This document shows positions 1-64,000 of a stretch of 64,000 bases of DNA, in pieces. The position numbers and the translations under genes were made by a program. The stretch is from Fodinibius saliphilus (GTDB taxonomy: Bacteria > Bacteroidota > Rhodothermia > Balneolales > Balneolaceae): NCBI RefSeq assembly GCF_005869845.1, contig NZ_VAWF01000002.1, positions 1-64,000 of the forward strand, read 5' to 3'. How positions within the stretch are numbered: the first letter of the stretch is position 1; each line of letters opens with the position of its first letter. The notes under the pieces were generated by a model. It saw only the letters and a program-made list of their open reading frames with translations. It searched no databases and had not been told where the DNA came from.

Positions 1-157
1 ACCCGGCCGAGTCATCTTCCGCACGGTTAATCCGCTTACCTGTTGACATCTTCAACTGGTTTTCGGACATCTCCTTATTAATTCTGTTCAGGGATAGCTG
101 GGAATCCAGCGATTGTATGTTTGTATTCACCCTGTTTAAATCTCCAAAACTTGCCAT
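1..157 (-). CDS. fliC: Flagellin, N-terminal fragment (cut by window edge)
   Basis: The reverse complement from 157 reads about 52 residues starting MASFGDLNRVNTNIQSLDSQ and continuing to GKRINRAEDDSAG. This is the conserved N-terminal D0/D1 helix of flagellin, the filament subunit exported by the flagellar type III system. The characteristic 'LS.G.RIN.A.DD.AG' block is present. A good Shine-Dalgarno (GGAGAA) lies 7 nt before the ATG, and a sigma28-type promoter lies about 60 nt upstream (217-243). The rest of the gene continues beyond position 1, so length and number of flagellin copies cannot be judged. It lies directly downstream of the glycosylation genes, which suggests it is their acceptor. 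Confidence 0.9.
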   Translation of the reverse strand, partial: MASFGDLNRVNTNIQSLDSQLSLNRINKEMSENQLKMSTGKRINRAEDDSAG

Positions 158-216
158 AAATGTTCTCCGTTATTTGTAATTTAAAATTTTCACCTTTACC
201 TGCGTGACATGGCTAG

Positions 217-243
217 TTATCGTTTTAGAAATTCCGTTCTTAA
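217..243 (-). promoter_or_regulatory. Sigma28 (FliA) promoter of flagellin
   Basis: The minus strand reads TTAAGAAC, 11 nt, AACGATAA. Spacing matches the enteric sigma28 consensus TAAAGTTT-N11-GCCGATAA exactly, and the half-sites match those at fliS, motA, the first chemoreceptor and cheW. The -10 end is 60 nt before the flagellin ATG. Confidence 0.7.
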
Positions 244-345
244 GAAATTATTTCCACTTTTTTATCAAAAGTGCCTCTATGACCTATAAACAGCATAATT
301 ATTCTTAAAAAGTTTTAATATTTTCTAATATTTTAACGGGAAAGG

Positions 346-365
346 CGCTAATCCCAAGATTAGCG
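346..365. repeat. Perfect 8-bp inverted repeat between flagellin and sulfotransferase gene
   Basis: CGCTAATC, loop CCAA, GATTAGCG. It lies between the last glycosylation-operon gene and the flagellin promoter, where a terminator would be expected for minus-strand transcripts. The minus strand after the stem is only moderately T-rich, so terminator function is uncertain. Confidence 0.4.
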
Positions 366-401
366 ATGACAAATAAAACTATTTAAGGAGGGAGGGCAAA
401 T

Positions 402-446
402 ATTTGTGCTTCGGGTTGAGGCATCCTTTTTAACGGAAGTACAAAT
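402..446. repeat. Long imperfect inverted repeat (stem-loop)
   Basis: ATTTGTGCTTCG (402-413) pairs with CGGAAGTACAAAT (434-446) with one mismatch and one bulge. The stem can extend outward by GAGGG against CCCTC across a 5-nt bulge. It lies just past the stop of the last sulfotransferase gene on the minus strand. It may be a 3' end structure or processing site; there is no T run for a classical terminator. Confidence 0.4.
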
Positions 447-494
447 CCCTCAGACTTGTTACCGAGCAGGTTTTCCAAATACTACTGAAAAACG

Positions 495-1490
495 TTAGCT
501 GAGTTCAACTATCTTTTTCAGAATTGCATCAATGACCAACGCTTCATATTTCTCAGCCGAACCTTCATCTTCTACCGTAAATACCTCCCTTATTGACGCT
601 CTCGTATTTCTAAAATTTGGGATATTTAAAGAAGGCAAAGAAGTTATCTCATCATCAAACAAGTTGACCCCATATTCATCCTGCAACCATTCTAAACTTT
701 CACGATGGTTTTCCTGAATTACTGCCTTTACTCCTGGCTTAAGATTAGGCCTGGTAGTAAAGGAGGGATTGATATGATGCAAAACATCTAAATTAGATTT
801 GAATTCATTTTCCCGGCCCGGATATATGATCCGTTGTATCTTTTCCAGCAATAACATCTGTTCCAAAGATAATGACACATTACTTTTTTTACTCGGAACA
901 GATAATCGATTAAAATCTATACCTATTTTTTCACATAAAGCTTCACAAGAATCTACCATACGTTCATAAGCTATAACCTCTACATCACAAAATGAGCTCC
1001 ACGTCTCAATTACCTTTCTAAATTGATATTGAAACTCCTGGGGGGAAGTAAGAAATGATCGTGCCTTTAACATTTGTTGCTGACCTGACCGATAAAATGC
1101 TGCTGGTTCTCGTATGAATACATACACTATTATTTTGTCAAAGAAACGGTTTAAATAATCTATATAGTTACGAACATAATCTTCATTAGAAATGAAAAGA
1201 TATTCTGTAGAAACAATATAATCTTCAGAGTCTGATTCAAAATCACTCTCCATTGCAGAAACATAATTTCCCACTTGATTCCGCAATTTATTTCCATCAA
1301 GTGACTTAAATTGTCGCGGCCAATCCTCAGCCGGGGCTTGAGTTGCAAAAAACGAGAAATGATGATTTACTTCGCCTCCCGGATAATCATATCCCAATTG
1401 ATTTAAAGTATTTCGATTCTGAAATAGTGTATCCTGTATAGATGTTGTTCCCGTTTTATAGGAACCAATATGCAAATGTACTGTCTTCAT
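495..1490 (-). CDS. Sulfotransferase family protein (flagellin-adjacent)
   Basis: 331 residues. The N-terminus carries VHLHIGSYKTGTTSIQ (about 4-19), the 5'-phosphosulfate-binding loop (GxxKTGTTxxQ) of PAPS-dependent sulfotransferases. Around residue 125 a strand followed by REPAAFYRS resembles the 3'-phosphate-binding RxPxxxxxS segment. The family transfers sulfate from PAPS to sugar or other hydroxyls in the cytoplasm. It is the last gene of the glycosylation run and the one nearest flagellin, 24 nt after the previous sulfotransferase gene. I infer that it sulfates the flagellin glycan or a precursor; the acceptor is unknown. No signal peptide or membrane segment is visible. Confidence 0.75.
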   Translation of the reverse strand: MKTVHLHIGSYKTGTTSIQDTLFQNRNTLNQLGYDYPGGEVNHHFSFFATQAPAEDWPRQFKSLDGNKLRNQVGNYVSAMESDFESDSEDYIVSTEYLFISNEDYVRNYIDYLNRFFDKIIVYVFIREPAAFYRSGQQQMLKARSFLTSPQEFQYQFRKVIETWSSFCDVEVIAYERMVDSCEALCEKIGIDFNRLSVPSKKSNVSLSLEQMLLLEKIQRIIYPGRENEFKSNLDVLHHINPSFTTRPNLKPGVKAVIQENHRESLEWLQDEYGVNLFDDEITSLPSLNIPNFRNTRASIREVFTVEDEGSAEKYEALVIDAILKKIVELS

Positions 1491-1513
1491 TTTCTTACTA
1501 AAATCGAACCAAA

Positions 1514-2569
1514 TTAAAAATCATATGAATGAGGTAACGAAACACCGAATGCCTTAAGGTTTTCGTTAGATTGTTGATAAAGCTTCTTAAGCTTATCCAT
1601 AAAAAAAGAGTCTGCATAGTAATCGATTGTTCGCAGCTCCTCGGTATGCGTACGCGCCGCTATTCTCGCCTCATCAATTGATGTTCGTTTATTTAATAAG
1701 CCTGCATGCAGAGTCTTCGGTAATGGTACTTGCAGATCGTTATTAAAATATGAAGCCATTCGGTGTCCATTTACGACACTATAAACGGAACGTCCCAAAT
1801 CATGCGTCCGTTTTTTGTTCAACTGCATTTTGTACTGCAACTCCTGACCATTTAATGGTCGATTATGGTGGTTCAACTCTAGCTCTTCAAATTGCAATTC
1901 CAACGCATCACACAACCATTTTATAAGAAGGGTATTACCCTGTTCACCTTTTTTGAGGCTTCCATCATCAGCTCGAACTTCTTCAATCGGTAAAACCTTT
2001 ACATTTTCTTTTCCAAAAAGCCGGCTATATAGTTTTACCGTTTGATCATAGCAAAAATCGAGGGCAAAATTTCGATCTTGGTAATAAAAGGTATATTCAA
2101 TGAAATCCTGAAATGTATGGGGATACCCAATTTTAATAACCTCTCGATAGAGACTGCGAAGAAGATCCATCTGATTACGAATCACCATTATAATGGTAGT
2201 ATCGGTATCAAATATTTCTTCCAGGCGCCGTGCTTTAGTGTGGCTGTCAACATGATCCGGTGAAAATTTAAATGATAACAGTTCACCCGATATCCCAATT
2301 GCCTGTTTATCGTGTTCAGACTGCTTTTCGACAGATTGCATATAATCAGTTATAACCTGCTTACTGTAATCCCGGACTTCTTCATATTTCCGCTCATTGG
2401 CATAGAGCAGGTAATCTTCACAAATCATATTGATCTCATCATCCACATAACCGATGTTAGATCCTACCCCAACACCTAAATGATGAATTTGGGGATGTTT
2501 GCAAAAGAAGTCTCGCTGCAGCGTAGTCGATAAATTTTTAGGATATCCAATATGTATATATTTTCGCAT
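1514..2569 (-). CDS. Sulfotransferase-like protein
   Basis: 351 residues, starting MRKYIHIGYPKNLSTTLQRDFF. The G-P-K-STTLQ pattern is a recognisable but divergent PAPS-binding loop, with the usual KTGTT replaced by KNLSTT. A following beta strand and IRNQMDLLRSLY (about 130-142) resemble the 3'-phosphate-binding motif. It is related to, but clearly divergent from, the neighbouring 331-residue protein, so this may be an old duplication with a different acceptor. It lies in a tight minus-strand run: 11 nt after the propeller-protein gene and 24 nt before the next sulfotransferase gene. A role in sulfating the flagellin glycan is inferred from position. Confidence 0.65.
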   Translation of the reverse strand: MRKYIHIGYPKNLSTTLQRDFFCKHPQIHHLGVGVGSNIGYVDDEINMICEDYLLYANERKYEEVRDYSKQVITDYMQSVEKQSEHDKQAIGISGELLSFKFSPDHVDSHTKARRLEEIFDTDTTIIMVIRNQMDLLRSLYREVIKIGYPHTFQDFIEYTFYYQDRNFALDFCYDQTVKLYSRLFGKENVKVLPIEEVRADDGSLKKGEQGNTLLIKWLCDALELQFEELELNHHNRPLNGQELQYKMQLNKKRTHDLGRSVYSVVNGHRMASYFNNDLQVPLPKTLHAGLLNKRTSIDEARIAARTHTEELRTIDYYADSFFMDKLKKLYQQSNENLKAFGVSLPHSYDF

Positions 2570-2580
2570 ACTGTTATTTA

Positions 2581-3513
2581 TTATTGAGTTAAGATCGCAT
2601 ATCCAAAACCGGTTTCTCCAAACCCATTTCCGTTATATACCAGGTATCGTTTGCCCTGAAAAACATAAGTTGAGCAATATTCCTGCATAATAGAATCCCA
2701 CCCAGAATCGCTAAACGACATTCCCATCTGCTCATCTTTTCGTGTCCAACATACCCCATCTTCCGATTCTGCATAGCCCAGGCGATAACTTTTCGCAGGG
2801 TCTTCTCGGTAGTTGACCGCATTTCTGTACGAATAAAACATTTTGTAAATGCCGTCCTCCTTATACACCACAGGCTTGCCTACCGCATCGGTAAAATCAT
2901 CATAACCTATACAGGTAATTCCTGTTTTTTTCCAGCTGATACCATCATTAGAAACAGCATATTTCACATTATAATAGGGCTCCGGCCACTCATTAATAAC
3001 TTCCCACCCGGTACATGAGACGTACCACATTTTCCACTGCCCCTCATCTTTCATAACAAAAGGTGCGGTATTAAAATAGGGTTCGCTGTTGGCTCGATCG
3101 GCAACCGGACCTTCCGATATTTTTTCAAATGTAATACCTCCGTCATAGCTAACGGCTAATCCGATTGATAAGCGGTACGAAACTGTTACCTGGGGATTCC
3201 ATCCTATGTAGTACAATAACTTGCGAGTACCATCATCTACAATACTGGAAGGCATGATTCCACTATCATCAAAAGTGCCCAGCGCACCCAGCTCAAGAAT
3301 TGGCTCGCTGTGAATATTGCGTATTTTCTCTGGCTTTGTCGGATCAACCTCAATAAAAGTAGGGACACTTCGGCCTTGCTCATCGCGATCTGAAAAGTAA
3401 ATTCTCAAGATAGAATCATCGATCAAATCACAAACAGGCAATGCCGCATAATTACTAATCCAGCTGTCACTATTTTGGGGATTAAAAATTCGGCCTTTTT
3501 TTGTCCACTCCAT
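2581..3513 (-). CDS. GH43/GH130-like five-bladed beta-propeller protein
   Basis: 310 residues with repeated blade-like segments (MKDEGQWKMWYVSCTGW, KEDGIYKMFYSYR, AESEDGVCW, GKRYLVYNGNGFGETGFG) typical of glycosidase-like propellers of the GH43/GH32/GH130 superfamily found in polysaccharide clusters. There is no signal peptide, so it acts in the cytoplasm. I cannot assign catalytic acids with confidence; it may be a glycosidase, a phosphorylase or a non-catalytic carbohydrate-binding protein. Its start is 2 nt from the stop of the acyltransferase gene, implying translational coupling. In this context it probably trims or handles the sugar used on flagellin. Confidence 0.6.
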   Translation of the reverse strand: MEWTKKGRIFNPQNSDSWISNYAALPVCDLIDDSILRIYFSDRDEQGRSVPTFIEVDPTKPEKIRNIHSEPILELGALGTFDDSGIMPSSIVDDGTRKLLYYIGWNPQVTVSYRLSIGLAVSYDGGITFEKISEGPVADRANSEPYFNTAPFVMKDEGQWKMWYVSCTGWEVINEWPEPYYNVKYAVSNDGISWKKTGITCIGYDDFTDAVGKPVVYKEDGIYKMFYSYRNAVNYREDPAKSYRLGYAESEDGVCWTRKDEQMGMSFSDSGWDSIMQEYCSTYVFQGKRYLVYNGNGFGETGFGYAILTQ

Positions 3514-3515
3514 AT

Positions 3516-4175
3516 TTAATACACTTCGTAACTTGGTTTTGAACCTTTCCGCTTCGCAGGGTTACCCACATAAATGCCCCACTCTTCGGTCTCTTGTGAA
3601 ACAAGACTAGCCCCCATTGCCAAGAGCGTACCCTTACGAATGGTAGAGTAATCTCTTATAGATGCATTAACTCCAAAAAAGCAATTGGATTCAATTACAC
3701 AATGTCCCGACATCACTACATGCGAAGTGAAGAAAACATGGTCTTTAATTTCACCGTGATGACCAATATGGTTTCCACTCCATAGTACTACATTATTTCC
3801 AATCTTAGTGAAAGGCTGTAAGGTATTATCTTCAAGGATAAAACAGTTTTCTCCTATATCGTTATCACAGAATGACGCACGTGAACTTAAATACGTTACA
3901 TAGTCATATCCTTTTTCTTTGCCTTCCAAGTATACATTCTCCCGGTTCCTATTCATATTGCGAGCTGTCATAGGAGCAAAAAGTTGAAATTTTGAAGGAG
4001 AAAAATAGTCATTAACATTCTCGAAAGGCACTACCGGCAATCCCCGGAACTCCTCTTCTTCCATATACTCTTCGTGAACTGTAAATCCCACTACATCATG
4101 ATAAGAATCATTTTGTAGATAATAATGAGCCAGTTCGGCCGTATCTCGTAAACCGAACACTACTACTTTAGCCAT
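3516..4175 (-). CDS. NeuD/PglD-like sugar O-/N-acyltransferase (left-handed beta-helix)
   Basis: 219 residues. The N-terminal part (MAKVVVFGLRDTAELAHYYL) is a small Rossmann-like PglD_N domain. From about residue 100 hexapeptide-repeat coils follow (IGENCFILEDNTLQPFTKIGNNVVLWSGNHIGHHGEI), and the tail GNPAKRKG is typical of acetyl-CoA-dependent LbH acyltransferases. The GNHIGHHG segment supplies the catalytic histidine. The family acylates amino groups or hydroxyls of nucleotide sugars such as those made by PglD/NeuD. With the DegT aminotransferase upstream in the same run, it probably acylates an amino sugar destined for flagellin. It is separated from the preceding gene by about 100 nt containing an imperfect hairpin. 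Confidence 0.75.
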   Translation of the reverse strand: MAKVVVFGLRDTAELAHYYLQNDSYHDVVGFTVHEEYMEEEEFRGLPVVPFENVNDYFSPSKFQLFAPMTARNMNRNRENVYLEGKEKGYDYVTYLSSRASFCDNDIGENCFILEDNTLQPFTKIGNNVVLWSGNHIGHHGEIKDHVFFTSHVVMSGHCVIESNCFFGVNASIRDYSTIRKGTLLAMGASLVSQETEEWGIYVGNPAKRKGSKPSYEVY

Positions 4176-4275
4176 AATAATTTTTCATATTTATATTTTT
4201 GGTTGTGCTCATAAATACTCTAAATATGAGCCCCAACCATATTTTTCCTATAGGCAGTCTTTATGAAACCAAGGC

Positions 4276-7020
4276 CTACTTTATATGGTTGGTGATTATT
4301 TCAATCAGACGTTGTGCCTGTTTTTCTACGGTGAATGAATCTCGTACAATCTGTCGGCCTCTATCAGCCTTAGCCTGCACCTTCTCCCAATCATCAGTAA
4401 AATATTTTATTAGTGAATCTTTTTGCTGCCTAATAAGTCCAATAGCCTCACTGCCAAAGGTTTCTTCAAGAGCAGGATTATAATCAGATACTACAAAGCA
4501 GCCGTTAGCCATGCCACTGCGCACTCTGCCGTGGATCGTATCCGGGTAAGTAGGATTGCAATTTAATACCACCTTGGACTGGGAATACAAACGTTCAAGC
4601 TCAGATATTTCTACTTCATTAACCCAACTGATATTCTTCATATCTTTCAAAAAAGGAAGAACTGTTCCTATTTTAGGGTGGGCCGTAATGGTGATATTAA
4701 GTTCATCTGGTAAGGCCGGCAACATTTTAAGCATTTGCAGGCGTCGTTTTTTTCGGATAGTCCAGTCAACTAAACTTAGAACTTTTAACCAACACTTGTC
4801 TTCATTTGTTTTGGGATTTTTAAAAATATAACGAGAACCGTATCCTTGATTATATATGCGTTGAAATATTTGATATATGGATTCTTCATAGTTATGCAGA
4901 GCTGCTTTAAAAAGCTCCATACCAATTTCTAATGCAGGCTTCCCAATCACCTTTAGCTTCTCATCCAGCGTTCGTTGGTTTCGGTAAAATTTATGAATGC
5001 CCCAAGGAATCAAAAGATCAATCGGGCGCTCTGACAAGGGGGCAATGGCCTCTACTACTCCATCTTTCGGTGAAGGTGGTGGGGGGTGTTCAGATAGCAG
5101 GATGTTATTATTACTTTCAAAAATCTCCTCATATTCCTCTTTCACAGAAGGTAAAGGGGAAACCAAAGTAGCATTTCCCAGCTGTTCCATTCTGTGCCAC
5201 ATAAATTCGGTGTAGGGATGATCTCCCAACAAACCGAATACCGGAACATCTAGTAGCTCAAACAGGTTACCCGTGACATTAAGCTGAGAACTTACGGAAA
5301 GGTCATACCCCATAATGCCGGTATAAAAAACATGGCCTTCATTATTAGAGGCTTCAACAACTTTCTGAACAAATTCAGGGCTTTTTCCGGAGATCACGCT
5401 AACCCCAATACCTTGACGCTCAATTTCAGCAGCCAATTTATGAGTTCGGGCTTTATGAATACCGTGTGCCCCTCCTTGTACTCCCGGTACAGTTAGATAA
5501 ATATGAGACAACACCGAGTTTTGTTGGTCATCCACCAATCGACCATTTCTATTAATGGACAACTTTGACTCTTTTTCATTCCAAAACCACCGATTTCTGT
5601 TGACATGACCAACAGCTAATCCATCCTCCTGTTCATCACTAAGCAAGTAATTCTTCTTAGCCATTAATGAAACCGCTTCAGGATTGCCTTTAAGAACTTT
5701 AATCAACTCTTTTTCCTGTTCATCACTCATATACACAGAAGCATCTTTCATAGCAATCCATGCCTCTACGGTACGTACAAAAAGCCATTTTGAAAAATCT
5801 GTTTGCACCTTTGTGTCATCCTGTTCAGGAAGTGGCGGCAAAAAGGGTAACAAGTTTCCAGTCGCTTCCTCGGCACCTACCGTTTCCATCAATCCCTTTA
5901 CCATATCAATAGCTTGGGTGCGTTTGCCCAGCTCATACATACTTCGGGCATAACTCATTGCAGCAGATATTGTACCATTTCCCTTATTAAATATTTCAAT
6001 AAGTCGCTGTGCGGCTTCTAACATCATAGCCCCTTTGCGAGATCGTGCAGAAGAATCTGCTGATACATCCGGGGATATCTGATTGGCGGCACAAAGAATA
6101 TTTAAAGCTTCCAAATATTCTTGATGCTGCTCACCGGCCATCTCACTTTCCCAATCTTCAATTTTATCCTTACTCCACCGAAAATTACCGAGCACTTCCT
6201 TCCATTTGTCTTTCCCGGGAATATCAAATGAGACCGCATCATCAAAAATCCAACCCTTCTTTTTAAACTCCTCTATACGGTCCTCGTGAATACCAACTAT
6301 ATTCATTAAATAAGGATCTTCGCCCACTTTGGGCTCATGATCTACCAATAACATGGGACCGGGGATATAATCAAACAAGTGGTACCCTGCTTCTTGTAAC
6401 TGTTCGCCTACAGCAGTTTGCAAATCCTCTTTTGCATCTAATGAAACTAATATTAAAGGATGTTCCTGACGCAACACCTGTTGAGCTCCCTTCAATGCTT
6501 TATCCTCCATCCCGTTTAAGTCAAACTTAATTACATCCACAGAACAATTACCTACATAATTCCACCACGCATCCAATGTGGTAATCGAGATAGGTTCTTT
6601 CCCTTTCTTATGTATGGTATTCTGTTCTGGTGTATCAGCAATGCGCAAACGCCCCTTCCCCACCTTTTCACCCAATGCCTTTTCAATAATTTCAAGCTGA
6701 CCAAAATTGTTTTTTTGCTTACTGCTTTCAAGATATTTACGAGTAGTAGCACTCGGTTCAAAAGCATATACCATGCCTTGGTCTCCTACCTCTCGGGCCA
6801 TAGGTAAGGAGAAAGTACCAAAAGAGGCTCCGCCGTCAACCACACTCATACCCGGTTGCAGGTATTCACGTAAAAAATCCAATTCCTGCTCAAACCAATC
6901 TTCTTGCTCTAACAATACCACCGAGGTCATCGTCTGAATATCAGCAGGCGTACATACAACAATGCCATCTTTGGTTTCTATTTGATACATATTACGCTCT
7001 GGCATAACGGGTTGACTCAT
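4276..7020 (-). CDS. FkbM methyltransferase fused to a C-terminal glycosyltransferase
   Basis: 914 residues. About 12-245 is an FkbM-type SAM-dependent methyltransferase: VVDGGASFGTFSLPMA is the SAM-binding motif I, followed by AFEPS, TTLDAWW and KFDLNGMEDKALKGA. About 255-460 is a helical region of unknown role. About 490-914 is a glycosyltransferase-like region ending with SKVVLNCNPTYPDTIHGR and a GCFVVSD segment, similar to CgeB/'glycosyl transferases group 1' C-terminal domains. The whole protein is a co-linear paralogue of the 2052-residue gene product (its residues about 780-1230 and 1640-2052) but lacks the TPR, OGT and GT2 parts. Its start is 2 nt from the wbqC-like stop. A role in building and O-methylating the flagellin glycan is inferred. 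Confidence 0.75.
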   Translation of the reverse strand: MSQPVMPERNMYQIETKDGIVVCTPADIQTMTSVVLLEQEDWFEQELDFLREYLQPGMSVVDGGASFGTFSLPMAREVGDQGMVYAFEPSATTRKYLESSKQKNNFGQLEIIEKALGEKVGKGRLRIADTPEQNTIHKKGKEPISITTLDAWWNYVGNCSVDVIKFDLNGMEDKALKGAQQVLRQEHPLILVSLDAKEDLQTAVGEQLQEAGYHLFDYIPGPMLLVDHEPKVGEDPYLMNIVGIHEDRIEEFKKKGWIFDDAVSFDIPGKDKWKEVLGNFRWSKDKIEDWESEMAGEQHQEYLEALNILCAANQISPDVSADSSARSRKGAMMLEAAQRLIEIFNKGNGTISAAMSYARSMYELGKRTQAIDMVKGLMETVGAEEATGNLLPFLPPLPEQDDTKVQTDFSKWLFVRTVEAWIAMKDASVYMSDEQEKELIKVLKGNPEAVSLMAKKNYLLSDEQEDGLAVGHVNRNRWFWNEKESKLSINRNGRLVDDQQNSVLSHIYLTVPGVQGGAHGIHKARTHKLAAEIERQGIGVSVISGKSPEFVQKVVEASNNEGHVFYTGIMGYDLSVSSQLNVTGNLFELLDVPVFGLLGDHPYTEFMWHRMEQLGNATLVSPLPSVKEEYEEIFESNNNILLSEHPPPPSPKDGVVEAIAPLSERPIDLLIPWGIHKFYRNQRTLDEKLKVIGKPALEIGMELFKAALHNYEESIYQIFQRIYNQGYGSRYIFKNPKTNEDKCWLKVLSLVDWTIRKKRRLQMLKMLPALPDELNITITAHPKIGTVLPFLKDMKNISWVNEVEISELERLYSQSKVVLNCNPTYPDTIHGRVRSGMANGCFVVSDYNPALEETFGSEAIGLIRQQKDSLIKYFTDDWEKVQAKADRGRQIVRDSFTVEKQAQRLIEIITNHIK

Positions 7021-7022
7021 TT

Positions 7023-7727
7023 TTACAGGAGTGTGAAATCATCTAGTTTTTTATTGACATCTTCTTTAGACAGATGCATCAACAGGTCCAAAATAGACAG
7101 ACCACTTATAAACTCATCTGACGACTGTTTATACGGGGTCAAAACAGGTTCTAAAAAATAAAGTTGTATACCCTTCTCAGCGAAATGCCCCTTATCATAT
7201 AATTCTTTACCACCGATTGCATTAATGTACGTATCGGCACCTTCTTTTTGGGAGATATCAATCAATCGTTCGGCTTTATCGAGCTCTCTGTTTTCAGGAT
7301 ACTCTTGAGAAGAAACCTTAAAGTCAGTGTCTAAATTCAGATATTCAGCTACTTGCTGCACCGATTCCATTGCCATATCAGCAATGGTTCTGTTTTTAGA
7401 AGATAAAACCTTTTCAAAAATAGCCTGTATTTCTTCAAACCGCTCCTTATTGTTGTAGGCATGGTAAAAAGTCTTCTTTATCTTCCGCAAATTCGGATGA
7501 CCGTAATTCACCTCAGTATCCTTAATCAAATCATTCTGACTGGGTTTTACACACGGTATTGAGAAAAGATATTTGTTTCCTTGCAATAGTATATTGTTCC
7601 TATTGATCCATCCCCTTTTTATGAAATTTACATCATCATAGAAAATGAAGGTATCTACTGCTTTAACAAGCTGAAAATACCCGACATAGGGAAAAAAATA
7701 CGGCTGCATTATAGCAATACGCTTCAC
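7023..7727 (-). CDS. WbqC-like family protein
   Basis: 234 residues with the hallmark WbqC N-terminus MKRIAIMQPYFFPYVGYFQL, then FIFYDDVNFIKRGWINRN. WbqC proteins occur in O-antigen and flagellar-glycan clusters next to DegT aminotransferases and are linked to acylation or amide formation on amino sugars; the exact chemistry is poorly defined. The gene overlaps the DegT gene by 4 bp (ATGA), so the two are probably translationally coupled and act in sequence. Cytoplasmic; no membrane segment. Confidence 0.8.
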   Translation of the reverse strand: MKRIAIMQPYFFPYVGYFQLVKAVDTFIFYDDVNFIKRGWINRNNILLQGNKYLFSIPCVKPSQNDLIKDTEVNYGHPNLRKIKKTFYHAYNNKERFEEIQAIFEKVLSSKNRTIADMAMESVQQVAEYLNLDTDFKVSSQEYPENRELDKAERLIDISQKEGADTYINAIGGKELYDKGHFAEKGIQLYFLEPVLTPYKQSSDEFISGLSILDLLMHLSKEDVNKKLDDFTLL

Positions 7728-8812
7728 GATACTTTTGCTAGTTCATACTTATTTATAATTCCAATGATCTGATCCTGCTCCTCTGCTTTTAACCCGTGAT
7801 ATAAGGGAAGACACAAAATGCGCTTTGAGATACTCTCGGCATGTGGCGCAGGTTTATACTCAACATAGTCCAGTTCATTTAAACTTGGATAAAAATATCG
7901 TCGTGGATAAATATCATTTTCTTCCAGCGACTGTTTAACATGGAGTAACCGCTCTTCATCCTCAAAGATTATAGGGAAATAAGCATAGTTAAAATGGGCT
8001 TTAGGATTGATTTTTAAACCACGCGTATTTTCATATTTTAAAAATGAGATATATCGTAACCACTGATTTTTACGCTGCTCCATTATTTCATCAATATACT
8101 TCAGATTACATAACCCCATAGCAGCATGGTATTCTGAATTTTTACCATTAATTCCTACCCCATCAAACTCTCCCGGACCATCGTGTCCGAAATTTCGAAG
8201 TCTCGATATTTTGTGATCCAATTCTGCATCAGAAGTTACAAGCCCGCCCCCTTCTGTGGTATGAAAGAGCTTTGTTGCATGAAAACTTACCACACTGATA
8301 TTTCCAAAGTGGAACACGGAATCCCCCTTATACTGCACTCCAAAACAATGGGCCGCATCATATATAACTTTTAAATTGTGCTGGTTGGCGATCTCTTCAA
8401 TTGCTTCAATGTCGCAGGGGTTCCCATAAACATGGGTAGCAACAATGCCCGTTGTCTTGGGTGTAATTGCTTCTTCAATTGCGTCGGGATTGATATTTAA
8501 TGTTTCCGGATCGATATCAACGAATACGGGTTTTGCTCCTTCCCACACAATACTACTGGTGGTTGCCACATACGAAAATGGAGTCGTTATGATCTCTCCA
8601 TCAAGCTCCAAAGCTTTTATTGCAATCTGTAAAGCCATAGTGCCATTGGAGACGAAACGCATATGGTCAACCTTCAAATAGCTTTCCAAATTTTTCTCCA
8701 AATCCTGAACAAGCGGACCGTTATTTGTTAAATACTCTCGCTTCCAAATACCTTTCAGATATTCTTCATACTCTTTTTGGGGCGGCATAAATGGTTTTGT
8801 AATAGGAATCAT
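7724..8812 (-). CDS. DegT/DnrJ/EryC1/StrS nucleotide-sugar aminotransferase
   Basis: 362 residues. This is a PLP-dependent aminotransferase that converts a keto nucleotide sugar to an amino sugar, usually with glutamate as donor. SFHATKLFHTTEGG holds the PLP-binding lysine (K181). The substrate-binding start MIPITKPFMPPQKEYEEYL and TPFSYVATTSS are typical of the family. No nucleotide-sugar dehydratase or ketoisomerase gene is present in the window, so its keto-sugar substrate must be made elsewhere. It sits 18 nt after the giant modification gene and overlaps the wbqC-like gene. Confidence 0.88.
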   Translation of the reverse strand: MIPITKPFMPPQKEYEEYLKGIWKREYLTNNGPLVQDLEKNLESYLKVDHMRFVSNGTMALQIAIKALELDGEIITTPFSYVATTSSIVWEGAKPVFVDIDPETLNINPDAIEEAITPKTTGIVATHVYGNPCDIEAIEEIANQHNLKVIYDAAHCFGVQYKGDSVFHFGNISVVSFHATKLFHTTEGGGLVTSDAELDHKISRLRNFGHDGPGEFDGVGINGKNSEYHAAMGLCNLKYIDEIMEQRKNQWLRYISFLKYENTRGLKINPKAHFNYAYFPIIFEDEERLLHVKQSLEENDIYPRRYFYPSLNELDYVEYKPAPHAESISKRILCLPLYHGLKAEEQDQIIGIINKYELAKVS

Positions 8813-8829
8813 AGCTATTCTCCTCTGTA

Positions 8830-11800
8830 TTATATTCGTTGATCCATCTCTTTTAACAATGCTTTGCTAAAATCATCCATGGTATACGTGCTATCCATGA
8901 TCTTTTTACCCTGATCAGCAATATCCTGTAAGGCCTTACTATTCTCCTTTATCAGGGTTGCTAAATCAGTTTTATCATCCAAAAACAACAGGTGTTCTCC
9001 GTGATTAAATCTCTTGGAGAGACCGGGTATCTGGTCAGTAATAAGACAACATCCCCATTTCATACTGTTTTTAACCCGCCCATGCAGGTAATCGGGATAC
9101 GTAGGATTACTATTTAGAACCACTTTTGAAATGGAATACAATCTGTCTAGATGTTGAGTAGTCACCCGCCCCTGCCAGGTAATATTCTTGTTATTGTATA
9201 TTTTCTTATATCCTTTGACCTGATCCTGATCGGCCGTAATACAAATGCTATATTGATTGGGCAAGCCCGCAAGCTGTTTTAAAATTTCGAATCGTCGCCA
9301 ATGGCGCACATGCTGATCTACGGTATGTAAAACTTTCATCCATTGATAATCAGCTTGGGTTTTTCCTTTTTTGAAAGAGTGTTTACTGCCAACAACCTCC
9401 TCATAACATTCTTGGAAAACAGAAAGCACAGAAACATCATAGACACCTTTCATCTTTTTCAACAGTAGTTTCCCCACCAATGCAAAATTGCCTCCTATCT
9501 TAGACAAAGCCTGCTTTACCATCTGAGTATTGGCATAATTGCCATTTAACGACCAGGGAACCAGGATATCTATTTCTCGGTCTTCCATTCTCATCCCTGC
9601 TTTCTTCTCGTCGATCTCGGTAATAGCAGGGAAGTAATCCATCAGAAATGACTCATTTCCTCCAGGCCCCAGCACCTCTAGCTCGTTGAGCATAGACTGT
9701 TCCTGAGCATAAAAGATCGTTTTCGATCCCATCTTCTTGAGTCGCTGCCACATAAAATCGGCAAACAAATGATCACCCAATGTGGCAAATACTTTAATAT
9801 CCAACAGGTCAAATAGATTGGCACTTTGTACGCGGTCAATTTCTACCCACGAAGGATATCCCATCGTACCGGCATGTACCGCATACCCGTCTTTTTCACT
9901 TACTTCAACAATGCGTTTCAAGAAATCCTGATCGGTGAGGTATAAAATGTCTGCAGAAATGCCCTCTTTACGAGTTTCCCCTGCCAGCATTGATGCCCTT
10001 TTGTTATGTAATCCATAGGCCATGTCTGAATTTCCGGGCGCCAAATAGATTACCTTTTCCAGATTCCTATATTTCGGCTTATCCTCCTTTTTTAACTTGC
10101 TATCATAAGTCTCCATAGAAACTTCCGGCCAGTTGTGGATAACACTATCAATGTTGGGATACATGCCATCGATTAACTTTTTTGAAACACTCAGTAATTT
10201 CCCTTTCCTATCTTGGCTTTTGGGTGACTTTATATAATCATGTCGCAATACCGCATCCGGAAAATAGATAAGCTTTTCTTTCTCATAACCTTTTTGGGCA
10301 TAACGATAGCTCAATTCCATACCTTCATGGTAAACCAACAGGCTGTCGTTCCATCCCCCTACGTCAAAAAATGCAGCCGGCGAAAAAGAAGTATTACCCT
10401 CTAAGAAACATACCGCAGACTTTGCATCTGGCCCTAAATAATAGTGACAGGGAATTTCGCTGCCTTTTGTTTTTGGTTGATACACCCCTCGTGCCACATA
10501 CAGATCGTGGTCTGCATGAATATCTTTATGGGCTTGCAACATACCTTCTTCAGGAATGCCGTCATCATCCACAAACATGAAGAGATCTCCCTTAGAAAAC
10601 AGGGCACCGAAATTTCGCGCCATGCAAGCTCCGGCATTTTGCTTCAAATGGATGACTAAGTCCACATAGTCGGCAATAGCTGCTGCTTTCTCTTTCTCAA
10701 GGCCATTATTTACAAAAATAACTTCTGTCTGCTTATCACTCTGTCGATCGATTTCTTCAAGATTTTTTATAACTTCATCATTGCCATTATTGCTGACAAC
10801 AATTACTGACAGTTCAGGAGAAATGACCTTACTATTTATTTCTACAGAATCATAGAAATAGGCATAAAGAGCCTTTTTATGCTCCCAGCTTCTTTTTTCT
10901 AAGTGAGCCCTTAACGCTTCATCAATAGGCTCAGACAGATCAGAATCGGAAGCCAATAGCGCCTTAACCATGAGAAAAAAGGCCATACTATTCGTTCCAT
11001 CCTGATCTATCTTTGCCTGACACTCTTCAACTATTGCATCTATATGTCGCGCAAATTCCCCACCATCTATTTGGGCGGCTATATCTATTGCCCATTTCCC
11101 TTTTTTGTTACTGAGCGGTGCCTGCCAAAATTCCTCAGGTATTAGCTTACCTTGATTATCCTTATTATCTCGAGGTTGTTGTTCTTTAACTACTAGGCTA
11201 TCTGTTTCGTCACTCTGTTTTGTGACGTTGTCCAACAGGACTTCTACATTAATACCAAAACTATTTTTGAACCTTTCTTTTTGATTGTTAGTTAACGCAT
11301 CACCTTTTTTCAAGGCTAATAAATCCAAACGACATGAAAACCACTCAGTCACTTCAGGATTTCCTTCAAGTACACTCAACATTTTATTTCCACCACTCAT
11401 AAATGTTGTAGGATCTTTCAACACAGCCCATGCCTCTACAATGCGGACCGTCAACCATTTTGCAAAGTCTGTCTGAATACTGGTACTATCTTGCTGTGGG
11501 AGGGGAGGTAGAAACGGGAGTTCAACTGTTATCTCATTTCCGGAATTCAGCGTCTGCATCAGCTCCTTGATCATCTCTACAGCCTGGTGTCGTTTTCCAA
11601 GTCCATTCATCAATCGCACATATGTCAACGCAGTAGCAATGCCGGCTTTTCCATTATTAAAGATCGTAATTAACTGTTTTGCAGCCGTGAGTAGCATTTT
11701 TGCCTTCAATGATCGCGAAGATGTTTCAAGCTCTTCCAACTGCTCAGCAGTACAGATCAAATTCAATGCTTTTACATATTTTGAATGTTCACCGACTGTG

Positions 11801-14800
11801 GTATTAACTTTCCAATCTGCGACCTGTTCATCCGCCCATTTCATACCGCAAAGCAGCTCTTCCCATGTCACTTGTTCTGCTGTTTCAATCTCGATATCAG
11901 CATTAAATATCAGTCCGCCATTGGCCAGTTCTTCTTCGCGATTTTCTTTAACCGCTACCAGATTCATTACATAGGGATCAATACCCGCCTCAGGCTCAAA
12001 ATCAACTAACACACCCGGGGAAGGGATATATTCATATAACTTGTACCCTTCGGATTCGAACTTCTGATTAATAGCAGAAAGAGTGTTCTCATTTTCACCC
12101 ACCGAAATAATGACAACTGGTGATGTCTCTGAAAGCATGGTATCTGCTCCTTCCAGGAGTTCTGTTTCCATGCCATTGACATCAACTTTCAACAGATCCA
12201 CTTTCGGCCGACCTTCGAAATCCCACCAGGCATCCAAGGTAGTAACAGAAATCCCTTCACCAGTTTTATCAAGAGTATTAAATTCCGGGCTTTCTGCCTG
12301 CTCCAGTTTAGCTACACCAGTCTCATCAGCAAGTCCACGCTCGATCACTTTTAACTGATCATAACCATTCACCTGCTTACTTTTGTCAAGATGTGCTCGT
12401 GCCTTATCGCCCGGCTCAAAAGCATATACAGCCCCTTTGCTCCCTACCTTTTCTGCCATTGGCAGCGCGTATACCCCGAAAGCAGCACCGGCATCAATAA
12501 CCGTCATACCGGGCTGCAAAAAATCACTCACAAAATTTAATTCATTTTCAAACCACTCTTGTTGTTCCAATAATACATAGGTAGTAAGAAGATCAAACGT
12601 GGGAGGCACACATATTGAAACTCCATCTTTGGTTTCAATACAGAAATCTTGTGTCTGCCTTCCATTTTTTTGAGCTGTTCCATTTTTAGCAAACTCCTTG
12701 GTAACACCCTCAATCTTATCAGGAACCGTTGTATTTTTAGCCGCTTGACCATTTTCTTTTGGAGCTATTGTTTCCACTTCTTCCTGGTAATCTATACCAT
12801 CGCTATCATCTTGACCATCTACTGAAATAAGCGGGGTAACCGATGGACCATCAGTCCATTGGCTAAGTTGTTCATCTGTTAATTCATCTACTGCGATATG
12901 ATCTTGCCATTCTTCAATATTTTCGTCTTGGCCGCTCAGCCACTGCTTCCACATTTCACGAAATGCTACAGCGAGATGTGCACCAAAGCGCTTGCCGTCA
13001 CAAACCGGTGAATTACTAATTTTGTCTCGCAGTGATTTTCGGATCTCAGCTAATGCAGGGAGATCTGTTGCCAATTCTACGACTTTTTCGGTGTACTCAT
13101 CCCAACTGTCTACCACCCAATCACTTAATCCGATGTTGAGCAGGTGTGTCATTGAGTGTCGTCCGGCAAAGGTAGGGCCCGGCAAAGTAATCACGGGCAC
13201 TCCCATATAAATGGCTTCACAAGTGGTTAGCCCACCCGAATAGGGCCACGGGTCAAGGGCAATATCAACCTCGCTATATGCTTCCAGATGCTCATCATGC
13301 GGGCTATGACCTTTAAAAAGCACACGATCCCCTGATATACCCTGCTCTTCTAACACTCCTCTAATATGCTCCTTCACAGAGGGCGTATCATACTGATTGC
13401 TCTTTAACAACAATCTGCTATCGGGGACCTCATTCATAATTTTTGCCCATTGCGCTAATAATCCATCATTAACTTTAGTGGGGTTATTAAAGCAGCCAAA
13501 AGTTATATACCCATTCTTTTGGGCAGGCAATGGATTCACATCTGGTGCATACGAAGGGGGCGTATAACTAATATAGTCATCTGGCAAACGGACCAACTTC
13601 TCGGTATAAAACTCTTCTTCTCCTTCCGGGGTCTCATACCAATCACTAATAAGGTAATCGAATGCAGGCAGCCCTGTGGTATTAAATAGTCCCCCCACCC
13701 ACTTAACCATAATGGGGGCAGGTTCATTAGCCATTACATCCAGGCAATTATCTGCTGCATGCCCTGAAAGATCAACTAAAATATCCAGCTCATCATCACG
13801 GAGCAGACCTTCAACAACACCGGGATCATACCCAACAATTGAACGCCACTCGTCAATATTTTTATGGATACGCTGAGTAACAAAGTCAAACTTATTATTT
13901 GTGGTATAACAATAGATCTCAAAAACATCATCGGGCAATTGCTCTAATGCACCGGCAATCATCCAACCTACAGGGTGCTGACGAAAACCACCGGAAACAA
14001 AGCCCACTTTAAGGCGCTTATCTTTTGATTTATTAGATGGCAAAGGACGCGTAGGCGCCTCTTTCGGCATAAAATCTTTTACAAGGCGTACATGCTCTTT
14101 ATAGATATGCTCTCTGCTGTTATTAGGATTATAATGCAGCCCCATCAGATAGTTGGAAATAGCTCCTTGGTTACCTGGCAAATCTTTAATTGCGCGGCGG
14201 TAATTTTTTTCTGACTCATCAAACTGGCTCAACTCTTGCAGGCAAAGAGCATAGTTCACCCTTATGATTCCATGGCCCGGCTGCTGATCTAGCAGTACCT
14301 CATAAAGCTCAACTGCTTGATCATAGTCTCCTTTGGATTTATAAAGCTCTGCTTCTGTTACCAAAATAGGAAGTTGACTACCGTGTCTTTCCTTAGCTTC
14401 CTTTATATATTTCTCGGCCTCTTCATAGCGGCCCTTTTTTTTGTTAATTTCTGCTTTCTCAAGAATAGCTCTTTTATGTCCTTCATCTAACTGGAGGGTA
14501 ATATCAAATAGCTTTAAGGCCTGCTCAAGATCTCCCTGATCTCGATATATTTCCCCGATACGAAAAGCAACACCCGAGTTTTTGGGATCTAGTTTGTTAG
14601 CCTTTGTATAACACTCTAATGCATCTTCAAGCTTAGCCTGTGCTCGGTAGATAGATCCTAAGTTCATCCACCCCTTCAGCAACTCCGGGTTTCTATTCAA
14701 AGCTTCGCGTTCGTACTGTTCAGCCTCATCAAATTGCCCCAAATGAAAACAGTTCACTGAAAGCATATGATAAGTCTCAGGAGCCTCTGATCCTTTTTCT

Positions 14801-14988
14801 ATCGCATTTTCCAAATGCTTGATAGAAGATTTGTAGCTACGGCTTTGGGATAATGCTACCCCCATCAAGTGGTGAGCCACCCACGGACATGCCCGGTTTT
14901 TTCTTAACACAGGTCGCAATTCAGCTATGGCCTGCTTAGGCTGCTCCCATTCTAAATATTTTTGGGCTTGCTTAATCTGTTTTTTCAC
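8830..14988 (-). CDS. Giant TPR - O-GlcNAc-transferase (SPINDLY) - FkbM - GT2 - GT protein
   Basis: 2052 residues, no frameshift. About 1-280: seven or so TPR units. About 325-690: GT41/SPINDLY O-GlcNAc-transferase-like catalytic domain (KVGFVSGGFRQHPVGW, DILVDLSGHAADN, ITFGCFNNPTKVND, ALDPWPYSGGLTTCEAIYMG). About 780-1020: FkbM methyltransferase (IDAGAAFGVYALPMA, KVDVNGMETELLEGA). About 1050-1240: helical region. About 1385-1600: family 2 glycosyltransferase (LSVIVVSNNG, NAGACMARNFGA, MFVDDDGIPE). About 1640-2052: CgeB-like glycosyltransferase (SKVVLNSNPTYPDYLHGR). It is the first gene after a sigma54-type promoter, and its operon leads to flagellin. The predicted role is to O-glycosylate flagellin and extend or methylate the glycan in one polypeptide. 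The OGT part recalls Listeria GmaR-type flagellin OGTs. Confidence 0.8.
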   Translation of the reverse strand: MKKQIKQAQKYLEWEQPKQAIAELRPVLRKNRACPWVAHHLMGVALSQSRSYKSSIKHLENAIEKGSEAPETYHMLSVNCFHLGQFDEAEQYEREALNRNPELLKGWMNLGSIYRAQAKLEDALECYTKANKLDPKNSGVAFRIGEIYRDQGDLEQALKLFDITLQLDEGHKRAILEKAEINKKKGRYEEAEKYIKEAKERHGSQLPILVTEAELYKSKGDYDQAVELYEVLLDQQPGHGIIRVNYALCLQELSQFDESEKNYRRAIKDLPGNQGAISNYLMGLHYNPNNSREHIYKEHVRLVKDFMPKEAPTRPLPSNKSKDKRLKVGFVSGGFRQHPVGWMIAGALEQLPDDVFEIYCYTTNNKFDFVTQRIHKNIDEWRSIVGYDPGVVEGLLRDDELDILVDLSGHAADNCLDVMANEPAPIMVKWVGGLFNTTGLPAFDYLISDWYETPEGEEEFYTEKLVRLPDDYISYTPPSYAPDVNPLPAQKNGYITFGCFNNPTKVNDGLLAQWAKIMNEVPDSRLLLKSNQYDTPSVKEHIRGVLEEQGISGDRVLFKGHSPHDEHLEAYSEVDIALDPWPYSGGLTTCEAIYMGVPVITLPGPTFAGRHSMTHLLNIGLSDWVVDSWDEYTEKVVELATDLPALAEIRKSLRDKISNSPVCDGKRFGAHLAVAFREMWKQWLSGQDENIEEWQDHIAVDELTDEQLSQWTDGPSVTPLISVDGQDDSDGIDYQEEVETIAPKENGQAAKNTTVPDKIEGVTKEFAKNGTAQKNGRQTQDFCIETKDGVSICVPPTFDLLTTYVLLEQQEWFENELNFVSDFLQPGMTVIDAGAAFGVYALPMAEKVGSKGAVYAFEPGDKARAHLDKSKQVNGYDQLKVIERGLADETGVAKLEQAESPEFNTLDKTGEGISVTTLDAWWDFEGRPKVDLLKVDVNGMETELLEGADTMLSETSPVVIISVGENENTLSAINQKFESEGYKLYEYIPSPGVLVDFEPEAGIDPYVMNLVAVKENREEELANGGLIFNADIEIETAEQVTWEELLCGMKWADEQVADWKVNTTVGEHSKYVKALNLICTAEQLEELETSSRSLKAKMLLTAAKQLITIFNNGKAGIATALTYVRLMNGLGKRHQAVEMIKELMQTLNSGNEITVELPFLPPLPQQDSTSIQTDFAKWLTVRIVEAWAVLKDPTTFMSGGNKMLSVLEGNPEVTEWFSCRLDLLALKKGDALTNNQKERFKNSFGINVEVLLDNVTKQSDETDSLVVKEQQPRDNKDNQGKLIPEEFWQAPLSNKKGKWAIDIAAQIDGGEFARHIDAIVEECQAKIDQDGTNSMAFFLMVKALLASDSDLSEPIDEALRAHLEKRSWEHKKALYAYFYDSVEINSKVISPELSVIVVSNNGNDEVIKNLEEIDRQSDKQTEVIFVNNGLEKEKAAAIADYVDLVIHLKQNAGACMARNFGALFSKGDLFMFVDDDGIPEEGMLQAHKDIHADHDLYVARGVYQPKTKGSEIPCHYYLGPDAKSAVCFLEGNTSFSPAAFFDVGGWNDSLLVYHEGMELSYRYAQKGYEKEKLIYFPDAVLRHDYIKSPKSQDRKGKLLSVSKKLIDGMYPNIDSVIHNWPEVSMETYDSKLKKEDKPKYRNLEKVIYLAPGNSDMAYGLHNKRASMLAGETRKEGISADILYLTDQDFLKRIVEVSEKDGYAVHAGTMGYPSWVEIDRVQSANLFDLLDIKVFATLGDHLFADFMWQRLKKMGSKTIFYAQEQSMLNELEVLGPGGNESFLMDYFPAITEIDEKKAGMRMEDREIDILVPWSLNGNYANTQMVKQALSKIGGNFALVGKLLLKKMKGVYDVSVLSVFQECYEEVVGSKHSFKKGKTQADYQWMKVLHTVDQHVRHWRRFEILKQLAGLPNQYSICITADQDQVKGYKKIYNNKNITWQGRVTTQHLDRLYSISKVVLNSNPTYPDYLHGRVKNSMKWGCCLITDQIPGLSKRFNHGEHLLFLDDKTDLATLIKENSKALQDIADQGKKIMDSTYTMDDFSKALLKEMDQRI

Positions 14989-15036
14989 CGGCTAACTGTT
15001 TATTTGCGATTTTTCTGTGCTTCACCCTGTTAATTC

Positions 15037-15051
15037 GCAAATAAAGTGCCA
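15037..15051 (-). promoter_or_regulatory. Sigma54 promoter of the glycosylation operon
   Basis: The minus strand reads TGGCAC, TTTAT, TTGC: a complete -24/-12 element (GG-N10-GC). The predicted start near 15025 leaves a leader of about 37 nt before the 2052-residue gene. Upstream are dyads at 15075-15088 and 15143-15191 that could bind an activator. Confidence 0.7.
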
Positions 15052-15142
15052 GCTAACTATATGGCTATGTCATACCCTATATAGAGGGATAGTACCATTA
15101 CTTTCTTCCTGAAAACGGAAATTCTTTCTTTGAGGCGGGAAT

Positions 15143-15191
15143 AATTGGCAGTTGAAAAAAACCAATGGCCCTAGAACCATACTGCCAAATT
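15143..15191. repeat. Inverted repeat in the divergent regulatory region
   Basis: AATTGGCAGT (15143-15152) and ACTGCCAAATT (15181-15191) are near-perfect inverted arms around a 28-nt spacer. They lie about 120-165 bp upstream of the predicted sigma54 start at 15025, a normal distance for an enhancer of a sigma54 activator. Function is inferred. The rest of 15052-15505 shows only AT-rich sequence and a small dyad at 15075-15088. Confidence 0.35.
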
Positions 15192-15505
15192 ATATACAGA
15201 ATGTACCTTCTGGGTTTCAAAAGCTAAATATCAGGGCTGAATAACCGCTTATCATCCTATCAGGATAAAAAAACTACCTCCGTGTGGCTTTTTATTTCAC
15301 CGCATTGACCAAAAACAGATCCATATTCCAAGGATTGGCATATTCTTTGATTGTATTAAGTGTGTGATCATAAAACCGGTGGCAATATATATTGCGACCG
15401 TAAATCGAAATAGCAGAAGAAAGAGCCTGAAGAAACGTTTTGTTAGAAAACAGCTAACACGCTAAAAAAAGAGTGTGATATTAAAAAAGTCTAATCATAA
15501 ACACT

Positions 15506-15532
15506 TTAAGTTTTCCAGCAATCCGTCGATAA
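15506..15532 (+). promoter_or_regulatory. Sigma28 promoter of fliS-fliD operon
   Basis: TTAAGTTT, 11 nt, GTCGATAA, a near-match to the enteric TAAAGTTT-N11-GCCGATAA. The -10 end is 50 nt before the fliS ATG. It has the same form as four other sites in the window. Confidence 0.75.
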
Positions 15533-15581
15533 GGAAAGATACCTATTACTGTATTTAACTTTTACTGTAAATAATTAACCC

Positions 15582-15908
15582 ATGCAAAACCCACAGAAAG
15601 TATATGAGCGACAAGCAGTTCTAAATGCCTCCCCTCTAAGGTTGGTGGTAAAATTGTATGACTTAGTACTGCAAGCTACATATCGGAAAGATGGAGAACG
15701 TGCCAAAGAAGTACTTTCAACACTTATTGAAAGCTTAAACTTTGACCATGAACCAGCCGATGAACTTTTTGAACTTTACAGGTACTGCCAAGATTTGGCA
15801 CGACAAGAAGAGTTTACAGAAATAAGAGAAATATTGGAACCTCTACGAGATGCTTGGGACACTGCTGCCAATGATGAGCAGGCGGATCCCAAAAATGCAA
15901 ATGCCTAG
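15582..15908 (+). CDS. fliS: Flagellin export chaperone FliS
   Basis: 108 residues. FliS binds the C-terminal helix of flagellin in the cytoplasm, prevents premature assembly and delivers it to the export gate. The N-terminus (YERQAVLNASPLRLVVKLYDLVL) matches the FliS helical bundle with its 'Y...V..ASP..LV..LYD' signature; length is slightly below the usual 120-140. The start ATG has no clear Shine-Dalgarno but lies 50 nt after a good sigma28 promoter. First gene of the fliS-fliD-fliT-like-flgM-like run. Confidence 0.88.
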   Translation: MQNPQKVYERQAVLNASPLRLVVKLYDLVLQATYRKDGERAKEVLSTLIESLNFDHEPADELFELYRYCQDLARQEEFTEIREILEPLRDAWDTAANDEQADPKNANA

Positions 15909-15941
15909 AAGTTTCATCCAGATTAACAAGACAATAGGATT

Positions 15942-17348
15942 ATGCAATCAATAAGCGCTTTATTAAACCAAGCAAACCCTTACGAGAAGTTTGTTCAACA
16001 GCTGGTACAGCTTGAAAGCCAAAAGAAGTTCAAGCTTCAGGTCGAAAAAAGTGATATCAGCGATCAAAAATCTGCTTTGGGACAGGTAAGTTCTGTTGTA
16101 TCCAGCTTTACCAATAAAATTGAAGAGTTGGATAGTAAAACAGAAAATCATTTTAGCCCTCTTCAATCATCAGTTACAGATGAAAGCGTAATACGGGTTG
16201 ATTCTATTTCAGGTTTGACTCAAGAAAATGATTACGATATCACAGTAAACCAGAAAGCAAAAAAAGATATTATGCTTTCTAATGTGATGGACGGTGCCGG
16301 AACCACCCTGGTAGGAGATGGTGATGGGTCGGTAGATATAACTATCGGTGATAAAACAGAAACTATTTCTGTCTCAGTCACTAACGATGATGGTACCGAT
16401 AAGACTGATAAAGAAATTCTTGAATCTTTCTCTACCGAAATTAATAACCTGTTGGGAGAAGAGTCAGATAGTGACGTCTTTCAGGTTGACAGTAATGGTA
16501 ATGTGCAACTCTCTATCAAAAGTGCAGAAACAGGATATGATGAGCGTGTACAATTTGCTAATGCTACCGGTGCACTATCTACGGTAACTACCAATATGAC
16601 CCATAATACAACGCCCACTAACCTTGATGCTGAGTTTACCATCGATGGGATCAATTTTACCCGGGGTCACAACAAGATTGATGATGCTATTTCGGGAATG
16701 ACCTTTACCATCTTGGATGAACCCGGAACAAAAGAACAGATTTCAATAACGAAAGATCTGGATTCTGCTAAAGACAATATTGAGAGTTTCATTACCAAGT
16801 TTAATGAAATGAATAGTAAAATCCGGAATAAGACTTTTATTAACGGCGAAACCGGAAATAAAGGTCCATTACAGAGTATGCGATCTATTCGAAACCTAAG
16901 TATTAATCTCCGGCAACTTGCTTTAGGAGATATGGGATCTGCAGCCGCCGGTGAGCATGATAATCTCGCAGATATTGGCATTGGTTTTGGTAAAGACGGA
17001 ACTATGAAAATTGAAGATAGCAGCATGTTAGAAGATGCTTTAAATAACAGGGCTGATGAAGTAAAAAACCTCTTTACTGCTGATGATTCGCCGGTTCAAC
17101 AAATGTATAACAGAGCTGATACCTATACGCAAACAGGAGGTATCATTTCATCACTCGAAGGCGGCCTGGACCAAAAGATCGATTTTCTTGAGAACCGCAT
17201 CGAATCGGAAGAAAAATACTTGAAGAAATACGAAGAACGTCAACGGCAAGAGTTTGCCGAACTCCAACAGATGCAAATGGAAGGGCAGCGCCAATTAAGC
17301 CAAGTAATGAACCAACAATCTTCACTGGGTTTAACAGCTAGTTTATAA
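15942..17348 (+). CDS. fliD: Flagellar hook-associated protein 2 (filament cap) FliD
   Basis: 468 residues. FliD forms the cap under which flagellin subunits fold at the filament tip. The N-terminal helix (NPYEKFVQQLVQLESQKKFKLQ) and the following 'DQKSALGQVSSVVSSFTNKIEEL' segment belong to the FliD_N domain. The C-terminal FliD_C region ends in a long coiled coil with heptads (LENRIESEEKYLKKYEERQR, then FAELQQMQ). Length is in the family range. It is 33 nt after fliS and probably co-transcribed from the sigma28 promoter. Confidence 0.9.
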   Translation: MQSISALLNQANPYEKFVQQLVQLESQKKFKLQVEKSDISDQKSALGQVSSVVSSFTNKIEELDSKTENHFSPLQSSVTDESVIRVDSISGLTQENDYDITVNQKAKKDIMLSNVMDGAGTTLVGDGDGSVDITIGDKTETISVSVTNDDGTDKTDKEILESFSTEINNLLGEESDSDVFQVDSNGNVQLSIKSAETGYDERVQFANATGALSTVTTNMTHNTTPTNLDAEFTIDGINFTRGHNKIDDAISGMTFTILDEPGTKEQISITKDLDSAKDNIESFITKFNEMNSKIRNKTFINGETGNKGPLQSMRSIRNLSINLRQLALGDMGSAAAGEHDNLADIGIGFGKDGTMKIEDSSMLEDALNNRADEVKNLFTADDSPVQQMYNRADTYTQTGGIISSLEGGLDQKIDFLENRIESEEKYLKKYEERQRQEFAELQQMQMEGQRQLSQVMNQQSSLGLTASL

Positions 17349-17355
17349 TTACAAT

Positions 17356-17694
17356 ATGGAAACACTCGTTTATCACCTTCGTGAAATGATTAAAATCAAT
17401 ACTCAAATGTTAGTCAAGCTTCATAAAGACAATATTTCGGTAGAAGACTTAGGTACGGCTTTTGATAACAGAGAAACCCATGTTCAAAAAATAAACGAAA
17501 TTGTACCAACTATGGATAGAGAAGCTCTTTCTGATAAAGATTCAGCTTTGCTAAAGAGACTTTTTGATAAGTTTATCCAACAGAGTAAAGAAATACAGAA
17601 AACTCTTAATGAGGTAACAGAAAAGTCTCAAGATCAACTAACCGATGCCGTACAACGGCGTAAAGCTGAAGAAGGGTATCGGGTTTTAAAATAA
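17356..17694 (+). CDS. FliT-like small export chaperone (tentative)
   Basis: 112 residues, almost wholly helical and charged (METLVYHLREMIKINTQMLVKLHKDN...), starting 7 nt after fliD. FliT, the FliD chaperone, is a helical protein of about this size in exactly this position in many fliS-fliD operons. No diagnostic motif can be seen, so the call rests on size, helicity and context. It could also be an FlgN-type chaperone. Confidence 0.5.
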   Translation: METLVYHLREMIKINTQMLVKLHKDNISVEDLGTAFDNRETHVQKINEIVPTMDREALSDKDSALLKRLFDKFIQQSKEIQKTLNEVTEKSQDQLTDAVQRRKAEEGYRVLK

Positions 17695-17737
17695 CCAGAT
17701 CGATTCGTAAATTAATTACGAACAAATTTAACTGATT

Positions 17738-18091
17738 ATGGATATCAATAAATTAAATAGTAGCGCAAGCAACAGTTTCAATAAAACTGAGGAAACCTCT
17801 AAGGGGCAAAAACAGCCCGGCGTCCCCTCTTCCAAACAATCACCCAATACCGCTGACAAGGTGTCTATCAGTGATTATAAGTTCCGGAAGAATGACCAGC
17901 TCTTTGCCCAACTTGAGTTGGAAAAGTTGGACAATGCTTCCTCAGGCAAATTAGTGGAGCTCAATAAACAGGTCTCAGAATATAAAAAGGCAAAAGAGGT
18001 CTCTCCTGAGGCAGCCCAAAATACTGAAATTGGCCAAAAGCTAAACGATCCCAATGTATGGGAAGATATTGCGCAAAAGATGCTAAAATAA
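17738..18091 (+). CDS. Possible anti-sigma28 factor FlgM-like protein
   Basis: 117 residues. The N-terminal half is low-complexity, polar and probably disordered (S/N/K/Q/P rich). It is followed by DKVSISDYKF, resembling the 'D.V.IS' box before the structured part of FlgM. The C-terminus (GQKLNDPNVWEDIAQKMLK) resembles the sigma-binding FlgM end '...IA.KML'. It is last in the fliS-fliD operon driven by a sigma28 promoter, where an exported anti-sigma factor would give feedback. Similarity is weak, so an unrelated flagellar protein remains possible. Confidence 0.4.
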   Translation: MDINKLNSSASNSFNKTEETSKGQKQPGVPSSKQSPNTADKVSISDYKFRKNDQLFAQLELEKLDNASSGKLVELNKQVSEYKKAKEVSPEAAQNTEIGQKLNDPNVWEDIAQKMLK

Positions 18092-18156
18092 TAGCTTTTC
18101 TCCCTTTACTATAACTCTATAATCTAAATAGATTTGCGCTATTCATATTTACTAAT

Positions 18157-18184
18157 CAACCTCTCTGCCTTCCTGTAGAGGTTG
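18157..18184. repeat. Inverted repeat after the fliS-fliD operon
   Basis: CAACCTCT, 12-nt loop, AGAGGTTG: a perfect 8-bp stem about 65 nt after the last gene of the run. It is not followed by a T tract, so it is at best a weak terminator or an RNA-stabilising 3' structure. The rest of 18092-18406 holds no other clear feature apart from a short AATCTA dyad. Confidence 0.35.
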
Positions 18185-18406
18185 TAGATGGGATCGCTTC
18201 CTTGCTACCCCATAAAAAAGAGCCCTTTTCGTTCATAACAGCAAAAATTCATTTTATTTCTTTTTAAGAGGTGTTATCTTTGACCTTTATCGGAGAAAGT
18301 CTTTTAATAATTAATCAGCCACTGCAGAGAGGCTAACCATTCTATCCGCCTTAGGGTTTTCCTCTCATTTTTGTTGTCTACTTTTAACGCATTTCCATAC
18401 CCTTTT

Positions 18407-19852
18407 ATGAAAGAGCGAGTTCTTATAGTTGAAGATGATACAATGCTGCTCGAGTTTCTAGATGAGAATTTGAGCATGAACGGTTATGATACCAAAGCAT
18501 TTAAATCACCGGTTGAGGCCAAAGAATATATAGATACCCATGATGTTGACTTAGTGCTAACCGATGTAAAGATGGATGAAATGACAGGGGATGAAGTATT
18601 AGCCTATGTCACTGAAAATTATCCTGAAACCGGTGTAATCATGATGACCAGCTTTGGTAATATTACACATGCCGTACGTGCTCTCCAAAAAGGAGCATAT
18701 GATTATATAACCAAACCTTTTAAAGCCAAAGAGATTCTATTTCGCATTAACCGTTTCTTTGAAGCGGGTGATTCTTTCCATAACAGGAAAAAAATCGAAT
18801 CCTTATCTGGCAGCAAGACAAGAAACCAACAGGAAGAGGCCACTGAAACGAAGGATGATCAAGACAGCGACGAAACGCTTAAGCAGGGCGAAAAACGATT
18901 TCTAGGAGAAGATCCTCAAATCAAAAAGCTGCTGAACATTCTTCCCAATATTGCCCAAAGTGATGCCCCGGTTATGATCCAGGGAGAAAGCGGTACTGGG
19001 AAAGAAGTGTTCGCAAATCTTATCCATCAAAATAGTCAGCGATCTGATGAAAACTATGTTAAAATAAACTGTGCAAATCTGCCTACAGAACTGGTAGAAA
19101 GCACACTCTTTGGGCACGTAAAAGGTGCATTTACTGGCGCTATTGCTGATAAGAAAGGCGCTTTTGAAGAGGCCAATAATGGAACCATTCTACTTGATGA
19201 GATTACAGAAATTGATATCAATATCCAGGCTAAGTTATTACGTGTACTCCAGGAAAATGAATTTCAACGTGTAGGAGGGCAACAAACAATAGAATGCGAT
19301 GTACGGGTTGTTGCAACCTCCAATAGAAATATTGCTGAGACAATAGCAGAAGGAAATTTTCGGGAAGATTTATACTATCGCCTTAATGTTTTCCCCATCT
19401 CAATCCCGCCTCTGCGAGACCGGAAAGAGGACATCCCACTACTCGTTAATCATTTTATAGATGAATACACCTCACAGTATGGGTTGGATGATAAAGAGGT
19501 TTCAGATGAGCTGATGGAATTCTTAAAAAATAAAAAATGGCATGGCAATGTTCGGGAATTGGAAAACAAAATACACCGTGGCGTTATACTTTCAACCAAT
19601 AACGATGTAATTACTCTGGATCATATTGAAAAAAACATGTTCTCTAAGGTTGATTTGGAGGTAAGCGGTGAAGTTCTGTCTGACCTTCCTCTCATGTCTA
19701 TTGAAGATATGGAGCTACAACTCATAAAAAAAGCATTGGAACATACCGAAGGGAATCAAAAAGAAGCCGCCAAAATATTGGGGATCACAGATCGTACAAT
19801 CCGAAATAAGTTAAAAAAGGCTACTTCTGAAAGCTCCAATGAGGACGGCTAA
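18407..19852 (+). CDS. Sigma54-dependent response regulator, flagellar master activator (FlrC/FleR type)
   Basis: 481 residues from the ATG at 18407; a longer frame from TTG at 18371 adds 12 residues that do not belong to the receiver fold. About 1-120: receiver domain with phospho-acceptor D53 in LVLTDVKM. About 165-400: AAA+ activator domain with Walker A GESGTGKE, the sigma54-contacting GAFTGA loop and the Walker B-like GTILLDEI. C-terminus: Fis-type helix-turn-helix (NQKEAAKILGITDRTIRNKL). It probably activates the sigma54 sites at flgB, flgF, flhF and the glycosylation operon. Its likely partner kinase is encoded at 54577. No clear Shine-Dalgarno. Confidence 0.88.
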   Translation: MKERVLIVEDDTMLLEFLDENLSMNGYDTKAFKSPVEAKEYIDTHDVDLVLTDVKMDEMTGDEVLAYVTENYPETGVIMMTSFGNITHAVRALQKGAYDYITKPFKAKEILFRINRFFEAGDSFHNRKKIESLSGSKTRNQQEEATETKDDQDSDETLKQGEKRFLGEDPQIKKLLNILPNIAQSDAPVMIQGESGTGKEVFANLIHQNSQRSDENYVKINCANLPTELVESTLFGHVKGAFTGAIADKKGAFEEANNGTILLDEITEIDINIQAKLLRVLQENEFQRVGGQQTIECDVRVVATSNRNIAETIAEGNFREDLYYRLNVFPISIPPLRDRKEDIPLLVNHFIDEYTSQYGLDDKEVSDELMEFLKNKKWHGNVRELENKIHRGVILSTNNDVITLDHIEKNMFSKVDLEVSGEVLSDLPLMSIEDMELQLIKKALEHTEGNQKEAAKILGITDRTIRNKLKKATSESSNEDG

Positions 19853-19904
19853 AATATGCCCTTCGTTGATTACTTCTTGAACCAGAGAGAGACCAAAGCC
19901 TATG

Positions 19905-21257
19905 CTAAACTATATTAGCAACCATACTTTTGGCTTTATCCAGCCTGTTTGTTTTGGTAAGTGTTACTATCAACCTACGCTTGTATGTACTATCTTCGGG
20001 GTAAGCATTATGTAGTTTGGTATATACCTGCGAAACATATTCATGCCATTTCCTACTCATGAACAGCGTCATGATCTCTTCCAACTCCTCGCGGCCTTGG
20101 GCATCCAGCTTGTCAGGCAATTTATCGCCAAACATACGCTCAAAAAGATATACCGAACGCTCATAATCATCCAGTTCTACCGACATCACCAATACCTTTT
20201 TTAGTAATGACCGGTCGATATCACCGCGTTTAAAAGAAAACAGATTTTCAAAATAACCAGCTGCTGCTTTTCGATCCCCGCTTTTTAAGGCCACATTAGC
20301 CAAACTAACCAAGGTCTTTTCTTCATCGATATTACGATCAAAGTTAGCGCGAGAATATAACGAAAACCGTCGGTAGTATTGGCTCAACGTTTCGTGTGCC
20401 TTACCCCACTCTTTTTTAAGTTCAAAAATTCGATACTTAATAAGATAGGGTAAACTTTGCAGCGACTCTGCTTTCAGTGACTCTTCGGCCAAAGTCATAG
20501 CATTCGTCCATTTGTGCTGCTCTGTCAAACAACTCGCAAGACCATTAACAGCTGCCAACCGGTCGTACGGCAGAAGCTTTTCCATCTTCAATAACTGTCG
20601 ATACTGTGCAGCTGCTCGCACATATTTTTTCTCGTTAAAATACCGTTCTCCTTGTACCAAGTATAATTTGGGCGAGTATTCTTTTACGGATAACTCTTCA
20701 TCAATATCAATATGACTGATAGGGTTGCTTTCCCGTTCAATAATAATAGGATGATTGGAAAGCTCAATATCATGTCCCCGTATATACTGTGTTGAATCGG
20801 GCAAGTTTCGGCCTGAAAAAATGTTAGATCCATTATTCGCCGCTGCATTAATCAAACGCATCTGGTAAAACTGACGACTGCGGTCCTCTTTTTCTTGGCG
20901 AATGAGGGTAGGCGTCCATGTCCGATCACTCAAGGAATGCTTATCTGGGAAGCTACTCAATCGTACAGTCTCATCATCTTCAACAAAGAGCACCCAGTTT
21001 TTTCGCACTTTATCAAGTATTGTATTCCAAACTTCTGAACGTACACTTTCCTCTTCATAACGGTACCAATCAATACCATCCGTGATCTCTTCAGGGCGCT
21101 CGGCTTTGCCAGCTACCGTCACATGCGCAAACTGCTCAGCCCACTGCGACAGCTTTCTATTATCGAGATATGACATATCAGACAAAAACAAAACAACTTC
21201 TGCCCACTCCATACCGCTATTTCCTTGAGGTGCTACTGGTGCAAGTTCATTATTCAT
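19905..21257 (-). CDS. TPR protein with a possible degenerate glycosyltransferase-like N-terminus
   Basis: 450 residues. From about 190 the protein is helical with TPR-like repeats (LYLVQGERYFNEKKYVRAAAQYRQL, VALKSGDRKAAAGYFENLF). The N-terminal 130 residues contain a strand-rich segment with NWVLFVEDDETV, resembling the acidic metal-binding strand of GT2 enzymes, and a YEEESVRSEVWN helix. I do not recognise a named family. It follows flgL by 61 nt on the same strand, so it is likely expressed with the hook-filament junction genes. A link to filament modification or assembly is a guess from context and from the TPR content of the glycosylation enzyme. Confidence 0.5.
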   Translation of the reverse strand: MNNELAPVAPQGNSGMEWAEVVLFLSDMSYLDNRKLSQWAEQFAHVTVAGKAERPEEITDGIDWYRYEEESVRSEVWNTILDKVRKNWVLFVEDDETVRLSSFPDKHSLSDRTWTPTLIRQEKEDRSRQFYQMRLINAAANNGSNIFSGRNLPDSTQYIRGHDIELSNHPIIIERESNPISHIDIDEELSVKEYSPKLYLVQGERYFNEKKYVRAAAQYRQLLKMEKLLPYDRLAAVNGLASCLTEQHKWTNAMTLAEESLKAESLQSLPYLIKYRIFELKKEWGKAHETLSQYYRRFSLYSRANFDRNIDEEKTLVSLANVALKSGDRKAAAGYFENLFSFKRGDIDRSLLKKVLVMSVELDDYERSVYLFERMFGDKLPDKLDAQGREELEEIMTLFMSRKWHEYVSQVYTKLHNAYPEDSTYKRRLIVTLTKTNRLDKAKSMVANIV

Positions 21258-21318
21258 AGTACAATCCCTGTAGTAAACCGAAGAAGAACGATGAGTTCTA
21301 AACGGTTAGGTTATAAAA

Positions 21319-22203
21319 TTAGATATAATTAAGTAATGTGTTTTCAAACATCTTGCTATGTACTGCCATAGCCGATTCGTACGCTACTTGGTTTCGCTGA
21401 AGGTTTGAAAATGCCTGTGCATAGTTGGTATCTACCAATTCACTCACGTCAGACTCTTGGGTAATTCTTGTGGATTCGTACTGCTCATACATAAAATTCA
21501 TGCGGTTAATATTATCCCCTAAACGCGAAGTTAAATCAGTAGCATGTTGAATCATGTCATCACTTTCTGACAAAAGTCCATTAATACCATCAGAGTCGTT
21601 ATTACGAAAAGCTTGCTCAATATCTCCTAATAGGGTAAACATATCCTGTCCATTAACATCGGCAATCTCTTGTCCGGTAATACTGATATTAATTTTCACT
21701 CCATCACCAGCTACTATTTTCGGAGGCTTATTATTACTGTTATTTGTTACTGTAGAGCCACTAAGCTCAAAAGGCTTGGCATCACTTTTAGTGCCAGCGA
21801 AGAGGTAACGATCTCCATAATCCCTATTTAAACTATCAACAATATTCTTTCGAATACCTGATATTTGATTGGCCATATTTTCTCTCTCACTATCTCCTAC
21901 CGAACTAGAAGCTCCCTTTACCATCACTTCTTTAACCTTCATAAGGTTGTCAACAATATCATCCAATGCTTCTTGGGCAAGTCTGCCCTGGCGCGTACCA
22001 CTTTCCAAATTACTTTGATACTGGGTAGTTTTTTTGATATTCCCTTCAACAATTCTACTGCTTTGAAAAGAAATAGGGTCTTGCGAGGGGGCCCGAACAG
22101 ATCGACCACTGGATAGGGAGGATTGTATTTGAGCCATTTCATTGCGATTCTGATTCACATCCCGCATGAAACTACTAAAGATTGTCTTTTGTGTAATTCG
22201 CAT
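21319..22203 (-). CDS. flgL: Flagellar hook-associated protein 3 FlgL
   Basis: 294 residues. FlgL is the second hook-filament junction protein, homologous to the flagellin ends. N-terminus MRITQKTIFSSFMRDVNQNRNEMAQIQSSLSSGRSVRAPSQDP has the 'LS.G..I..PS.DP' box of FlgL. The C-terminal helix (DTNYAQAFSNLQRNQVAYESAMAVHSKMFENTLLNYI) is the flagellin-like D0 segment. It is 13 nt after flgK, as in most flagellar operons. Confidence 0.9.
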   Translation of the reverse strand: MRITQKTIFSSFMRDVNQNRNEMAQIQSSLSSGRSVRAPSQDPISFQSSRIVEGNIKKTTQYQSNLESGTRQGRLAQEALDDIVDNLMKVKEVMVKGASSSVGDSERENMANQISGIRKNIVDSLNRDYGDRYLFAGTKSDAKPFELSGSTVTNNSNNKPPKIVAGDGVKINISITGQEIADVNGQDMFTLLGDIEQAFRNNDSDGINGLLSESDDMIQHATDLTSRLGDNINRMNFMYEQYESTRITQESDVSELVDTNYAQAFSNLQRNQVAYESAMAVHSKMFENTLLNYI

Positions 22204-22216
22204 AATATTTACCTAT

Positions 22217-23584
22217 CTAAACAATACTGATTAGTGTGTCATACATTCGTTGGCCAGCGCTCATAACCTTAGCTGCCCCCTGATATGCATTTTGAAATTT
22301 TATCATCTTACTTAATTCTTCGTCTACATTTACCCCAGCTGTTTCTTCTTGTTGCTTTTTAAGCATTTGAATTTCAGAATCTCGTGCTGCGATGGTTGAA
22401 TTAAGGCTATTTACTTTTACGCCGGGCTCACTAATTACCCCTACCGTATAATCATTAAGACGTTGGTTAGTAGCATTGTCGCCAATAATTTCTTCATTTC
22501 TCATAGCAGCAATCTGTGCTGCTATTTCACCGTTTCCTGCTTCTCCGGCAGCTGATGAAGCAGCAATATTATTGGTATTATCAACAATAGACTGTTTTAC
22601 CTTAATGGTCTGTGCCGTAGTTCCGGAAGCATCAAAGAAATTACGCTGTACATTATCGTCCAGCCCATATCCATTGCTATGGAGATTATTAAATTTCTCT
22701 ACTACCGTTTTCGCAATCTTGTCTAATTTATCTTTGAGAGCCGGAATATTTTCCTCATACATTTCAACTTCGGCCCCAATGCGGCCGCCTTTAGGTTCAA
22801 TAACATGGCCACTTTCCATTCGAAGCCGATACTTTTTATTGACATCATCAACTTCAGATTTTATTTCATAATACTGGTTTTCATCTACCACGCTATGACC
22901 ACCGATCTGTATTTGCACAGCACCGGTTTTCGTAAGGCGACTTTCAAAGTCTACAAGCTCTGCTAACTCACCCATTTTTGCTACTCGCTTATCCAGGCTG
23001 GCATGATCTGGCTGCCCCTTAGATTGCCCCTGTTGTATGGACTTGTTCAGCTCATTGATATCACTAAGTAATGAATTTATGGAACCAACCGTTTTCCCGG
23101 CCAGTGTACGAACCTGGTCGCTGGTTTCATCAACATTATTGCTGGTCTCTCGCATTTTTGCTGAAAGTTGCTGAGCCTCACTTACCAGGTTATTCCGAAT
23201 ACTAACATCCTGCGGGTCACTGGCCATCTCAGAAAAGTTATTAAACAGTACACTAACCTGACTATCCAGATCCTTACCGGAGTCGGATACCATAATAGAT
23301 TCCAGCTTTTCAAAGATATCTCCTTTTTTCTGCAGATATCCCATATGCTGCTTCTTCTTATTCAGCAAAGTATCATTAATACCGTCGCGAAGACGGGTTA
23401 TTTCCTGAACATTAACACCCAACCCCACGTGGTAGCCATCTTTCTGCATACCGTTAGGAGTTTTTTCAACACGTTGCCGACTATAGCCCGGGGTATCAGC
23501 ATTAATAATATTATTGGAAGTTACCGATAATGATCGCTGGGAACTTCGGAGACCACTCTTTGCAATTTCAAATATTGACTTCAT
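22217..23584 (-). CDS. flgK: Flagellar hook-associated protein 1 FlgK
   Basis: 455 residues. FlgK is the hook-filament junction protein. The N-terminal rod/hook signature is clear (FEIAKSGLRSSQRSLSVTSNNIINADTPGYSRQR), and the C-terminal D0 helix is present (KMIKFQNAYQGAAKVMSAGQRMYDTLISIV). It is shorter than the enteric 547 residues, consistent with a reduced surface domain. One nucleotide separates it from the flgN-like gene, so coupling with its chaperone is likely. Confidence 0.92.
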   Translation of the reverse strand: MKSIFEIAKSGLRSSQRSLSVTSNNIINADTPGYSRQRVEKTPNGMQKDGYHVGLGVNVQEITRLRDGINDTLLNKKKQHMGYLQKKGDIFEKLESIMVSDSGKDLDSQVSVLFNNFSEMASDPQDVSIRNNLVSEAQQLSAKMRETSNNVDETSDQVRTLAGKTVGSINSLLSDINELNKSIQQGQSKGQPDHASLDKRVAKMGELAELVDFESRLTKTGAVQIQIGGHSVVDENQYYEIKSEVDDVNKKYRLRMESGHVIEPKGGRIGAEVEMYEENIPALKDKLDKIAKTVVEKFNNLHSNGYGLDDNVQRNFFDASGTTAQTIKVKQSIVDNTNNIAASSAAGEAGNGEIAAQIAAMRNEEIIGDNATNQRLNDYTVGVISEPGVKVNSLNSTIAARDSEIQMLKKQQEETAGVNVDEELSKMIKFQNAYQGAAKVMSAGQRMYDTLISIV

Positions 23585-23585
23585 A

Positions 23586-24080
23586 TTATGCTTCTTTATT
23601 TACTGCCATTCCGGATGCAATTTCTTCTCTACCGCCGCCTGAGCTATAGTGCGTATTTTTCTGATTATGCAGACGATATATTGAATGCATAAGCTCAACA
23701 TTACGATTTAGTGCAAACTCCAAAAGTTCATTTAACTTTTTATGCTTACGCTTTAGCAAGCGGGTATGAGTACCAAGTGACTCCTCCCACTGCTCAATCA
23801 TCTGCCCATATTGAGGATACGTTTCTTTGAGATGTTCTAGCTTTAATCTCTCATCCTTAGGAGGCGTCATATCTTGTAGCTGATCAATAAATTGCTTCTC
23901 CTGTTCTTTAAATGACCCCTTCAAGGTGGTATATCGCTCTGCGAATTCTTCTATTTTTTTATCATTAGAAGCAATAACGGCTTTCGTTTGATTATCGATA
24001 GTCTGAATCAACTTTTGTGATAAGACCTCTAACTCTTCTACCGTCTGACCGAATGCACTAAACTTTTCTTCCTTTTGCAT
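23586..24080 (-). CDS. flgN: FlgN-like export chaperone for FlgK/FlgL
   Basis: 164 residues, entirely helical and charged, with the FlgN-type pattern of a long N-terminal coil (TVEELEVLSQKLIQTIDNQT) and a conserved 'NR..L....' end (FALNRNVELMHSIYRLHNQ). FlgN proteins hold FlgK and FlgL before export. Its position directly before flgK supports the call. Sequence similarity alone would be weak. Confidence 0.7.
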   Translation of the reverse strand: MQKEEKFSAFGQTVEELEVLSQKLIQTIDNQTKAVIASNDKKIEEFAERYTTLKGSFKEQEKQFIDQLQDMTPPKDERLKLEHLKETYPQYGQMIEQWEESLGTHTRLLKRKHKKLNELLEFALNRNVELMHSIYRLHNQKNTHYSSGGGREEIASGMAVNKEA

Positions 24081-24129
24081 AATCGTTTACCTGCTGAGAA
24101 TTAATTATCTTTAACTCGTTTTAGCTATC

Positions 24130-24408
24130 CTATTTGTTGTATTTAGTAACAAGGTCTGCCATCCCTAACTTGCGCTGTTCAGCAATTTCAGTTGCCAAGG
24201 TATCGACAATATGCTTCCGATATAAGTTATTCGATTGTCCCATCAGCCCCTTGTTATCGCCCATCTTAAATGAATCTTTAGTCATCTCCTTTACCAGCTT
24301 TCTGGCAAAAATTTTTTCAAAATTGGTGGCAACTTCTTCTTGCTTGCTATTGCTATTGTTCGGGGCAATTTCATTTTGCATTGAATTTGCTACTAAACTT
24401 ATATCCAT
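24130..24408 (-). CDS. flgJ: Rod-binding protein FlgJ, short form without muramidase
   Basis: 92 residues corresponding to the N-terminal rod-binding/chaperone domain only (EVATNFEKIFARKLVKEMTKDSF, GQSNNLYRKHIVDTLATEIAEQRKLGMADL). The peptidoglycan-hydrolysing C-terminal half of enteric FlgJ is absent. Short FlgJ is common outside gamma-proteobacteria, where a separate lytic enzyme opens the wall; none is encoded in this window. The gene lies between flgI and flgN. Confidence 0.85.
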   Translation of the reverse strand: MDISLVANSMQNEIAPNNSNSKQEEVATNFEKIFARKLVKEMTKDSFKMGDNKGLMGQSNNLYRKHIVDTLATEIAEQRKLGMADLVTKYNK

Positions 24409-24455
24409 AATAGTATTACCTTTAAATTTTTATTCCTTTCTACTGTGCTTCCGAC

Positions 24456-25601
24456 TTACATTACTATCAATTCTCCTTGCAAAGCACCGGCACGATCCAG
24501 AGCCTGAAATATGGAGATAATATCTCGTGGACTTAACCCCAATGAATTTAGGGCCTCAGCCAACTGTTGTACATTCGTATCAGGATCTAACACTATATTT
24601 TGAGCAGACTCTTCACTAATTCCCACTTGTGGAACAGGCACCACTTGTGTTTCTCCACCACTAAATGCCGGCGGCTGACTGATTAATGGGTTAACCTGGG
24701 TGCGTACTTGTACAGTACCATGCGAAACCATCGCATTGTCAATAGTGACATTGCCTCCCGCAACTACCGTACCTGTACGTTCATTAACCACTACACGCGC
24801 CGGCTTATGCAAGTCAACCCTCTGCTCCATAATTGTACTGATAAAAATATTTCTCATTCCCTGTTCCTGGAATGCATCCGGCCATTGTACATTCACTAAT
24901 CCAGGATTAAATACAGAAGCAATCTGTTCATCAAAATTTGTATTTATCGCTTCTACAATACGACGTGCATTAATATATCCCGGTTTATCTAATACCAACC
25001 CAAGAGGTTCATTGGGATTGAGTTCAAAAACCTCATTATCTTCAACAATACCGCCACCCGGAACTGTTGCTGTTAATGAACCATTGCGCGAAATTTGTGA
25101 AGCTCCAAGTTCAGATTTTACTCCACCTACAACAAGAGCTCCCTGGGCCTTTGCATATACTTTTTGGGTGCCCGGCACCAACAGTGGTGTTTCAAGTAAC
25201 ACCCCACCTTTAAGGCTACTGGCATCGCCCAAAGAAGAAACTGTAATATCAATTTCGCTCCCTCTTGCATGGTAAGGCCCCATATCTGCGGTAACCATCA
25301 CAGCAGCCACATTACGAGTACGAAGTCGCGAAGGGTCAACATTAATTCCGAAATTTTCAAGCATGTTGGCAATAGACTGAACGGTAAACTGCGATCCCCG
25401 GCTACTTATAGTGCGATCACCGGTACGGTCCAAACCCGCTACCAAACCATAGCCAACAATTTTTTTGGCCTGTGCATCTTTAACTTTGACATGGCTATTC
25501 AGGCGACCTTGGGCTTTAACATCGATTGAGACCATAAAAACCAAGATCATAATCGGCAGAAAAAGCTGTAAGCAATATTTTTTATGTGTATGAAATTTCA
25601 T
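24456..25601 (-). CDS. flgI: Flagellar P-ring protein FlgI
   Basis: 381 residues with an N-terminal signal peptide (hydrophobic stretch LQLFLPIMILVFMVSIDVKAQ). It then shows the FlgI pattern: RLNSHVKVKDAQAKKIVGYGLVAGLDRTGD, ITVSSLGDASSLKGGVLLETPL, and a C-terminal LAEALNSLGLSPRDIISIFQALDRAGALQGEL. It forms the periplasmic P ring that acts as a bushing around the rod in the peptidoglycan. It is the usual partner of flgH, 19 nt upstream. Confidence 0.93.
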   Translation of the reverse strand: MKFHTHKKYCLQLFLPIMILVFMVSIDVKAQGRLNSHVKVKDAQAKKIVGYGLVAGLDRTGDRTISSRGSQFTVQSIANMLENFGINVDPSRLRTRNVAAVMVTADMGPYHARGSEIDITVSSLGDASSLKGGVLLETPLLVPGTQKVYAKAQGALVVGGVKSELGASQISRNGSLTATVPGGGIVEDNEVFELNPNEPLGLVLDKPGYINARRIVEAINTNFDEQIASVFNPGLVNVQWPDAFQEQGMRNIFISTIMEQRVDLHKPARVVVNERTGTVVAGGNVTIDNAMVSHGTVQVRTQVNPLISQPPAFSGGETQVVPVPQVGISEESAQNIVLDPDTNVQQLAEALNSLGLSPRDIISIFQALDRAGALQGELIVM

Positions 25602-25620
25602 AAGTCCACGTTTATACTTG

Positions 25621-26244
25621 TTAATTCATCGCCTTCATAACGGCAGCTGCACCTAATGCAATACCTACACCGGTTAAAACTGCCTTTTTTATAAATCCAT
25701 CTTTCTTCTTTATCCGATCAAGACCACCTTCCTTTTCGTAGTTAATCTTTGCATTACTCACTCGATAAGAGAGTACCTGGTTTCTCCCATTAATATCCTT
25801 AGGACGAACTATTCCAGATAGATCGATCTTATGCTTTTCACCATTAATTTCTGTAGATCGATTTCCTTTAATAATCAGGTTACCGCTGGCGGTCATATCG
25901 GTTATTTCAACACTCATATAGCCGTTTAACAACTGTCCCTGGTTGGTTTGCATCTGCTCACCAGAGTCATAGTTAACTTCTACATCGCCACCGAATGTTG
26001 GTTGGAAAGGCATAAAATTACCACCTAACGAGCCGCCTGCCCCAGCTTTTGCATTTGTAGCATTTTGCGCGTCTGAGCTGGTACTTCCGGATATATTTTC
26101 CTGTAGCACAACCGTAATAATATCGCCCACTTGCTGTGCCTTATTATCCTGATACATTGAGCTTTGGCCCTGTACCGAAGTGACAGTAACCCAAACAAAG
26201 AGTAGTGAAAGTCCAATTTTAGATATCAAAGTGTATTTTTCCAT
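25621..26244 (-). CDS. flgH: Flagellar L-ring protein FlgH, lacking the lipobox cysteine
   Basis: 207 residues. FlgH builds the outer-membrane L ring. The typical body is present: SMYQDNKAQQVGDIITVVLQENISGS, an NYDSGEQ segment, GNLIIKGNRSTEINGEKHKI and GIVRPKDINGRN. The N-terminus is a signal peptide (ISKIGLSLLFVWVTVTSVQGQ), but there is no cysteine after it and none anywhere in the protein. So it cannot be a lipoprotein of the enteric kind. A C-terminal hydrophobic segment (AVLTGVGIALGAAAVMKAMN) is extra and may help anchor it. Overlaps flgA by 19 bp. Confidence 0.9.
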   Translation of the reverse strand: MEKYTLISKIGLSLLFVWVTVTSVQGQSSMYQDNKAQQVGDIITVVLQENISGSTSSDAQNATNAKAGAGGSLGGNFMPFQPTFGGDVEVNYDSGEQMQTNQGQLLNGYMSVEITDMTASGNLIIKGNRSTEINGEKHKIDLSGIVRPKDINGRNQVLSYRVSNAKINYEKEGGLDRIKKKDGFIKKAVLTGVGIALGAAAVMKAMN

Positions 26245-26966
26245 AATATTAATCCCGAGCGAACAACTTCGCCCACATATTTTCTTCTCGTTTCATCGCT
26301 ATAAATTCTAATCTTATCTCCTTTTGCACCGTTTTCACGAGCTTCACCTGCAACCTGGACCTGGATTCCTTTTTTCCGTATTAATACTTGTACCTGATCC
26401 CCTGCTTCTACTATAAATTCTCTACTAATAAAAGACTTCTGCACCGGCTGGCCGGTAAGAAGCGTTCTTCGCAATGTTTTACCAATCAAGGTGTCAACAT
26501 CTTCAATCAAATTGTCTTTATTTCGTGATAAAGACACCCACTGGTTTTTCAGATCCTCTTTTTTGATCTCACTACCCGATCGTATTCGACGTATCACTAC
26601 TGGTACTTTCTTTTCAAGTTCTACCACGAGCTGTATTTGTACACGCCTTTTCTTTTGATGATCTCGATATAAAACTTCAAAATTGGTATATCGGCGTACA
26701 TTCCCATCCAGTTGTACCCCAAGAATACCCTGCACACCTACTTCTAAAAGACGCCGAGGAATCCAACGGGCTTTAATGTCGAACCGATAGTTTTCGGCCG
26801 AAAACTGTTGAAGCAGCTGCTCTTTGGCCTGTTGGAGAATCATCTGTTTGGTGTCCCTATCATTCTCACCCAGGCGTTCTAATTCCCCATGAGCTTTCAC
26901 TGCTCTATGAGCTAGCGAGAAAGCAACACAAAAAATTAAAAGCCATATGAGAGTTCGGATCTTCAC
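26226..26966 (-). CDS. flgA: P-ring assembly chaperone FlgA
   Basis: 246 residues with a signal peptide (MKIRTLIWLLIFCVAFSLAH). The C-terminal SAF-like domain is typical: VVIRRIRSGSEIKKEDL, then SLSRNKDNLIEDVDTLIGKTLRRTLLTGQPVQ, and VQVLIRKKGIQVQVAGEARENGAKGDKIRI. FlgA acts in the periplasm to help FlgI polymerise. It lies 18 nt after flgG. Confidence 0.88.
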   Translation of the reverse strand: MKIRTLIWLLIFCVAFSLAHRAVKAHGELERLGENDRDTKQMILQQAKEQLLQQFSAENYRFDIKARWIPRRLLEVGVQGILGVQLDGNVRRYTNFEVLYRDHQKKRRVQIQLVVELEKKVPVVIRRIRSGSEIKKEDLKNQWVSLSRNKDNLIEDVDTLIGKTLRRTLLTGQPVQKSFISREFIVEAGDQVQVLIRKKGIQVQVAGEARENGAKGDKIRIYSDETRRKYVGEVVRSGLILWKNTL

Positions 26967-26984
26967 TGGTTACTAATACTAGAG

Positions 26985-27779
26985 TTATCGTTTAATAGAG
27001 TTTGTTACTGACATCATATCTTCAGCAGACTTCACCATTTTTGAATTGGTTTCATATGCCCGCTGTGCTTCAATTAGCTGAACCATCTCTTGTACAACAT
27101 CAACATTTGAGCTTTCAAGATAACCTTGTCGCACTACACCAAAACCTTCTGATCCCGGGCGGTCAACAAAAGCCATCCCTGAGGCTTCCGTTTCTTTATA
27201 AATATTTCCTCCTTTAGCCTGAAGTCCGGCCGGGTTCGAGAAGCGAGCGATCTCAATCTGACCAAGCTCAACTTTTTGGTTATCTCCCATTAGCGCCGTT
27301 ACTGTTCCATTCTGACTTACCTCAATGGCCTGTGCCTCCATTGGAACCTCAATCTGTTCGGCAAGGGGTAAACCCGAATTATTTATCAGCATCCCGGAAG
27401 AATCACGACTAAAATTACCATCTCGGGTATAGCCAATAGAACCATCCGGCATTTCAACCCGGAAAAATCCATTTCCGCTGATTCCCATATCTAAGGGATT
27501 GCCGGTTTCTGACATTGATCCCTGCATAAAGTTTCTGATCGTCGAAACGGCCTGTGAACCATGGCCTATCTGCAAGCGAGGACTATCTTCAGATATTCTA
27601 TTAGCTGCCCCACCGGGTTTCGAAACAGAAATATCCTCATAGAATAGATCTTGAAAAGCAATAGTGCTTCGTTTATAACCTGTTGTTCCAACATTAGCTA
27701 AATTATTAGCAATGTTATCTACCGATTTTTGTTGGGCACTCATCCCGAGCGCTGCCGTTGATAAAGCTCTAAAAGGCAT
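26985..27779 (-). CDS. flgG: Distal rod protein FlgG
   Basis: 264 residues, near the usual 260. N-terminus MPFRALSTAALGMSAQQKSVDNIANNLANVGTTGYKRSTIAFQDL is the rod-protein signature. The conserved QGSMSETGNPLDMGISGNGFF follows, with the C-terminal helix SNVDVVQEMVQLIEAQRAYETNSKMVKSAEDMM. FlgG forms the distal rod between the rings and the hook. Paralogous to the neighbouring flgF, 20 nt away. Confidence 0.93.
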   Translation of the reverse strand: MPFRALSTAALGMSAQQKSVDNIANNLANVGTTGYKRSTIAFQDLFYEDISVSKPGGAANRISEDSPRLQIGHGSQAVSTIRNFMQGSMSETGNPLDMGISGNGFFRVEMPDGSIGYTRDGNFSRDSSGMLINNSGLPLAEQIEVPMEAQAIEVSQNGTVTALMGDNQKVELGQIEIARFSNPAGLQAKGGNIYKETEASGMAFVDRPGSEGFGVVRQGYLESSNVDVVQEMVQLIEAQRAYETNSKMVKSAEDMMSVTNSIKR

Positions 27780-27799
27780 AATGGTGTAATTGTTTTAGA

Positions 27800-28537
27800 T
27801 TAAAATTTTCCCAACCTAGACGTAACCTGTCCAAGCATTTCGTCTGTAGTTTTAATTGCTCGTTGCTGCGTTTCAAACATTTTCGTAGTCTGCATCATAT
27901 CAACCATCTCATCAAGAGGATTTACATTCCCAGATTCATAATAACCTTGTCTTACCCTGCTAGAGTTATCATCAATCATAGCACTCTGCTGCACAGCAAA
28001 ATAGTTACTACCCATGCGATCTAGCTGAGAGGTATCTTCTACTTGCACAATCTTCAATTTGTCAAGCACTTCGCTATTTAATCTAATGGTACCGTCATCG
28101 GCCACTTCAACTTTTGCCGGTTCTCCATTCTTTCCACCGGCTTGCAGATACTGAGGCATATATATAGGTCCTGAATCCCCCATAACCTTTGCTCCTCGTC
28201 CATCAACCAAATACCCATCATTACTAACATGCATTCGGCCATCGCGGGTCAGCTTTTGTCCTTCTTCACCTTGCACTACAAAAAAGCCTTTCCCCTTGAT
28301 CCCCATATCAAGGTCGTTACCTGTTGCTTCCAAAACCCCTTGGGTCATATCTAATTCTTGCTGGGGCATAGCACGAGTTACAGATTTACCGTTAACTTCT
28401 TCCTGAACCATCCGATAAAATACCTTACTACCTTTAAAACCAGGCGTATTGATGTTTGCTAAATTATTAGCAGTAACATCTTGTGCTTTTCTAAGCATCT
28501 GCATCGCCTGCATTTGGGCCTGTATACCGTCAGTCAT
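27800..28537 (-). CDS. flgF: Proximal rod protein FlgF (FlgF/FlgG family)
   Basis: 245 residues from ATG at 28537 (MTDGIQAQMQAMQML...), which has a Shine-Dalgarno (AGAGGA) 5-6 nt before it. The frame stays open upstream to a GTG at 28624, but that extension overlaps a sigma54 promoter and is not rod-protein-like, so I reject it. Signature segments: DVTANNLANINTPGFKGSKVFY, GVLEATGNDLDMGIKGKGFF and MVDMMQTTKMFETQQRAIKTTDEML. First gene of the flgF-G-A-H-I-J-N-K-L run. Confidence 0.85.
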   Translation of the reverse strand: MTDGIQAQMQAMQMLRKAQDVTANNLANINTPGFKGSKVFYRMVQEEVNGKSVTRAMPQQELDMTQGVLEATGNDLDMGIKGKGFFVVQGEEGQKLTRDGRMHVSNDGYLVDGRGAKVMGDSGPIYMPQYLQAGGKNGEPAKVEVADDGTIRLNSEVLDKLKIVQVEDTSQLDRMGSNYFAVQQSAMIDDNSSRVRQGYYESGNVNPLDEMVDMMQTTKMFETQQRAIKTTDEMLGQVTSRLGKF

Positions 28538-28608
28538 AAGATCCTCTACAATACTTCTTTGTTTCGTTAATAAAACTTCGGTTAGTACCGATTCAGATAC
28601 ATATACCT

Positions 28609-28623
28609 TCAAATTTTGTGCCA
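28609..28623 (-). promoter_or_regulatory. Sigma54-type promoter of the flgF operon
   Basis: The minus strand reads TGGCAC, AAAAT, TTGA. Spacing is exact for a -24/-12 element; the -12 C is replaced by A. The predicted start near 28597 gives a 60-nt leader to the flgF ATG. Confidence 0.5.
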
Positions 28624-28650
28624 CCTCCTCTTTTATCGAGGATTATTAAA

Positions 28651-28929
28651 TTATTTACCTTGCCCCTGAACTAAATCAGTCGGTGTATATATATTTATAT
28701 TATAAAGTATAGCATCCTCTACTGTCTTCTTGACCACTTCATTACTGCCCTTAAGTTTAAATTCGCTGTGCCCGCCTTGTTTAGGTGGGATAGTTTCATT
28801 TTCTCCGCATTCAGGGAAATGTTTTCCGTCAAAGCCGAGCTTTTCTTCCTCCGGACATTTATAAACAACCTCATAAGGATATAAAGCGACTTGTTTTTTA
28901 TGTGGTACTGTATTTGATGTACTACACCC
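28651..28929 (-). pseudogene. Start-less open frame, possible zinc-ribbon-like small protein or relic
   Basis: This minus-strand frame is open for 92 codons between stops and reads like real protein: ...VALYPYEVVYKCPEEEKLGF, then DGKHFPECGENETIPPKQGG, then HSEFKLKGSNEVVKKTVEDA, ending ...TPTDLVQGQGK-stop. Two cysteines and the 'FPECG' segment recall small zinc-ribbon proteins. No ATG, GTG or TTG lies before the coherent part (only a late GTG), so it is a 5'-truncated relic, a gene with a start error, or a non-canonical start. It fills the gap between flgF (minus) and flhB (plus); otherwise only AT-rich sequence is visible there. Confidence 0.35.
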
Positions 28930-28931
28930 TT

Positions 28932-30005
28932 ATGTCAGACCAAAGCTCGGCTCAAGAAAAAACGGAAGACCCCACACAGCAGAGGCTTGAAAAAGCTCGT
29001 GAGGAGGGGAATGTCAGTGTCAGTAAAGAAGTGTCTTCTGTTGTAATTATGGTAATATCACTATTTACCATCTTGAGTGTCGGAGAGTTCATCTATGGAA
29101 AATTTGTTCAGCTCTTCGAAACTTTTTTCCTCAATGCCGGGGCAGCCATTCAAAACCAAGATCAAGCTCTTGCATATCTTAAGGAGGCCTTCTTAGCTGG
29201 CTTCGAAGCGATGACCCCTCTTCTCATTGTATTAATCATTACCGCCTTCTTAGTAAATGCCATTCAAACCAAGATGGCTTTTTCCATAAAAGCCCTGGAA
29301 CCAAAATTCAGCAACCTGAATCCCATAGAAGGAGTTAAAAACATCTTTTCCATGAAAGGGCTTATGGAGCTGGCAAAAGGGATAGTAAAGCTTACTGCTG
29401 TAGTAGGTATTGCATACTCCACTATTACCACCAATGCCAACACCTTTCTCTCTTTTGCTGTAACCCCTATGGAATATGGGCTGCAAGAGTCAGGGTACTA
29501 TATACTCACTTTTTTAGGCAAAGTTTTTGCAGCTCTATTTGTCCTGTCCGTTGCTGATGCACTTTATCAGCAATATCAACATAAAGAAGATCTTAAAATG
29601 AGTAAGAAAGAAGTAAAGGATGAACGGAAAGAGTCTGAAGGGGACCCTCAAATGAAGGGTAAACGAAAGGAGATGGGACAGGCTCTCCGCCACAAACGAA
29701 TGGACCATGCCGTACTAGAGTCTGATGTAGTAGTGACAAACCCAACACACTATGCCGTAGCGCTACAATATGATCCGGAAGCAAATAGCGCTCCGTTGGT
29801 AATGGCCAAAGGACAGCGTTATAAAGCACAAAAGATTAAAAAATTAGCCAGAGAATTTGATGTACCTATTGTAGAAAACAAACCGGTTGCCCAGGCACTT
29901 TTTGCTTCCGCAGAAGTCGACCAGCATATCCCAGAAGATATGTATCGGGCTGTCGCCGAAATTTTAGCCTACGTTTACAAACTTAAGAATAAACATAACA
30001 TTTAA
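28932..30005 (+). CDS. flhB: Flagellar type III export switch protein FlhB
   Basis: 357 residues from ATG 28932 (MSDQSSAQEKTEDPTQQRLEKAREEGNV), matching the family start; the frame extends 10 codons further to GTG 28902, which adds nothing family-like. Four transmembrane segments follow (about 30-210). The cytoplasmic domain contains the autocleavage motif NPTH (SDVVVTNPTHYAVAL), which switches export from rod/hook to filament substrates. First gene of the flhB-flhA-flhF-small gene-fliA run, 10 nt before flhA. Confidence 0.93.
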   Translation: MSDQSSAQEKTEDPTQQRLEKAREEGNVSVSKEVSSVVIMVISLFTILSVGEFIYGKFVQLFETFFLNAGAAIQNQDQALAYLKEAFLAGFEAMTPLLIVLIITAFLVNAIQTKMAFSIKALEPKFSNLNPIEGVKNIFSMKGLMELAKGIVKLTAVVGIAYSTITTNANTFLSFAVTPMEYGLQESGYYILTFLGKVFAALFVLSVADALYQQYQHKEDLKMSKKEVKDERKESEGDPQMKGKRKEMGQALRHKRMDHAVLESDVVVTNPTHYAVALQYDPEANSAPLVMAKGQRYKAQKIKKLAREFDVPIVENKPVAQALFASAEVDQHIPEDMYRAVAEILAYVYKLKNKHNI

Positions 30006-30014
30006 CTGTAGAGA

Positions 30015-32123
30015 ATGCCTTTTGCTAATATAAGTACAAACCAGCTTAAGGATCGGTTCATGAGGACCGATGTCCTAATTTCTTCGAGTATCATTGTCAT
30101 TCTTTTGATAATGATTATTCCGTTCCCTCCAATGCTTATGGATTTTTTCCTGGCATTGAATATCTCGTTATCGATCGTGGTTATGCTGGTAGCCTTTTAT
30201 ACCCTAAAACCCCTGGAGTTTTCCGTTTTTCCGGGCATGTTGCTGATCCTGACTCTTTTTAGGTTGGCACTGAACATTGCATCAACTCGTCTTATTTTAA
30301 GTGAAGGATATGCAGGATCGGTCATTGAATCGTTCGGGGGCTTTATTGTTCAAGGCAATTATGTAATTGGGATTATCATTTTTGCAGTTCTTATCATTAT
30401 TAACTTTGTCGTTATTACCAAGGGTGCAACTCGAATTGCCGAGGTAGGTGCTCGTTTTACGCTTGATGCGATGCCCGGTAAACAGATGTCTATTGATGCC
30501 GACCTAAGTGCCGGCCTTATTACCGACCAGCAAGCCAAACAACGACGTGAGGAAATTGCCCGAGAGGCTGATTTTTATGGTGCAATGGATGGTGCTAGTA
30601 AGTTCGTTCGCGGTGATGTTATTGCCGGATTGCTCATAACCTGTATTAATATTGTAGGTGGACTTGTGATTGGAACAGTCCAGCTTGGTATGCCGATGGC
30701 AGAAGCTGCTAAACTGTATACCTTAATGACTATTGGTGATGGTCTTGTATCACAGATTCCTGCACTTCTTATTTCAACATCAGCAGGTATTATTGTATCA
30801 CGTGCTGCTTCAGAAGGCAACCTTAGTGATGACCTTACCAACCAACTATTGGGCGATCCCAAAACCCTGGTTATGGGGGCGACATTTGTATTCTTTATCG
30901 GCCTAATGCCGGGCCTGCCTGTTATACCATTCTGGTCAATTTCTGGCCTCTTTCTTTTGCTTGCTTATAAACGCCACCAGACCGAAGAGAAGCAAAGACA
31001 GATCGAGGAACAGCGACAAGACGAACTACCCGAAGGCGAGCAAGAAAAAGATCGCGTGGAAGATTATCTGCTGTTAGACACACTCGAGCTTGAAATCGGA
31101 TATAGTTTAATCTCTATGGTTGAAGCCCAACAGGGTGGCGACTTGCTGGATCGTATAACATCTCTTAGAAAACAGTTAGCAGCTGAACTTGGAATTATTA
31201 TTCCTTCTGTAAGAATTAGAGATAACGTTCAACTGGATGCTAACCACTATGTTATTAAAATGCGTGGTATTGAGCAGGGAGGCGGTGAGCTATTGCCCGA
31301 CTATCATCTGGCCCTTATACCATCAGATTTTGATGCAAATATTCAAGGTATTGAAACCACTGATCCTACTTTCGGAATGGATGCCATTTGGGTGAGCGGA
31401 AAAAATAAATCCCAAGCGGAAAAATTTGGTCTTTCTGTCATTGAAGCCGGCGCCGTTATCACTACCCATTTAATGGAAGTTCTTAAAAAGAATGCACATA
31501 AGTTAATCGACCGACAGATGGTTAAGCGACTGGTTGATAATATTGAAGAGCAATCGCCGGCACTCATAGAAGAGTTGGTTCCAGAAGGCATGCAAATAGG
31601 TCAGATACAGAAAGTACTCAAGCGATTGCTCCGTGAACGCATCCCTATTAACAACCTGATAACCATACTTGAAACCCTGGCAGACTATTGCCATCAAACC
31701 GCCAATGTCGACGTTCTGACGGAGTATTGCCGTGCTTCTTTGTCTGAAACCATTACCCAGAAATTTGTTTCTGATGACAATGAAGTGGTGGTCGTAATGA
31801 TGGATTCCTCTCTTGAATCTCGACTCATAGAGAAAGCTCAGCAAGGAGGATTAAATGCTAACACCCTGGGACTTGATCCAAATACTGTTGAATTGCTATA
31901 CAAAAGTTCCTCAAAAACTTTTGAAAATATGATTCGCCAAGGATACGATCCGGTACTTTTAACATCACCGGTACTTCGTAATACACTCTTTGAGTTTTTG
32001 GCACCAATTTTGCCTGATATAAATGTGCTGTCATACAATGATATTAGTCAAAATGTACAGTTTAAAACTTTTGATCGTCTCAACATACAACGTGCTGAAT
32101 TAAACGAACCCGCATCGGTATGA
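30015..32123 (+). CDS. flhA: Flagellar export gate protein FlhA
   Basis: 702 residues, the normal length. The N-terminal half has about eight transmembrane segments and the FHIPEP-family block RLALNIASTRLILSEGYAGSVIESFGGFIV. The cytoplasmic loop follows (TKGATRIAEVGARFTLDAMPGKQMSIDADLSAGLI). The C-terminal cytoplasmic domain (from about 350) forms the nonameric ring that docks export chaperones. It overlaps flhF by 4 bp. A sigma54-like element lies inside its 3' end. Confidence 0.95.
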   Translation: MPFANISTNQLKDRFMRTDVLISSSIIVILLIMIIPFPPMLMDFFLALNISLSIVVMLVAFYTLKPLEFSVFPGMLLILTLFRLALNIASTRLILSEGYAGSVIESFGGFIVQGNYVIGIIIFAVLIIINFVVITKGATRIAEVGARFTLDAMPGKQMSIDADLSAGLITDQQAKQRREEIAREADFYGAMDGASKFVRGDVIAGLLITCINIVGGLVIGTVQLGMPMAEAAKLYTLMTIGDGLVSQIPALLISTSAGIIVSRAASEGNLSDDLTNQLLGDPKTLVMGATFVFFIGLMPGLPVIPFWSISGLFLLLAYKRHQTEEKQRQIEEQRQDELPEGEQEKDRVEDYLLLDTLELEIGYSLISMVEAQQGGDLLDRITSLRKQLAAELGIIIPSVRIRDNVQLDANHYVIKMRGIEQGGGELLPDYHLALIPSDFDANIQGIETTDPTFGMDAIWVSGKNKSQAEKFGLSVIEAGAVITTHLMEVLKKNAHKLIDRQMVKRLVDNIEEQSPALIEELVPEGMQIGQIQKVLKRLLRERIPINNLITILETLADYCHQTANVDVLTEYCRASLSETITQKFVSDDNEVVVVMMDSSLESRLIEKAQQGGLNANTLGLDPNTVELLYKSSSKTFENMIRQGYDPVLLTSPVLRNTLFEFLAPILPDINVLSYNDISQNVQFKTFDRLNIQRAELNEPASV
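31999..32013 (+). promoter_or_regulatory. Sigma54-type element inside flhA, ahead of flhF
   Basis: TGGCAC, CAATT, TTGC: a complete GG-N10-GC element on the coding strand 107 nt before the flhF start, with a predicted start near 32025. It could drive flhF, the small membrane gene and fliA separately from flhBA. It also encodes LAPILPD of FlhA, so chance is possible. Confidence 0.4.
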
Positions 32124-33559
32124 AATTGAATAAATTTTTAGGTAAAACTGTTGAAGCTGCTAAACAAAGTGCTCGGCAAATCTACGCCGATGATTATTCG
32201 CAGCTAAAAAGTGTTGTTCCCGATAAGGATAACGACAATGGACAAGGTTCGTCAAAAGAACATGCACAAGAGAACAATAGCCGTGATGACCAAGAAACGG
32301 CGACAAAACCTAATAAAGGGGTTGTTTTTGAACGCTCCGGTGCTTCACAAGCTGACTCCAATAAGGCAACAAAAAAAATTGATTCTAAGCTGGCTTCTAT
32401 TCGAAAGTATGCAGCACAACAAACAAGTGAACAGATAGACCACAGCAACGAGTGGAAGTCTACTCCTGATAAAGAGGAACTAACGAAAAGTTTGAGTAAC
32501 CCTACGGCCCAAAAAGCCCCCCCTATATATAGCCGCAAAGATATTAGACCCAAAGCGAAATCAGCAGGTACTAAAGAAAAGCGAATAAAGAACAGTTCTG
32601 ATAAAAAGAAGGAAAAGAAATCTGTTCAGCAAAACCAACTGATGGATCAGCCTGTCAGCAAGCTACCTAATGATGGTCCCAAAAATACGGAGACAGAAAC
32701 GCAAGAACATAGCAATGCCGACTTACACAAGCGGCTCGACAGACTGGAATCACTTATGCACCTCAGTTTATCATCGGGGTATGGGCAGTTTTGCGACCAC
32801 CCGTTATTCCACAAATTGTTACACAAAGGTGTGCCACAAAAATTAGTGAATAACTGGTTCGATACCCTTAACCAACAGGGAATAGATCCGGATTTTCGAC
32901 CACAGTTATTTCAGTCGAAACTTGCTCTTCTTATCCAGGATTTATTAGAAGGATCCAAAGCTGCAACAGAAGATGATATTCTATTGTTTTGCGGCCGTTC
33001 GGGTACAGGAAAAACACAATTAATAATGAAACTGTGCCAACACTCTTCGTTTTTTCAAAATAAAAACATTGCGGTTGCCAACTTTAACCCCATGCCAGGA
33101 AAACAGCTTTATTATAGTGTACTGGCACCATATTGCAAGAATAATGATATCGACTATTACCAGGTATCTGGTGTAGAAGAGGTGAATAATTTCCAAAACA
33201 GATGGAACACCTATGATCACATTCTTATCGATACGCCTGCAATAGAGGTAGAGGGACAGCATCGCATGGAAAAGATTTTAGCAATAAAAGAAACGCTTTC
33301 TGCCATCCGGGGAGTTGAAACGCAATACTTAATAAACACCGCAATAAACGGTAATGCTTTTAATGATCCTCTTGGTGTTGAGGTAGAAGCCGACCATATA
33401 GCACTAACACATATAGATCAATCGATCAAGTGGGGTAAAACCATGCAGCTGATCACCAACACAGATTATAAGCTACGCTACATAAGCAGCGGTCCAACTA
33501 TCGCCGGGAATCTTCTCCCTTTTGATCCGGAGAAATTTGCCCAAAAACTAATACGGTAA
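32120..33559 (+). CDS. flhF: Flagellar biosynthesis GTPase FlhF
   Basis: 479 residues. FlhF is an SRP-type GTPase that positions the flagellum, usually at the pole. Residues about 20-240 form a long, polar, low-complexity B region (many K, Q, S, N, E). The NG domain begins near 250: P-loop CGRSGTGKTQ, switch segment ILIDTPA (G3) and a THID (G4) motif. It overlaps flhA by 4 bp. FlhF normally works with the MinD-like ATPase FlhG, whose gene is not next to it here or anywhere in the window. Confidence 0.88.
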   Translation: MKLNKFLGKTVEAAKQSARQIYADDYSQLKSVVPDKDNDNGQGSSKEHAQENNSRDDQETATKPNKGVVFERSGASQADSNKATKKIDSKLASIRKYAAQQTSEQIDHSNEWKSTPDKEELTKSLSNPTAQKAPPIYSRKDIRPKAKSAGTKEKRIKNSSDKKKEKKSVQQNQLMDQPVSKLPNDGPKNTETETQEHSNADLHKRLDRLESLMHLSLSSGYGQFCDHPLFHKLLHKGVPQKLVNNWFDTLNQQGIDPDFRPQLFQSKLALLIQDLLEGSKAATEDDILLFCGRSGTGKTQLIMKLCQHSSFFQNKNIAVANFNPMPGKQLYYSVLAPYCKNNDIDYYQVSGVEEVNNFQNRWNTYDHILIDTPAIEVEGQHRMEKILAIKETLSAIRGVETQYLINTAINGNAFNDPLGVEVEADHIALTHIDQSIKWGKTMQLITNTDYKLRYISSGPTIAGNLLPFDPEKFAQKLIR

Positions 33560-33601
33560 CCATAAATGCATGTGCATTAAAACTAAAATGGATTAACAAC
33601 A

Positions 33602-33856
33602 ATGAAATTATCGAACCCTATGCTTTTACGAATTATTACGGTTATATCACTTATCCAGTTTTTGTTATTGATGGTTTCCGGTGCTAGTGTCAATATTGCG
33701 CTTTATCGAAGCCTGTTGGTTTTCTTGATCCTCTTTTCACTGGTATATATTTCGATGTTTTTACTAAATATCATCCAGGAAAACAATTCAAAGACCGTAT
33801 CAAGCAAATCAGCTGCAACAGAAAGCAACAATTCACAGAACAATAGTGGGGAATAA
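33602..33856 (+). CDS. Small two-helix membrane protein between flhF and fliA
   Basis: 84 residues with two transmembrane helices (about 10-30, IITVISLIQFLLLMVSGA; and 35-58, SLLVFLILFSLVYISMFLL) and a polar Asn/Ser-rich tail. The stop overlaps the fliA start (TAATG), so expression is coupled. I do not recognise the family. Its place is where flhG normally lies, but it has no ATPase motif and is not an FlhG replacement in sequence. It may tune export or sigma28 activity; that is speculation. Confidence 0.6.
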   Translation: MKLSNPMLLRIITVISLIQFLLLMVSGASVNIALYRSLLVFLILFSLVYISMFLLNIIQENNSKTVSSKSAATESNNSQNNSGE

Positions 33857-34629
33857 TGATGTCTGAGAAAACACTTCAAGAACTTGCCGAGTTATTCTGC
33901 AAGAATCCATCAGATGGACTTCGCGATGCAATCATAAGTAAATCTATGCCACTTATACGCAGTATTATTGGGAAGATCAATATTCCCGATCAACCGCTCA
34001 CCCAGCAAGAGGATATCGAAAGCGCGGGCATTAGTGGGCTTATACAAGCCATGGATTCCTATGATTGTGAACGAAATATCAAGTTCAATACCTTCGTTTA
34101 CTATCGTATTCGCGGCAATATTATCGATTACCTTCGTAAAATTGATCAGCTACCGCGCAAAAAGCGTAAAGATTACGGGCAGGTTAAGAAAACGATACAG
34201 GAACTATCACAACAACTTGGTCGTAAACCCAGCGACGGAGAAGTTGCCAATGCGCTGGATATGAGTATCGAACGTTATCGCACGCTGCTCTCGAATGTAC
34301 AAACCCGTAATGCGCTCTCTCTTGATAGCAGCTTAGGCAATAGTGGCGATGATTCCGGATCATTCTATGACATTCACGAAAATCCAAATGTTGAGCTCCC
34401 AGACCAAGATCTGGTTAATAAAGAGCGAACTGAAATATTGAAAGAGAAGATTGGAAATCTTAATGAGCGAGACCGTCTAATTCTTACGCTGTATTATTAC
34501 GAGGATATGACTATGCAAGAGGTTGCCCTTTTGTTGGAACTGTCAGAAGCTCGAATCTCTCAAATAGTCGGAAGAATTTTACTTCAACTTAAAGAAGATT
34601 TGGTAGGTGAAAAGGTAACGGTTAGCTAA
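33856..34629 (+). CDS. fliA: Flagellar sigma factor sigma28 (FliA)
   Basis: 257 residues. Sigma70-family group 3 with region 2 (DIESAGISGLIQAMDSYDCERNIKFNTFVYYRIRGNIIDYLRKID), region 3 (RKDYGQVKKTIQELSQQLGRKPSDGEVANALDMS) and region 4 (LNERDRLILTLYYYEDMTMQEVALLLELSEARISQIVGRIL). It should direct RNA polymerase to the five TTAAGnnn-N11-nnCGATAA promoters in this window. Two start codons (ATGATG) are possible at 33856 or 33859. Coupled to the small membrane gene upstream. Confidence 0.93.
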   Translation: MMSEKTLQELAELFCKNPSDGLRDAIISKSMPLIRSIIGKINIPDQPLTQQEDIESAGISGLIQAMDSYDCERNIKFNTFVYYRIRGNIIDYLRKIDQLPRKKRKDYGQVKKTIQELSQQLGRKPSDGEVANALDMSIERYRTLLSNVQTRNALSLDSSLGNSGDDSGSFYDIHENPNVELPDQDLVNKERTEILKEKIGNLNERDRLILTLYYYEDMTMQEVALLLELSEARISQIVGRILLQLKEDLVGEKVTVS

Positions 34630-34762
34630 ATAATAGTACGAACAGCTATACCGTTATCCCTTCCCTATTTATACTGTGATCTTACAAGGATTAAAAGCAT
34701 TTAATATGGATGCGTCTTTGTCAAACCCTTTCTCTGCGCTTAAAAATTAGACTCTATAACAC

Positions 34763-34784
34763 AATCTGCTACCAGTAGCAGATT
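34763..34784. repeat. Perfect 10-bp inverted repeat
   Basis: AATCTGCTAC, CA, GTAGCAGATT. It begins 134 nt after the fliA stop and is not followed by a T tract on either strand. It may be an operator-like dyad or an RNA hairpin in the fliA 3' region. Confidence 0.5.
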
Positions 34785-35174
34785 ACCCACCATAGCCTTT
34801 GACCTGCCCCCTTTGCCATCCCTTGCCCTTGTAATAGAACTTTTTGTAAAAACAGTCGAACATAAGCTATAAGAAATTTGTACACCCGCCACAGAAGGTT
34901 AAGTACAGACAGCATAACCACCTCATAGTTAGGCTTGAGGATTGCCTAACCAATTTCTATATATTCACTCCGACCGGGGAACTGGTACGCTTACAGCAAA
35001 GACGAAAAACACTCTTGCATTGGCCGAGCTTTGGTACAACAGAAAAACTGCATTTGCCCTTCAATTTCTAGACACCCGTCCAAACCCTCCGACAACTAAC
35101 ACGCAACCAAGTCTCATGACCTATCTTAAACTGCTGTCTACTTTTTGTTGCAATCCCACACTGGGCCTACCTTA

Positions 35175-35209
35175 TTCTTCCCCTACCGGTAAGGGGAAGA
35201 ACATTTTTT
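35175..35209 (+). terminator. Rho-independent terminator on the fliA strand
   Basis: TTCTTCCCCT and AGGGGAAGAA form a perfect 10-bp stem with a 7-nt loop, followed within 3 nt by six T. It lies about 550 nt after the fliA stop, so either the fliA transcript has a long 3' region or an unrecognised RNA ends here. Confidence 0.75.
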
Positions 35210-35610
35210 AAGCAATTTGAAGTAAGTGTATGGGTTGGTTTTTTATTGATTGAATATAGATGCCCTCTCTACCAGTATTGATAAAACACGAATATAATGC
35301 TGGTATACATAGTATAGTGATGAAAGATAGTGATCGACAATTGACAGGAAAAGCTATCCAGGAAACAACTTGAGCATATATGAAATAGTGTGTCAAATAA
35401 AGGCTCTTAGCAGGATAACCTTTCCAAGGGTTACTCCGCATACACATTTGGTTATTTAACTCGACTAAGCCTGGAATAAATTTTTGTATATGATGTCACA
35501 ACTCATCTATTCCATAGAAATTTAGAAAAACAACTTATACTTCTTTCTTATTGCCATGGATTATTATCTTAAATTAAGACGAGAAAAGTTGGTCTTTGTT
35601 TACCTCAAGA

Positions 35611-36390
35611 TCAGACAGTCATAACACTAAGAACTTCAACTATATAGTTAAACAACTGATCGAACATTGAACTGAATGCATCCGGCAAGTAAGGAAGAAT
35701 CCAAGATAAGAGTGTAAACCCTAACAATAACTTTATGGGAATAGCAATAAACATAATATTTGCCTGCGGCATAACACGAGCAAAAATAGCCAGAGAGAGA
35801 TCTAGAATAAATAAAACAATTAAGAAAGGGGCTGCAATCTGCACAGCAATCTTAAACAGATAATTAGCAACCTCAAGCATAAAGGGCCCGGCATATTGCA
35901 ATTCGGCCTGATTTAGCGGTATCACTTCAAAACTCCTTGCTAACCCCTGTATATATATTTTATCCCCATCCATCGACAAAAAAATAAGCACAGCCAGCAT
36001 ACCAAATACATTACCTACCAAGTCACTCTTCTGCTGGGTCATCGTATTTACTATCTGGGCAAAACTCAGAGTAATCTTTAAGCTGATTAACTGCCCGGCC
36101 ATCTCTATACCGGCGAATACGAGCTGACCTACTAATCCCATAGCAATACCTACTAACGCTTCCATTATAACTGCGGTAACCAGGAATGATAATGTAGGTT
36201 CAACCTGCCCTATTACACTTTCTGAGGGAATTACAAAGGTAAGTAAGAAGCTTGTTATAAGCGCAAAAAAAAGTTTTATTTTCTTTGGGAAAGCCGCTGA
36301 ATTAAAGTAGGGAGCAGTCATTATTAAGCTACCTACCCGAATAAAAATCAGGAATACTGCCAATATATAACTAGTAGAAAAAAGAGACAT
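35611..36390 (-). CDS. fliR: Flagellar export gate protein FliR
   Basis: 259 residues, polytopic, with six or so transmembrane segments. Typical FliR segments are LIFIRVGSLIMTAPYFNSAAFPKKIKLFFAL, IAMGLVGQLVFAGIEMAGQLISLKITLSFA and the charged ARVMPQANIMFIAIPIKLLLGF. FliR is part of the FliPQR export channel core. Last gene of the motA-to-fliR run, 31 nt after fliQ. Confidence 0.93.
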   Translation of the reverse strand: MSLFSTSYILAVFLIFIRVGSLIMTAPYFNSAAFPKKIKLFFALITSFLLTFVIPSESVIGQVEPTLSFLVTAVIMEALVGIAMGLVGQLVFAGIEMAGQLISLKITLSFAQIVNTMTQQKSDLVGNVFGMLAVLIFLSMDGDKIYIQGLARSFEVIPLNQAELQYAGPFMLEVANYLFKIAVQIAAPFLIVLFILDLSLAIFARVMPQANIMFIAIPIKLLLGFTLLSWILPYLPDAFSSMFDQLFNYIVEVLSVMTV

Positions 36391-36421
36391 ACTATGGGCT
36401 TATTGAGTAGCTACCGGTTTA

Positions 36422-36691
36422 TCATTTAGCAAGCTCAGGTATCATTTCAAAAATACTCTGGGTAAACCCAACAGCATATTGTAACATAAAGCCGAAGGAG
36501 AGAAATAAAATGATAGCTACAACAATCATTTTAGGAACATAACTGAGCGTCATTTCCTGTATCGAAGTTGCAGCCTGGAAAATAGCTACAGCTAATCCTA
36601 TTACCAGGGCACCCATCATAGGAGGTGCCGAGAGGGTTACAACAGCTGTCAGCATTTCTTGTAACCAATGTAAAGCAGTTTCAACATTCAT
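36422..36691 (-). CDS. fliQ: Flagellar export gate protein FliQ
   Basis: 89 residues with two transmembrane hairpin helices (APPMMGALVIGLAVAIFQAATSIQEMTLSYVPKM, then VVAIILFLSFGFML). The size and the 'Q..TSIQE.TLS..PK' signature are diagnostic of FliQ, a four-copy subunit of the FliPQR channel. It is 12 nt after fliP. Confidence 0.93.
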   Translation of the reverse strand: MNVETALHWLQEMLTAVVTLSAPPMMGALVIGLAVAIFQAATSIQEMTLSYVPKMIVVAIILFLSFGFMLQYAVGFTQSIFEMIPELAK

Positions 36692-36703
36692 TGTATTTTT
36701 ACC

Positions 36704-37504
36704 TTAATTAAAACTTTGGACCAGTGACTGAACCAGTAAATACCAGCCATCAGTCAATACAAACACTAGAATTTTAAATGGCAGAGATACCAGTACAGGG
36801 GGTAAGAACATAATACCCATCGATAATAATACCGATGCCACTACAAGATCTATAACCACAAATGGCAAGTAGATCATAAATCCTATTTGGAAAGCAATGC
36901 GCAGCTCACTCATAATAAATGACGGAACTACCACATAAAACGGGATATCTTCAAAACTCTGCACGGTTTCCACTTCAACCAGATCCATAAAGAAAAGAAG
37001 TTCTTTTTCCCGTGTTTGTTTTACCATAAATTCTTTTATCGGTATTGAGGCCTCTCCCAAAGCTTCCATCTGTGTAATTTCATCATTCAGATAGGGCTGT
37101 ACAGCATCTTCATTTACTGCCTTAAAAGTAGGCATCATAATAAATATTGTGAGAAACAGAGCTAGGCCAATCAATACCTTATTAGGAGGCGATTGTTGAG
37201 TTCCGAGTCCCATTCTTAAGAAAAAGAATACTACTACGATGCGCGTAAAGCTGGTCATCATCGTAATAAAAGCAGAACCAAATGAGAGTATGGTTACCAA
37301 TATAAGCGCCTGAACAGCTACTGAAAGGTCACCGTCATCCATACTAAGGTCGATGGGCGGAGCTGCCTGCACAAGGCTGGGAGCAGCATTCATATAAGAG
37401 CCTAAGGAGACGGATTGGGCCAACATACTCAAGGGCAAAAACAAAAGCAGCAGGCCTATTATTGCTGTAACCTTTGCCCAAGGACATTTCTTAAAACTTA
37501 TCAT
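36704..37504 (-). CDS. fliP: Flagellar export gate protein FliP
   Basis: 266 residues with an N-terminal cleavable signal-like segment (KVTAIIGLLLLFLPLSMLAQ) and the FliP signature blocks: ILSFGSAFITMMTSFTRIVVVFFFLRMGLGTQQSPPNKVLIGLALFLT, VPSFIMSELRIAFQIGFMIYLPFVVIDLVVASVLLSMGI and LPFKILVFVLTDGW. Five FliP form the export channel with FliQ and FliR. It overlaps fliO by 4 bp. Confidence 0.95.
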   Translation of the reverse strand: MISFKKCPWAKVTAIIGLLLLFLPLSMLAQSVSLGSYMNAAPSLVQAAPPIDLSMDDGDLSVAVQALILVTILSFGSAFITMMTSFTRIVVVFFFLRMGLGTQQSPPNKVLIGLALFLTIFIMMPTFKAVNEDAVQPYLNDEITQMEALGEASIPIKEFMVKQTREKELLFFMDLVEVETVQSFEDIPFYVVVPSFIMSELRIAFQIGFMIYLPFVVIDLVVASVLLSMGIMFLPPVLVSLPFKILVFVLTDGWYLLVQSLVQSFN

Positions 37505-38055
37505 AACTTACTTTTAAACAGTTTTGCGAACATTTCATTACCAGCAGTTTCTTCTTTAGGCATCTGCTCGGTCCATTCTACCTGCGAATAGCGATGCAAC
37601 AGGTTTACCGCAGTTGATGTCACACCCAGTACCCAGATCTCATTATTCACTTCAACAATTTGCAGCTGCGCCCCTTCGCCCAAAATCTGGGTATCGATTT
37701 CGCGCTGCACTTTTTGCGCAGCATCAGAACTGCCTTTCTTATCAACCCAAAACCAAACACCGACAAGAATAAGCAGCAAAACCATAAAGGTGACCATCCC
37801 ATTAGTAAAAATACTCGAAGAACCCTCTTTGGTACTCGCTTTTTGAGGGGACAATCCGGTTACTTTTGTAACCGCCGTGGTATCTGCAGACTGTTTTTTT
37901 TGAAGATATTGCGATGCGCTTGCACCTCCACTATAATCGACGTGCGAAAGTGTCATTACCCAAATGAGTAGCAATACTGCTGAAAGTCCCAATACGACCT
38001 TCAATATCTTTTTAGGCGGTACATTTAAAGACGATAATTTATTACGAAGATCCAT
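37501..38055 (-). CDS. fliO: FliO family protein
   Basis: 184 residues with two membrane segments: about 18-36 (ILKVVLGLSAVLLLIWVMTL) and 90-105 (MVTFMVLLLILVGVWFWV). The second is followed by the FliO-type cytoplasmic domain with QREIDTQILGEGAQLQIVEVNNEIWVLGVTSTAVNLLHR. FliO scaffolds assembly of FliP. The first membrane segment is extra compared with enteric FliO. It lies between fliN and fliP, overlapping both genes. Confidence 0.8.
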   Translation of the reverse strand: MDLRNKLSSLNVPPKKILKVVLGLSAVLLLIWVMTLSHVDYSGGASASQYLQKKQSADTTAVTKVTGLSPQKASTKEGSSSIFTNGMVTFMVLLLILVGVWFWVDKKGSSDAAQKVQREIDTQILGEGAQLQIVEVNNEIWVLGVTSTAVNLLHRYSQVEWTEQMPKEETAGNEMFAKLFKSKL

Positions 38056-39040
38056 TCTTCAGTTTAGCTAAGCGTTTTTTAGTTGTAACGAGACTAGATA
38101 TTCGAACACCAAAATGTTCATCAATAACAACCACTTCACCCAATGCAATGCGATTGCCATTAACTAACACATCAACTGGTTCACCAGCCAATTTTTCCAG
38201 TTCGATAACCGATCCCTTTGCCAACTCTAACACCTTGCCCAGCGGCAGTTCAATACGTCCCAACTCTACCGAAACATCCAGTTCAACATCTTTTAGCAGA
38301 TCCATACGGTGAGCAGTACCATTTGAACTGTCTTCATCTTCCGAAAACTCCGCAAATTCGATATGGCGTGCTGAAACTACTTCTTGTTCTTTCCCGTCTT
38401 TCGATCGAGACCCCGCATCAAAATCAGCAAATTCACTCTCTTCTTCCTCCTCCTCATCATTAAGGGAACTAATTTCAGTTCTTTGCTCACTGGTTTGTTC
38501 TTCGGCCTCTTCTGCTTCTTCAATCTCTTTTTGTTCAATTTCGGTTGCAGGGTCACCCAACAGAAATTCGGCCCGGACAGCTTCATCAGCGATTCCTTCG
38601 ATATCCAACTTAGTCCAAAAGTACTCTCCATGCATGAGCTCTTCTTCCATCTCCTCCTTAGAAAGGACCTGCACCTCACCGAAGGCAATCTCTAAATCCT
38701 GCTCTTTGGCCTCTTTAATGACAACCTCCGACAGATCATCGGAAAACTCCTTTAAGAGACCAATTGTCTGTTCATTTTTTTCCTTCTCTTCAATGCCCAA
38801 CATAATACTCGACAACAGCCCAAACCATTCTTTATCGAGTACTACAATCACATCAGAACTGCTGTTAAGCTCTCTAGCGTAGAGATATATATCTGTGTCG
38901 GCTGACTTTTCAAGTGACGATTCCTTTTCTACCCGTTCAAAAGCGCCAACCTCGATATCTGTTTCTTCAAACATCAATGAGGTTAAAAACTCTTCTATTG
39001 TAGGCAGATACTGCTCTAGTGTATCTTTTGGGATATCCAT
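38042..39040 (-). CDS. fliN: Flagellar motor switch protein FliN, long FliY-like form
   Basis: 332 residues, over twice the enteric FliN. The last 85 residues are a standard FliN/SpoA domain (LLKDVELDVSVELGRIELPLGKVLELAKGSVIELEKLAGEPVDVLVNGNRIALGEVVVIDEHFGVRI). Residues about 1-170 resemble a CheC/FliY-like fold (DVIVVLDKEWFGLLSSIMLG, KEFSDDLSEVVIKEA). An acidic linker rich in Glu and Asp (about 170-240) joins them. FliN forms the bottom of the C ring; the extra domain may bind CheY-P as in FliY, though phosphatase residues could not be confirmed. It is 7 nt after fliM. Confidence 0.85.
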   Translation of the reverse strand: MDIPKDTLEQYLPTIEEFLTSLMFEETDIEVGAFERVEKESSLEKSADTDIYLYARELNSSSDVIVVLDKEWFGLLSSIMLGIEEKEKNEQTIGLLKEFSDDLSEVVIKEAKEQDLEIAFGEVQVLSKEEMEEELMHGEYFWTKLDIEGIADEAVRAEFLLGDPATEIEQKEIEEAEEAEEQTSEQRTEISSLNDEEEEEESEFADFDAGSRSKDGKEQEVVSARHIEFAEFSEDEDSSNGTAHRMDLLKDVELDVSVELGRIELPLGKVLELAKGSVIELEKLAGEPVDVLVNGNRIALGEVVVIDEHFGVRISSLVTTKKRLAKLKNGSS

Positions 39041-39047
39041 AATTATG

Positions 39048-39983
39048 TTATATGACTTCCTGTTCGTTAATTTCTTCTATCATTTCAAATACTTTTACTG
39101 CTCGTCGACCATGCAATACCCCGGGGTAACCCGACATCTTATGTACATTATTGACGAGTATATCTAACGGCTGGTCTGTACGCTGGTTAAGCGGAATAAC
39201 ATCCCCCTCTTCAAGATCTATAATATCATCAATAGAAAGCTTCGTAGAGCCCAACAACGGCTTAATATGTACACCGGCATTAGAAAGGGTATACTTATAT
39301 GATTCCAGCTGTTCATCTGTTAATTTCTCCGTTTCAGTCTTTTTACCTTTTTTCAAAACCGAGTTGTTCATAGCCTCTTTAAGCAAGCTATACGGATAAG
39401 AGAGGTGGACTTTCACACTATGATCTTCAAACCCAATTTTCAGCTTTACGACGATAGTCGGATCTACTGACGCTAAATGAATATTCTCTGGCTTGCTCTC
39501 GTATGCTGACGAAGCAATATCAAATTCCATATAGGGTTCCCAGGCAATCATAACCTCTTCGTTAATCCTGTTTACAATCCGGGAAATAATTTTCTCTTCT
39601 ATTGTGGTAAGCGTTCTTCTTTCTGATATCTGACCGCCGTATCCACCACTTTGTCGTTCTACTAGATGGATACAAAAGGCAGGGGGAATCACCATTATTA
39701 TATTCCCAGCAAACTTCTCTACAGAAAGAAGATATATTGCGCTTGGGCTTTTTATCTTATTTATAAATTTGTTTGCAGAAAGCTGATCAATTTTTTGCAG
39801 TGACACATCCACCTTCTGACGGAGTGCACTACTGAAAATCCTGCTTAAACTACGAGCAAACATATCATGGAGAGAGCGAAGATTTCGCATAATCTCCTTA
39901 CTAAAAAGCTTGGGCTGCTTAAAGTCGTAAGACTCTACATATTTTACATTATTAAGCTTTTGCTCAGACTTCTGAGTTTCCAT
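39048..39983 (-). CDS. fliM: Flagellar motor switch protein FliM
   Basis: 311 residues. FliM links FliG and FliN and receives CheY-P. The conserved core is clear: LRSLHDMFARSLSRIFSSALRQKVDVSLQKIDQL, GGYGGQISERRTLTTIEEKIISRIVNRI and the C-terminal SpoA-like domain with LEEGDVIPLNQRTDQPLDILVNNVHKMSGYPG. The N-terminal CheY-binding EIDAL-type peptide is not obvious; the start reads METQKSEQKLNNVKYVESYDF. It is 31 nt after fliL. Confidence 0.9.
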   Translation of the reverse strand: METQKSEQKLNNVKYVESYDFKQPKLFSKEIMRNLRSLHDMFARSLSRIFSSALRQKVDVSLQKIDQLSANKFINKIKSPSAIYLLSVEKFAGNIIMVIPPAFCIHLVERQSGGYGGQISERRTLTTIEEKIISRIVNRINEEVMIAWEPYMEFDIASSAYESKPENIHLASVDPTIVVKLKIGFEDHSVKVHLSYPYSLLKEAMNNSVLKKGKKTETEKLTDEQLESYKYTLSNAGVHIKPLLGSTKLSIDDIIDLEEGDVIPLNQRTDQPLDILVNNVHKMSGYPGVLHGRRAVKVFEMIEEINEQEVI

Positions 39984-40014
39984 AAAATTGGGACCGCTCG
40001 GGTGTTCATTAACA

Positions 40015-40512
40015 TCATTGCATTACGTACTTAGAGTAATACAAATTGCGTACCGAACGTCTGCCAATTGCTTGATTTATTATCCTAATCAGATCTAACC
40101 GTAAGTCCTCTTTCCCTTTTATACCCTGCAGCTCAGACACTGACCGTGCAGAAAGATACTTAATAAGGTCATTACGAATTTTGGATTTCTTCTCCTTTAA
40201 AAGGTTAATATCCTCTTTCTTAACCAATTCAAGGGATAATTGAACCAATAAATACCGTTTGCCGTTAGTATTTGCCGGATTTATGATAATTTGCTCCAAC
40301 TGGTATTTACCCGTCTGAGGTGGAAAAAAGCTATCTATATAGCTATAGATAGCTTCATAATTTTTTGAAATGATATAGTAAGACAGAAAAGCTTGTCCGC
40401 CGATTAATAAAACAATTAGGAAATATTTTCCAATTGTTCGAAATTTTGACGCTTTTGCCTTCCGTTTCTTACTATCAACAGAAGTGTTTTTATCTTTTTT
40501 ACCTTTACCCAT
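40015..40512 (-). CDS. fliL: Flagellar basal body-associated protein FliL
   Basis: 165 residues: a lysine-rich cytoplasmic start, one transmembrane helix (about 28-48, YFLIVLLIGGQAFLSYYII) and a periplasmic FliL domain (YQLEQIIINPANTNGKRYLLVQLSLEL, then RLDLIRIINQAIGRRSVRNLYYSKYVMQ). FliL rings surround the stator and support torque under load. It lies between motB (57 nt) and fliM. Confidence 0.85.
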   Translation of the reverse strand: MGKGKKDKNTSVDSKKRKAKASKFRTIGKYFLIVLLIGGQAFLSYYIISKNYEAIYSYIDSFFPPQTGKYQLEQIIINPANTNGKRYLLVQLSLELVKKEDINLLKEKKSKIRNDLIKYLSARSVSELQGIKGKEDLRLDLIRIINQAIGRRSVRNLYYSKYVMQ

Positions 40513-40569
40513 ATCAATTTGTCTTAACTCAATTTTATCAAAATTGCTATCTATTCAGCAATAATTATG

Positions 40570-41268
40570 TCATTTCTTTACGGTACTGGCCGTTTTCGGT
40601 GATACGTTTTCATAATACCTTACGTATATCTCAACCCGACGATTCTTGCGCCTGCCTTCCTTTGTATCATTAGTTGTAACCGGTTTATACTCTCCAAAAC
40701 TACTGGCTTCAAACTTGTGAGGCGACAGGGGCGCTTCCCTACTCATAAATTGAACTACCGAAACGGCTCTAGCAGCGCCAAGGTGCCAGTTAGACCGATA
40801 CATAGAATTACTGGCGATGGGCACATCGTCGGTATGTCCCTGTGTTTTAACTTCTCGTACATCTCGCCCCATAACACCGCTTATCTTTTCTATCACATCT
40901 TTAGCCCGGGCTAATAAACGTGCCGACCCACTGTTGAAGGTTAGAGAATCACTAAGAGTGATTTTTACGCCATCTTTAATACGTTGTATTTTAACCTCAG
41001 AAGAAAGCCCCTGTTCTTCTAAATACTTCTTAATCTGCTCCCACTCTTCACGCAACGTGTTATTACTCGGTTGTTTTCGAGAAGCATTATTCTCGTTAAC
41101 AACACTCACAGACGATTGAAAGTGAGAAATAAAATTATTGAAAGTGGATTGATCGATACCGGGTGTAAGTACATACAACAGCACAAAGAACACTAATAAA
41201 AGTGTTACCAGGTCGCTGTACGTTACTAGCCAGTTTCCATTTCCAGATTCTTGTTCAGAGTCTCCCAT
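40570..41268 (-). CDS. motB: Flagellar stator protein MotB
   Basis: 232 residues. The single membrane helix begins at about 13 (WLVTYSDLVTLLLVFFVLLYVLTPG) and contains the essential ion-binding aspartate D19. The C-terminal OmpA-like peptidoglycan-binding domain has TQGHTDDVP and the NRRVEIYV ending. The helix style (TLLLVFFVLL) is closer to MotS/PomB-like sequences than to enteric MotB, but ion type cannot be decided from this alone. Overlaps motA by 43 bp. Confidence 0.93.
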   Translation of the reverse strand: MGDSEQESGNGNWLVTYSDLVTLLLVFFVLLYVLTPGIDQSTFNNFISHFQSSVSVVNENNASRKQPSNNTLREEWEQIKKYLEEQGLSSEVKIQRIKDGVKITLSDSLTFNSGSARLLARAKDVIEKISGVMGRDVREVKTQGHTDDVPIASNSMYRSNWHLGAARAVSVVQFMSREAPLSPHKFEASSFGEYKPVTTNDTKEGRRKNRRVEIYVRYYENVSPKTASTVKK

Positions 41269-42110
41269 TCTTCATCCTGAATTTCAATCCATTGGTTATA
41301 TAACTTTTGATCCCGATCGTTACCGATAGAGAGCTCTTCATGGTACTTTTTGTACTCAGCTCTGCTCTTAGGGTCAACATGTATCAACATTTTTTTCTCC
41401 ATGATACGAGGGTTTTCGCCCTCCACCATTGAAAGGATGCCTACTCTGAACATCTCTTTCCTGTTCAGATCCAATTTGCTCAAATACTGCAATTTACCGG
41501 CCAAAGGGCCCAGCAGCATATTTGCAAGGATAGTTCCATACAGGGTTGTAATTAATGCCACCGATAATCCTGCCCCCAGCGATTCTGGATCCGAAATATT
41601 TTGTAACATCAGTACCATACCTATTACTGTTCCAATCATTCCAAAGGCAGGGGCATACTCAGCCATAGAGTCTAATACCTTAACAGAAACTTTTAACTGT
41701 CGCTCCTGCGCCTGAATTTCATCTCTGAGGATATTCGCCAAGCTTTCCTTATTAAATCCATCTACAGCCAATTGCATACCGTTTTTTAAAAAATCATCTT
41801 CAATGTTCGCTACATCAGAATCAATTGCCAACAATCCCTCGGTTCGTGTCTTTCTGGCAAACATGCGCATAAGCTCCATATCTGTCCTGAGATCCACCGA
41901 TTTTGCGCTCATCATCTTTTTAATTGTTTCGAAACTGTTCTTGATGTCTTCGAAACTATAGTTGATCATTGTAGCTGCTACAACACCTCCAGAAACCATT
42001 AAAAAGGATGAAAAACTGGCAAATATAACAATATCACCCTGCAGCACAATGGCTCCAATGATCAAAGTAAACCCAAGTATAAAACCGATATTTGTTGATC
42101 TGTCTAGCAT
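41226..42110 (-). CDS. motA: Flagellar stator protein MotA
   Basis: 294 residues from ATG 42110 (MLDRSTNIGFILGFTLIIGAIVL), which begins right at transmembrane helix 1. The frame stays open 9 codons upstream to a TTG, but that extension overlaps the sigma28 promoter and is rejected. Four transmembrane helices are present, with the conserved AEYAPAFGMIGTVIGMVLMLQNI and GAGLSVALITTLYGTILANMLLGPLA blocks that form the proton/ion path and TM3-TM4. Only 7 nt separate the -10 element from the ATG, so the mRNA is probably leaderless. Confidence 0.92.
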   Translation of the reverse strand: MLDRSTNIGFILGFTLIIGAIVLQGDIVIFASFSSFLMVSGGVVAATMINYSFEDIKNSFETIKKMMSAKSVDLRTDMELMRMFARKTRTEGLLAIDSDVANIEDDFLKNGMQLAVDGFNKESLANILRDEIQAQERQLKVSVKVLDSMAEYAPAFGMIGTVIGMVLMLQNISDPESLGAGLSVALITTLYGTILANMLLGPLAGKLQYLSKLDLNRKEMFRVGILSMVEGENPRIMEKKMLIHVDPKSRAEYKKYHEELSIGNDRDQKLYNQWIEIQDEEWETLNKNLEMETG

Positions 42111-42117
42111 GTGCTTA

Positions 42118-42144
42118 TTATCGGCAAGCACGACCAAAACTTAA
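42118..42144 (-). promoter_or_regulatory. Sigma28 promoter of the motA operon
   Basis: The minus strand reads TTAAGTTT, 11 nt, GCCGATAA: full match to the enteric -10 and one change in the -35. The -10 end is 7 nt before the motA ATG. Confidence 0.85.
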
Positions 42145-42388
42145 CAGTGAAATTAATTCTACCAAGATAGTCTGATGGAGAGCATTTAGATTAACTACCT
42201 AATCATTAAAAAAATGATGGGGGATATTATGGCCATGCCACTACAATACCCCTCTAGCATATTCAATATCATTATCTTTTGTTTTTCAGGGCTTTACAGC
42301 CCCTCCTACAATGGTATCGCCATACCAGCCTACCATCTTACGTTCTCCCCTCAAAAGCTGTTCATTAGCATATTTTACAAAACCACAT

Positions 42389-42445
42389 AAAAACGCCCCA
42401 CCCTTATATATAGTAACTTAGTTACCTATTATAAGAACGAGGCGT
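42389..42445 (-). terminator. Rho-independent terminator after flgE
   Basis: On the minus strand ACGCC (42445-42441) pairs with GGCGT (42397-42393) around a long AT-rich stem centred on GTAACTAAGTTAC, followed by TTTT. It closes the 12-gene flgB-flgE operon 37 nt after flgE. The remaining gap to motA (42145-42388) has only short unconvincing frames. Confidence 0.6.
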
Positions 42446-42481
42446 CTGCTTATGGGGAAGTCTTACCGTCTGGTCTGTTAA

Positions 42482-44110
42482 TTATCGTTTCAAGTTCACT
42501 GCCTCTGTTAGCATTTCGTCTGAAGTACTTATTACTCGTGCACTAGACTGGTAGGCACGCTGGGCAGTAATCATTTCAGTAAACTCTTGAGCGAGATCTA
42601 CATTTGATCCTTCAAGAGCTCCTGAAGTAATATCTGTATTGGAAAAATTTTCTGCAGAGTCTACAAAAACCTCTCCTGCTGCAGACGTTGCTTGAAACAA
42701 GCCTCCGCCTACCATTTCCAATCCGTCTTCATTCTGTACATCAGCAAGTGCCAACTGGGCAAGATCCTTATTTTGCCCATTGTCATAGACTCCCTGAACG
42801 GTACCTGTACCATTAATACGTACATCAACGAGAGAACCTTGGGTATAGCCGTCTTGGCTTAATACCTTGGCTGTATTAGCACCTGCATACTGTGTAAAGG
42901 AAGTTCCATCAGTATTTCCTAACCTCCCATCAAAGGTGGTAGTACCTGCACCATTACCGGGTTCAAACTCAATAGCAAAGGTATCACCTGAAGTAACCTG
43001 TCCCATTTCGTCAAAGGTTACTGTTCCAGTAGCCCCACTATTGATGGTTTCTCCATCAGCAAACTGTGCCTCATACTCCCATGTATTTTCGGCCGTTTGT
43101 GTAAAATCAAGTAACAGTGAATGCTCCTGTCCCAGATCATCATACACCGTTGTACTCATGGTCTGAGTCTTAGTATCTCCTTCCTGAGAAATCTGGAAGC
43201 CCGGAAAATTAAATGTCCCAGTACCACCACTTACAGATACTGAATCAATATTCAAATCGCTGTCTCCCAAGTTGTCAGACTTAAGTTCCAGCATACCATC
43301 TACCATACGAAGTTGTCCATCAAGATCAGCATCTGCATCAATTGCAGTATTAAGTGTGCTTAACATATCGCCAACCGTATCTCCAGAAGAGTAAGAATAA
43401 CTAACCGAAGTTGTGGTCGAACCATCATTTGACGTCATATTCATAGTTACAGTCTCACCGCCACCTAAGCCCGACGTTTGACTAAGGTCTGCAATAGCTG
43501 TTCCTGAATCAGCAAGGTCTCCACTACTGTCAGTAAGAGCACTTTGTGCCGTAATTACTTGTCTTATACTGGTATCAGCATTCAGGTTACCGCCTAAATT
43601 CACTTCCGTAGTTTTTTGAGGAGACAATGCATTTTCGAAGTCAATTTGCACATTATCTGTTGCTCCTCCGCCCAAAATTGTGCCGGACTCATTGGCATTA
43701 TATCCTTGTACAAAGCTGCCGGAAGAGGTAACTAAATTTCCATTTTTATTGAAGGTAAAATTACCGGATCGAGTCATAAGGTCCTGCCCACCAGCATTGA
43801 CAAGGAAATATCCATCTCCCTGTAGGGCAAGGTCAGTAGCGTTCCCGGTATTCTCAATAGTTCCTTGGCTAAAATCTCGATCTACAGAGGCAACACGCAC
43901 TCCCAAACCGACTTGGTTACTTAATGAAGGCGCAGACTCTCCACCGCTGGCTCCTCCTATATTTTCATTCATCAGCTCCGAAAAAGTAACATTGGAAGAT
44001 TTAAACCCTGTGGTATCAACGTTCGCAATGTTATTTCCGATCGTATCCATCTTGGTTTGAAACCCTTTCAAACCGCTTACCCCTGCATTTAAAGACTTAA
44101 TTAAAGACAT
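42482..44110 (-). CDS. flgE: Flagellar hook protein FlgE
   Basis: 542 residues. N-terminal rod/hook signature KSLNAGVSGLKGFQTKMDTIGNNIANVDTTGFKSSNVTFSELM; central Ser/Thr/Gly-rich surface domains; C-terminal D0 helix with EFTEMITAQRAYQSSARVISTSDEML. It is longer than enteric FlgE (about 400) owing to insertions in the surface domains. Protein is exported and polymerised under the FlgD cap. Last gene of the flgB operon, with a terminator after it. Confidence 0.93.
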   Translation of the reverse strand: MSLIKSLNAGVSGLKGFQTKMDTIGNNIANVDTTGFKSSNVTFSELMNENIGGASGGESAPSLSNQVGLGVRVASVDRDFSQGTIENTGNATDLALQGDGYFLVNAGGQDLMTRSGNFTFNKNGNLVTSSGSFVQGYNANESGTILGGGATDNVQIDFENALSPQKTTEVNLGGNLNADTSIRQVITAQSALTDSSGDLADSGTAIADLSQTSGLGGGETVTMNMTSNDGSTTTSVSYSYSSGDTVGDMLSTLNTAIDADADLDGQLRMVDGMLELKSDNLGDSDLNIDSVSVSGGTGTFNFPGFQISQEGDTKTQTMSTTVYDDLGQEHSLLLDFTQTAENTWEYEAQFADGETINSGATGTVTFDEMGQVTSGDTFAIEFEPGNGAGTTTFDGRLGNTDGTSFTQYAGANTAKVLSQDGYTQGSLVDVRINGTGTVQGVYDNGQNKDLAQLALADVQNEDGLEMVGGGLFQATSAAGEVFVDSAENFSNTDITSGALEGSNVDLAQEFTEMITAQRAYQSSARVISTSDEMLTEAVNLKR

Positions 44111-44193
44111 ATTGTACTCCTTATTTTATTATAAGCGGCAGCCTAAAAATGCTTGCTGCCTGATTTATTAAATTAATTGTTTGAACTACTCAT

Positions 44194-44880
44194 TTATGAT
44201 GAAGAACTCTGGATCCCCACAGTTTCAACATTACCGATTGGTACTTCTACCCCGTCAACTGATATTAAAACACCATCACCACTGAAACGGATTCTATTTG
44301 CAGTACCTTCAGTAAACATCCGTGCTTTTACACCTTTATCTCCATTTGTAGCTTTAACCTCAATACTGTATTGCCCTTCGGCCACCGTTCGACCGTCGTT
44401 ATTTCGACCGTCCCAGGTCCAGGTATTTGCACCATTGGAACCTCCATTCAGGCTTTCCGTTCTAACAGTACTGCCTGCTGCATCTTTGACGATGATCTCA
44501 ACATCTTCTGCAGTGTTATTCAATTCAAAATTGATATCAACACTACCACCGGCATCGAGATTCACCTTATTACTCAGGGCCCGTACACTTTTCCCAGTAA
44601 GCGAAGCGGCCATAGAATTCGTCATCTCGGTCCGCATCATTTCCTGAGTCTGTTTTAGTGATGAGACCCCTTTATTAACTCCTACAAGCTGTTCTACAGA
44701 GTTAAATTGGGCCAACTGTGAAGCAAACTCTTTCCCGTCCATCGGATTTATTGGATCTTGATTCTTCATCTGGGCAACCAGTAATTTTAGAAACTGGTCT
44801 TGCCCCAGCTTTTTATTACTTCCTGCTGACTGGCCCTGCCCTAAAAACGATGACTGGGCTCCTAATTGACTAACATCCAT
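44194..44880 (-). CDS. flgD: Flagellar hook cap protein FlgD
   Basis: 228 residues. N-terminal scaffold motif LGQDQFLKLLVAQMKNQDPINPMDGKEFASQLAQFNSVEQL is diagnostic of FlgD. The C-terminal half forms the FlgD Ig-like/tudor fold (VDINFELNNTAEDVEIIVKDAAG, NTWTWDGRNNDGRTVAEGQYSIEVKA). FlgD caps the growing hook. It lies 22 nt after fliK, before flgE. Confidence 0.95.
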   Translation of the reverse strand: MDVSQLGAQSSFLGQGQSAGSNKKLGQDQFLKLLVAQMKNQDPINPMDGKEFASQLAQFNSVEQLVGVNKGVSSLKQTQEMMRTEMTNSMAASLTGKSVRALSNKVNLDAGGSVDINFELNNTAEDVEIIVKDAAGSTVRTESLNGGSNGANTWTWDGRNNDGRTVAEGQYSIEVKATNGDKGVKARMFTEGTANRIRFSGDGVLISVDGVEVPIGNVETVGIQSSSS

Positions 44881-44902
44881 AACTATTAACCTCTATTATT
44901 TT

Positions 44903-47146
44903 TTAAGCTGTCCATTCCATTTTGTTGTAACCAAAATTTCGGACAGAATTCAGAGTTACCTGCTCGGCCTTTTCTGATGTCAATTCATTATTTAAAAAAT
45001 TATTTTTATACCCTTCCTTACTATTTGAAGAGCTAGAATCTCCTGAAAACCCTGAAGAGTTTTCATGCTCATTATTTTCTAATTGCAAATCAATATCAGT
45101 ACCAAATTCCTGCTTCAGGTGATCACGTATATGTTGTAAATTTTGCTGTAGCAATTTGCTCAACTCTGTATTTACTGATCCCATTTTGACTTGTAACACA
45201 CCTTTCGATTCTCGAACCGAAAGCTGAACTTTTTTACCATCGTCTAATACAAAATTATGCTTCTGCCACTGTTCCGGTGTTTTCTTAGCTTCCGATGCAG
45301 CTTTCAGTACACTTTTTGTTAAACCCGATAGCATATTCTTACGAAGTGACACATTCGCAATCGGCATTTGGTTTAACCGCATTGTCGCATTATTAAATAC
45401 CTTCTTATTTCCTTCTTTATCTTCCTTCTTATCTGCAGGATTACTACTTTCTTGCTCCCACATAATCTGCTGATTGTCAAAAGAGATCGAAGTATCAGTC
45501 GGACTCACATTCGAATGTTCACCGGTTGAAGAAGCAGGTACAGCTTCTGCCGAAGCCCCCATTCGTCCCATACCCATTCTCATGGCACTACCGGGATCAG
45601 GTAATCGCTCCCTTTTAGCGTTTTTAGAATCAGATCCTTTTTCTTTCTTAACTTGCTTTTCTACCTGCATACTTTTCATCTCAAATCCTTTCTCAGAGAT
45701 ACCGCCGGCAGTATTTTTCTGGAAGAAATTATTAATCAGCTTCCGTTGCTTTTCTGTGAGCTGAACCTTGTTGTCTTTGCTATTAGCATCAGCAACCTGT
45801 TTCTCGTGCTGTTTTGAAACAACTTTTTCTTTCTTCGTTTTCTGTGGGTCCTGCTCTTGCCTCAAAAAGGGTGATCCCTTTTTCGTCACTTTAGAATTTT
45901 GTTCTTTATCCGATAAAATTGCTTTTTCTGCTCCAGTTTTATCCGGTGATTCATTATCGGCAGCGATCTCTTTTTTAGTCATCTTTGCATCTTGCCGATC
46001 TAAAACATTTTTAGGATTAGTAATCTTACGGTCACCTTGGTCGACATTCTGGTGATTAACGGTACTAGGCTCAACAACCTTACTGCCCTCTGCTTTACCG
46101 GTCGTTCCCGTCGCAGCTTGGGAGGCTTTAGATGTTTGTTCAGAACCCGTTTCTTTCTGAGCAGTTAGTCCCTTATCCAAGGTATTTTTTACATCCTTCT
46201 GGACTTCAACTTTTGTAGTATGCTTGTCAGCCGACTCTGTAATAGTAGGTCTTGAAGTCTTCTTACTTTCTACAGCTTCTTTTGACTGCACCGATTCTGT
46301 AACTGAAGATTTTGGTGATTCATCTACTTGTTTCTGGGGTTGGGGCGTAGAAGATGCTTTAACATTCCCAACCGAATAGTTTTTAGCCTTTCCCTGGTTG
46401 CCTTTATCAACCGCTCCCTTAGTGGACGAACCAGACTCTAACGGTTTCTCTGTTATGGGTATATTTTTACTATTTTCACCTGCCTTTAACTCAACTTTTG
46501 TTTTTTCAGTAGGTACAGGTTTTTCACTTCCTAATTGCTGAAACCTATTGCTAGCACTATTGGTAATATTATTTTTCTGTTCGTTATTTTCTGCTGTTGT
46601 AACAACCTTCCTAGTCGTTTTATCAGCTGTTCCCTCTTCAGCTTCTTGCTGTTTGTTAATAATCTCTTCAGGATTAGAAGTGTTATTATTTAGCTGTTTT
46701 GGGGTAGCACTAGTTTTTTCATTCGCACTCTGGGTGCCTTTCTCACCTTTTTCAGTATTTTTCAATTCCTGGCTTGTCACTTCTTCAGAATCGCCTTCTT
46801 CTTCAATCACCTCAGTATGTTGTGTTCCTGGTGCTGTAAGAATCGGTCCTGGCTTAGTTAATTTTGAGACCTTTTCTGAGTTCTGGTCGGCACTGACGGT
46901 AGTAAATTTTCCACCAAGAATATTTAATACTGCCGACTTATTTTGGCCTGCCTTAGTATCCTCAGCAGTTAAAGGAACTTTTAACAGGCTCTTCTTTTCA
47001 TCGGTTGAAGCTTTTGACTGCAAAGACTGCAATAACGATTGGAATACCTTCTTTGATGAGGTTGCCCCTTCACTACTATTACCTTCTAATGTCTGCGAAG
47101 ATGCTTCTTTACCGTTTGCCGCCTGCGAAATTAATTTACTTATCAT
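44903..47146 (-). CDS. fliK: Hook-length control protein FliK
   Basis: 747 residues, long for FliK (enteric 405). About 1-500 is extremely polar, disordered and K/E/S/T/Q-rich, with many repeats of short charged words. The C-terminal Flg_hook domain (about 590-710) is recognisable by AASEAKKTPEQWQKHNFVLD, DGKKVQLSVRESKGVLQVKMGS and LLQQNLQHIRDHLKQEFGTDIDLQL. FliK measures hook length and triggers FlhB switching. The long ruler region suggests a longer hook, but this is inference. Confidence 0.85.
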   Translation of the reverse strand: MISKLISQAANGKEASSQTLEGNSSEGATSSKKVFQSLLQSLQSKASTDEKKSLLKVPLTAEDTKAGQNKSAVLNILGGKFTTVSADQNSEKVSKLTKPGPILTAPGTQHTEVIEEEGDSEEVTSQELKNTEKGEKGTQSANEKTSATPKQLNNNTSNPEEIINKQQEAEEGTADKTTRKVVTTAENNEQKNNITNSASNRFQQLGSEKPVPTEKTKVELKAGENSKNIPITEKPLESGSSTKGAVDKGNQGKAKNYSVGNVKASSTPQPQKQVDESPKSSVTESVQSKEAVESKKTSRPTITESADKHTTKVEVQKDVKNTLDKGLTAQKETGSEQTSKASQAATGTTGKAEGSKVVEPSTVNHQNVDQGDRKITNPKNVLDRQDAKMTKKEIAADNESPDKTGAEKAILSDKEQNSKVTKKGSPFLRQEQDPQKTKKEKVVSKQHEKQVADANSKDNKVQLTEKQRKLINNFFQKNTAGGISEKGFEMKSMQVEKQVKKEKGSDSKNAKRERLPDPGSAMRMGMGRMGASAEAVPASSTGEHSNVSPTDTSISFDNQQIMWEQESSNPADKKEDKEGNKKVFNNATMRLNQMPIANVSLRKNMLSGLTKSVLKAASEAKKTPEQWQKHNFVLDDGKKVQLSVRESKGVLQVKMGSVNTELSKLLQQNLQHIRDHLKQEFGTDIDLQLENNEHENSSGFSGDSSSSNSKEGYKNNFLNNELTSEKAEQVTLNSVRNFGYNKMEWTA

Positions 47147-47147
47147 A

Positions 47148-47792
47148 TTACATTACCTCCGTCATAAGTTTAGCAGCACGCTTGGATTGTAATGAGCGTA
47201 ACAATTTTTTCCGTTGTCGAGAACTTCCACTTTGATAGAGCCGCACTAATTCCTTATCACTTAGTTCATTAATAATGGGAGCTAAATTTTCATCATCTAA
47301 ACTCAACAAGCTCTTTACTTTTTCAGCAAAAGCTTCTTCATCCATTATCATGCTATTTTCTTTTTGGGCTTGGCTAATACTATCTTGGAAAGCCAATTCT
47401 TGGCGTAACAGATTGAGACTATCATTTTGAGTCACTACCAAAGAGCTAAGAGAGTCATTTTTTATCGTTAGTGAATCAACTTTAGCTTTCAACTTTTTAA
47501 TATTTTCTTGAAATACTTTTTCCTTTCCTTTTAAGGTTTCGGAATTACCGCCGATAATCCCTATATCATTAATATCATCATTACCATTGTTGGTTGTATT
47601 GATAGTAGTATTAGTAGTAATGATGTTATTGTTTGCACTCGTATCAACAATTGCCGGAGTATCTTTATATTTTTCGGCTATTTCTTCGTATTCCTGCTCA
47701 TTGATATATGGGAATAAGAAATAGATAACTACCATCAGTGGCAGTATCGGTCCCAGAATAAAGGCAGCTATTTTAAGTATCTTCTTTACCAT
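47148..47792 (-). CDS. MotE-like/FlbB-like membrane coiled-coil protein
   Basis: 214 residues: an N-terminal membrane helix (about 5-30, ILKIAAFILGPILPLMVVIYFLF), an Asn/Thr-rich linker (NNNIITTNTTINTTNNGNDD), a coiled coil (EKVFQENIKKLKAKVDSLTIKNDSL) and a C-terminal MgtE_N-like helical domain (KVKSLLSLDDENLAPIINELSDKELVRLYQSGSSRQRKKLLRSL). MotE proteins in the fliJ-fliK region act as periplasmic chaperones or scaffolds for the stator MotB. It lies between fliJ (9 nt) and fliK (1 nt). Confidence 0.6.
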   Translation of the reverse strand: MVKKILKIAAFILGPILPLMVVIYFLFPYINEQEYEEIAEKYKDTPAIVDTSANNNIITTNTTINTTNNGNDDINDIGIIGGNSETLKGKEKVFQENIKKLKAKVDSLTIKNDSLSSLVVTQNDSLNLLRQELAFQDSISQAQKENSMIMDEEAFAEKVKSLLSLDDENLAPIINELSDKELVRLYQSGSSRQRKKLLRSLQSKRAAKLMTEVM

Positions 47793-47801
47793 TGGTCCTA
47801 A

Positions 47802-48230
47802 TTATTTGCTATAAGATTGCGTAGCGATCTCATCCATCATTTTTCGCTGTTGCCTTGAAAGTTTTTCCAGAAAAAGCTCATGTTCTTCTTCTTTTATTTT
47901 TTCCATGATATGACGCTTTTTATGGACTTCAGCTAATTTATCACGTTCTTGCTCTATAGCATTTTCTACAATTCTCAAATTATTATTTAGCTCTTCAACC
48001 TCTTTGTGCAGTGAGTTTATATATCTTCGGTGGCGCTTCAAATCATGCAGATTCCGAAAATCATTCACATCAGCTGTATCAAGATGAGCTTTCAATTTTT
48101 CTTTAAGCTTTTCCTTTTTGCTAGCGATAGCCTTCTTTTTCGACATCTTTTCAGCAAGCTTCTGCTTCTGAAGCTTTTCTTCATGTTTCCGGACTTTCAA
48201 AACCGGCTCTAAGGAAAAATCAAACTTCAT
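47802..48230 (-). CDS. fliJ: Flagellar export protein FliJ
   Basis: 142 residues, a two-helix coiled coil of about 17 kDa with FliJ-type start MKFDFSLEPVLKVRKHEEKLQKQKLAE. FliJ fits into the centre of the FliI hexamer and links it to FlhA. It sits 17 nt after fliI, its usual neighbour. Composition is strongly K/E/R/H. Confidence 0.85.
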   Translation of the reverse strand: MKFDFSLEPVLKVRKHEEKLQKQKLAEKMSKKKAIASKKEKLKEKLKAHLDTADVNDFRNLHDLKRHRRYINSLHKEVEELNNNLRIVENAIEQERDKLAEVHKKRHIMEKIKEEEHELFLEKLSRQQRKMMDEIATQSYSK

Positions 48231-48247
48231 ATTCTTTTATACCTCTT

Positions 48248-49582
48248 CTATTCAACTATCTTTTTAATTGTATTCCACAAATCAATTTCAAAGTCCACTT
48301 CCGTTATATCTTGTATCAAAAATGATTCCAAATCTTCTCTTTTCGCAATTGCTTTGTCAATTTTCGGATTCGACCCTTCAACATATGCCCCAATATTGAT
48401 TAGGTTTTCAGCCTCGCGATAGGTACTTATCAGATCGCGAACCTGACCTGCCAAATCACGCTGTTCCTTCGTTACAATACTTGGCATAACACGCGAAATA
48501 CTTTCAGGAACATCAATAGCAGGATAATGATTTTTATGGGCTAATCGCCTTGAAAGCACGATATGCCCGTCTAATATTGATCGTACTGCATCGGCAATAG
48601 GCTCATTCATATCGTCACTATCAACCAATACAGTATAAATCCCAGTGATACTTCCATTGCCTGTTTTACCTACTCTTTCCAAGAATTTTGGGAGCATAGA
48701 AAACACACTTGGTGTGTATCCTTTAGTCGTTGGCGGCTCCCCTGTGGCAAGCCCAACTTCTCTTTGAGCCATGGCTACACGAGTTACTGAATCCATCATT
48801 AACAGGACATTTTTTCCTTTCTCACGGAAATATTCCGCAATAGAAGTAGCAGTATAAGCTGCTTTTATTCTACTCATTGCTGATTTATCGGATGTCTCTG
48901 CAACTACTATTGAACGTTTCAACAGTTCTTCGTCCAATGTTTCATCCAAAAATTCCTGGACCTCACGTCCCCTTTCGCCGATAAGCGCAATAACATTGAT
49001 ATCAGCATCGGAATGTTTCGCAATCATCCCCAAAAGCACACTTTTTCCAACTCCAGACCCTGCAAACAACCCTACCCGCTGTCCCTTGCCAATAGTATTC
49101 AAACCATCAATAGCTCTAATACCGGTAGACATAACCTCATTAATAGGTTCACGCTCTACCGGAGAGGGGGGATCGTTATGTACAGGCTGGTGATCGCTAC
49201 AAAGTATCGGACCTTTTTGATCTATGGGATCACCATTGGCATCAACTACACGACCAAGCATCTCCGGCCCTACTGAAACTGTAAGTGACTGCCCCATATA
49301 TTCAACCTTACACCCCGATCGCATTCCTTTTATCTGGTCATAAGGCATTAACAGCGCTTTATGATCTTTCAACCCTACCACCTCAGCCGGAATCATATCA
49401 CCCATGATATTTTCTATACCATATACTTCTCCTACGCTGGCATGTAAACCGGTACATTCGATGATGGTACCTACAATAGAGGCTACCTTCCCATACTTCT
49501 TACTTTTGAGAGGGTAGTCACGAAGCTGTAATCGAATCTGCCCGATATGTTTCGATATTTGATCGGTTGGATTTATTTCCAT
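48248..49582 (-). CDS. fliI: Flagellum-specific ATPase FliI
   Basis: 444 residues, typical. F1-beta-like ATPase: Walker A GLFAGSGVGKSVLLGMIAKH, VIALIGERGREVQEFLDE, Walker B NVLLMMDSVTRVAMAQREVGLATGEPPTTKGYTPSVF. FliI energises export of rod, hook and filament proteins. It overlaps fliH by 10 bp. Confidence 0.96.
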   Translation of the reverse strand: MEINPTDQISKHIGQIRLQLRDYPLKSKKYGKVASIVGTIIECTGLHASVGEVYGIENIMGDMIPAEVVGLKDHKALLMPYDQIKGMRSGCKVEYMGQSLTVSVGPEMLGRVVDANGDPIDQKGPILCSDHQPVHNDPPSPVEREPINEVMSTGIRAIDGLNTIGKGQRVGLFAGSGVGKSVLLGMIAKHSDADINVIALIGERGREVQEFLDETLDEELLKRSIVVAETSDKSAMSRIKAAYTATSIAEYFREKGKNVLLMMDSVTRVAMAQREVGLATGEPPTTKGYTPSVFSMLPKFLERVGKTGNGSITGIYTVLVDSDDMNEPIADAVRSILDGHIVLSRRLAHKNHYPAIDVPESISRVMPSIVTKEQRDLAGQVRDLISTYREAENLINIGAYVEGSNPKIDKAIAKREDLESFLIQDITEVDFEIDLWNTIKKIVE

Positions 49583-50289
49583 GAAGGGAGTGATAGGTTT
49601 TCTCTAAAATCATTTAATATCTCCTTAAACCGGTAAACGACCATCTTTTTATCTGTTTCGAACTCAAATTCGCCCGGATTACAATCCTCACTAACTCGAA
49701 TTGTCAAGGTGGCTTCGGGTGCATACTTTTCCACCAAATCTTTTACATATTGATAGTCGCTTTCGCAAACACGAAGAAGTGGTTTAACCTCTTCTTCAGC
49801 ACCATGCAATAACACTGATAGTTCCTCCTTCATTAATTCTCTAATCTCAGGATTTTCTACAGGTATGCCTACGATCTCTTCTGCAATTTCGAATGACAAG
49901 TCCAGCAAACCGGGATTTAACGCCTCATGTCTTTCATGCCACTCTTTATGGGCTTGCTCAAACATAGTTTCAAGTTGTTTCTCTTTTTGCTTAAACTCTT
50001 CTTTTGCTTCTTGGTACCCCTGCTCTTTACCTTGCTCTACTCCTTTTGAATAAGCAGCAGCCCGTGATTTCTTTAACCGTTCCTTCCACTTTTTATCTCG
50101 TTCCTTAAGCAATTCTTGAACATCCACCTGCCGGCCTTCAGGCTCAACATCATTAGTCTCATCCTTTTGAATAGACCGATCAGCTTGAAAACTATCAGCC
50201 TCCTCAAATGCAACCTGGTAGTCCAGTTGGTTATTGTCATCTTCATACCAGCTAACCTGATCGGTATTAAATATTTTTTGGTCTTCCAT
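49573..50289 (-). CDS. fliH: Flagellar assembly protein FliH
   Basis: 238 residues: an acidic variable N-terminus, a long Lys/Glu-rich coil (ERLKKSRAAAYSKGVEQGKEQGYQEAKEEFKQKEKQLE) with GxxxG-like spacing, and a C-terminal domain (LSFEIAEEIVGIPVENPEIRELMKEELSVLL, then VCESDYQYVKDLVEKYAPEATLTIRVSEDCNPGEFEFET). FliH binds FliI and regulates its ATPase. It starts 3 nt after fliG. Confidence 0.88.
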   Translation of the reverse strand: MEDQKIFNTDQVSWYEDDNNQLDYQVAFEEADSFQADRSIQKDETNDVEPEGRQVDVQELLKERDKKWKERLKKSRAAAYSKGVEQGKEQGYQEAKEEFKQKEKQLETMFEQAHKEWHERHEALNPGLLDLSFEIAEEIVGIPVENPEIRELMKEELSVLLHGAEEEVKPLLRVCESDYQYVKDLVEKYAPEATLTIRVSEDCNPGEFEFETDKKMVVYRFKEILNDFRENLSLPSWK

Positions 50290-50292
50290 AAA

Positions 50293-51333
50293 TTACTCGA
50301 CAATCTCTTCTTCAGACATTTTTCGCGTAGTAATCTGGCCATCTTCCTCAAGCTGTTTGATCTTCCTAATAATTTGAGTTTGTGCTTCCTTAACATCTTT
50401 AAGCGGTACAGGACCTAAGGCATCCATATCTTCCTGTAGCATACCTCCGGCACGATCCGACATGTTGTCGAGAAACTTATTTTTAACCTCATCATCAACA
50501 CCTTTAAGTCCCATAACAAGATCGCTCTTCTCCATCTCGTTGATAATAACCTGGACAGTACGGTCGTCGAAGTGAACAATATCTTCGAAAAGGAACATCT
50601 GCTGCTTAATGTCATCGGCCATTTGTGCATCACGGCTTTCAATGAAACTCAATACATGACGTTCAACCGAGATATCGGCTTCATTCAGTATTTGAGCCAC
50701 AGCACCTGTTCCACTTCTGAGCCTATCACCCGTGGCATACATGCCACCCATTTGTTCTTTAATTACTTCCTCTATCTCTTCTATTACATCTGTTGAAATT
50801 TTTTCCATAGTAGATAAACGGAATACCACCTCGGCCTGTAAATCCTCATCGAGATGCCCCAATACTTCTGCCGTTTTCTGTTCTTCAAGCTGCGAAAATA
50901 TGAGAGCAACAACCTGGGGATGTTCCTTTTCTAAAAAAGAGGTGATTTGTGAAATCTTGTTTTCCTGGAAATCAGCAAAAGCAGTTGATTTAGAACTTGC
51001 TTTCAGCTTTTGGCGAACTTTTTCAGAGTTAACACTATCTCCCAATTCTTCTAATAATTGGTTGGCATAGTCAGCACCCCCTTCGAGCATAAACGAGTCT
51101 TTCGACATAATTCGGTAGTATTCATTCATTACCGAATCAACTACTTGGGGTTTAATATTATCCATATTGGCAATAGCAAGGGTAATGGATTCAACCTCAT
51201 CTTCCTTGAGGTATTTCATCATTGATCCAGCTGTTTTCGTGCCGATATTGGTAATAAATATTGCCGCTTTTTGAGCTCCTGTTAACTCGCTGGGATCTTC
51301 AATAACGCCCCCTTTATTATTCTCATTAGCCAT
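50293..51333 (-). CDS. fliG: Flagellar motor switch protein FliG
   Basis: 346 residues. The N-terminal domain binds FliF, the middle domain carries the EHPQ motif (FLEKEHPQVVALIFSQLEEQKTAEVL) and the C-terminal domain carries the torque helix with charged residues (DDRTVQVIINEMEKSDLVMGLKGVDDEVKNKFLDNMSDRAGGMLQEDMD). FliG transmits torque from the stator. It starts 6 nt after fliF. Confidence 0.95.
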   Translation of the reverse strand: MANENNKGGVIEDPSELTGAQKAAIFITNIGTKTAGSMMKYLKEDEVESITLAIANMDNIKPQVVDSVMNEYYRIMSKDSFMLEGGADYANQLLEELGDSVNSEKVRQKLKASSKSTAFADFQENKISQITSFLEKEHPQVVALIFSQLEEQKTAEVLGHLDEDLQAEVVFRLSTMEKISTDVIEEIEEVIKEQMGGMYATGDRLRSGTGAVAQILNEADISVERHVLSFIESRDAQMADDIKQQMFLFEDIVHFDDRTVQVIINEMEKSDLVMGLKGVDDEVKNKFLDNMSDRAGGMLQEDMDALGPVPLKDVKEAQTQIIRKIKQLEEDGQITTRKMSEEEIVE

Positions 51334-51339
51334 AAATTG

Positions 51340-52977
51340 CTATTTTCCGTCGTTCAAAATTAACATTGCTCGTACCACTTTTGCGGCTTTCGAAGGTTTT
51401 AACTCCACCATATTCACAATCTCTTCCAAGTCGTATTTTTTCTCTTCGAGAGCGGGTATCTCTTCATTTTCATCACTATCAATAAGATCCTGCAATTCCT
51501 CTTTACTCATACCTTCAACCTGTTCTTCTTCCGAATCCCCGGTAACAACCTTTGACCCATCTCCGGTTGTTGAACCCAGAATCAAGTTCTGTTTTCCGAT
51601 AGCCTGTTTTCTGAGGCTATTCAAGAGCCATACAACAATTCCAAGGGCTATCATAATTAACCCCCACCTAAAAGTTCTGCTCCAAGGCCAAGGATTCTGC
51701 ATACCGCCACCGGGCGATATATTATTAGGATTCCAAAATTCCACCTGCTTAATCGTAATTTTATCCCCCCTATCTGCCTGTAATCCTAACGCAGAGCTCA
51801 GTACTTCTCTAAATTCTTTTAATTCTTCTTCTGAATAAGGTTTGCTTTCCCAAACGGCCTCTCCTTCTTCCGTTTCTGTTTTCACTCGCTTATGATTTAG
51901 TAGGACAGAAGCACTAATATTGCTTATTTCGCCTTTGGCCTTTCGATATACCTCTTTGGTTTTACTGACCTCATAATTTCGTGTTCGTGAAGAAACTTCG
52001 TCGTCATTTGTTGAAGTCACTACAGTTTCTCCCCGATCTTCAACAGGAGTAAACTCATCGATAGGTACAACCTCAGAGCCTTCCTGGCTATGTACTTCTT
52101 CACTTTTTTGCTCAGAAATCAAAGTCCTGCTTTCTGGATCAATATTATTGGATTCGCGTACCAAGCTATCAAAGTTTTGTTCTACAGCCACACGCAAAAT
52201 ACTATTGCCGGGACCCAATACGCGATCCAACATGGACTGTCCGCGCTCGGTTAGATGATTTTCCGTTTTTCGTTCCGACTTTAACCAACTGTCTTCTGAG
52301 GCAGCCCCGCCTTCTCCTTTAGTATCAGTAGTCAAGCGATTTCCAGCGTGGTCAACAATAGTAACATCCTCAGCTTTAAGCCCTACAACACTTCCCGATA
52401 TCAACGATGTGATACCTTCAACACGCTGGCGGTTAAGCTTTTCACCGGACCTAAGAGTTAGCAAAACTGAGGCAGAAGCTTTTACAGTTGTTTCTTCAAA
52501 TGGAGAACGTTCAGGTAATACCAAATGCACTCGCGAAGACTCAACCTGCTTTAACGTGTTTACTGATTTAGATAACTCTCCCTCGAGGGCTCGCCTATTA
52601 TTAAGCTGCTGCATATAATCAGTCATTCCTAACGAATTGGAATCAAATAGCTCATACCCTTTCATATCTGATTGAGGAGCCCCTAATGGAGCTAGTTCGA
52701 GGCGTAGTTTATCAACTTTGCTATTTTCGACATAAATCGACTGTCCACCATTCTTAAGCTGGTACTCTACTCCTCGCTCATCAAGCTCCTGCGTAATCTG
52801 TTGCGCAGAATCTTGCTTTAGAGATCCAAATAGAAGAGTATAACTGGGACGAAGTGTCCAGTAAAATAATGTAGCCACCAATACCAATATAGATACCGCT
52901 AACCCAAAGAAAAGAGTACGTTGGGCCGGACTAAGGGGCTCTAAAAAATCTTTTATTTTATCTGTGATAGAATTCAT
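51340..52977 (-). CDS. fliF: Flagellar MS-ring protein FliF
   Basis: 545 residues. Two membrane helices: about 18-42 (AQRTLFFGLAVSILVLVATLFYW) and 440-465 (FRWGLIMIALGIVVWLLN). The periplasmic YscJ/FliF domain reads LFGSLKQDSAQQITQELDERGVEYQL, then LELAPLGAPQSDMKGYELFDSNSLGMTDYMQQLN. The C-terminus (KYDLEEIVNMVELKPSKAAKVVRAML) is the FliG-binding end. FliF forms the ring that starts basal-body assembly. Confidence 0.95.
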   Translation of the reverse strand: MNSITDKIKDFLEPLSPAQRTLFFGLAVSILVLVATLFYWTLRPSYTLLFGSLKQDSAQQITQELDERGVEYQLKNGGQSIYVENSKVDKLRLELAPLGAPQSDMKGYELFDSNSLGMTDYMQQLNNRRALEGELSKSVNTLKQVESSRVHLVLPERSPFEETTVKASASVLLTLRSGEKLNRQRVEGITSLISGSVVGLKAEDVTIVDHAGNRLTTDTKGEGGAASEDSWLKSERKTENHLTERGQSMLDRVLGPGNSILRVAVEQNFDSLVRESNNIDPESRTLISEQKSEEVHSQEGSEVVPIDEFTPVEDRGETVVTSTNDDEVSSRTRNYEVSKTKEVYRKAKGEISNISASVLLNHKRVKTETEEGEAVWESKPYSEEELKEFREVLSSALGLQADRGDKITIKQVEFWNPNNISPGGGMQNPWPWSRTFRWGLIMIALGIVVWLLNSLRKQAIGKQNLILGSTTGDGSKVVTGDSEEEQVEGMSKEELQDLIDSDENEEIPALEEKKYDLEEIVNMVELKPSKAAKVVRAMLILNDGK

Positions 52978-52988
52978 TTATAACAAAC

Positions 52989-53306
52989 TTATATTTGCAT
53001 ACGACTTACTTCCTGATACGTCTCAACAACCTTATTTCGAACCTCTACCATGAGGTCAAAACTTAACTTGGCTTTCTGCATAGAGATCATAACATCATGG
53101 ACATTATCTGACTCACCGGCTACAAACTCTTGCACTTTGTTATCCGAAGCCTTCATTGTCTCGTCAACACTGTTAATCGCATCCGTTAACACATTAGCAA
53201 ATGACTCACTATCACCTTCCTGAGGCTTTATTTCACGACTTTGAGGCGTTAACTCAATTTCATTTGCCTGCTTAATTAATTCACTTGCCTGTATCCCTTC
53301 AATCAT
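52989..53306 (-). CDS. fliE: Hook-basal body protein FliE
   Basis: 105 residues. Typical FliE pattern: SFANVLTDAINSVDETMKASDNKVQEFVAGESDNVHDVMISMQKAKLSFDLMVEVRNKVVETYQEVSRMQI. FliE joins the MS ring to the rod. It lies 11 nt before fliF and after flgBC. Confidence 0.93.
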   Translation of the reverse strand: MIEGIQASELIKQANEIELTPQSREIKPQEGDSESFANVLTDAINSVDETMKASDNKVQEFVAGESDNVHDVMISMQKAKLSFDLMVEVRNKVVETYQEVSRMQI

Positions 53307-53367
53307 ACTAGCTGGAAATTATCTAAATTCTCATTTCTGTTTCTGCAATCACTGTTGGCCATAGGAT

Positions 53368-53859
53368 CTATATCTCCAGAGAACGTTTCATAATCTGTTT
53401 TTCTGCTTCGATACTGCTTAAGTTCGCCTCATATAATCTATTGGCACTTACCATATCGGTCATCTGCTCAATCATATCGATATCAGGATATTTGACCATC
53501 CCATTTTCATCGGCATCAGGGTGCTGGGGATCATATTCCGACCTAAAGCTATTACTTTCAGCTACTTCATATGATGGGCCAAGTCCCTGGGGTGTTTGCC
53601 CTTGACGACTGGGTACAGCAGCCGACAGATGGCGACCATCTGTTTTTTTCATAGAATCGATACTATTACTTAATACATTTTTAAATTTAGCGGGTTCAGG
53701 CCTATACCCACGCACTGTTTGCGCACGATAACCGCCATTTTTAGTAGCGCTGGTATTGACATTCGCAATATTTCGTGATGCAACATTAATACGCTCACGC
53801 TGCATAGAAAGACCTTGGGCCGCTGTCTGAAATGCTGATGAAATTCTATCCGGTAACAT
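53368..53859 (-). CDS. flgC: Proximal rod protein FlgC
   Basis: 163 residues with the rod signature (AAQGLSMQRERINVASRNIANVNTSATKNGGYRAQ) and the FlgC tail (EYDPQHPDADENGMVKYPDIDMIEQMTDMVSANRLYEANLSSIEAEKQIMKRSLEI). Forms part of the proximal rod with FlgB and FlgF. It starts 18 nt after flgB. Confidence 0.95.
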   Translation of the reverse strand: MLPDRISSAFQTAAQGLSMQRERINVASRNIANVNTSATKNGGYRAQTVRGYRPEPAKFKNVLSNSIDSMKKTDGRHLSAAVPSRQGQTPQGLGPSYEVAESNSFRSEYDPQHPDADENGMVKYPDIDMIEQMTDMVSANRLYEANLSSIEAEKQIMKRSLEI

Positions 53860-53877
53860 AATTCTAATACTTTTTTA

Positions 53878-54216
53878 TTAACGTGTAGTACTTGTAATAC
53901 CTGTTTTTAACATATCATAGTGGTGCCGTAGAGAACGAGTAACAAGCTGAACCCTCATCTGGGTATCAGCCATCTCCATTAATTCATTCTCCAGTACTAC
54001 TTCATCTCCGGTTTCTCTGATGGTAGGAGTAATACTGTTGACATCTCCTCCTCTTGACCGTACCTGACGGAGTTCTTCTTCAAAAGGCACATCATGTCGT
54101 TTATAGCCGGGAGAATCGATATTAGCAATATTCGAAGATGTTACACGCTGACGCAGCGTATAATTATCCATTGCCTGGGCTAATAGCTGACTATGTCCAC
54201 TTTCAATTATATTCAT
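53878..54216 (-). CDS. flgB: Proximal rod protein FlgB
   Basis: 112 residues with the FlgB signature (AQAMDNYTLRQRVTSSNIANIDSPGYKRHDVPFEEELRQV) and C-terminal helix (LMEMADTQMRVQLVTRSLRHHYDMLKTGI). First gene of the 12-gene basal-body/hook operon, 105 nt after a sigma54-type promoter. Confidence 0.95.
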   Translation of the reverse strand: MNIIESGHSQLLAQAMDNYTLRQRVTSSNIANIDSPGYKRHDVPFEEELRQVRSRGGDVNSITPTIRETGDEVVLENELMEMADTQMRVQLVTRSLRHHYDMLKTGITSTTR

Positions 54217-54576
54217 ATGGAACTCATTAACTTGCCTGTTCGTAACTTCAATTAAACTTTTTCAAATATTTTCGGAACATCTTTCATCACACTACAGTAT
54301 CAGTGTGTGTTATACAGTAGGCAATAGCTATGCCAGATCATTATTTAACAGTGATCGCTTTCTAACGGGCTTTAAAATCGTTGGATTTTTATGGGGAAGG
54401 GGTAGAAATAACCGTTCGACAGGTAAATTTTTCCTATTCGATGATTTTCTCGTTCTTCTATTTAAGAAATGAGAAATTTAGCTGATAACAGAGAAGGATG
54501 AATTATAGCCCCCTCAAAAAAGAACTTTAATTTAGAGGCCTTCTTTATTCGGGGGATCTCACACACATTAGATACT
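54217..54576. other. Divergent regulatory region between flgB and the histidine kinase gene
   Basis: About 360 bp between divergent genes. It holds the flgB sigma54-type element at 54321-54335 and AT-rich sequence. A GG-N10-GC pattern reading toward the kinase (about 54495-54508) has poor flanking match and is not called. No gene is visible. Confidence 0.5.
54321..54335 (-). promoter_or_regulatory. Sigma54-type promoter of the flgB operon
   Basis: The minus strand reads TGGCAT, AGCTA, TTGC: complete GG-N10-GC element with one change (CAT for CAC). The predicted start near 54309 gives a leader of about 93 nt to flgB. Confidence 0.6.
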
Positions 54577-55575
54577 ATGTTTCAAACGCAAAATGCTATT
54601 GAACTGTCAAGCTTGATGGAGAAGACCGAAAAAAGTGACCCCACCTTTATTATCGATATTGATAATAGGAAAATCTGTGAGGTCAATGAAGAGGCAATTG
54701 CCCTATGTAATAATAAAAGTCCGATTGGGGAGAAGCTAGGGGACATTATTTATATAGATAAGAAAATAGGCCGTGACACATCACCGGCCTTTTTTAATGG
54801 TAAATGGTTTTGTTTAGAACAAGAAACGTTGTTATGGAATGGGGCTCCCCATATCAAAATAAAGTTAAAGAAACGTAATGAGATACCCAGTATTGAAGCC
54901 TTACAGTCATTGAAAAAAATGATTGGATTCTTACTACACCGAATTCGCTCGCCGTTAACGGGGATACAGGGTTATACCGAACTGATAGAAAATCAATTGG
55001 GTGAACACCATGAGCAACGATATGTAAACCAGGTTAATAAAGGAATTGATCAACTTTTTGATCTGCTTGATGAGCTTGAAACCCTGGAAGAAATTTCGCT
55101 TGACCCGGTTGAATTAAATAATCACTCGGCGAATCCCAAAGAAGTGATAGATGATATCTTATCAAATTACTCAAAGGAACACCGTGATAAGATCACATTC
55201 ACTGCTTCAGCATCTACTCAAAACGTCCGTTGTAATCCCGGTGATTTGCAACGTATTCTTTCCATATTAATTTCAAATGCGGTTGAGCACGCCCCCATTG
55301 AGCAACATCACATTTCAATTTCACAACCATCAGCCCAGTCTATTAAGATTTCTCATAATGGGAATCCTATCCCAAAATCGATATCGAAAGAACTGTTTCA
55401 TCCATTTGTAACAACAAAAGCACAACAGCTTGGTATTGGACTCACCATGGCGATGCTTTATGCAAAACGATACCAAGGATCTATCTTCTTAACAGATAAC
55501 AACCCATTTCGGGAGATCTCTTTTACGTTTTGTCTGCCCCCATCTACATCATCTTATGGTATTACTGCCTTATAG
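54577..55575 (+). CDS. Flagellar two-component histidine kinase (FlrB/FleS type)
   Basis: 332 residues, soluble, no membrane segment. About 10-100: PAS-like sensor (SDPTFIIDIDNRKICEVNEEAIALC). About 112-175: HisKA with H121 in LLHRIRSPLTGIQGYTELIE. About 215-330: HATPase_c with N-box LISNAVEHAP, G-type loop HNGNPIP and GIGLTMAMLYAKRYQGSI. This is the size and layout of FlrB/FleS kinases that phosphorylate sigma54 flagellar activators. The likely partner regulator is at 18407-19852, 35 kb away. It is divergent from the flgB operon. Confidence 0.8.
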   Translation: MFQTQNAIELSSLMEKTEKSDPTFIIDIDNRKICEVNEEAIALCNNKSPIGEKLGDIIYIDKKIGRDTSPAFFNGKWFCLEQETLLWNGAPHIKIKLKKRNEIPSIEALQSLKKMIGFLLHRIRSPLTGIQGYTELIENQLGEHHEQRYVNQVNKGIDQLFDLLDELETLEEISLDPVELNNHSANPKEVIDDILSNYSKEHRDKITFTASASTQNVRCNPGDLQRILSILISNAVEHAPIEQHHISISQPSAQSIKISHNGNPIPKSISKELFHPFVTTKAQQLGIGLTMAMLYAKRYQGSIFLTDNNPFREISFTFCLPPSTSSYGITAL

Positions 55576-56324
55576 AGGATATTTATAGTAATTAGCTAAT
55601 AACCTAAATCCTTAATAGCTCTACATTGTTCTACTAATCGCCACCTCCCTAGGAGGTTACAACAATGTGCAGATTCACCTGCTTGGTGAATCTAAATGCT
55701 ATACCAATTCTATTCCAATCAAATATAGACAAACCCACTCCCTTCTTGGCCTTAGCTATCTGACCTCGTCTTATTTTCGTTTTGCCTCTGCCAGCAGGAG
55801 ACCTCCCTACTCTCCTTGCTATAACAGGTACTAAATAGGGCAATAATTGCTTAGTTGTTTTAACTCCAAAGGTTAATAAACTGGCAGGAAGAACAGAAAG
55901 CAGATAGGTTAATTGGCAATAACTCTTATGCAAAGAGGTTTACTGATAGGTTAGTTTAATACTACCGCGCAAGGTCCCACTTGTTCGGTTTTACTTCTGT
56001 TTATTTTTCGCAACTGGAATGCATGTATTACCCCCAGATAGGGGTTTTTTATCTAACACCTTTAAAAGAAAAGCAGACTGTTATTTACTTAGCCTGCTTA
56101 CTTGAACACAATAATCGTTTCATCAGTGATTGCGATAAAATTTGGAATGCCCGTTTCTCCACTCCAGTTCTAAAATGATGAATAAAAGTAAGAATTTACT
56201 CAAAAGATAAAGGAAGAGTACTTTATATTTAATCGTCCAATACTAAAACACAGAAGAAAAACCATTCAATAGCCAATGATAGCTGACCATTAAATTGTGA
56301 TCAATTACCATTTTATATATATAA
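55576..56324. other. Gene-free region after the kinase gene
   Basis: About 750 bp with tandem hairpins at its start (see 55623-55693). A minus-strand frame at 55649-55933 (94 codons) and a plus-strand frame at 55981-56178 have compositions and positions that do not look like genes; no recognisable domain is present. No T tract follows the hairpins. Confidence 0.4.
55623..55693. repeat. Tandem nested inverted repeats after the kinase gene
   Basis: ACATTGTT (55623-55630) pairs with AACAATGT (55661-55668) around an inner ACCTCC-CTA-GGAGGT hairpin (55643-55657). A second hairpin AGATTCACC-TGCTT-GGTGAATCT (55671-55693) follows directly. They begin about 48 nt after the kinase stop. They may be a 3' RNA structure, a factor-dependent terminator or a small mobile-element end. 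Confidence 0.5.
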
Positions 56325-56717
56325 TTAAGACTCTGTACTTTCGCCCAGCATCTTGGCAATCTGATCTTTCAACAACAAGTGAGTTAAAGGCTTTGGCACA
56401 AATCCCAACCCTTGACGAAGAATAGCGTCAATACGCTGTTCATTGTTCTCTGTTGAGACCACAATAGCAGGAATATGCTGGAAGTCAGGATGGTCATGAA
56501 CATAATCCAACATATCTAAACCATCCATTACCGGCATATAAATATCTACCAGCATTAGATCTACCTCTTCTTTTTCGAGTACCTTGATGCCCTCCTTACC
56601 ATTTTCAGCTTCATGAATTTCATTAATTTCGAAATCCATCTCAACAGACAGTACCGTATTTTTGAGCACTACCCGCATGGTAGGATCGTCTTCAACTATC
56701 AGGACATTAATTTCCAT
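56325..56717 (-). CDS. CheY-like single-domain response regulator
   Basis: 130 residues, receiver only. Acidic pocket E9-D10-D11, phospho-acceptor D58 in LMLVDIYMPVMDG, conserved T/S in VVSTENNEQ and K in FVPKPLTHLLLK. Resembles the two cheY-type genes at 62703 and 63145 (same ENGKEG helix), so the three likely derive from one ancestor. It lies downstream of the tail-anchored protein gene in the chemotaxis run; it may act on the motor or as a phosphate sink. Confidence 0.85.
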   Translation of the reverse strand: MEINVLIVEDDPTMRVVLKNTVLSVEMDFEINEIHEAENGKEGIKVLEKEEVDLMLVDIYMPVMDGLDMLDYVHDHPDFQHIPAIVVSTENNEQRIDAILRQGLGFVPKPLTHLLLKDQIAKMLGESTES

Positions 56718-56761
56718 TTCACAGTACCTCGCATACGATTATGATTCACAATTCAATATAA

Positions 56762-57166
56762 CTACATAAAGAAAGACACAAGTAGAGCTATAACAGAAAT
56801 TGCAATAGCACTACCTGATAAAATAGTAAAAGTATCCTTTCTTTTTTTCTCTGCATACATATCAGAAAGTACCGAAGCAACCAATGGAAAGTTAACACTT
56901 AATCCTTCAAACTTCTCTGTAGAAAAGAAAGTAGTTATTTCTCCTTTTTCATTTTTGTAGCTATACTTTTTGTTAAAGTGATAAAAAATACGACCAAAAA
57001 TCATATCTTTTTCAACTCCGCAAGCTTCTGCTACTTCCTCAACCTCAATTGGCACCCGTATACGAGCAATTCTGTCAGGTTCTTTTTTGGCATACCTTCG
57101 GAACTCATCGTAATATCTATAATAAATATCTTCGAGTATCTCGAAGTCGGTTGGAATATCATTCAT
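56762..57166 (-). CDS. Tail-anchored protein of unknown function
   Basis: 134 residues. The cytoplasmic part (1-110) is acidic/basic mixed, with a helix-turn-helix-like centre (VPIEVEEVAEACGVEKDMIFGRIFYHFNKKY) followed by GEITTFFSTEKFEGLSVNFPL. One C-terminal transmembrane helix (about 114-133, TILSGSAIAISVIALLVSFF). I do not recognise the family. It lies between the TonB-like gene and a receiver gene on the same strand, so a link to chemotaxis or membrane signalling is possible but unproven. Confidence 0.6.
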   Translation of the reverse strand: MNDIPTDFEILEDIYYRYYDEFRRYAKKEPDRIARIRVPIEVEEVAEACGVEKDMIFGRIFYHFNKKYSYKNEKGEITTFFSTEKFEGLSVNFPLVASVLSDMYAEKKRKDTFTILSGSAIAISVIALLVSFFM

Positions 57167-57194
57167 GTTATTTCATTTTATTATAATTTGTCTC

Positions 57195-57220
57195 GCCGGC
57201 ATAGCAATAGCGATGCCGGC
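57195..57220. repeat. Perfect 8-bp inverted repeat before the tail-anchored protein gene
   Basis: GCCGGCAT, 10-nt loop, ATGCCGGC. It lies about 30 nt upstream of the minus-strand start at 57166. No T tract follows; it could be an operator or a processing hairpin. Confidence 0.4.
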
Positions 57221-57348
57221 AATCATTCTTTATAACCCGTAAAGAAAAGACAAATATCAAGCACCTGGTGTAAGAGGTCCTATAGTGCAATAACATTCAT
57301 ACACCAACCCCAGGATATTATGAATATCCCAGGTTTAAGCTCAAAAAA

Positions 57349-57768
57349 TTATCCTTCAATTCTAAAAGTAACAGGCAAAGAGTACTTTACCTTAACAGCG
57401 CTGCCACCCTGTTTGCCGGGCGTAAACTTAACGTCTTTAATAGCATCAATTGCAGCCTCACCACAACCACCGCCAATACCTTTTAGTACCTTAGGTTCCT
57501 GTACATCTCCATTTTCATCTACAATTACTTGTAGGTATACTCGACCGGAGATTCCCTTTCTACGAGCTTCTTTAGGATATTCGATCTTTTTATATAGTGC
57601 AGGTAATCCCCCTTTAATCTCTGGCATTTGATCTACTACGGTATACACTTTATCATCCTGTGCATTGGCCGTTGAAGGGGTAGCCAAAGATCCTACAAAA
57701 AAGAGACCTATCACTAATATTATCGTAATTCCTAATTGTCTTTTAACATTTCTATATCTATCTATCAT
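57349..57768 (-). CDS. Periplasmic TonB C-terminal domain protein
   Basis: 139 residues with a membrane/signal segment (about 11-35, LGITIILVIGLFFVGSLATPSTANA) and a TonB_C domain: EIKGGLPALYKKIEYPKEARRKGISGRVYLQVIVDENGDVQEPKVLKGIGGGCGEAAIDAIKDVKFTPGKQGGSAVKVKYSLPVTF. This is the short 'energy transducer TonB' form common in the FCB group. No ExbB/ExbD genes are in the window. It lies after the first chemoreceptor gene; a functional link is unclear. Confidence 0.75.
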   Translation of the reverse strand: MIDRYRNVKRQLGITIILVIGLFFVGSLATPSTANAQDDKVYTVVDQMPEIKGGLPALYKKIEYPKEARRKGISGRVYLQVIVDENGDVQEPKVLKGIGGGCGEAAIDAIKDVKFTPGKQGGSAVKVKYSLPVTFRIEG

Positions 57769-57890
57769 AATAGAGGTTTTTTATTTGTTTAAAATTAGCA
57801 TGTTTAATTTCTCCCAGGGATGGGAATGTGTAGTTGATATATTCTTATATAGTACTTTCGTTAATAATGAGCTGTCGGACGGACTGTTAA

Positions 57891-59924
57891 TCAAAATCCG
57901 TTGAAGTTATTATCAAAATCCGAGTAGTCACCATTTGCACCATTGTTTCCATTAGCGTGTTGTTTTTGGGGCTTGCTAAATCCTGCATCAAAGTCGGCAA
58001 ATGACCCCTTTCCATTACTATCTGCTCCGTCTGAAGATTCACCATTTGCCAGATCTTTCTTTAGGTTCATATCCTCTTCTGCCTCATCCTCGAGGCCAGC
58101 TAATGATATCAGACCGTCGACAATACTTGTAAGTTCATTCGCTTGAGAAGAAAGCTGTTCGGCAGAACTAGCTGACTCTTCAGAGCTGGATGCATTACTT
58201 TGCACATTTTGATCCAACTCATTCATCACCGAATTCATCTCTTCAATACCTTTCTGTTGTTCAGAAGAAGCCGCTGAAATCTCAGTTACGAAAGTATTAA
58301 CGTTGTCAACACTTTCCTGTATTTTTTCCAGATTTTCGGATACCTCATTCGCAACTTGAGCCCCTCGCTCAGAACTTTCCTGAGAACTTTCAATAAGCTC
58401 CGAGGTGTTTTTAGCAGCCTCAGCACTGCGCTGTGCCAAATTCCGAACCTCTTCAGCTACTACGGCAAAACCCTTACCGGCCTCGCCAGCACGTGCCGCC
58501 TCAACTGCTGCATTTAATGCCAACAGATTAGTTTGAAAAGCGATATCATCAATCGTTTTAATAATCTTGGAAGTCTCCAGGGACGACTCTTTAATTTCTT
58601 CCATTGCCTTGTCCATACGTTCCATCGCCTCAACTCCACTTTGTACACGAGGCTTAGCCTCTTTCATTGCCACTTCAGCCTGCTTTGCATTCTGTGCGGT
58701 TTGCTTAGACTGTGCCGACATCTCTTCAAGTGAAGCAGTAGTTTCCTGCAAGCCTGCTGCCTGTTGGTTGGAGCTTTCTGCCAACGATTGACTGGCCTCA
58801 CTCATTTGCACAGCCGAATCGTTCACTTGCGTAGCCCCAGATGACAATCGTTCAATAATATCGGAGAGAGCATACGCAACCGATTCACTCATAAAGAACC
58901 CAAATAAGATAGCTCCTACTACTGCAACAATAACGCCAATAGCCAAGAACCAGATTGAACTGCTCACAGTAGCCTTGGTCAATGTACCCTGCTCATCTGC
59001 CCACTTCTTTGCCTTATCAGACAGAACCCCTGCATTATGAATGATCTCATCATATGCTTTTAGTTGCACTTTCTCTTGTTGGTCAACCGTTTTTCGCGCC
59101 GAGATCATCGCTTTAACCGTACCTACATTATCATTTAATACAGCCAGGGCAATACTAAGCAGCATATCCCCTTCCGGATCTGTTACTCCTTCATATAGTT
59201 CTCCCAGATCCGTACGGAGCTGATCAAAATTACCAGCGAGGCTGGAAAGCTCATCAGAATCATTCAAAGCTTCTGACTGCCAAAGCTTATTCATGTTATT
59301 TAAAAAGCGTTTTGTAATCTCATCAGCCCTCGCCATTTTCTTTTGCTCTTGCTGTATTGCCTGGGCATCGGTCAAATTCTTTATATTGGCAGATGCTATA
59401 GACGCATATTCATCCATATTCGTTACAAACTCCTGAGAACCGGAAGCCGTATTCATGCGATATCCGGAAAGTTCTTCTATAGCACTATTAAATAGTGTTA
59501 TAGATTCACGATAACTGCTATATGCATTTTCTATACTCTGAATCCCCTTTTTAAACTCTTCAACCTCATATTTCTTTGCCAGCTCTTTACCTCTATTTAT
59601 TTTGGTATTTACTCCATCTAGCTGGCTAACAGCGGTCTTATATAATGTATCATCATATGTAGCACTATAGCGAGAAAGGTTGTTACCTACTTTCCGCATA
59701 TCATTTTCGATGGAACTTGATATATCCCATTCAGCTAAATTTACTTTTGTCAATTGGTCGGTATAGTTGTTTATCTGATTTAGAGAAACAACTGCAGCTA
59801 GCCCAACCAAAAAGGTCATTAACGAACCACCTACGACAATAATCAGAATGCGCTTACCAATCGTCCGGTCTTCATTTCCATATCTTGCTACGAAATCTCG
59901 AATCAAGCTTTTTATAAAGTTCAT
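57891..59924 (-). CDS. Methyl-accepting chemotaxis protein with helical periplasmic sensor
   Basis: 677 residues. Two membrane helices (about 25-48 and 322-350) flank a helical periplasmic sensor of about 270 residues, the size of HBM-type bimodular bundles. A short HAMP-like region is followed by the signalling coil with the conserved tip [52 protein letters not shown]. The C-terminus ends DNNFNGF, a possible x-F-x-x-F tether for CheR/CheB. Preceded by a sigma28 promoter at 60045-60071; weak Shine-Dalgarno AAGGAAAA. Confidence 0.92.
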
Positions 59925-60044
59925 ACCATTTTCCTTAACTATTTTAAAGAGGATACTAAATATTCTTTCTGTTTTACTGCTGCCAACTTCCAGAAATCAC
60001 GTCTCAATGATTTCAATCAAGTAGATCATACGTTCTAATTATTA

Positions 60045-60071
60045 TTATCGGTTATTTGTGATATTTCTTAA
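60045..60071 (-). promoter_or_regulatory. Sigma28 promoter of the first chemoreceptor gene
   Basis: The minus strand reads TTAAGAAA, 11 nt, ACCGATAA. It is identical in both half-sites to the cheW promoter at 62636-62662. The -10 end is about 120 nt before the chemoreceptor start. Confidence 0.75.
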
Positions 60072-60116
60072 GAAATAATTTAAGAAAGCCTCTCACTCCA
60101 AAACCGCCTTCATTGC

Positions 60117-60154
60117 AAATAAAAAGGTGTCTCTCAATCTAGAGAGACACCTTT
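60117..60154 (-). terminator. Rho-independent terminator after the second chemoreceptor gene
   Basis: A perfect 13-bp stem (AAAGGTGTCTCTC / GAGAGACACCTTT) with a 6-nt loop. On the minus strand it is followed by a T-rich tract (TTTATT), about 50 nt after the gene ending at 60205. It separates the cheW operon from the promoter of the next chemoreceptor. Confidence 0.8.
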
Positions 60155-60204
60155 AGAAGATTTTACATCTATAAGGGATAGACGATCTCACTCAATGAAT
60201 ATTG

Positions 60205-61908
60205 TCAAAATCCACTAAAATCATCCTCATCATCAAAAGGAATTAACTCACTACCTTCCGATAGGTCATTATCAAACGAGGAATGAACGGAATCGGAACG
60301 TTCGGCAGAACTTCCATTTCCGTTTGTATCCCCGTTTGTATGCTTACCGTTGTTGAGAGCATTATCGTTAAAACCATTTTGGGGGGCAGTATTTCGGTTT
60401 ACCCCGTTGTTTTTAATTGATTGGTCAAGCCCACTCACTAAGGTTGAGAGCTCATCTACAATATTACCTAGTTTAGCTGCTTGAGTAGAAAGTTCTTCGG
60501 CCGAACTCGCAGACTCTTCGGATGCAGATGCATTATCTTGCACTACGCTATCCATCTCAGACATTACCGAGTTAATTTGCTGTATCCCGGTAGCCTGCTC
60601 TTGAGAAGCTGCGGAAATTTCAACAACTAATGTACTAACATCCGACACCTTCTGATCAATCTTTTGCAAATACTCTGATACCTCTTGAACCACCTCCTGG
60701 CCCCGCCGCGAACTTTGTTGGGAGCTTTCAATTAATTCAGAAGTGTTTTGAGCTGCCTCAGCACTACGCTGCGCTAAATTTCGAACCTCTTCCGCTACTA
60801 CAGCAAAACCTTTGCCAGCCTCACCCGCACGTGCTGCTTCAACTGCTGCATTTAATGCCAACAGGTTAGTTTGAAAAGCAATATCATCAATTGTTTTAAT
60901 AATCTTTGACGTTTCATCTGATGATTCGCGAATATCTTCCATAGCTCCTTTCATTCGATCCATGGCCTCCACTCCTTTTTCTACCATGGGCTGTGTTTCT
61001 TTCATAGTAGTTTCTGCTTCTGCAGAATTTTCATCAGTTTGTTTAATCTGTGAAGATATCTCTTCTAAAGACGAAGTTGTTTCTTCCAGACTTGCAGCCT
61101 GTTCACTGGCACTCTCTGCCAATTGCTGACTTGATCCTGTAAGCTGCATTGATGAATCATGTACCTGCTTGGCCCCTCCCGCAAGCTTATTAATAATATC
61201 CTTTAACCTTCTATTGATGGAATTACTAAACAACAAAGCAACAAATATCCCGCCCCCAATAACTAAGAATAACACAATCGCTGAATTGCGAATTATAAGA
61301 GCACGAGATTCGGATGTAACTGCATTCACCTCATCCATGGGTATACCTACAAAATAGATTCCTATTATATCATTACTTTTATTTAAGATAGGCTCATAGG
61401 CTGTTAGGTACGAAATGTCTAAAATTTCTGACTGTCCAATATATAATTGTCGATCCATGATAGTTTTATAGGCCTCACTATCAGTACCTAAAGCAGTGCC
61501 AACAGCCCTGCTTCCATCACCTTTTCGAATACTGGTTACAACACGGGTAAAATCATTGCCTTGTCGTTTAAAAATAGTAGCTGCAACATCACCATGTTTA
61601 TTAGCGAATTCATCAATCGCTGAAGTATAGTCTGCTAAGGGGTTCTCATTTTCATCAACAAGTTTACCCCCTGATAACTTCAGGTCGCCAAAACGACTTG
61701 TAGAATATGTCTGTAACGAACTGATATCTCCGTCCAACTTCATGCGAAGAGTCTTATCAGTAAGTGTATTTAAACTACTATTTGCTGTAAGAATAGTAAC
61801 CACAGTTAACAGAAGACCCGTTATCGCCAGTAACGATACTGTCATTACGATAAGCTTCTTCTTTATTGTCCAGTCTTGGACCGTTCCCATCTTCTGCCTA
61901 ATACTCAT
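60205..61908 (-). CDS. Methyl-accepting chemotaxis protein with CACHE-type sensor
   Basis: 567 residues. Membrane helices at about 17-42 and 205-228 flank a periplasmic single CACHE-like domain ([40 protein letters not shown], then [38 protein letters not shown]). HAMP-like segment, then signalling tip [52 protein letters not shown]. It ends DDFSGF, again x-F-x-x-F. It starts 85 nt after cheW with an AGGGG Shine-Dalgarno, so it is probably in the cheW operon. Confidence 0.92.
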
Positions 61909-61992
61909 ATTAACCCCTGTAAATATTAATTATTTCCATGCCCCTTTTGACCTAAATATTCTCTGACTCAATTAATAAATATTAGCCTAACG

Positions 61993-62526
61993 TCAGCCTT
62001 GCTCTACAGCATTTTCAGACTGTTCACCCGATGATCCCAGAATGGCTTGAGGCACATCAAATAACACTTTGCGTACTTCAATAATCATCTTAACTGATTC
62101 ATCGACCTTACCTATCCCAGCCAAGTATTCGCTTTGCTCTCCTGCTCCTACTGATGGTACATCTTCGATGTTACCGGTTTCTATGTCTACCACTTCCGAT
62201 ACTTTATCAACCAATACTCCCATCAAGTACTCTTCATCCTGAATAACAATAATACAGGTTTCATCAGTGTCTTCTATCTCGTTTAAACCAAATCTTGTCC
62301 GCAGGTTCATTACAGGAACAATTTTCCCTCTTAAGTTTAAGACTCCACGTATATATGAAGGCATTTTAGGAACGGGAGTAATAGACATCAGCCCGATAAT
62401 TTCCTGCACCTTAAGAATTTCTATTGCATATTCTTCTTCTCCCAAGAAAAAGGTTAAAAACTTTCCTCCTTTGATCTTAGCATCAGATTCTTGTTGTTCA
62501 ACTTGTTCAGTCGTTGTTTCACTCAT
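61993..62526 (-). CDS. cheW: Chemotaxis coupling protein CheW
   Basis: 177 residues from ATG 62526 (MSETTTEQVEQQ); the open frame continues 8 codons to a TTG that I reject. CheW SH3-like fold: GGKFLTFFLGEEEYAIEILKVQEIIGLMSITPVPKMPSYIRGVLNLRGKIVPVMNLRTRFGL, followed by TCIIVIQDEEYLMGVLVDKVSEVVDI. It couples chemoreceptors to CheA, whose gene is not in the window. A sigma28 promoter lies 110 nt upstream. Confidence 0.93.
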   Translation of the reverse strand: MSETTTEQVEQQESDAKIKGGKFLTFFLGEEEYAIEILKVQEIIGLMSITPVPKMPSYIRGVLNLRGKIVPVMNLRTRFGLNEIEDTDETCIIVIQDEEYLMGVLVDKVSEVVDIETGNIEDVPSVGAGEQSEYLAGIGKVDESVKMIIEVRKVLFDVPQAILGSSGEQSENAVEQG

Positions 62527-62635
62527 AGTTACAGAACTTAATTTTCTCAATTATTGTGCAACTGGTTCTACTGCCTCCCAGTTAATCAGCATTTATTACA
62601 TTGCCTTTTTCTCAGTGGCAACCTACCTGCTTTTC

Positions 62636-62662
62636 TTATCGGTAGAATTGTTTTTTTCTTAA
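62636..62662 (-). promoter_or_regulatory. Sigma28 promoter of cheW
   Basis: The minus strand reads TTAAGAAA, 11 nt, ACCGATAA, with the predicted start about 100 nt before the cheW ATG. It should also serve the chemoreceptor gene after cheW. Confidence 0.75.
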
Positions 62663-62702
62663 ATTTTTAGCTCCTGCCTTTTAAAGATATTTTGCGTGCT
62701 AT

Positions 62703-63077
62703 TTATTGTCTTATAACTTCTAATATATTTTCACCTAAATCTTCGGGGGTAAATGGTTTATGAACAAATACTGCACCCTGGCTGGTAAACTCCTCGATAC
62801 GACTCTTATTACTTTCATTTGAAACAATGAGAATGGGAAATGTATCAATACCTTTATTTTGATTAACTACTTTTAGCATTTCTTCACCATCCATCACAGG
62901 CATACTAATATCTATAATGAGCAAATCCACCGGATGCTTTTCCATCATATCAAGCCCTTCTTTACCATTACCAGCCTCATAGATTTGCACATCCTCGATT
63001 TCACAAATATTGATAGTTTTTTCAATAACCTTGCGCATCATTGCGCTATCATCAACAATCAGAATATGAGTTGCCAT
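62703..63077 (-). CDS. cheY: CheY-type chemotaxis response regulator
   Basis: 124 residues, receiver only. D9-D10 acidic pair, phospho-acceptor D56 in LLIIDISMPVMDG, S in ILIVSNESN, K in FVHKPFTPEDL. It would carry the signal from CheA to FliM/FliN. Its sequence is close to the next gene (63145), a duplication. The gap to cheW contains the cheW promoter, so it is a separate unit. Confidence 0.88.
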   Translation of the reverse strand: MATHILIVDDSAMMRKVIEKTINICEIEDVQIYEAGNGKEGLDMMEKHPVDLLIIDISMPVMDGEEMLKVVNQNKGIDTFPILIVSNESNKSRIEEFTSQGAVFVHKPFTPEDLGENILEVIRQ

Positions 63078-63144
63078 TATGTCTAAAGATTTTGAATTAG
63101 AAACCGATTATTACTGTGCATTCAAAAACCACTATGCAGCTTTA

Positions 63145-63531
63145 TTATTTTATTTTCCGATTTTGGATAATCCCCATAATTTTTTCTCGTAAAACTTCTG
63201 GAGTAAAAGGCTTATGAATAAAAGCGGCCCCCTGTCTGCCTATCTCTTTTATGCGACCTTCATTACTTTCCGTTGAGACAATGAGAACAGGTAGATTCTG
63301 AGAACAGTCACGCTTTCTTACTTCACTAAGCATCTCCATCCCATCCATAACGGGCATATTAATATCGATAAACAGTAAATCTACCAGATGTTCATCCAGC
63401 TTTTTGAGTCCCTCCTTTCCATCTCCGGCCTCATAAAAATCCGAAACATCAAGACCACATAGATTTATTGTCTTTGTGATCATCTTCCTCATTACTGCAC
63501 TATCATCTACAATCAGTACATTTAGTGACAT
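63145..63531 (-). CDS. CheY-type response regulator, paralogue
   Basis: 128 residues, receiver only. D9-D10, phospho-acceptor D56 in LLFIDINMPVMDG, VLIVSTESN and FIHKPFTPEVL. Strongly similar to the gene at 62703 and tandem with it, 67 nt away. Two CheY-like proteins may divide motor binding and phosphate-sink roles, as in other multi-CheY systems; which is which cannot be told from sequence here. Confidence 0.85.
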   Translation of the reverse strand: MSLNVLIVDDSAVMRKMITKTINLCGLDVSDFYEAGDGKEGLKKLDEHLVDLLFIDINMPVMDGMEMLSEVRKRDCSQNLPVLIVSTESNEGRIKEIGRQGAAFIHKPFTPEVLREKIMGIIQNRKIK

Positions 63532-63566
63532 TTTTCTAAGTCTTATTTAATTAGTGGTCTGTGAGG

Positions 63567-64000
<434 letters not shown>

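Follow-up and report, generated by a model that had tools for sequence, protein, structure and literature searches.

Modification of flagellin by proteins that join a TPR arm to a glycosyltransferase (GT) is already known from Caulobacter, where the TPR arm of the flagellin O-glycosyltransferase FlmG binds flagellin and the fused GT domain glycosylates it (PMC7591256). Fusions of GT41 enzymes to methyltransferase domains are likewise known from enterobacterial flagellin islands, in which GlcNAc derivatives were inferred and the GTs of any one strain's island were reported to belong to a single family (De Maayer & Cowan 2016, PMC4875605). In Listeria, GmaR is built from a short N-terminal GT domain of ~180 residues, followed by TPR and an antirepressor domain (PMC9638930). 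Among GT41 enzymes, whose donors are poorly known in bacteria, the Arabidopsis protein O-fucosyltransferase SPINDLY (PDB 7y4i, 8dtf) is a nucleocytoplasmic plant protein. The 2052-aa protein described here, encoded in a 64,000-nucleotide stretch of DNA from the salt-loving bacterium Fodinibius saliphilus (contig NZ_VAWF01000002.1, positions 1 to 64,000; referred to as the window), is an unusually modular version of these known arrangements.

With FlmG it shares the TPR arm, a C-terminal GT domain and a gene encoded together with flagella, and it is predicted to be, like FlmG, cytoplasmic and dedicated to flagellin; FlmG, however, consists of two domains only and uses a pseudaminic acid donor. 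The enterobacterial island enzymes, by the description given in the paper, also fuse a SPINDLY-type GT41 to a SAM methyltransferase but lack a GT2/GT-B tail, and a range of exchangeable tails is not described for them (PMC4875605). These fusions, reported in 2016, had been overlooked by the original prediction, which compared the protein with GmaR. That comparison proved weak: both combine a glycosyltransferase with TPR, and the action on flagellin that is known for GmaR is predicted here, but GmaR has its short GT domain ahead of the TPR, a different domain order, and lacks both a methyltransferase and a second GT. Aeromonas Fgi-1 was also considered as a precedent and rejected, being a GT2 enzyme of ~320 aa and not multi-domain. 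Neither the five-part protein nor the swappable tails were found described in the open-access literature searched, and the claim that this order is undescribed holds within those papers.

The gene (8830..14988, minus strand) runs from a GTG start at 14988 to a stop at 8830 with zero internal stops, and encodes, in order, TPR, a SPINDLY-type GT41, an FkbM methyltransferase, a helical region, a GT2 and a C-terminal GT-B (GT4-like) domain. The TPR region (14119..14988, minus; residues ~1-290) resembles solved TPR proteins and matches Pfam TPR families above curated cut-offs at residues ~7-271, and the GT41 catalytic domain (12919..14058, minus; residues ~311-690) matches PF13844 over residues ~315-670 (1e-36, 126.8 bits against a curated cut-off of 25). 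The FkbM-type SAM methyltransferase domain (12034..12636, minus; residues ~785-985) bears the motifs DAGAAFG, FEPG and KVDVNGME and lies above cut-off for PF05050 and TIGR01444 (PF05050 at residues 832-984, 1.4e-13), with FkbM 2py6 as the best PDB match of the FkbM part of its AF2 model. The adjoining stretch between FkbM and GT2 (11314..12033, minus; residues ~986-1225), to which no function is assigned, is modelled as all-helical and gave no Pfam family in the scans. The tail comprises a GT2 (GT-A) domain (10129..10833, minus; residues ~1386-1620) with a DxD motif (VDDDG) and a PF00535 match above cut-off (residues 1394-1496, 9.5e-12), followed by the GT-B domain (8833..10083, minus; residues 1636-2052) with a PF13524 match at residues 1914-2044 (8.4e-16, 58.7 bits against a cut-off of 25). 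An AF2 model of the C-terminal 417 residues has a GT-B fold (pLDDT 83.7) with Foldseek matches to BshA/GT4 enzymes; in the AlphaFold model of the FkbM-helical-GT2 stretch the first two parts are good and the GT2 part is poor, for which a shallow alignment is the probable reason.

The single continuous frame, the five joined domains (TPR, GT41, FkbM, GT2 and PF13524, all above Pfam cut-offs) and all the motifs quoted in the original prediction were thus borne out, and the same architecture was found in other genomes: F. halophilus carries a full-length homologue at 79% identity and a second genome of the same genus (G011) one at 60%, both homologues being 2068 aa. Since two other Fodinibius genomes carry the full-length protein, a fusion created by assembly or frameshift is ruled out. 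Comparison with F. halophilus gives dN/dS values of ~0.07-0.18 for the GT41, FkbM, helical, GT2 and GT-B domains, against 0.29-0.41 for the linkers; for the TPR region, where dS is saturated, pN is only 0.11.

Comparison across the order adds what the original description, correct as to the five parts, had missed: a conserved unit of ~1220 residues to which the GT2/GT-B half is attached as one of several tails. This core (residues 1-~1220) is present, whole or in part, in 22/59 Balneolales relatives, the count being of relatives with the TPR-GT41 start, most of which also have the FkbM and helical parts up to ~1220; some copies are short or interrupted where a contig ends (G012, G033). Pairwise comparison of homologues places a sharp junction at residue ~1215-1250: close relatives with the same tail keep high identity throughout, whereas in those with different tails identity is mostly 60-90% and drops to background past the junction. 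The GT2 + GT-B tail of the window's protein recurs in the two full-length homologues; other genomes carry GT-B only (G006, G030, G036), a second FkbM (G001, G002, G003, G008, G040, G056), GT2 + methyltransferase (G005, G010), GT2 + an unidentified part (G028), an APH-like kinase + weak methyltransferase (G039), methyltransferase + kinase-like (G041), weak kinase-like (G038) or GT56 (G020). In G032 core and tail are two adjoining genes on the minus strand (locus L037, 11920-16538), encoding 975 aa and a 561-aa TPR-GT56 protein that has its own TPR arm. A class-wide search of 245 genomes returned matches confined to the order, with further tails of GT56 (G067), GT2 (G069) and a weakly GT4-like type (G122), and some copies of just TPR-GT41 (~700 aa) or TPR-GT41-FkbM (982 aa).

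Mapping the tail types onto a tree built from residues 1-690 requires three or more changes for each of two labels, second FkbM and GT-B. Synonymous divergence from F. halophilus is lower in the tail (0.57-0.90) than in the core (1.15-2.1), which would fit an exchange of the tail on its own or, alternatively, differing codon constraint. The fixed core with exchangeable tails is a more interesting fact than the five-part order itself, and a first half kept among relatives with a swapped second half suggests built-in variation of the flagellar coat.

The GT41 domain had originally been called an O-GlcNAc transferase, and under this alternative the protein would be the same flagellin modifier using UDP-GlcNAc. 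Membership of the GT41 family and the GlcNAc derivatives that De Maayer & Cowan infer for island GT41 enzymes (PMC4875605) speak for it, and the catalytic Lys (OGT K842/SPINDLY K665) and conserved His (OGT H558/SPINDLY H495) are kept as K505 and H338. The residues that set specificity in the SPINDLY papers (K689, A731 and Y744, versus L866, R904 and C917 of OGT; PMC10027727, PMC9715652) point the other way. In the alignment of homologues H338, K505, K529, Y583 and E591 are invariant in 22/22, so that the base-binding K689 and the fucose-contacting Y744 of SPINDLY are matched by K529 and Y583 in place of the OGT Leu and Cys, while the A731 position is A570 here and A/K/H/E/S/T across homologues, never Arg. 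The best PDB match is SPINDLY, with which the order TPR then GT41 is shared. The OGT Leu/Arg/Cys set is accordingly not kept, and a true O-GlcNAc transferase is considered unlikely.

The likeness to SPINDLY has its own limits: the plant enzyme is without FkbM, GT2 and GT-B, its A731 varies among the bacterial relatives, and its T747/T748 are not kept, the positions being G586/L587 here. With its SPINDLY-like pocket residues and an A731 position that is never Arg, a GDP-sugar is the better guess for the GT41 donor than UDP-GlcNAc, as judged from sequence. The gmd gene of the GDP-fucose route scores above cut-off in the genome itself, but is absent from 11/22 core-carrying genomes, including F. 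halophilus; fucose is therefore not assured, and GDP-fucose is not supported as a universal donor. CMP-pseudaminic acid is unlikely because the NeuB synthase family is absent from the Fodinibius genome, as it is from 15/22 core-carrying genomes.

A flagellar role of the protein, as originally predicted, is well supported by the genomic setting. The predicted sigma54 promoter was located at 15051-15037 (minus strand) as a -24/-12 site (TGGCAC-N5-TTGC, TGGCACTTTATTTGC) that starts ~63 bases upstream of the GTG, and many homologues have a similar site at about -45 to -70; no sigma70 promoter or terminator was found near the gene. Divergent from it, starting at 15582, lies fliS-fliD, and at 21/21 loci examined in 21 genomes fliD lies no more than 5 kb from the homologue, which in 20/21 is divergent from the fliS-fliD side. 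The core occurs in 21/27 FlhA-positive versus 1/32 FlhA-negative genomes (Fisher p ~1e-9, kinship ignored), and the lone FlhA-negative carrier is an 84%-complete MAG that nevertheless has fliS and fliD. Six FlhA-positive genomes are without the core, which is therefore not essential for flagella.

The original placement next to flagellin holds loosely: the flagellin gene starts ~8.7 kb downstream (157 to 1, minus), beyond seven same-strand genes that are mostly sugar-related or uncharacterised. Immediately downstream, on the minus strand, are genes for a DegT/DnrJ/EryC1/StrS aminotransferase (7724..8812) and a WbqC-like protein (7023..7727), followed by a 914-aa paralogue (4276..7020) composed of FkbM, helical and GT-B parts without TPR-GT41. 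The GT-B part of this paralogue has motifs common to the GT-B-only tails of other genomes and missing from the tail of the 2052-aa protein. Beyond it, also on the minus strand, lie a hexapeptide-repeat acyltransferase (3516..4175; putatively PglD/NeuD-like), two sulfotransferase-like genes (495..2569), of which 1514-2569 matches Sulfotransfer_1 weakly, below threshold, and 495-1490 has no Pfam match, and the 5' end of the flagellin gene (1..157), which is cut by the contig end. The break inside this gene was probably caused by repeats; the start of another contig (C3) holds a flagellin part, and relatives have several flagellin genes at the locus.

Taken together, these features make it likely that the 2052-aa protein is a cytoplasmic, flagellum-dedicated multi-enzyme with a core platform that attaches and methylates and a tail that can be exchanged. 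Briefly, flagellin awaiting export would be bound by the TPR arm, as happens with Caulobacter FlmG, and O-glycosylated on Ser/Thr by the SPINDLY-type GT41, probably from a GDP-activated sugar, not UDP-GlcNAc. Methylation of this sugar may then fall to the FkbM domain, and the tail, with its GT2 and GT-B domains, may attach more sugars that the neighbouring DegT, WbqC, acyltransferase, sulfotransferase-like and 914-aa FkbM-GT-B proteins make or trim; such a sequence of attaching, extending and capping is presumed from the domains. On this scheme residues 1-~1220 would form the fixed platform, and a swap of tail would make the flagellar glycan differ between species.

Whether flagellin is the target bears on this scheme, and fliS and fliD, not flagellin, are the nearest genes. 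On Azospirillum plasmids (L069, L070; NZ_CP029835.1, NC_016588.1), moreover, separate but adjacent genes for TPR-GT41, FkbM, GDP-L-fucose synthase and GT4 form an unfused version of a similar set, the GT41-FkbM stretch being alignable over 94-97% of the query at ~28% identity, and this set lies beside type I secretion genes rather than flagellar ones. The core might on these grounds modify another flagellar-locus or surface protein (hook, cap or secreted); with flagellin genes downstream here and in the loci checked by Pfam, and with FlmG as a precedent, such a target is judged quite improbable. The Azospirillum set also adjoins a large hypothetical protein and is perhaps a secreted glycoprotein pathway.

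A second doubt concerns the tails, which vary independently of the core, and the third gene downstream, read in the same direction, encodes the 914-aa FkbM-GT-B paralogue without GT41. Tail domains acting elsewhere, on surface polysaccharide, and fused only for co-regulation would account for both observations. In every case, however, the tail follows the same flagellum-tied core, and the GT2 + GT-B type is under purifying selection by dN/dS against F. halophilus, which leaves this possibility with little probability; action of the tail on the flagellin-bound glycan is the preferred reading.

Extended to the whole order, this reading tentatively suggests a flagellin-glycosylation 'assembly line', in which cassettes (GT2+GT-B, GT-B, FkbM, GT2+methyltransferase, kinase-like, GT56) may have been recombined onto the TPR-GT41-FkbM platform at one junction and may thereby diversify the coat, by analogy with module exchange in polyketide synthases. 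If true, the make-up of a flagellar glycan could be read from the domain order of one protein, and the natural tail swaps would be ready-made experiments that tie the exchange of one cassette to a predicted change of the glycan. The protein would also provide a bacterial SPINDLY-type enzyme with a directly testable donor. Elsewhere in the window, a conserved 450-aa protein with weak TPR matches (19905-21257, minus) adjoins flgL, as it does in relatives.
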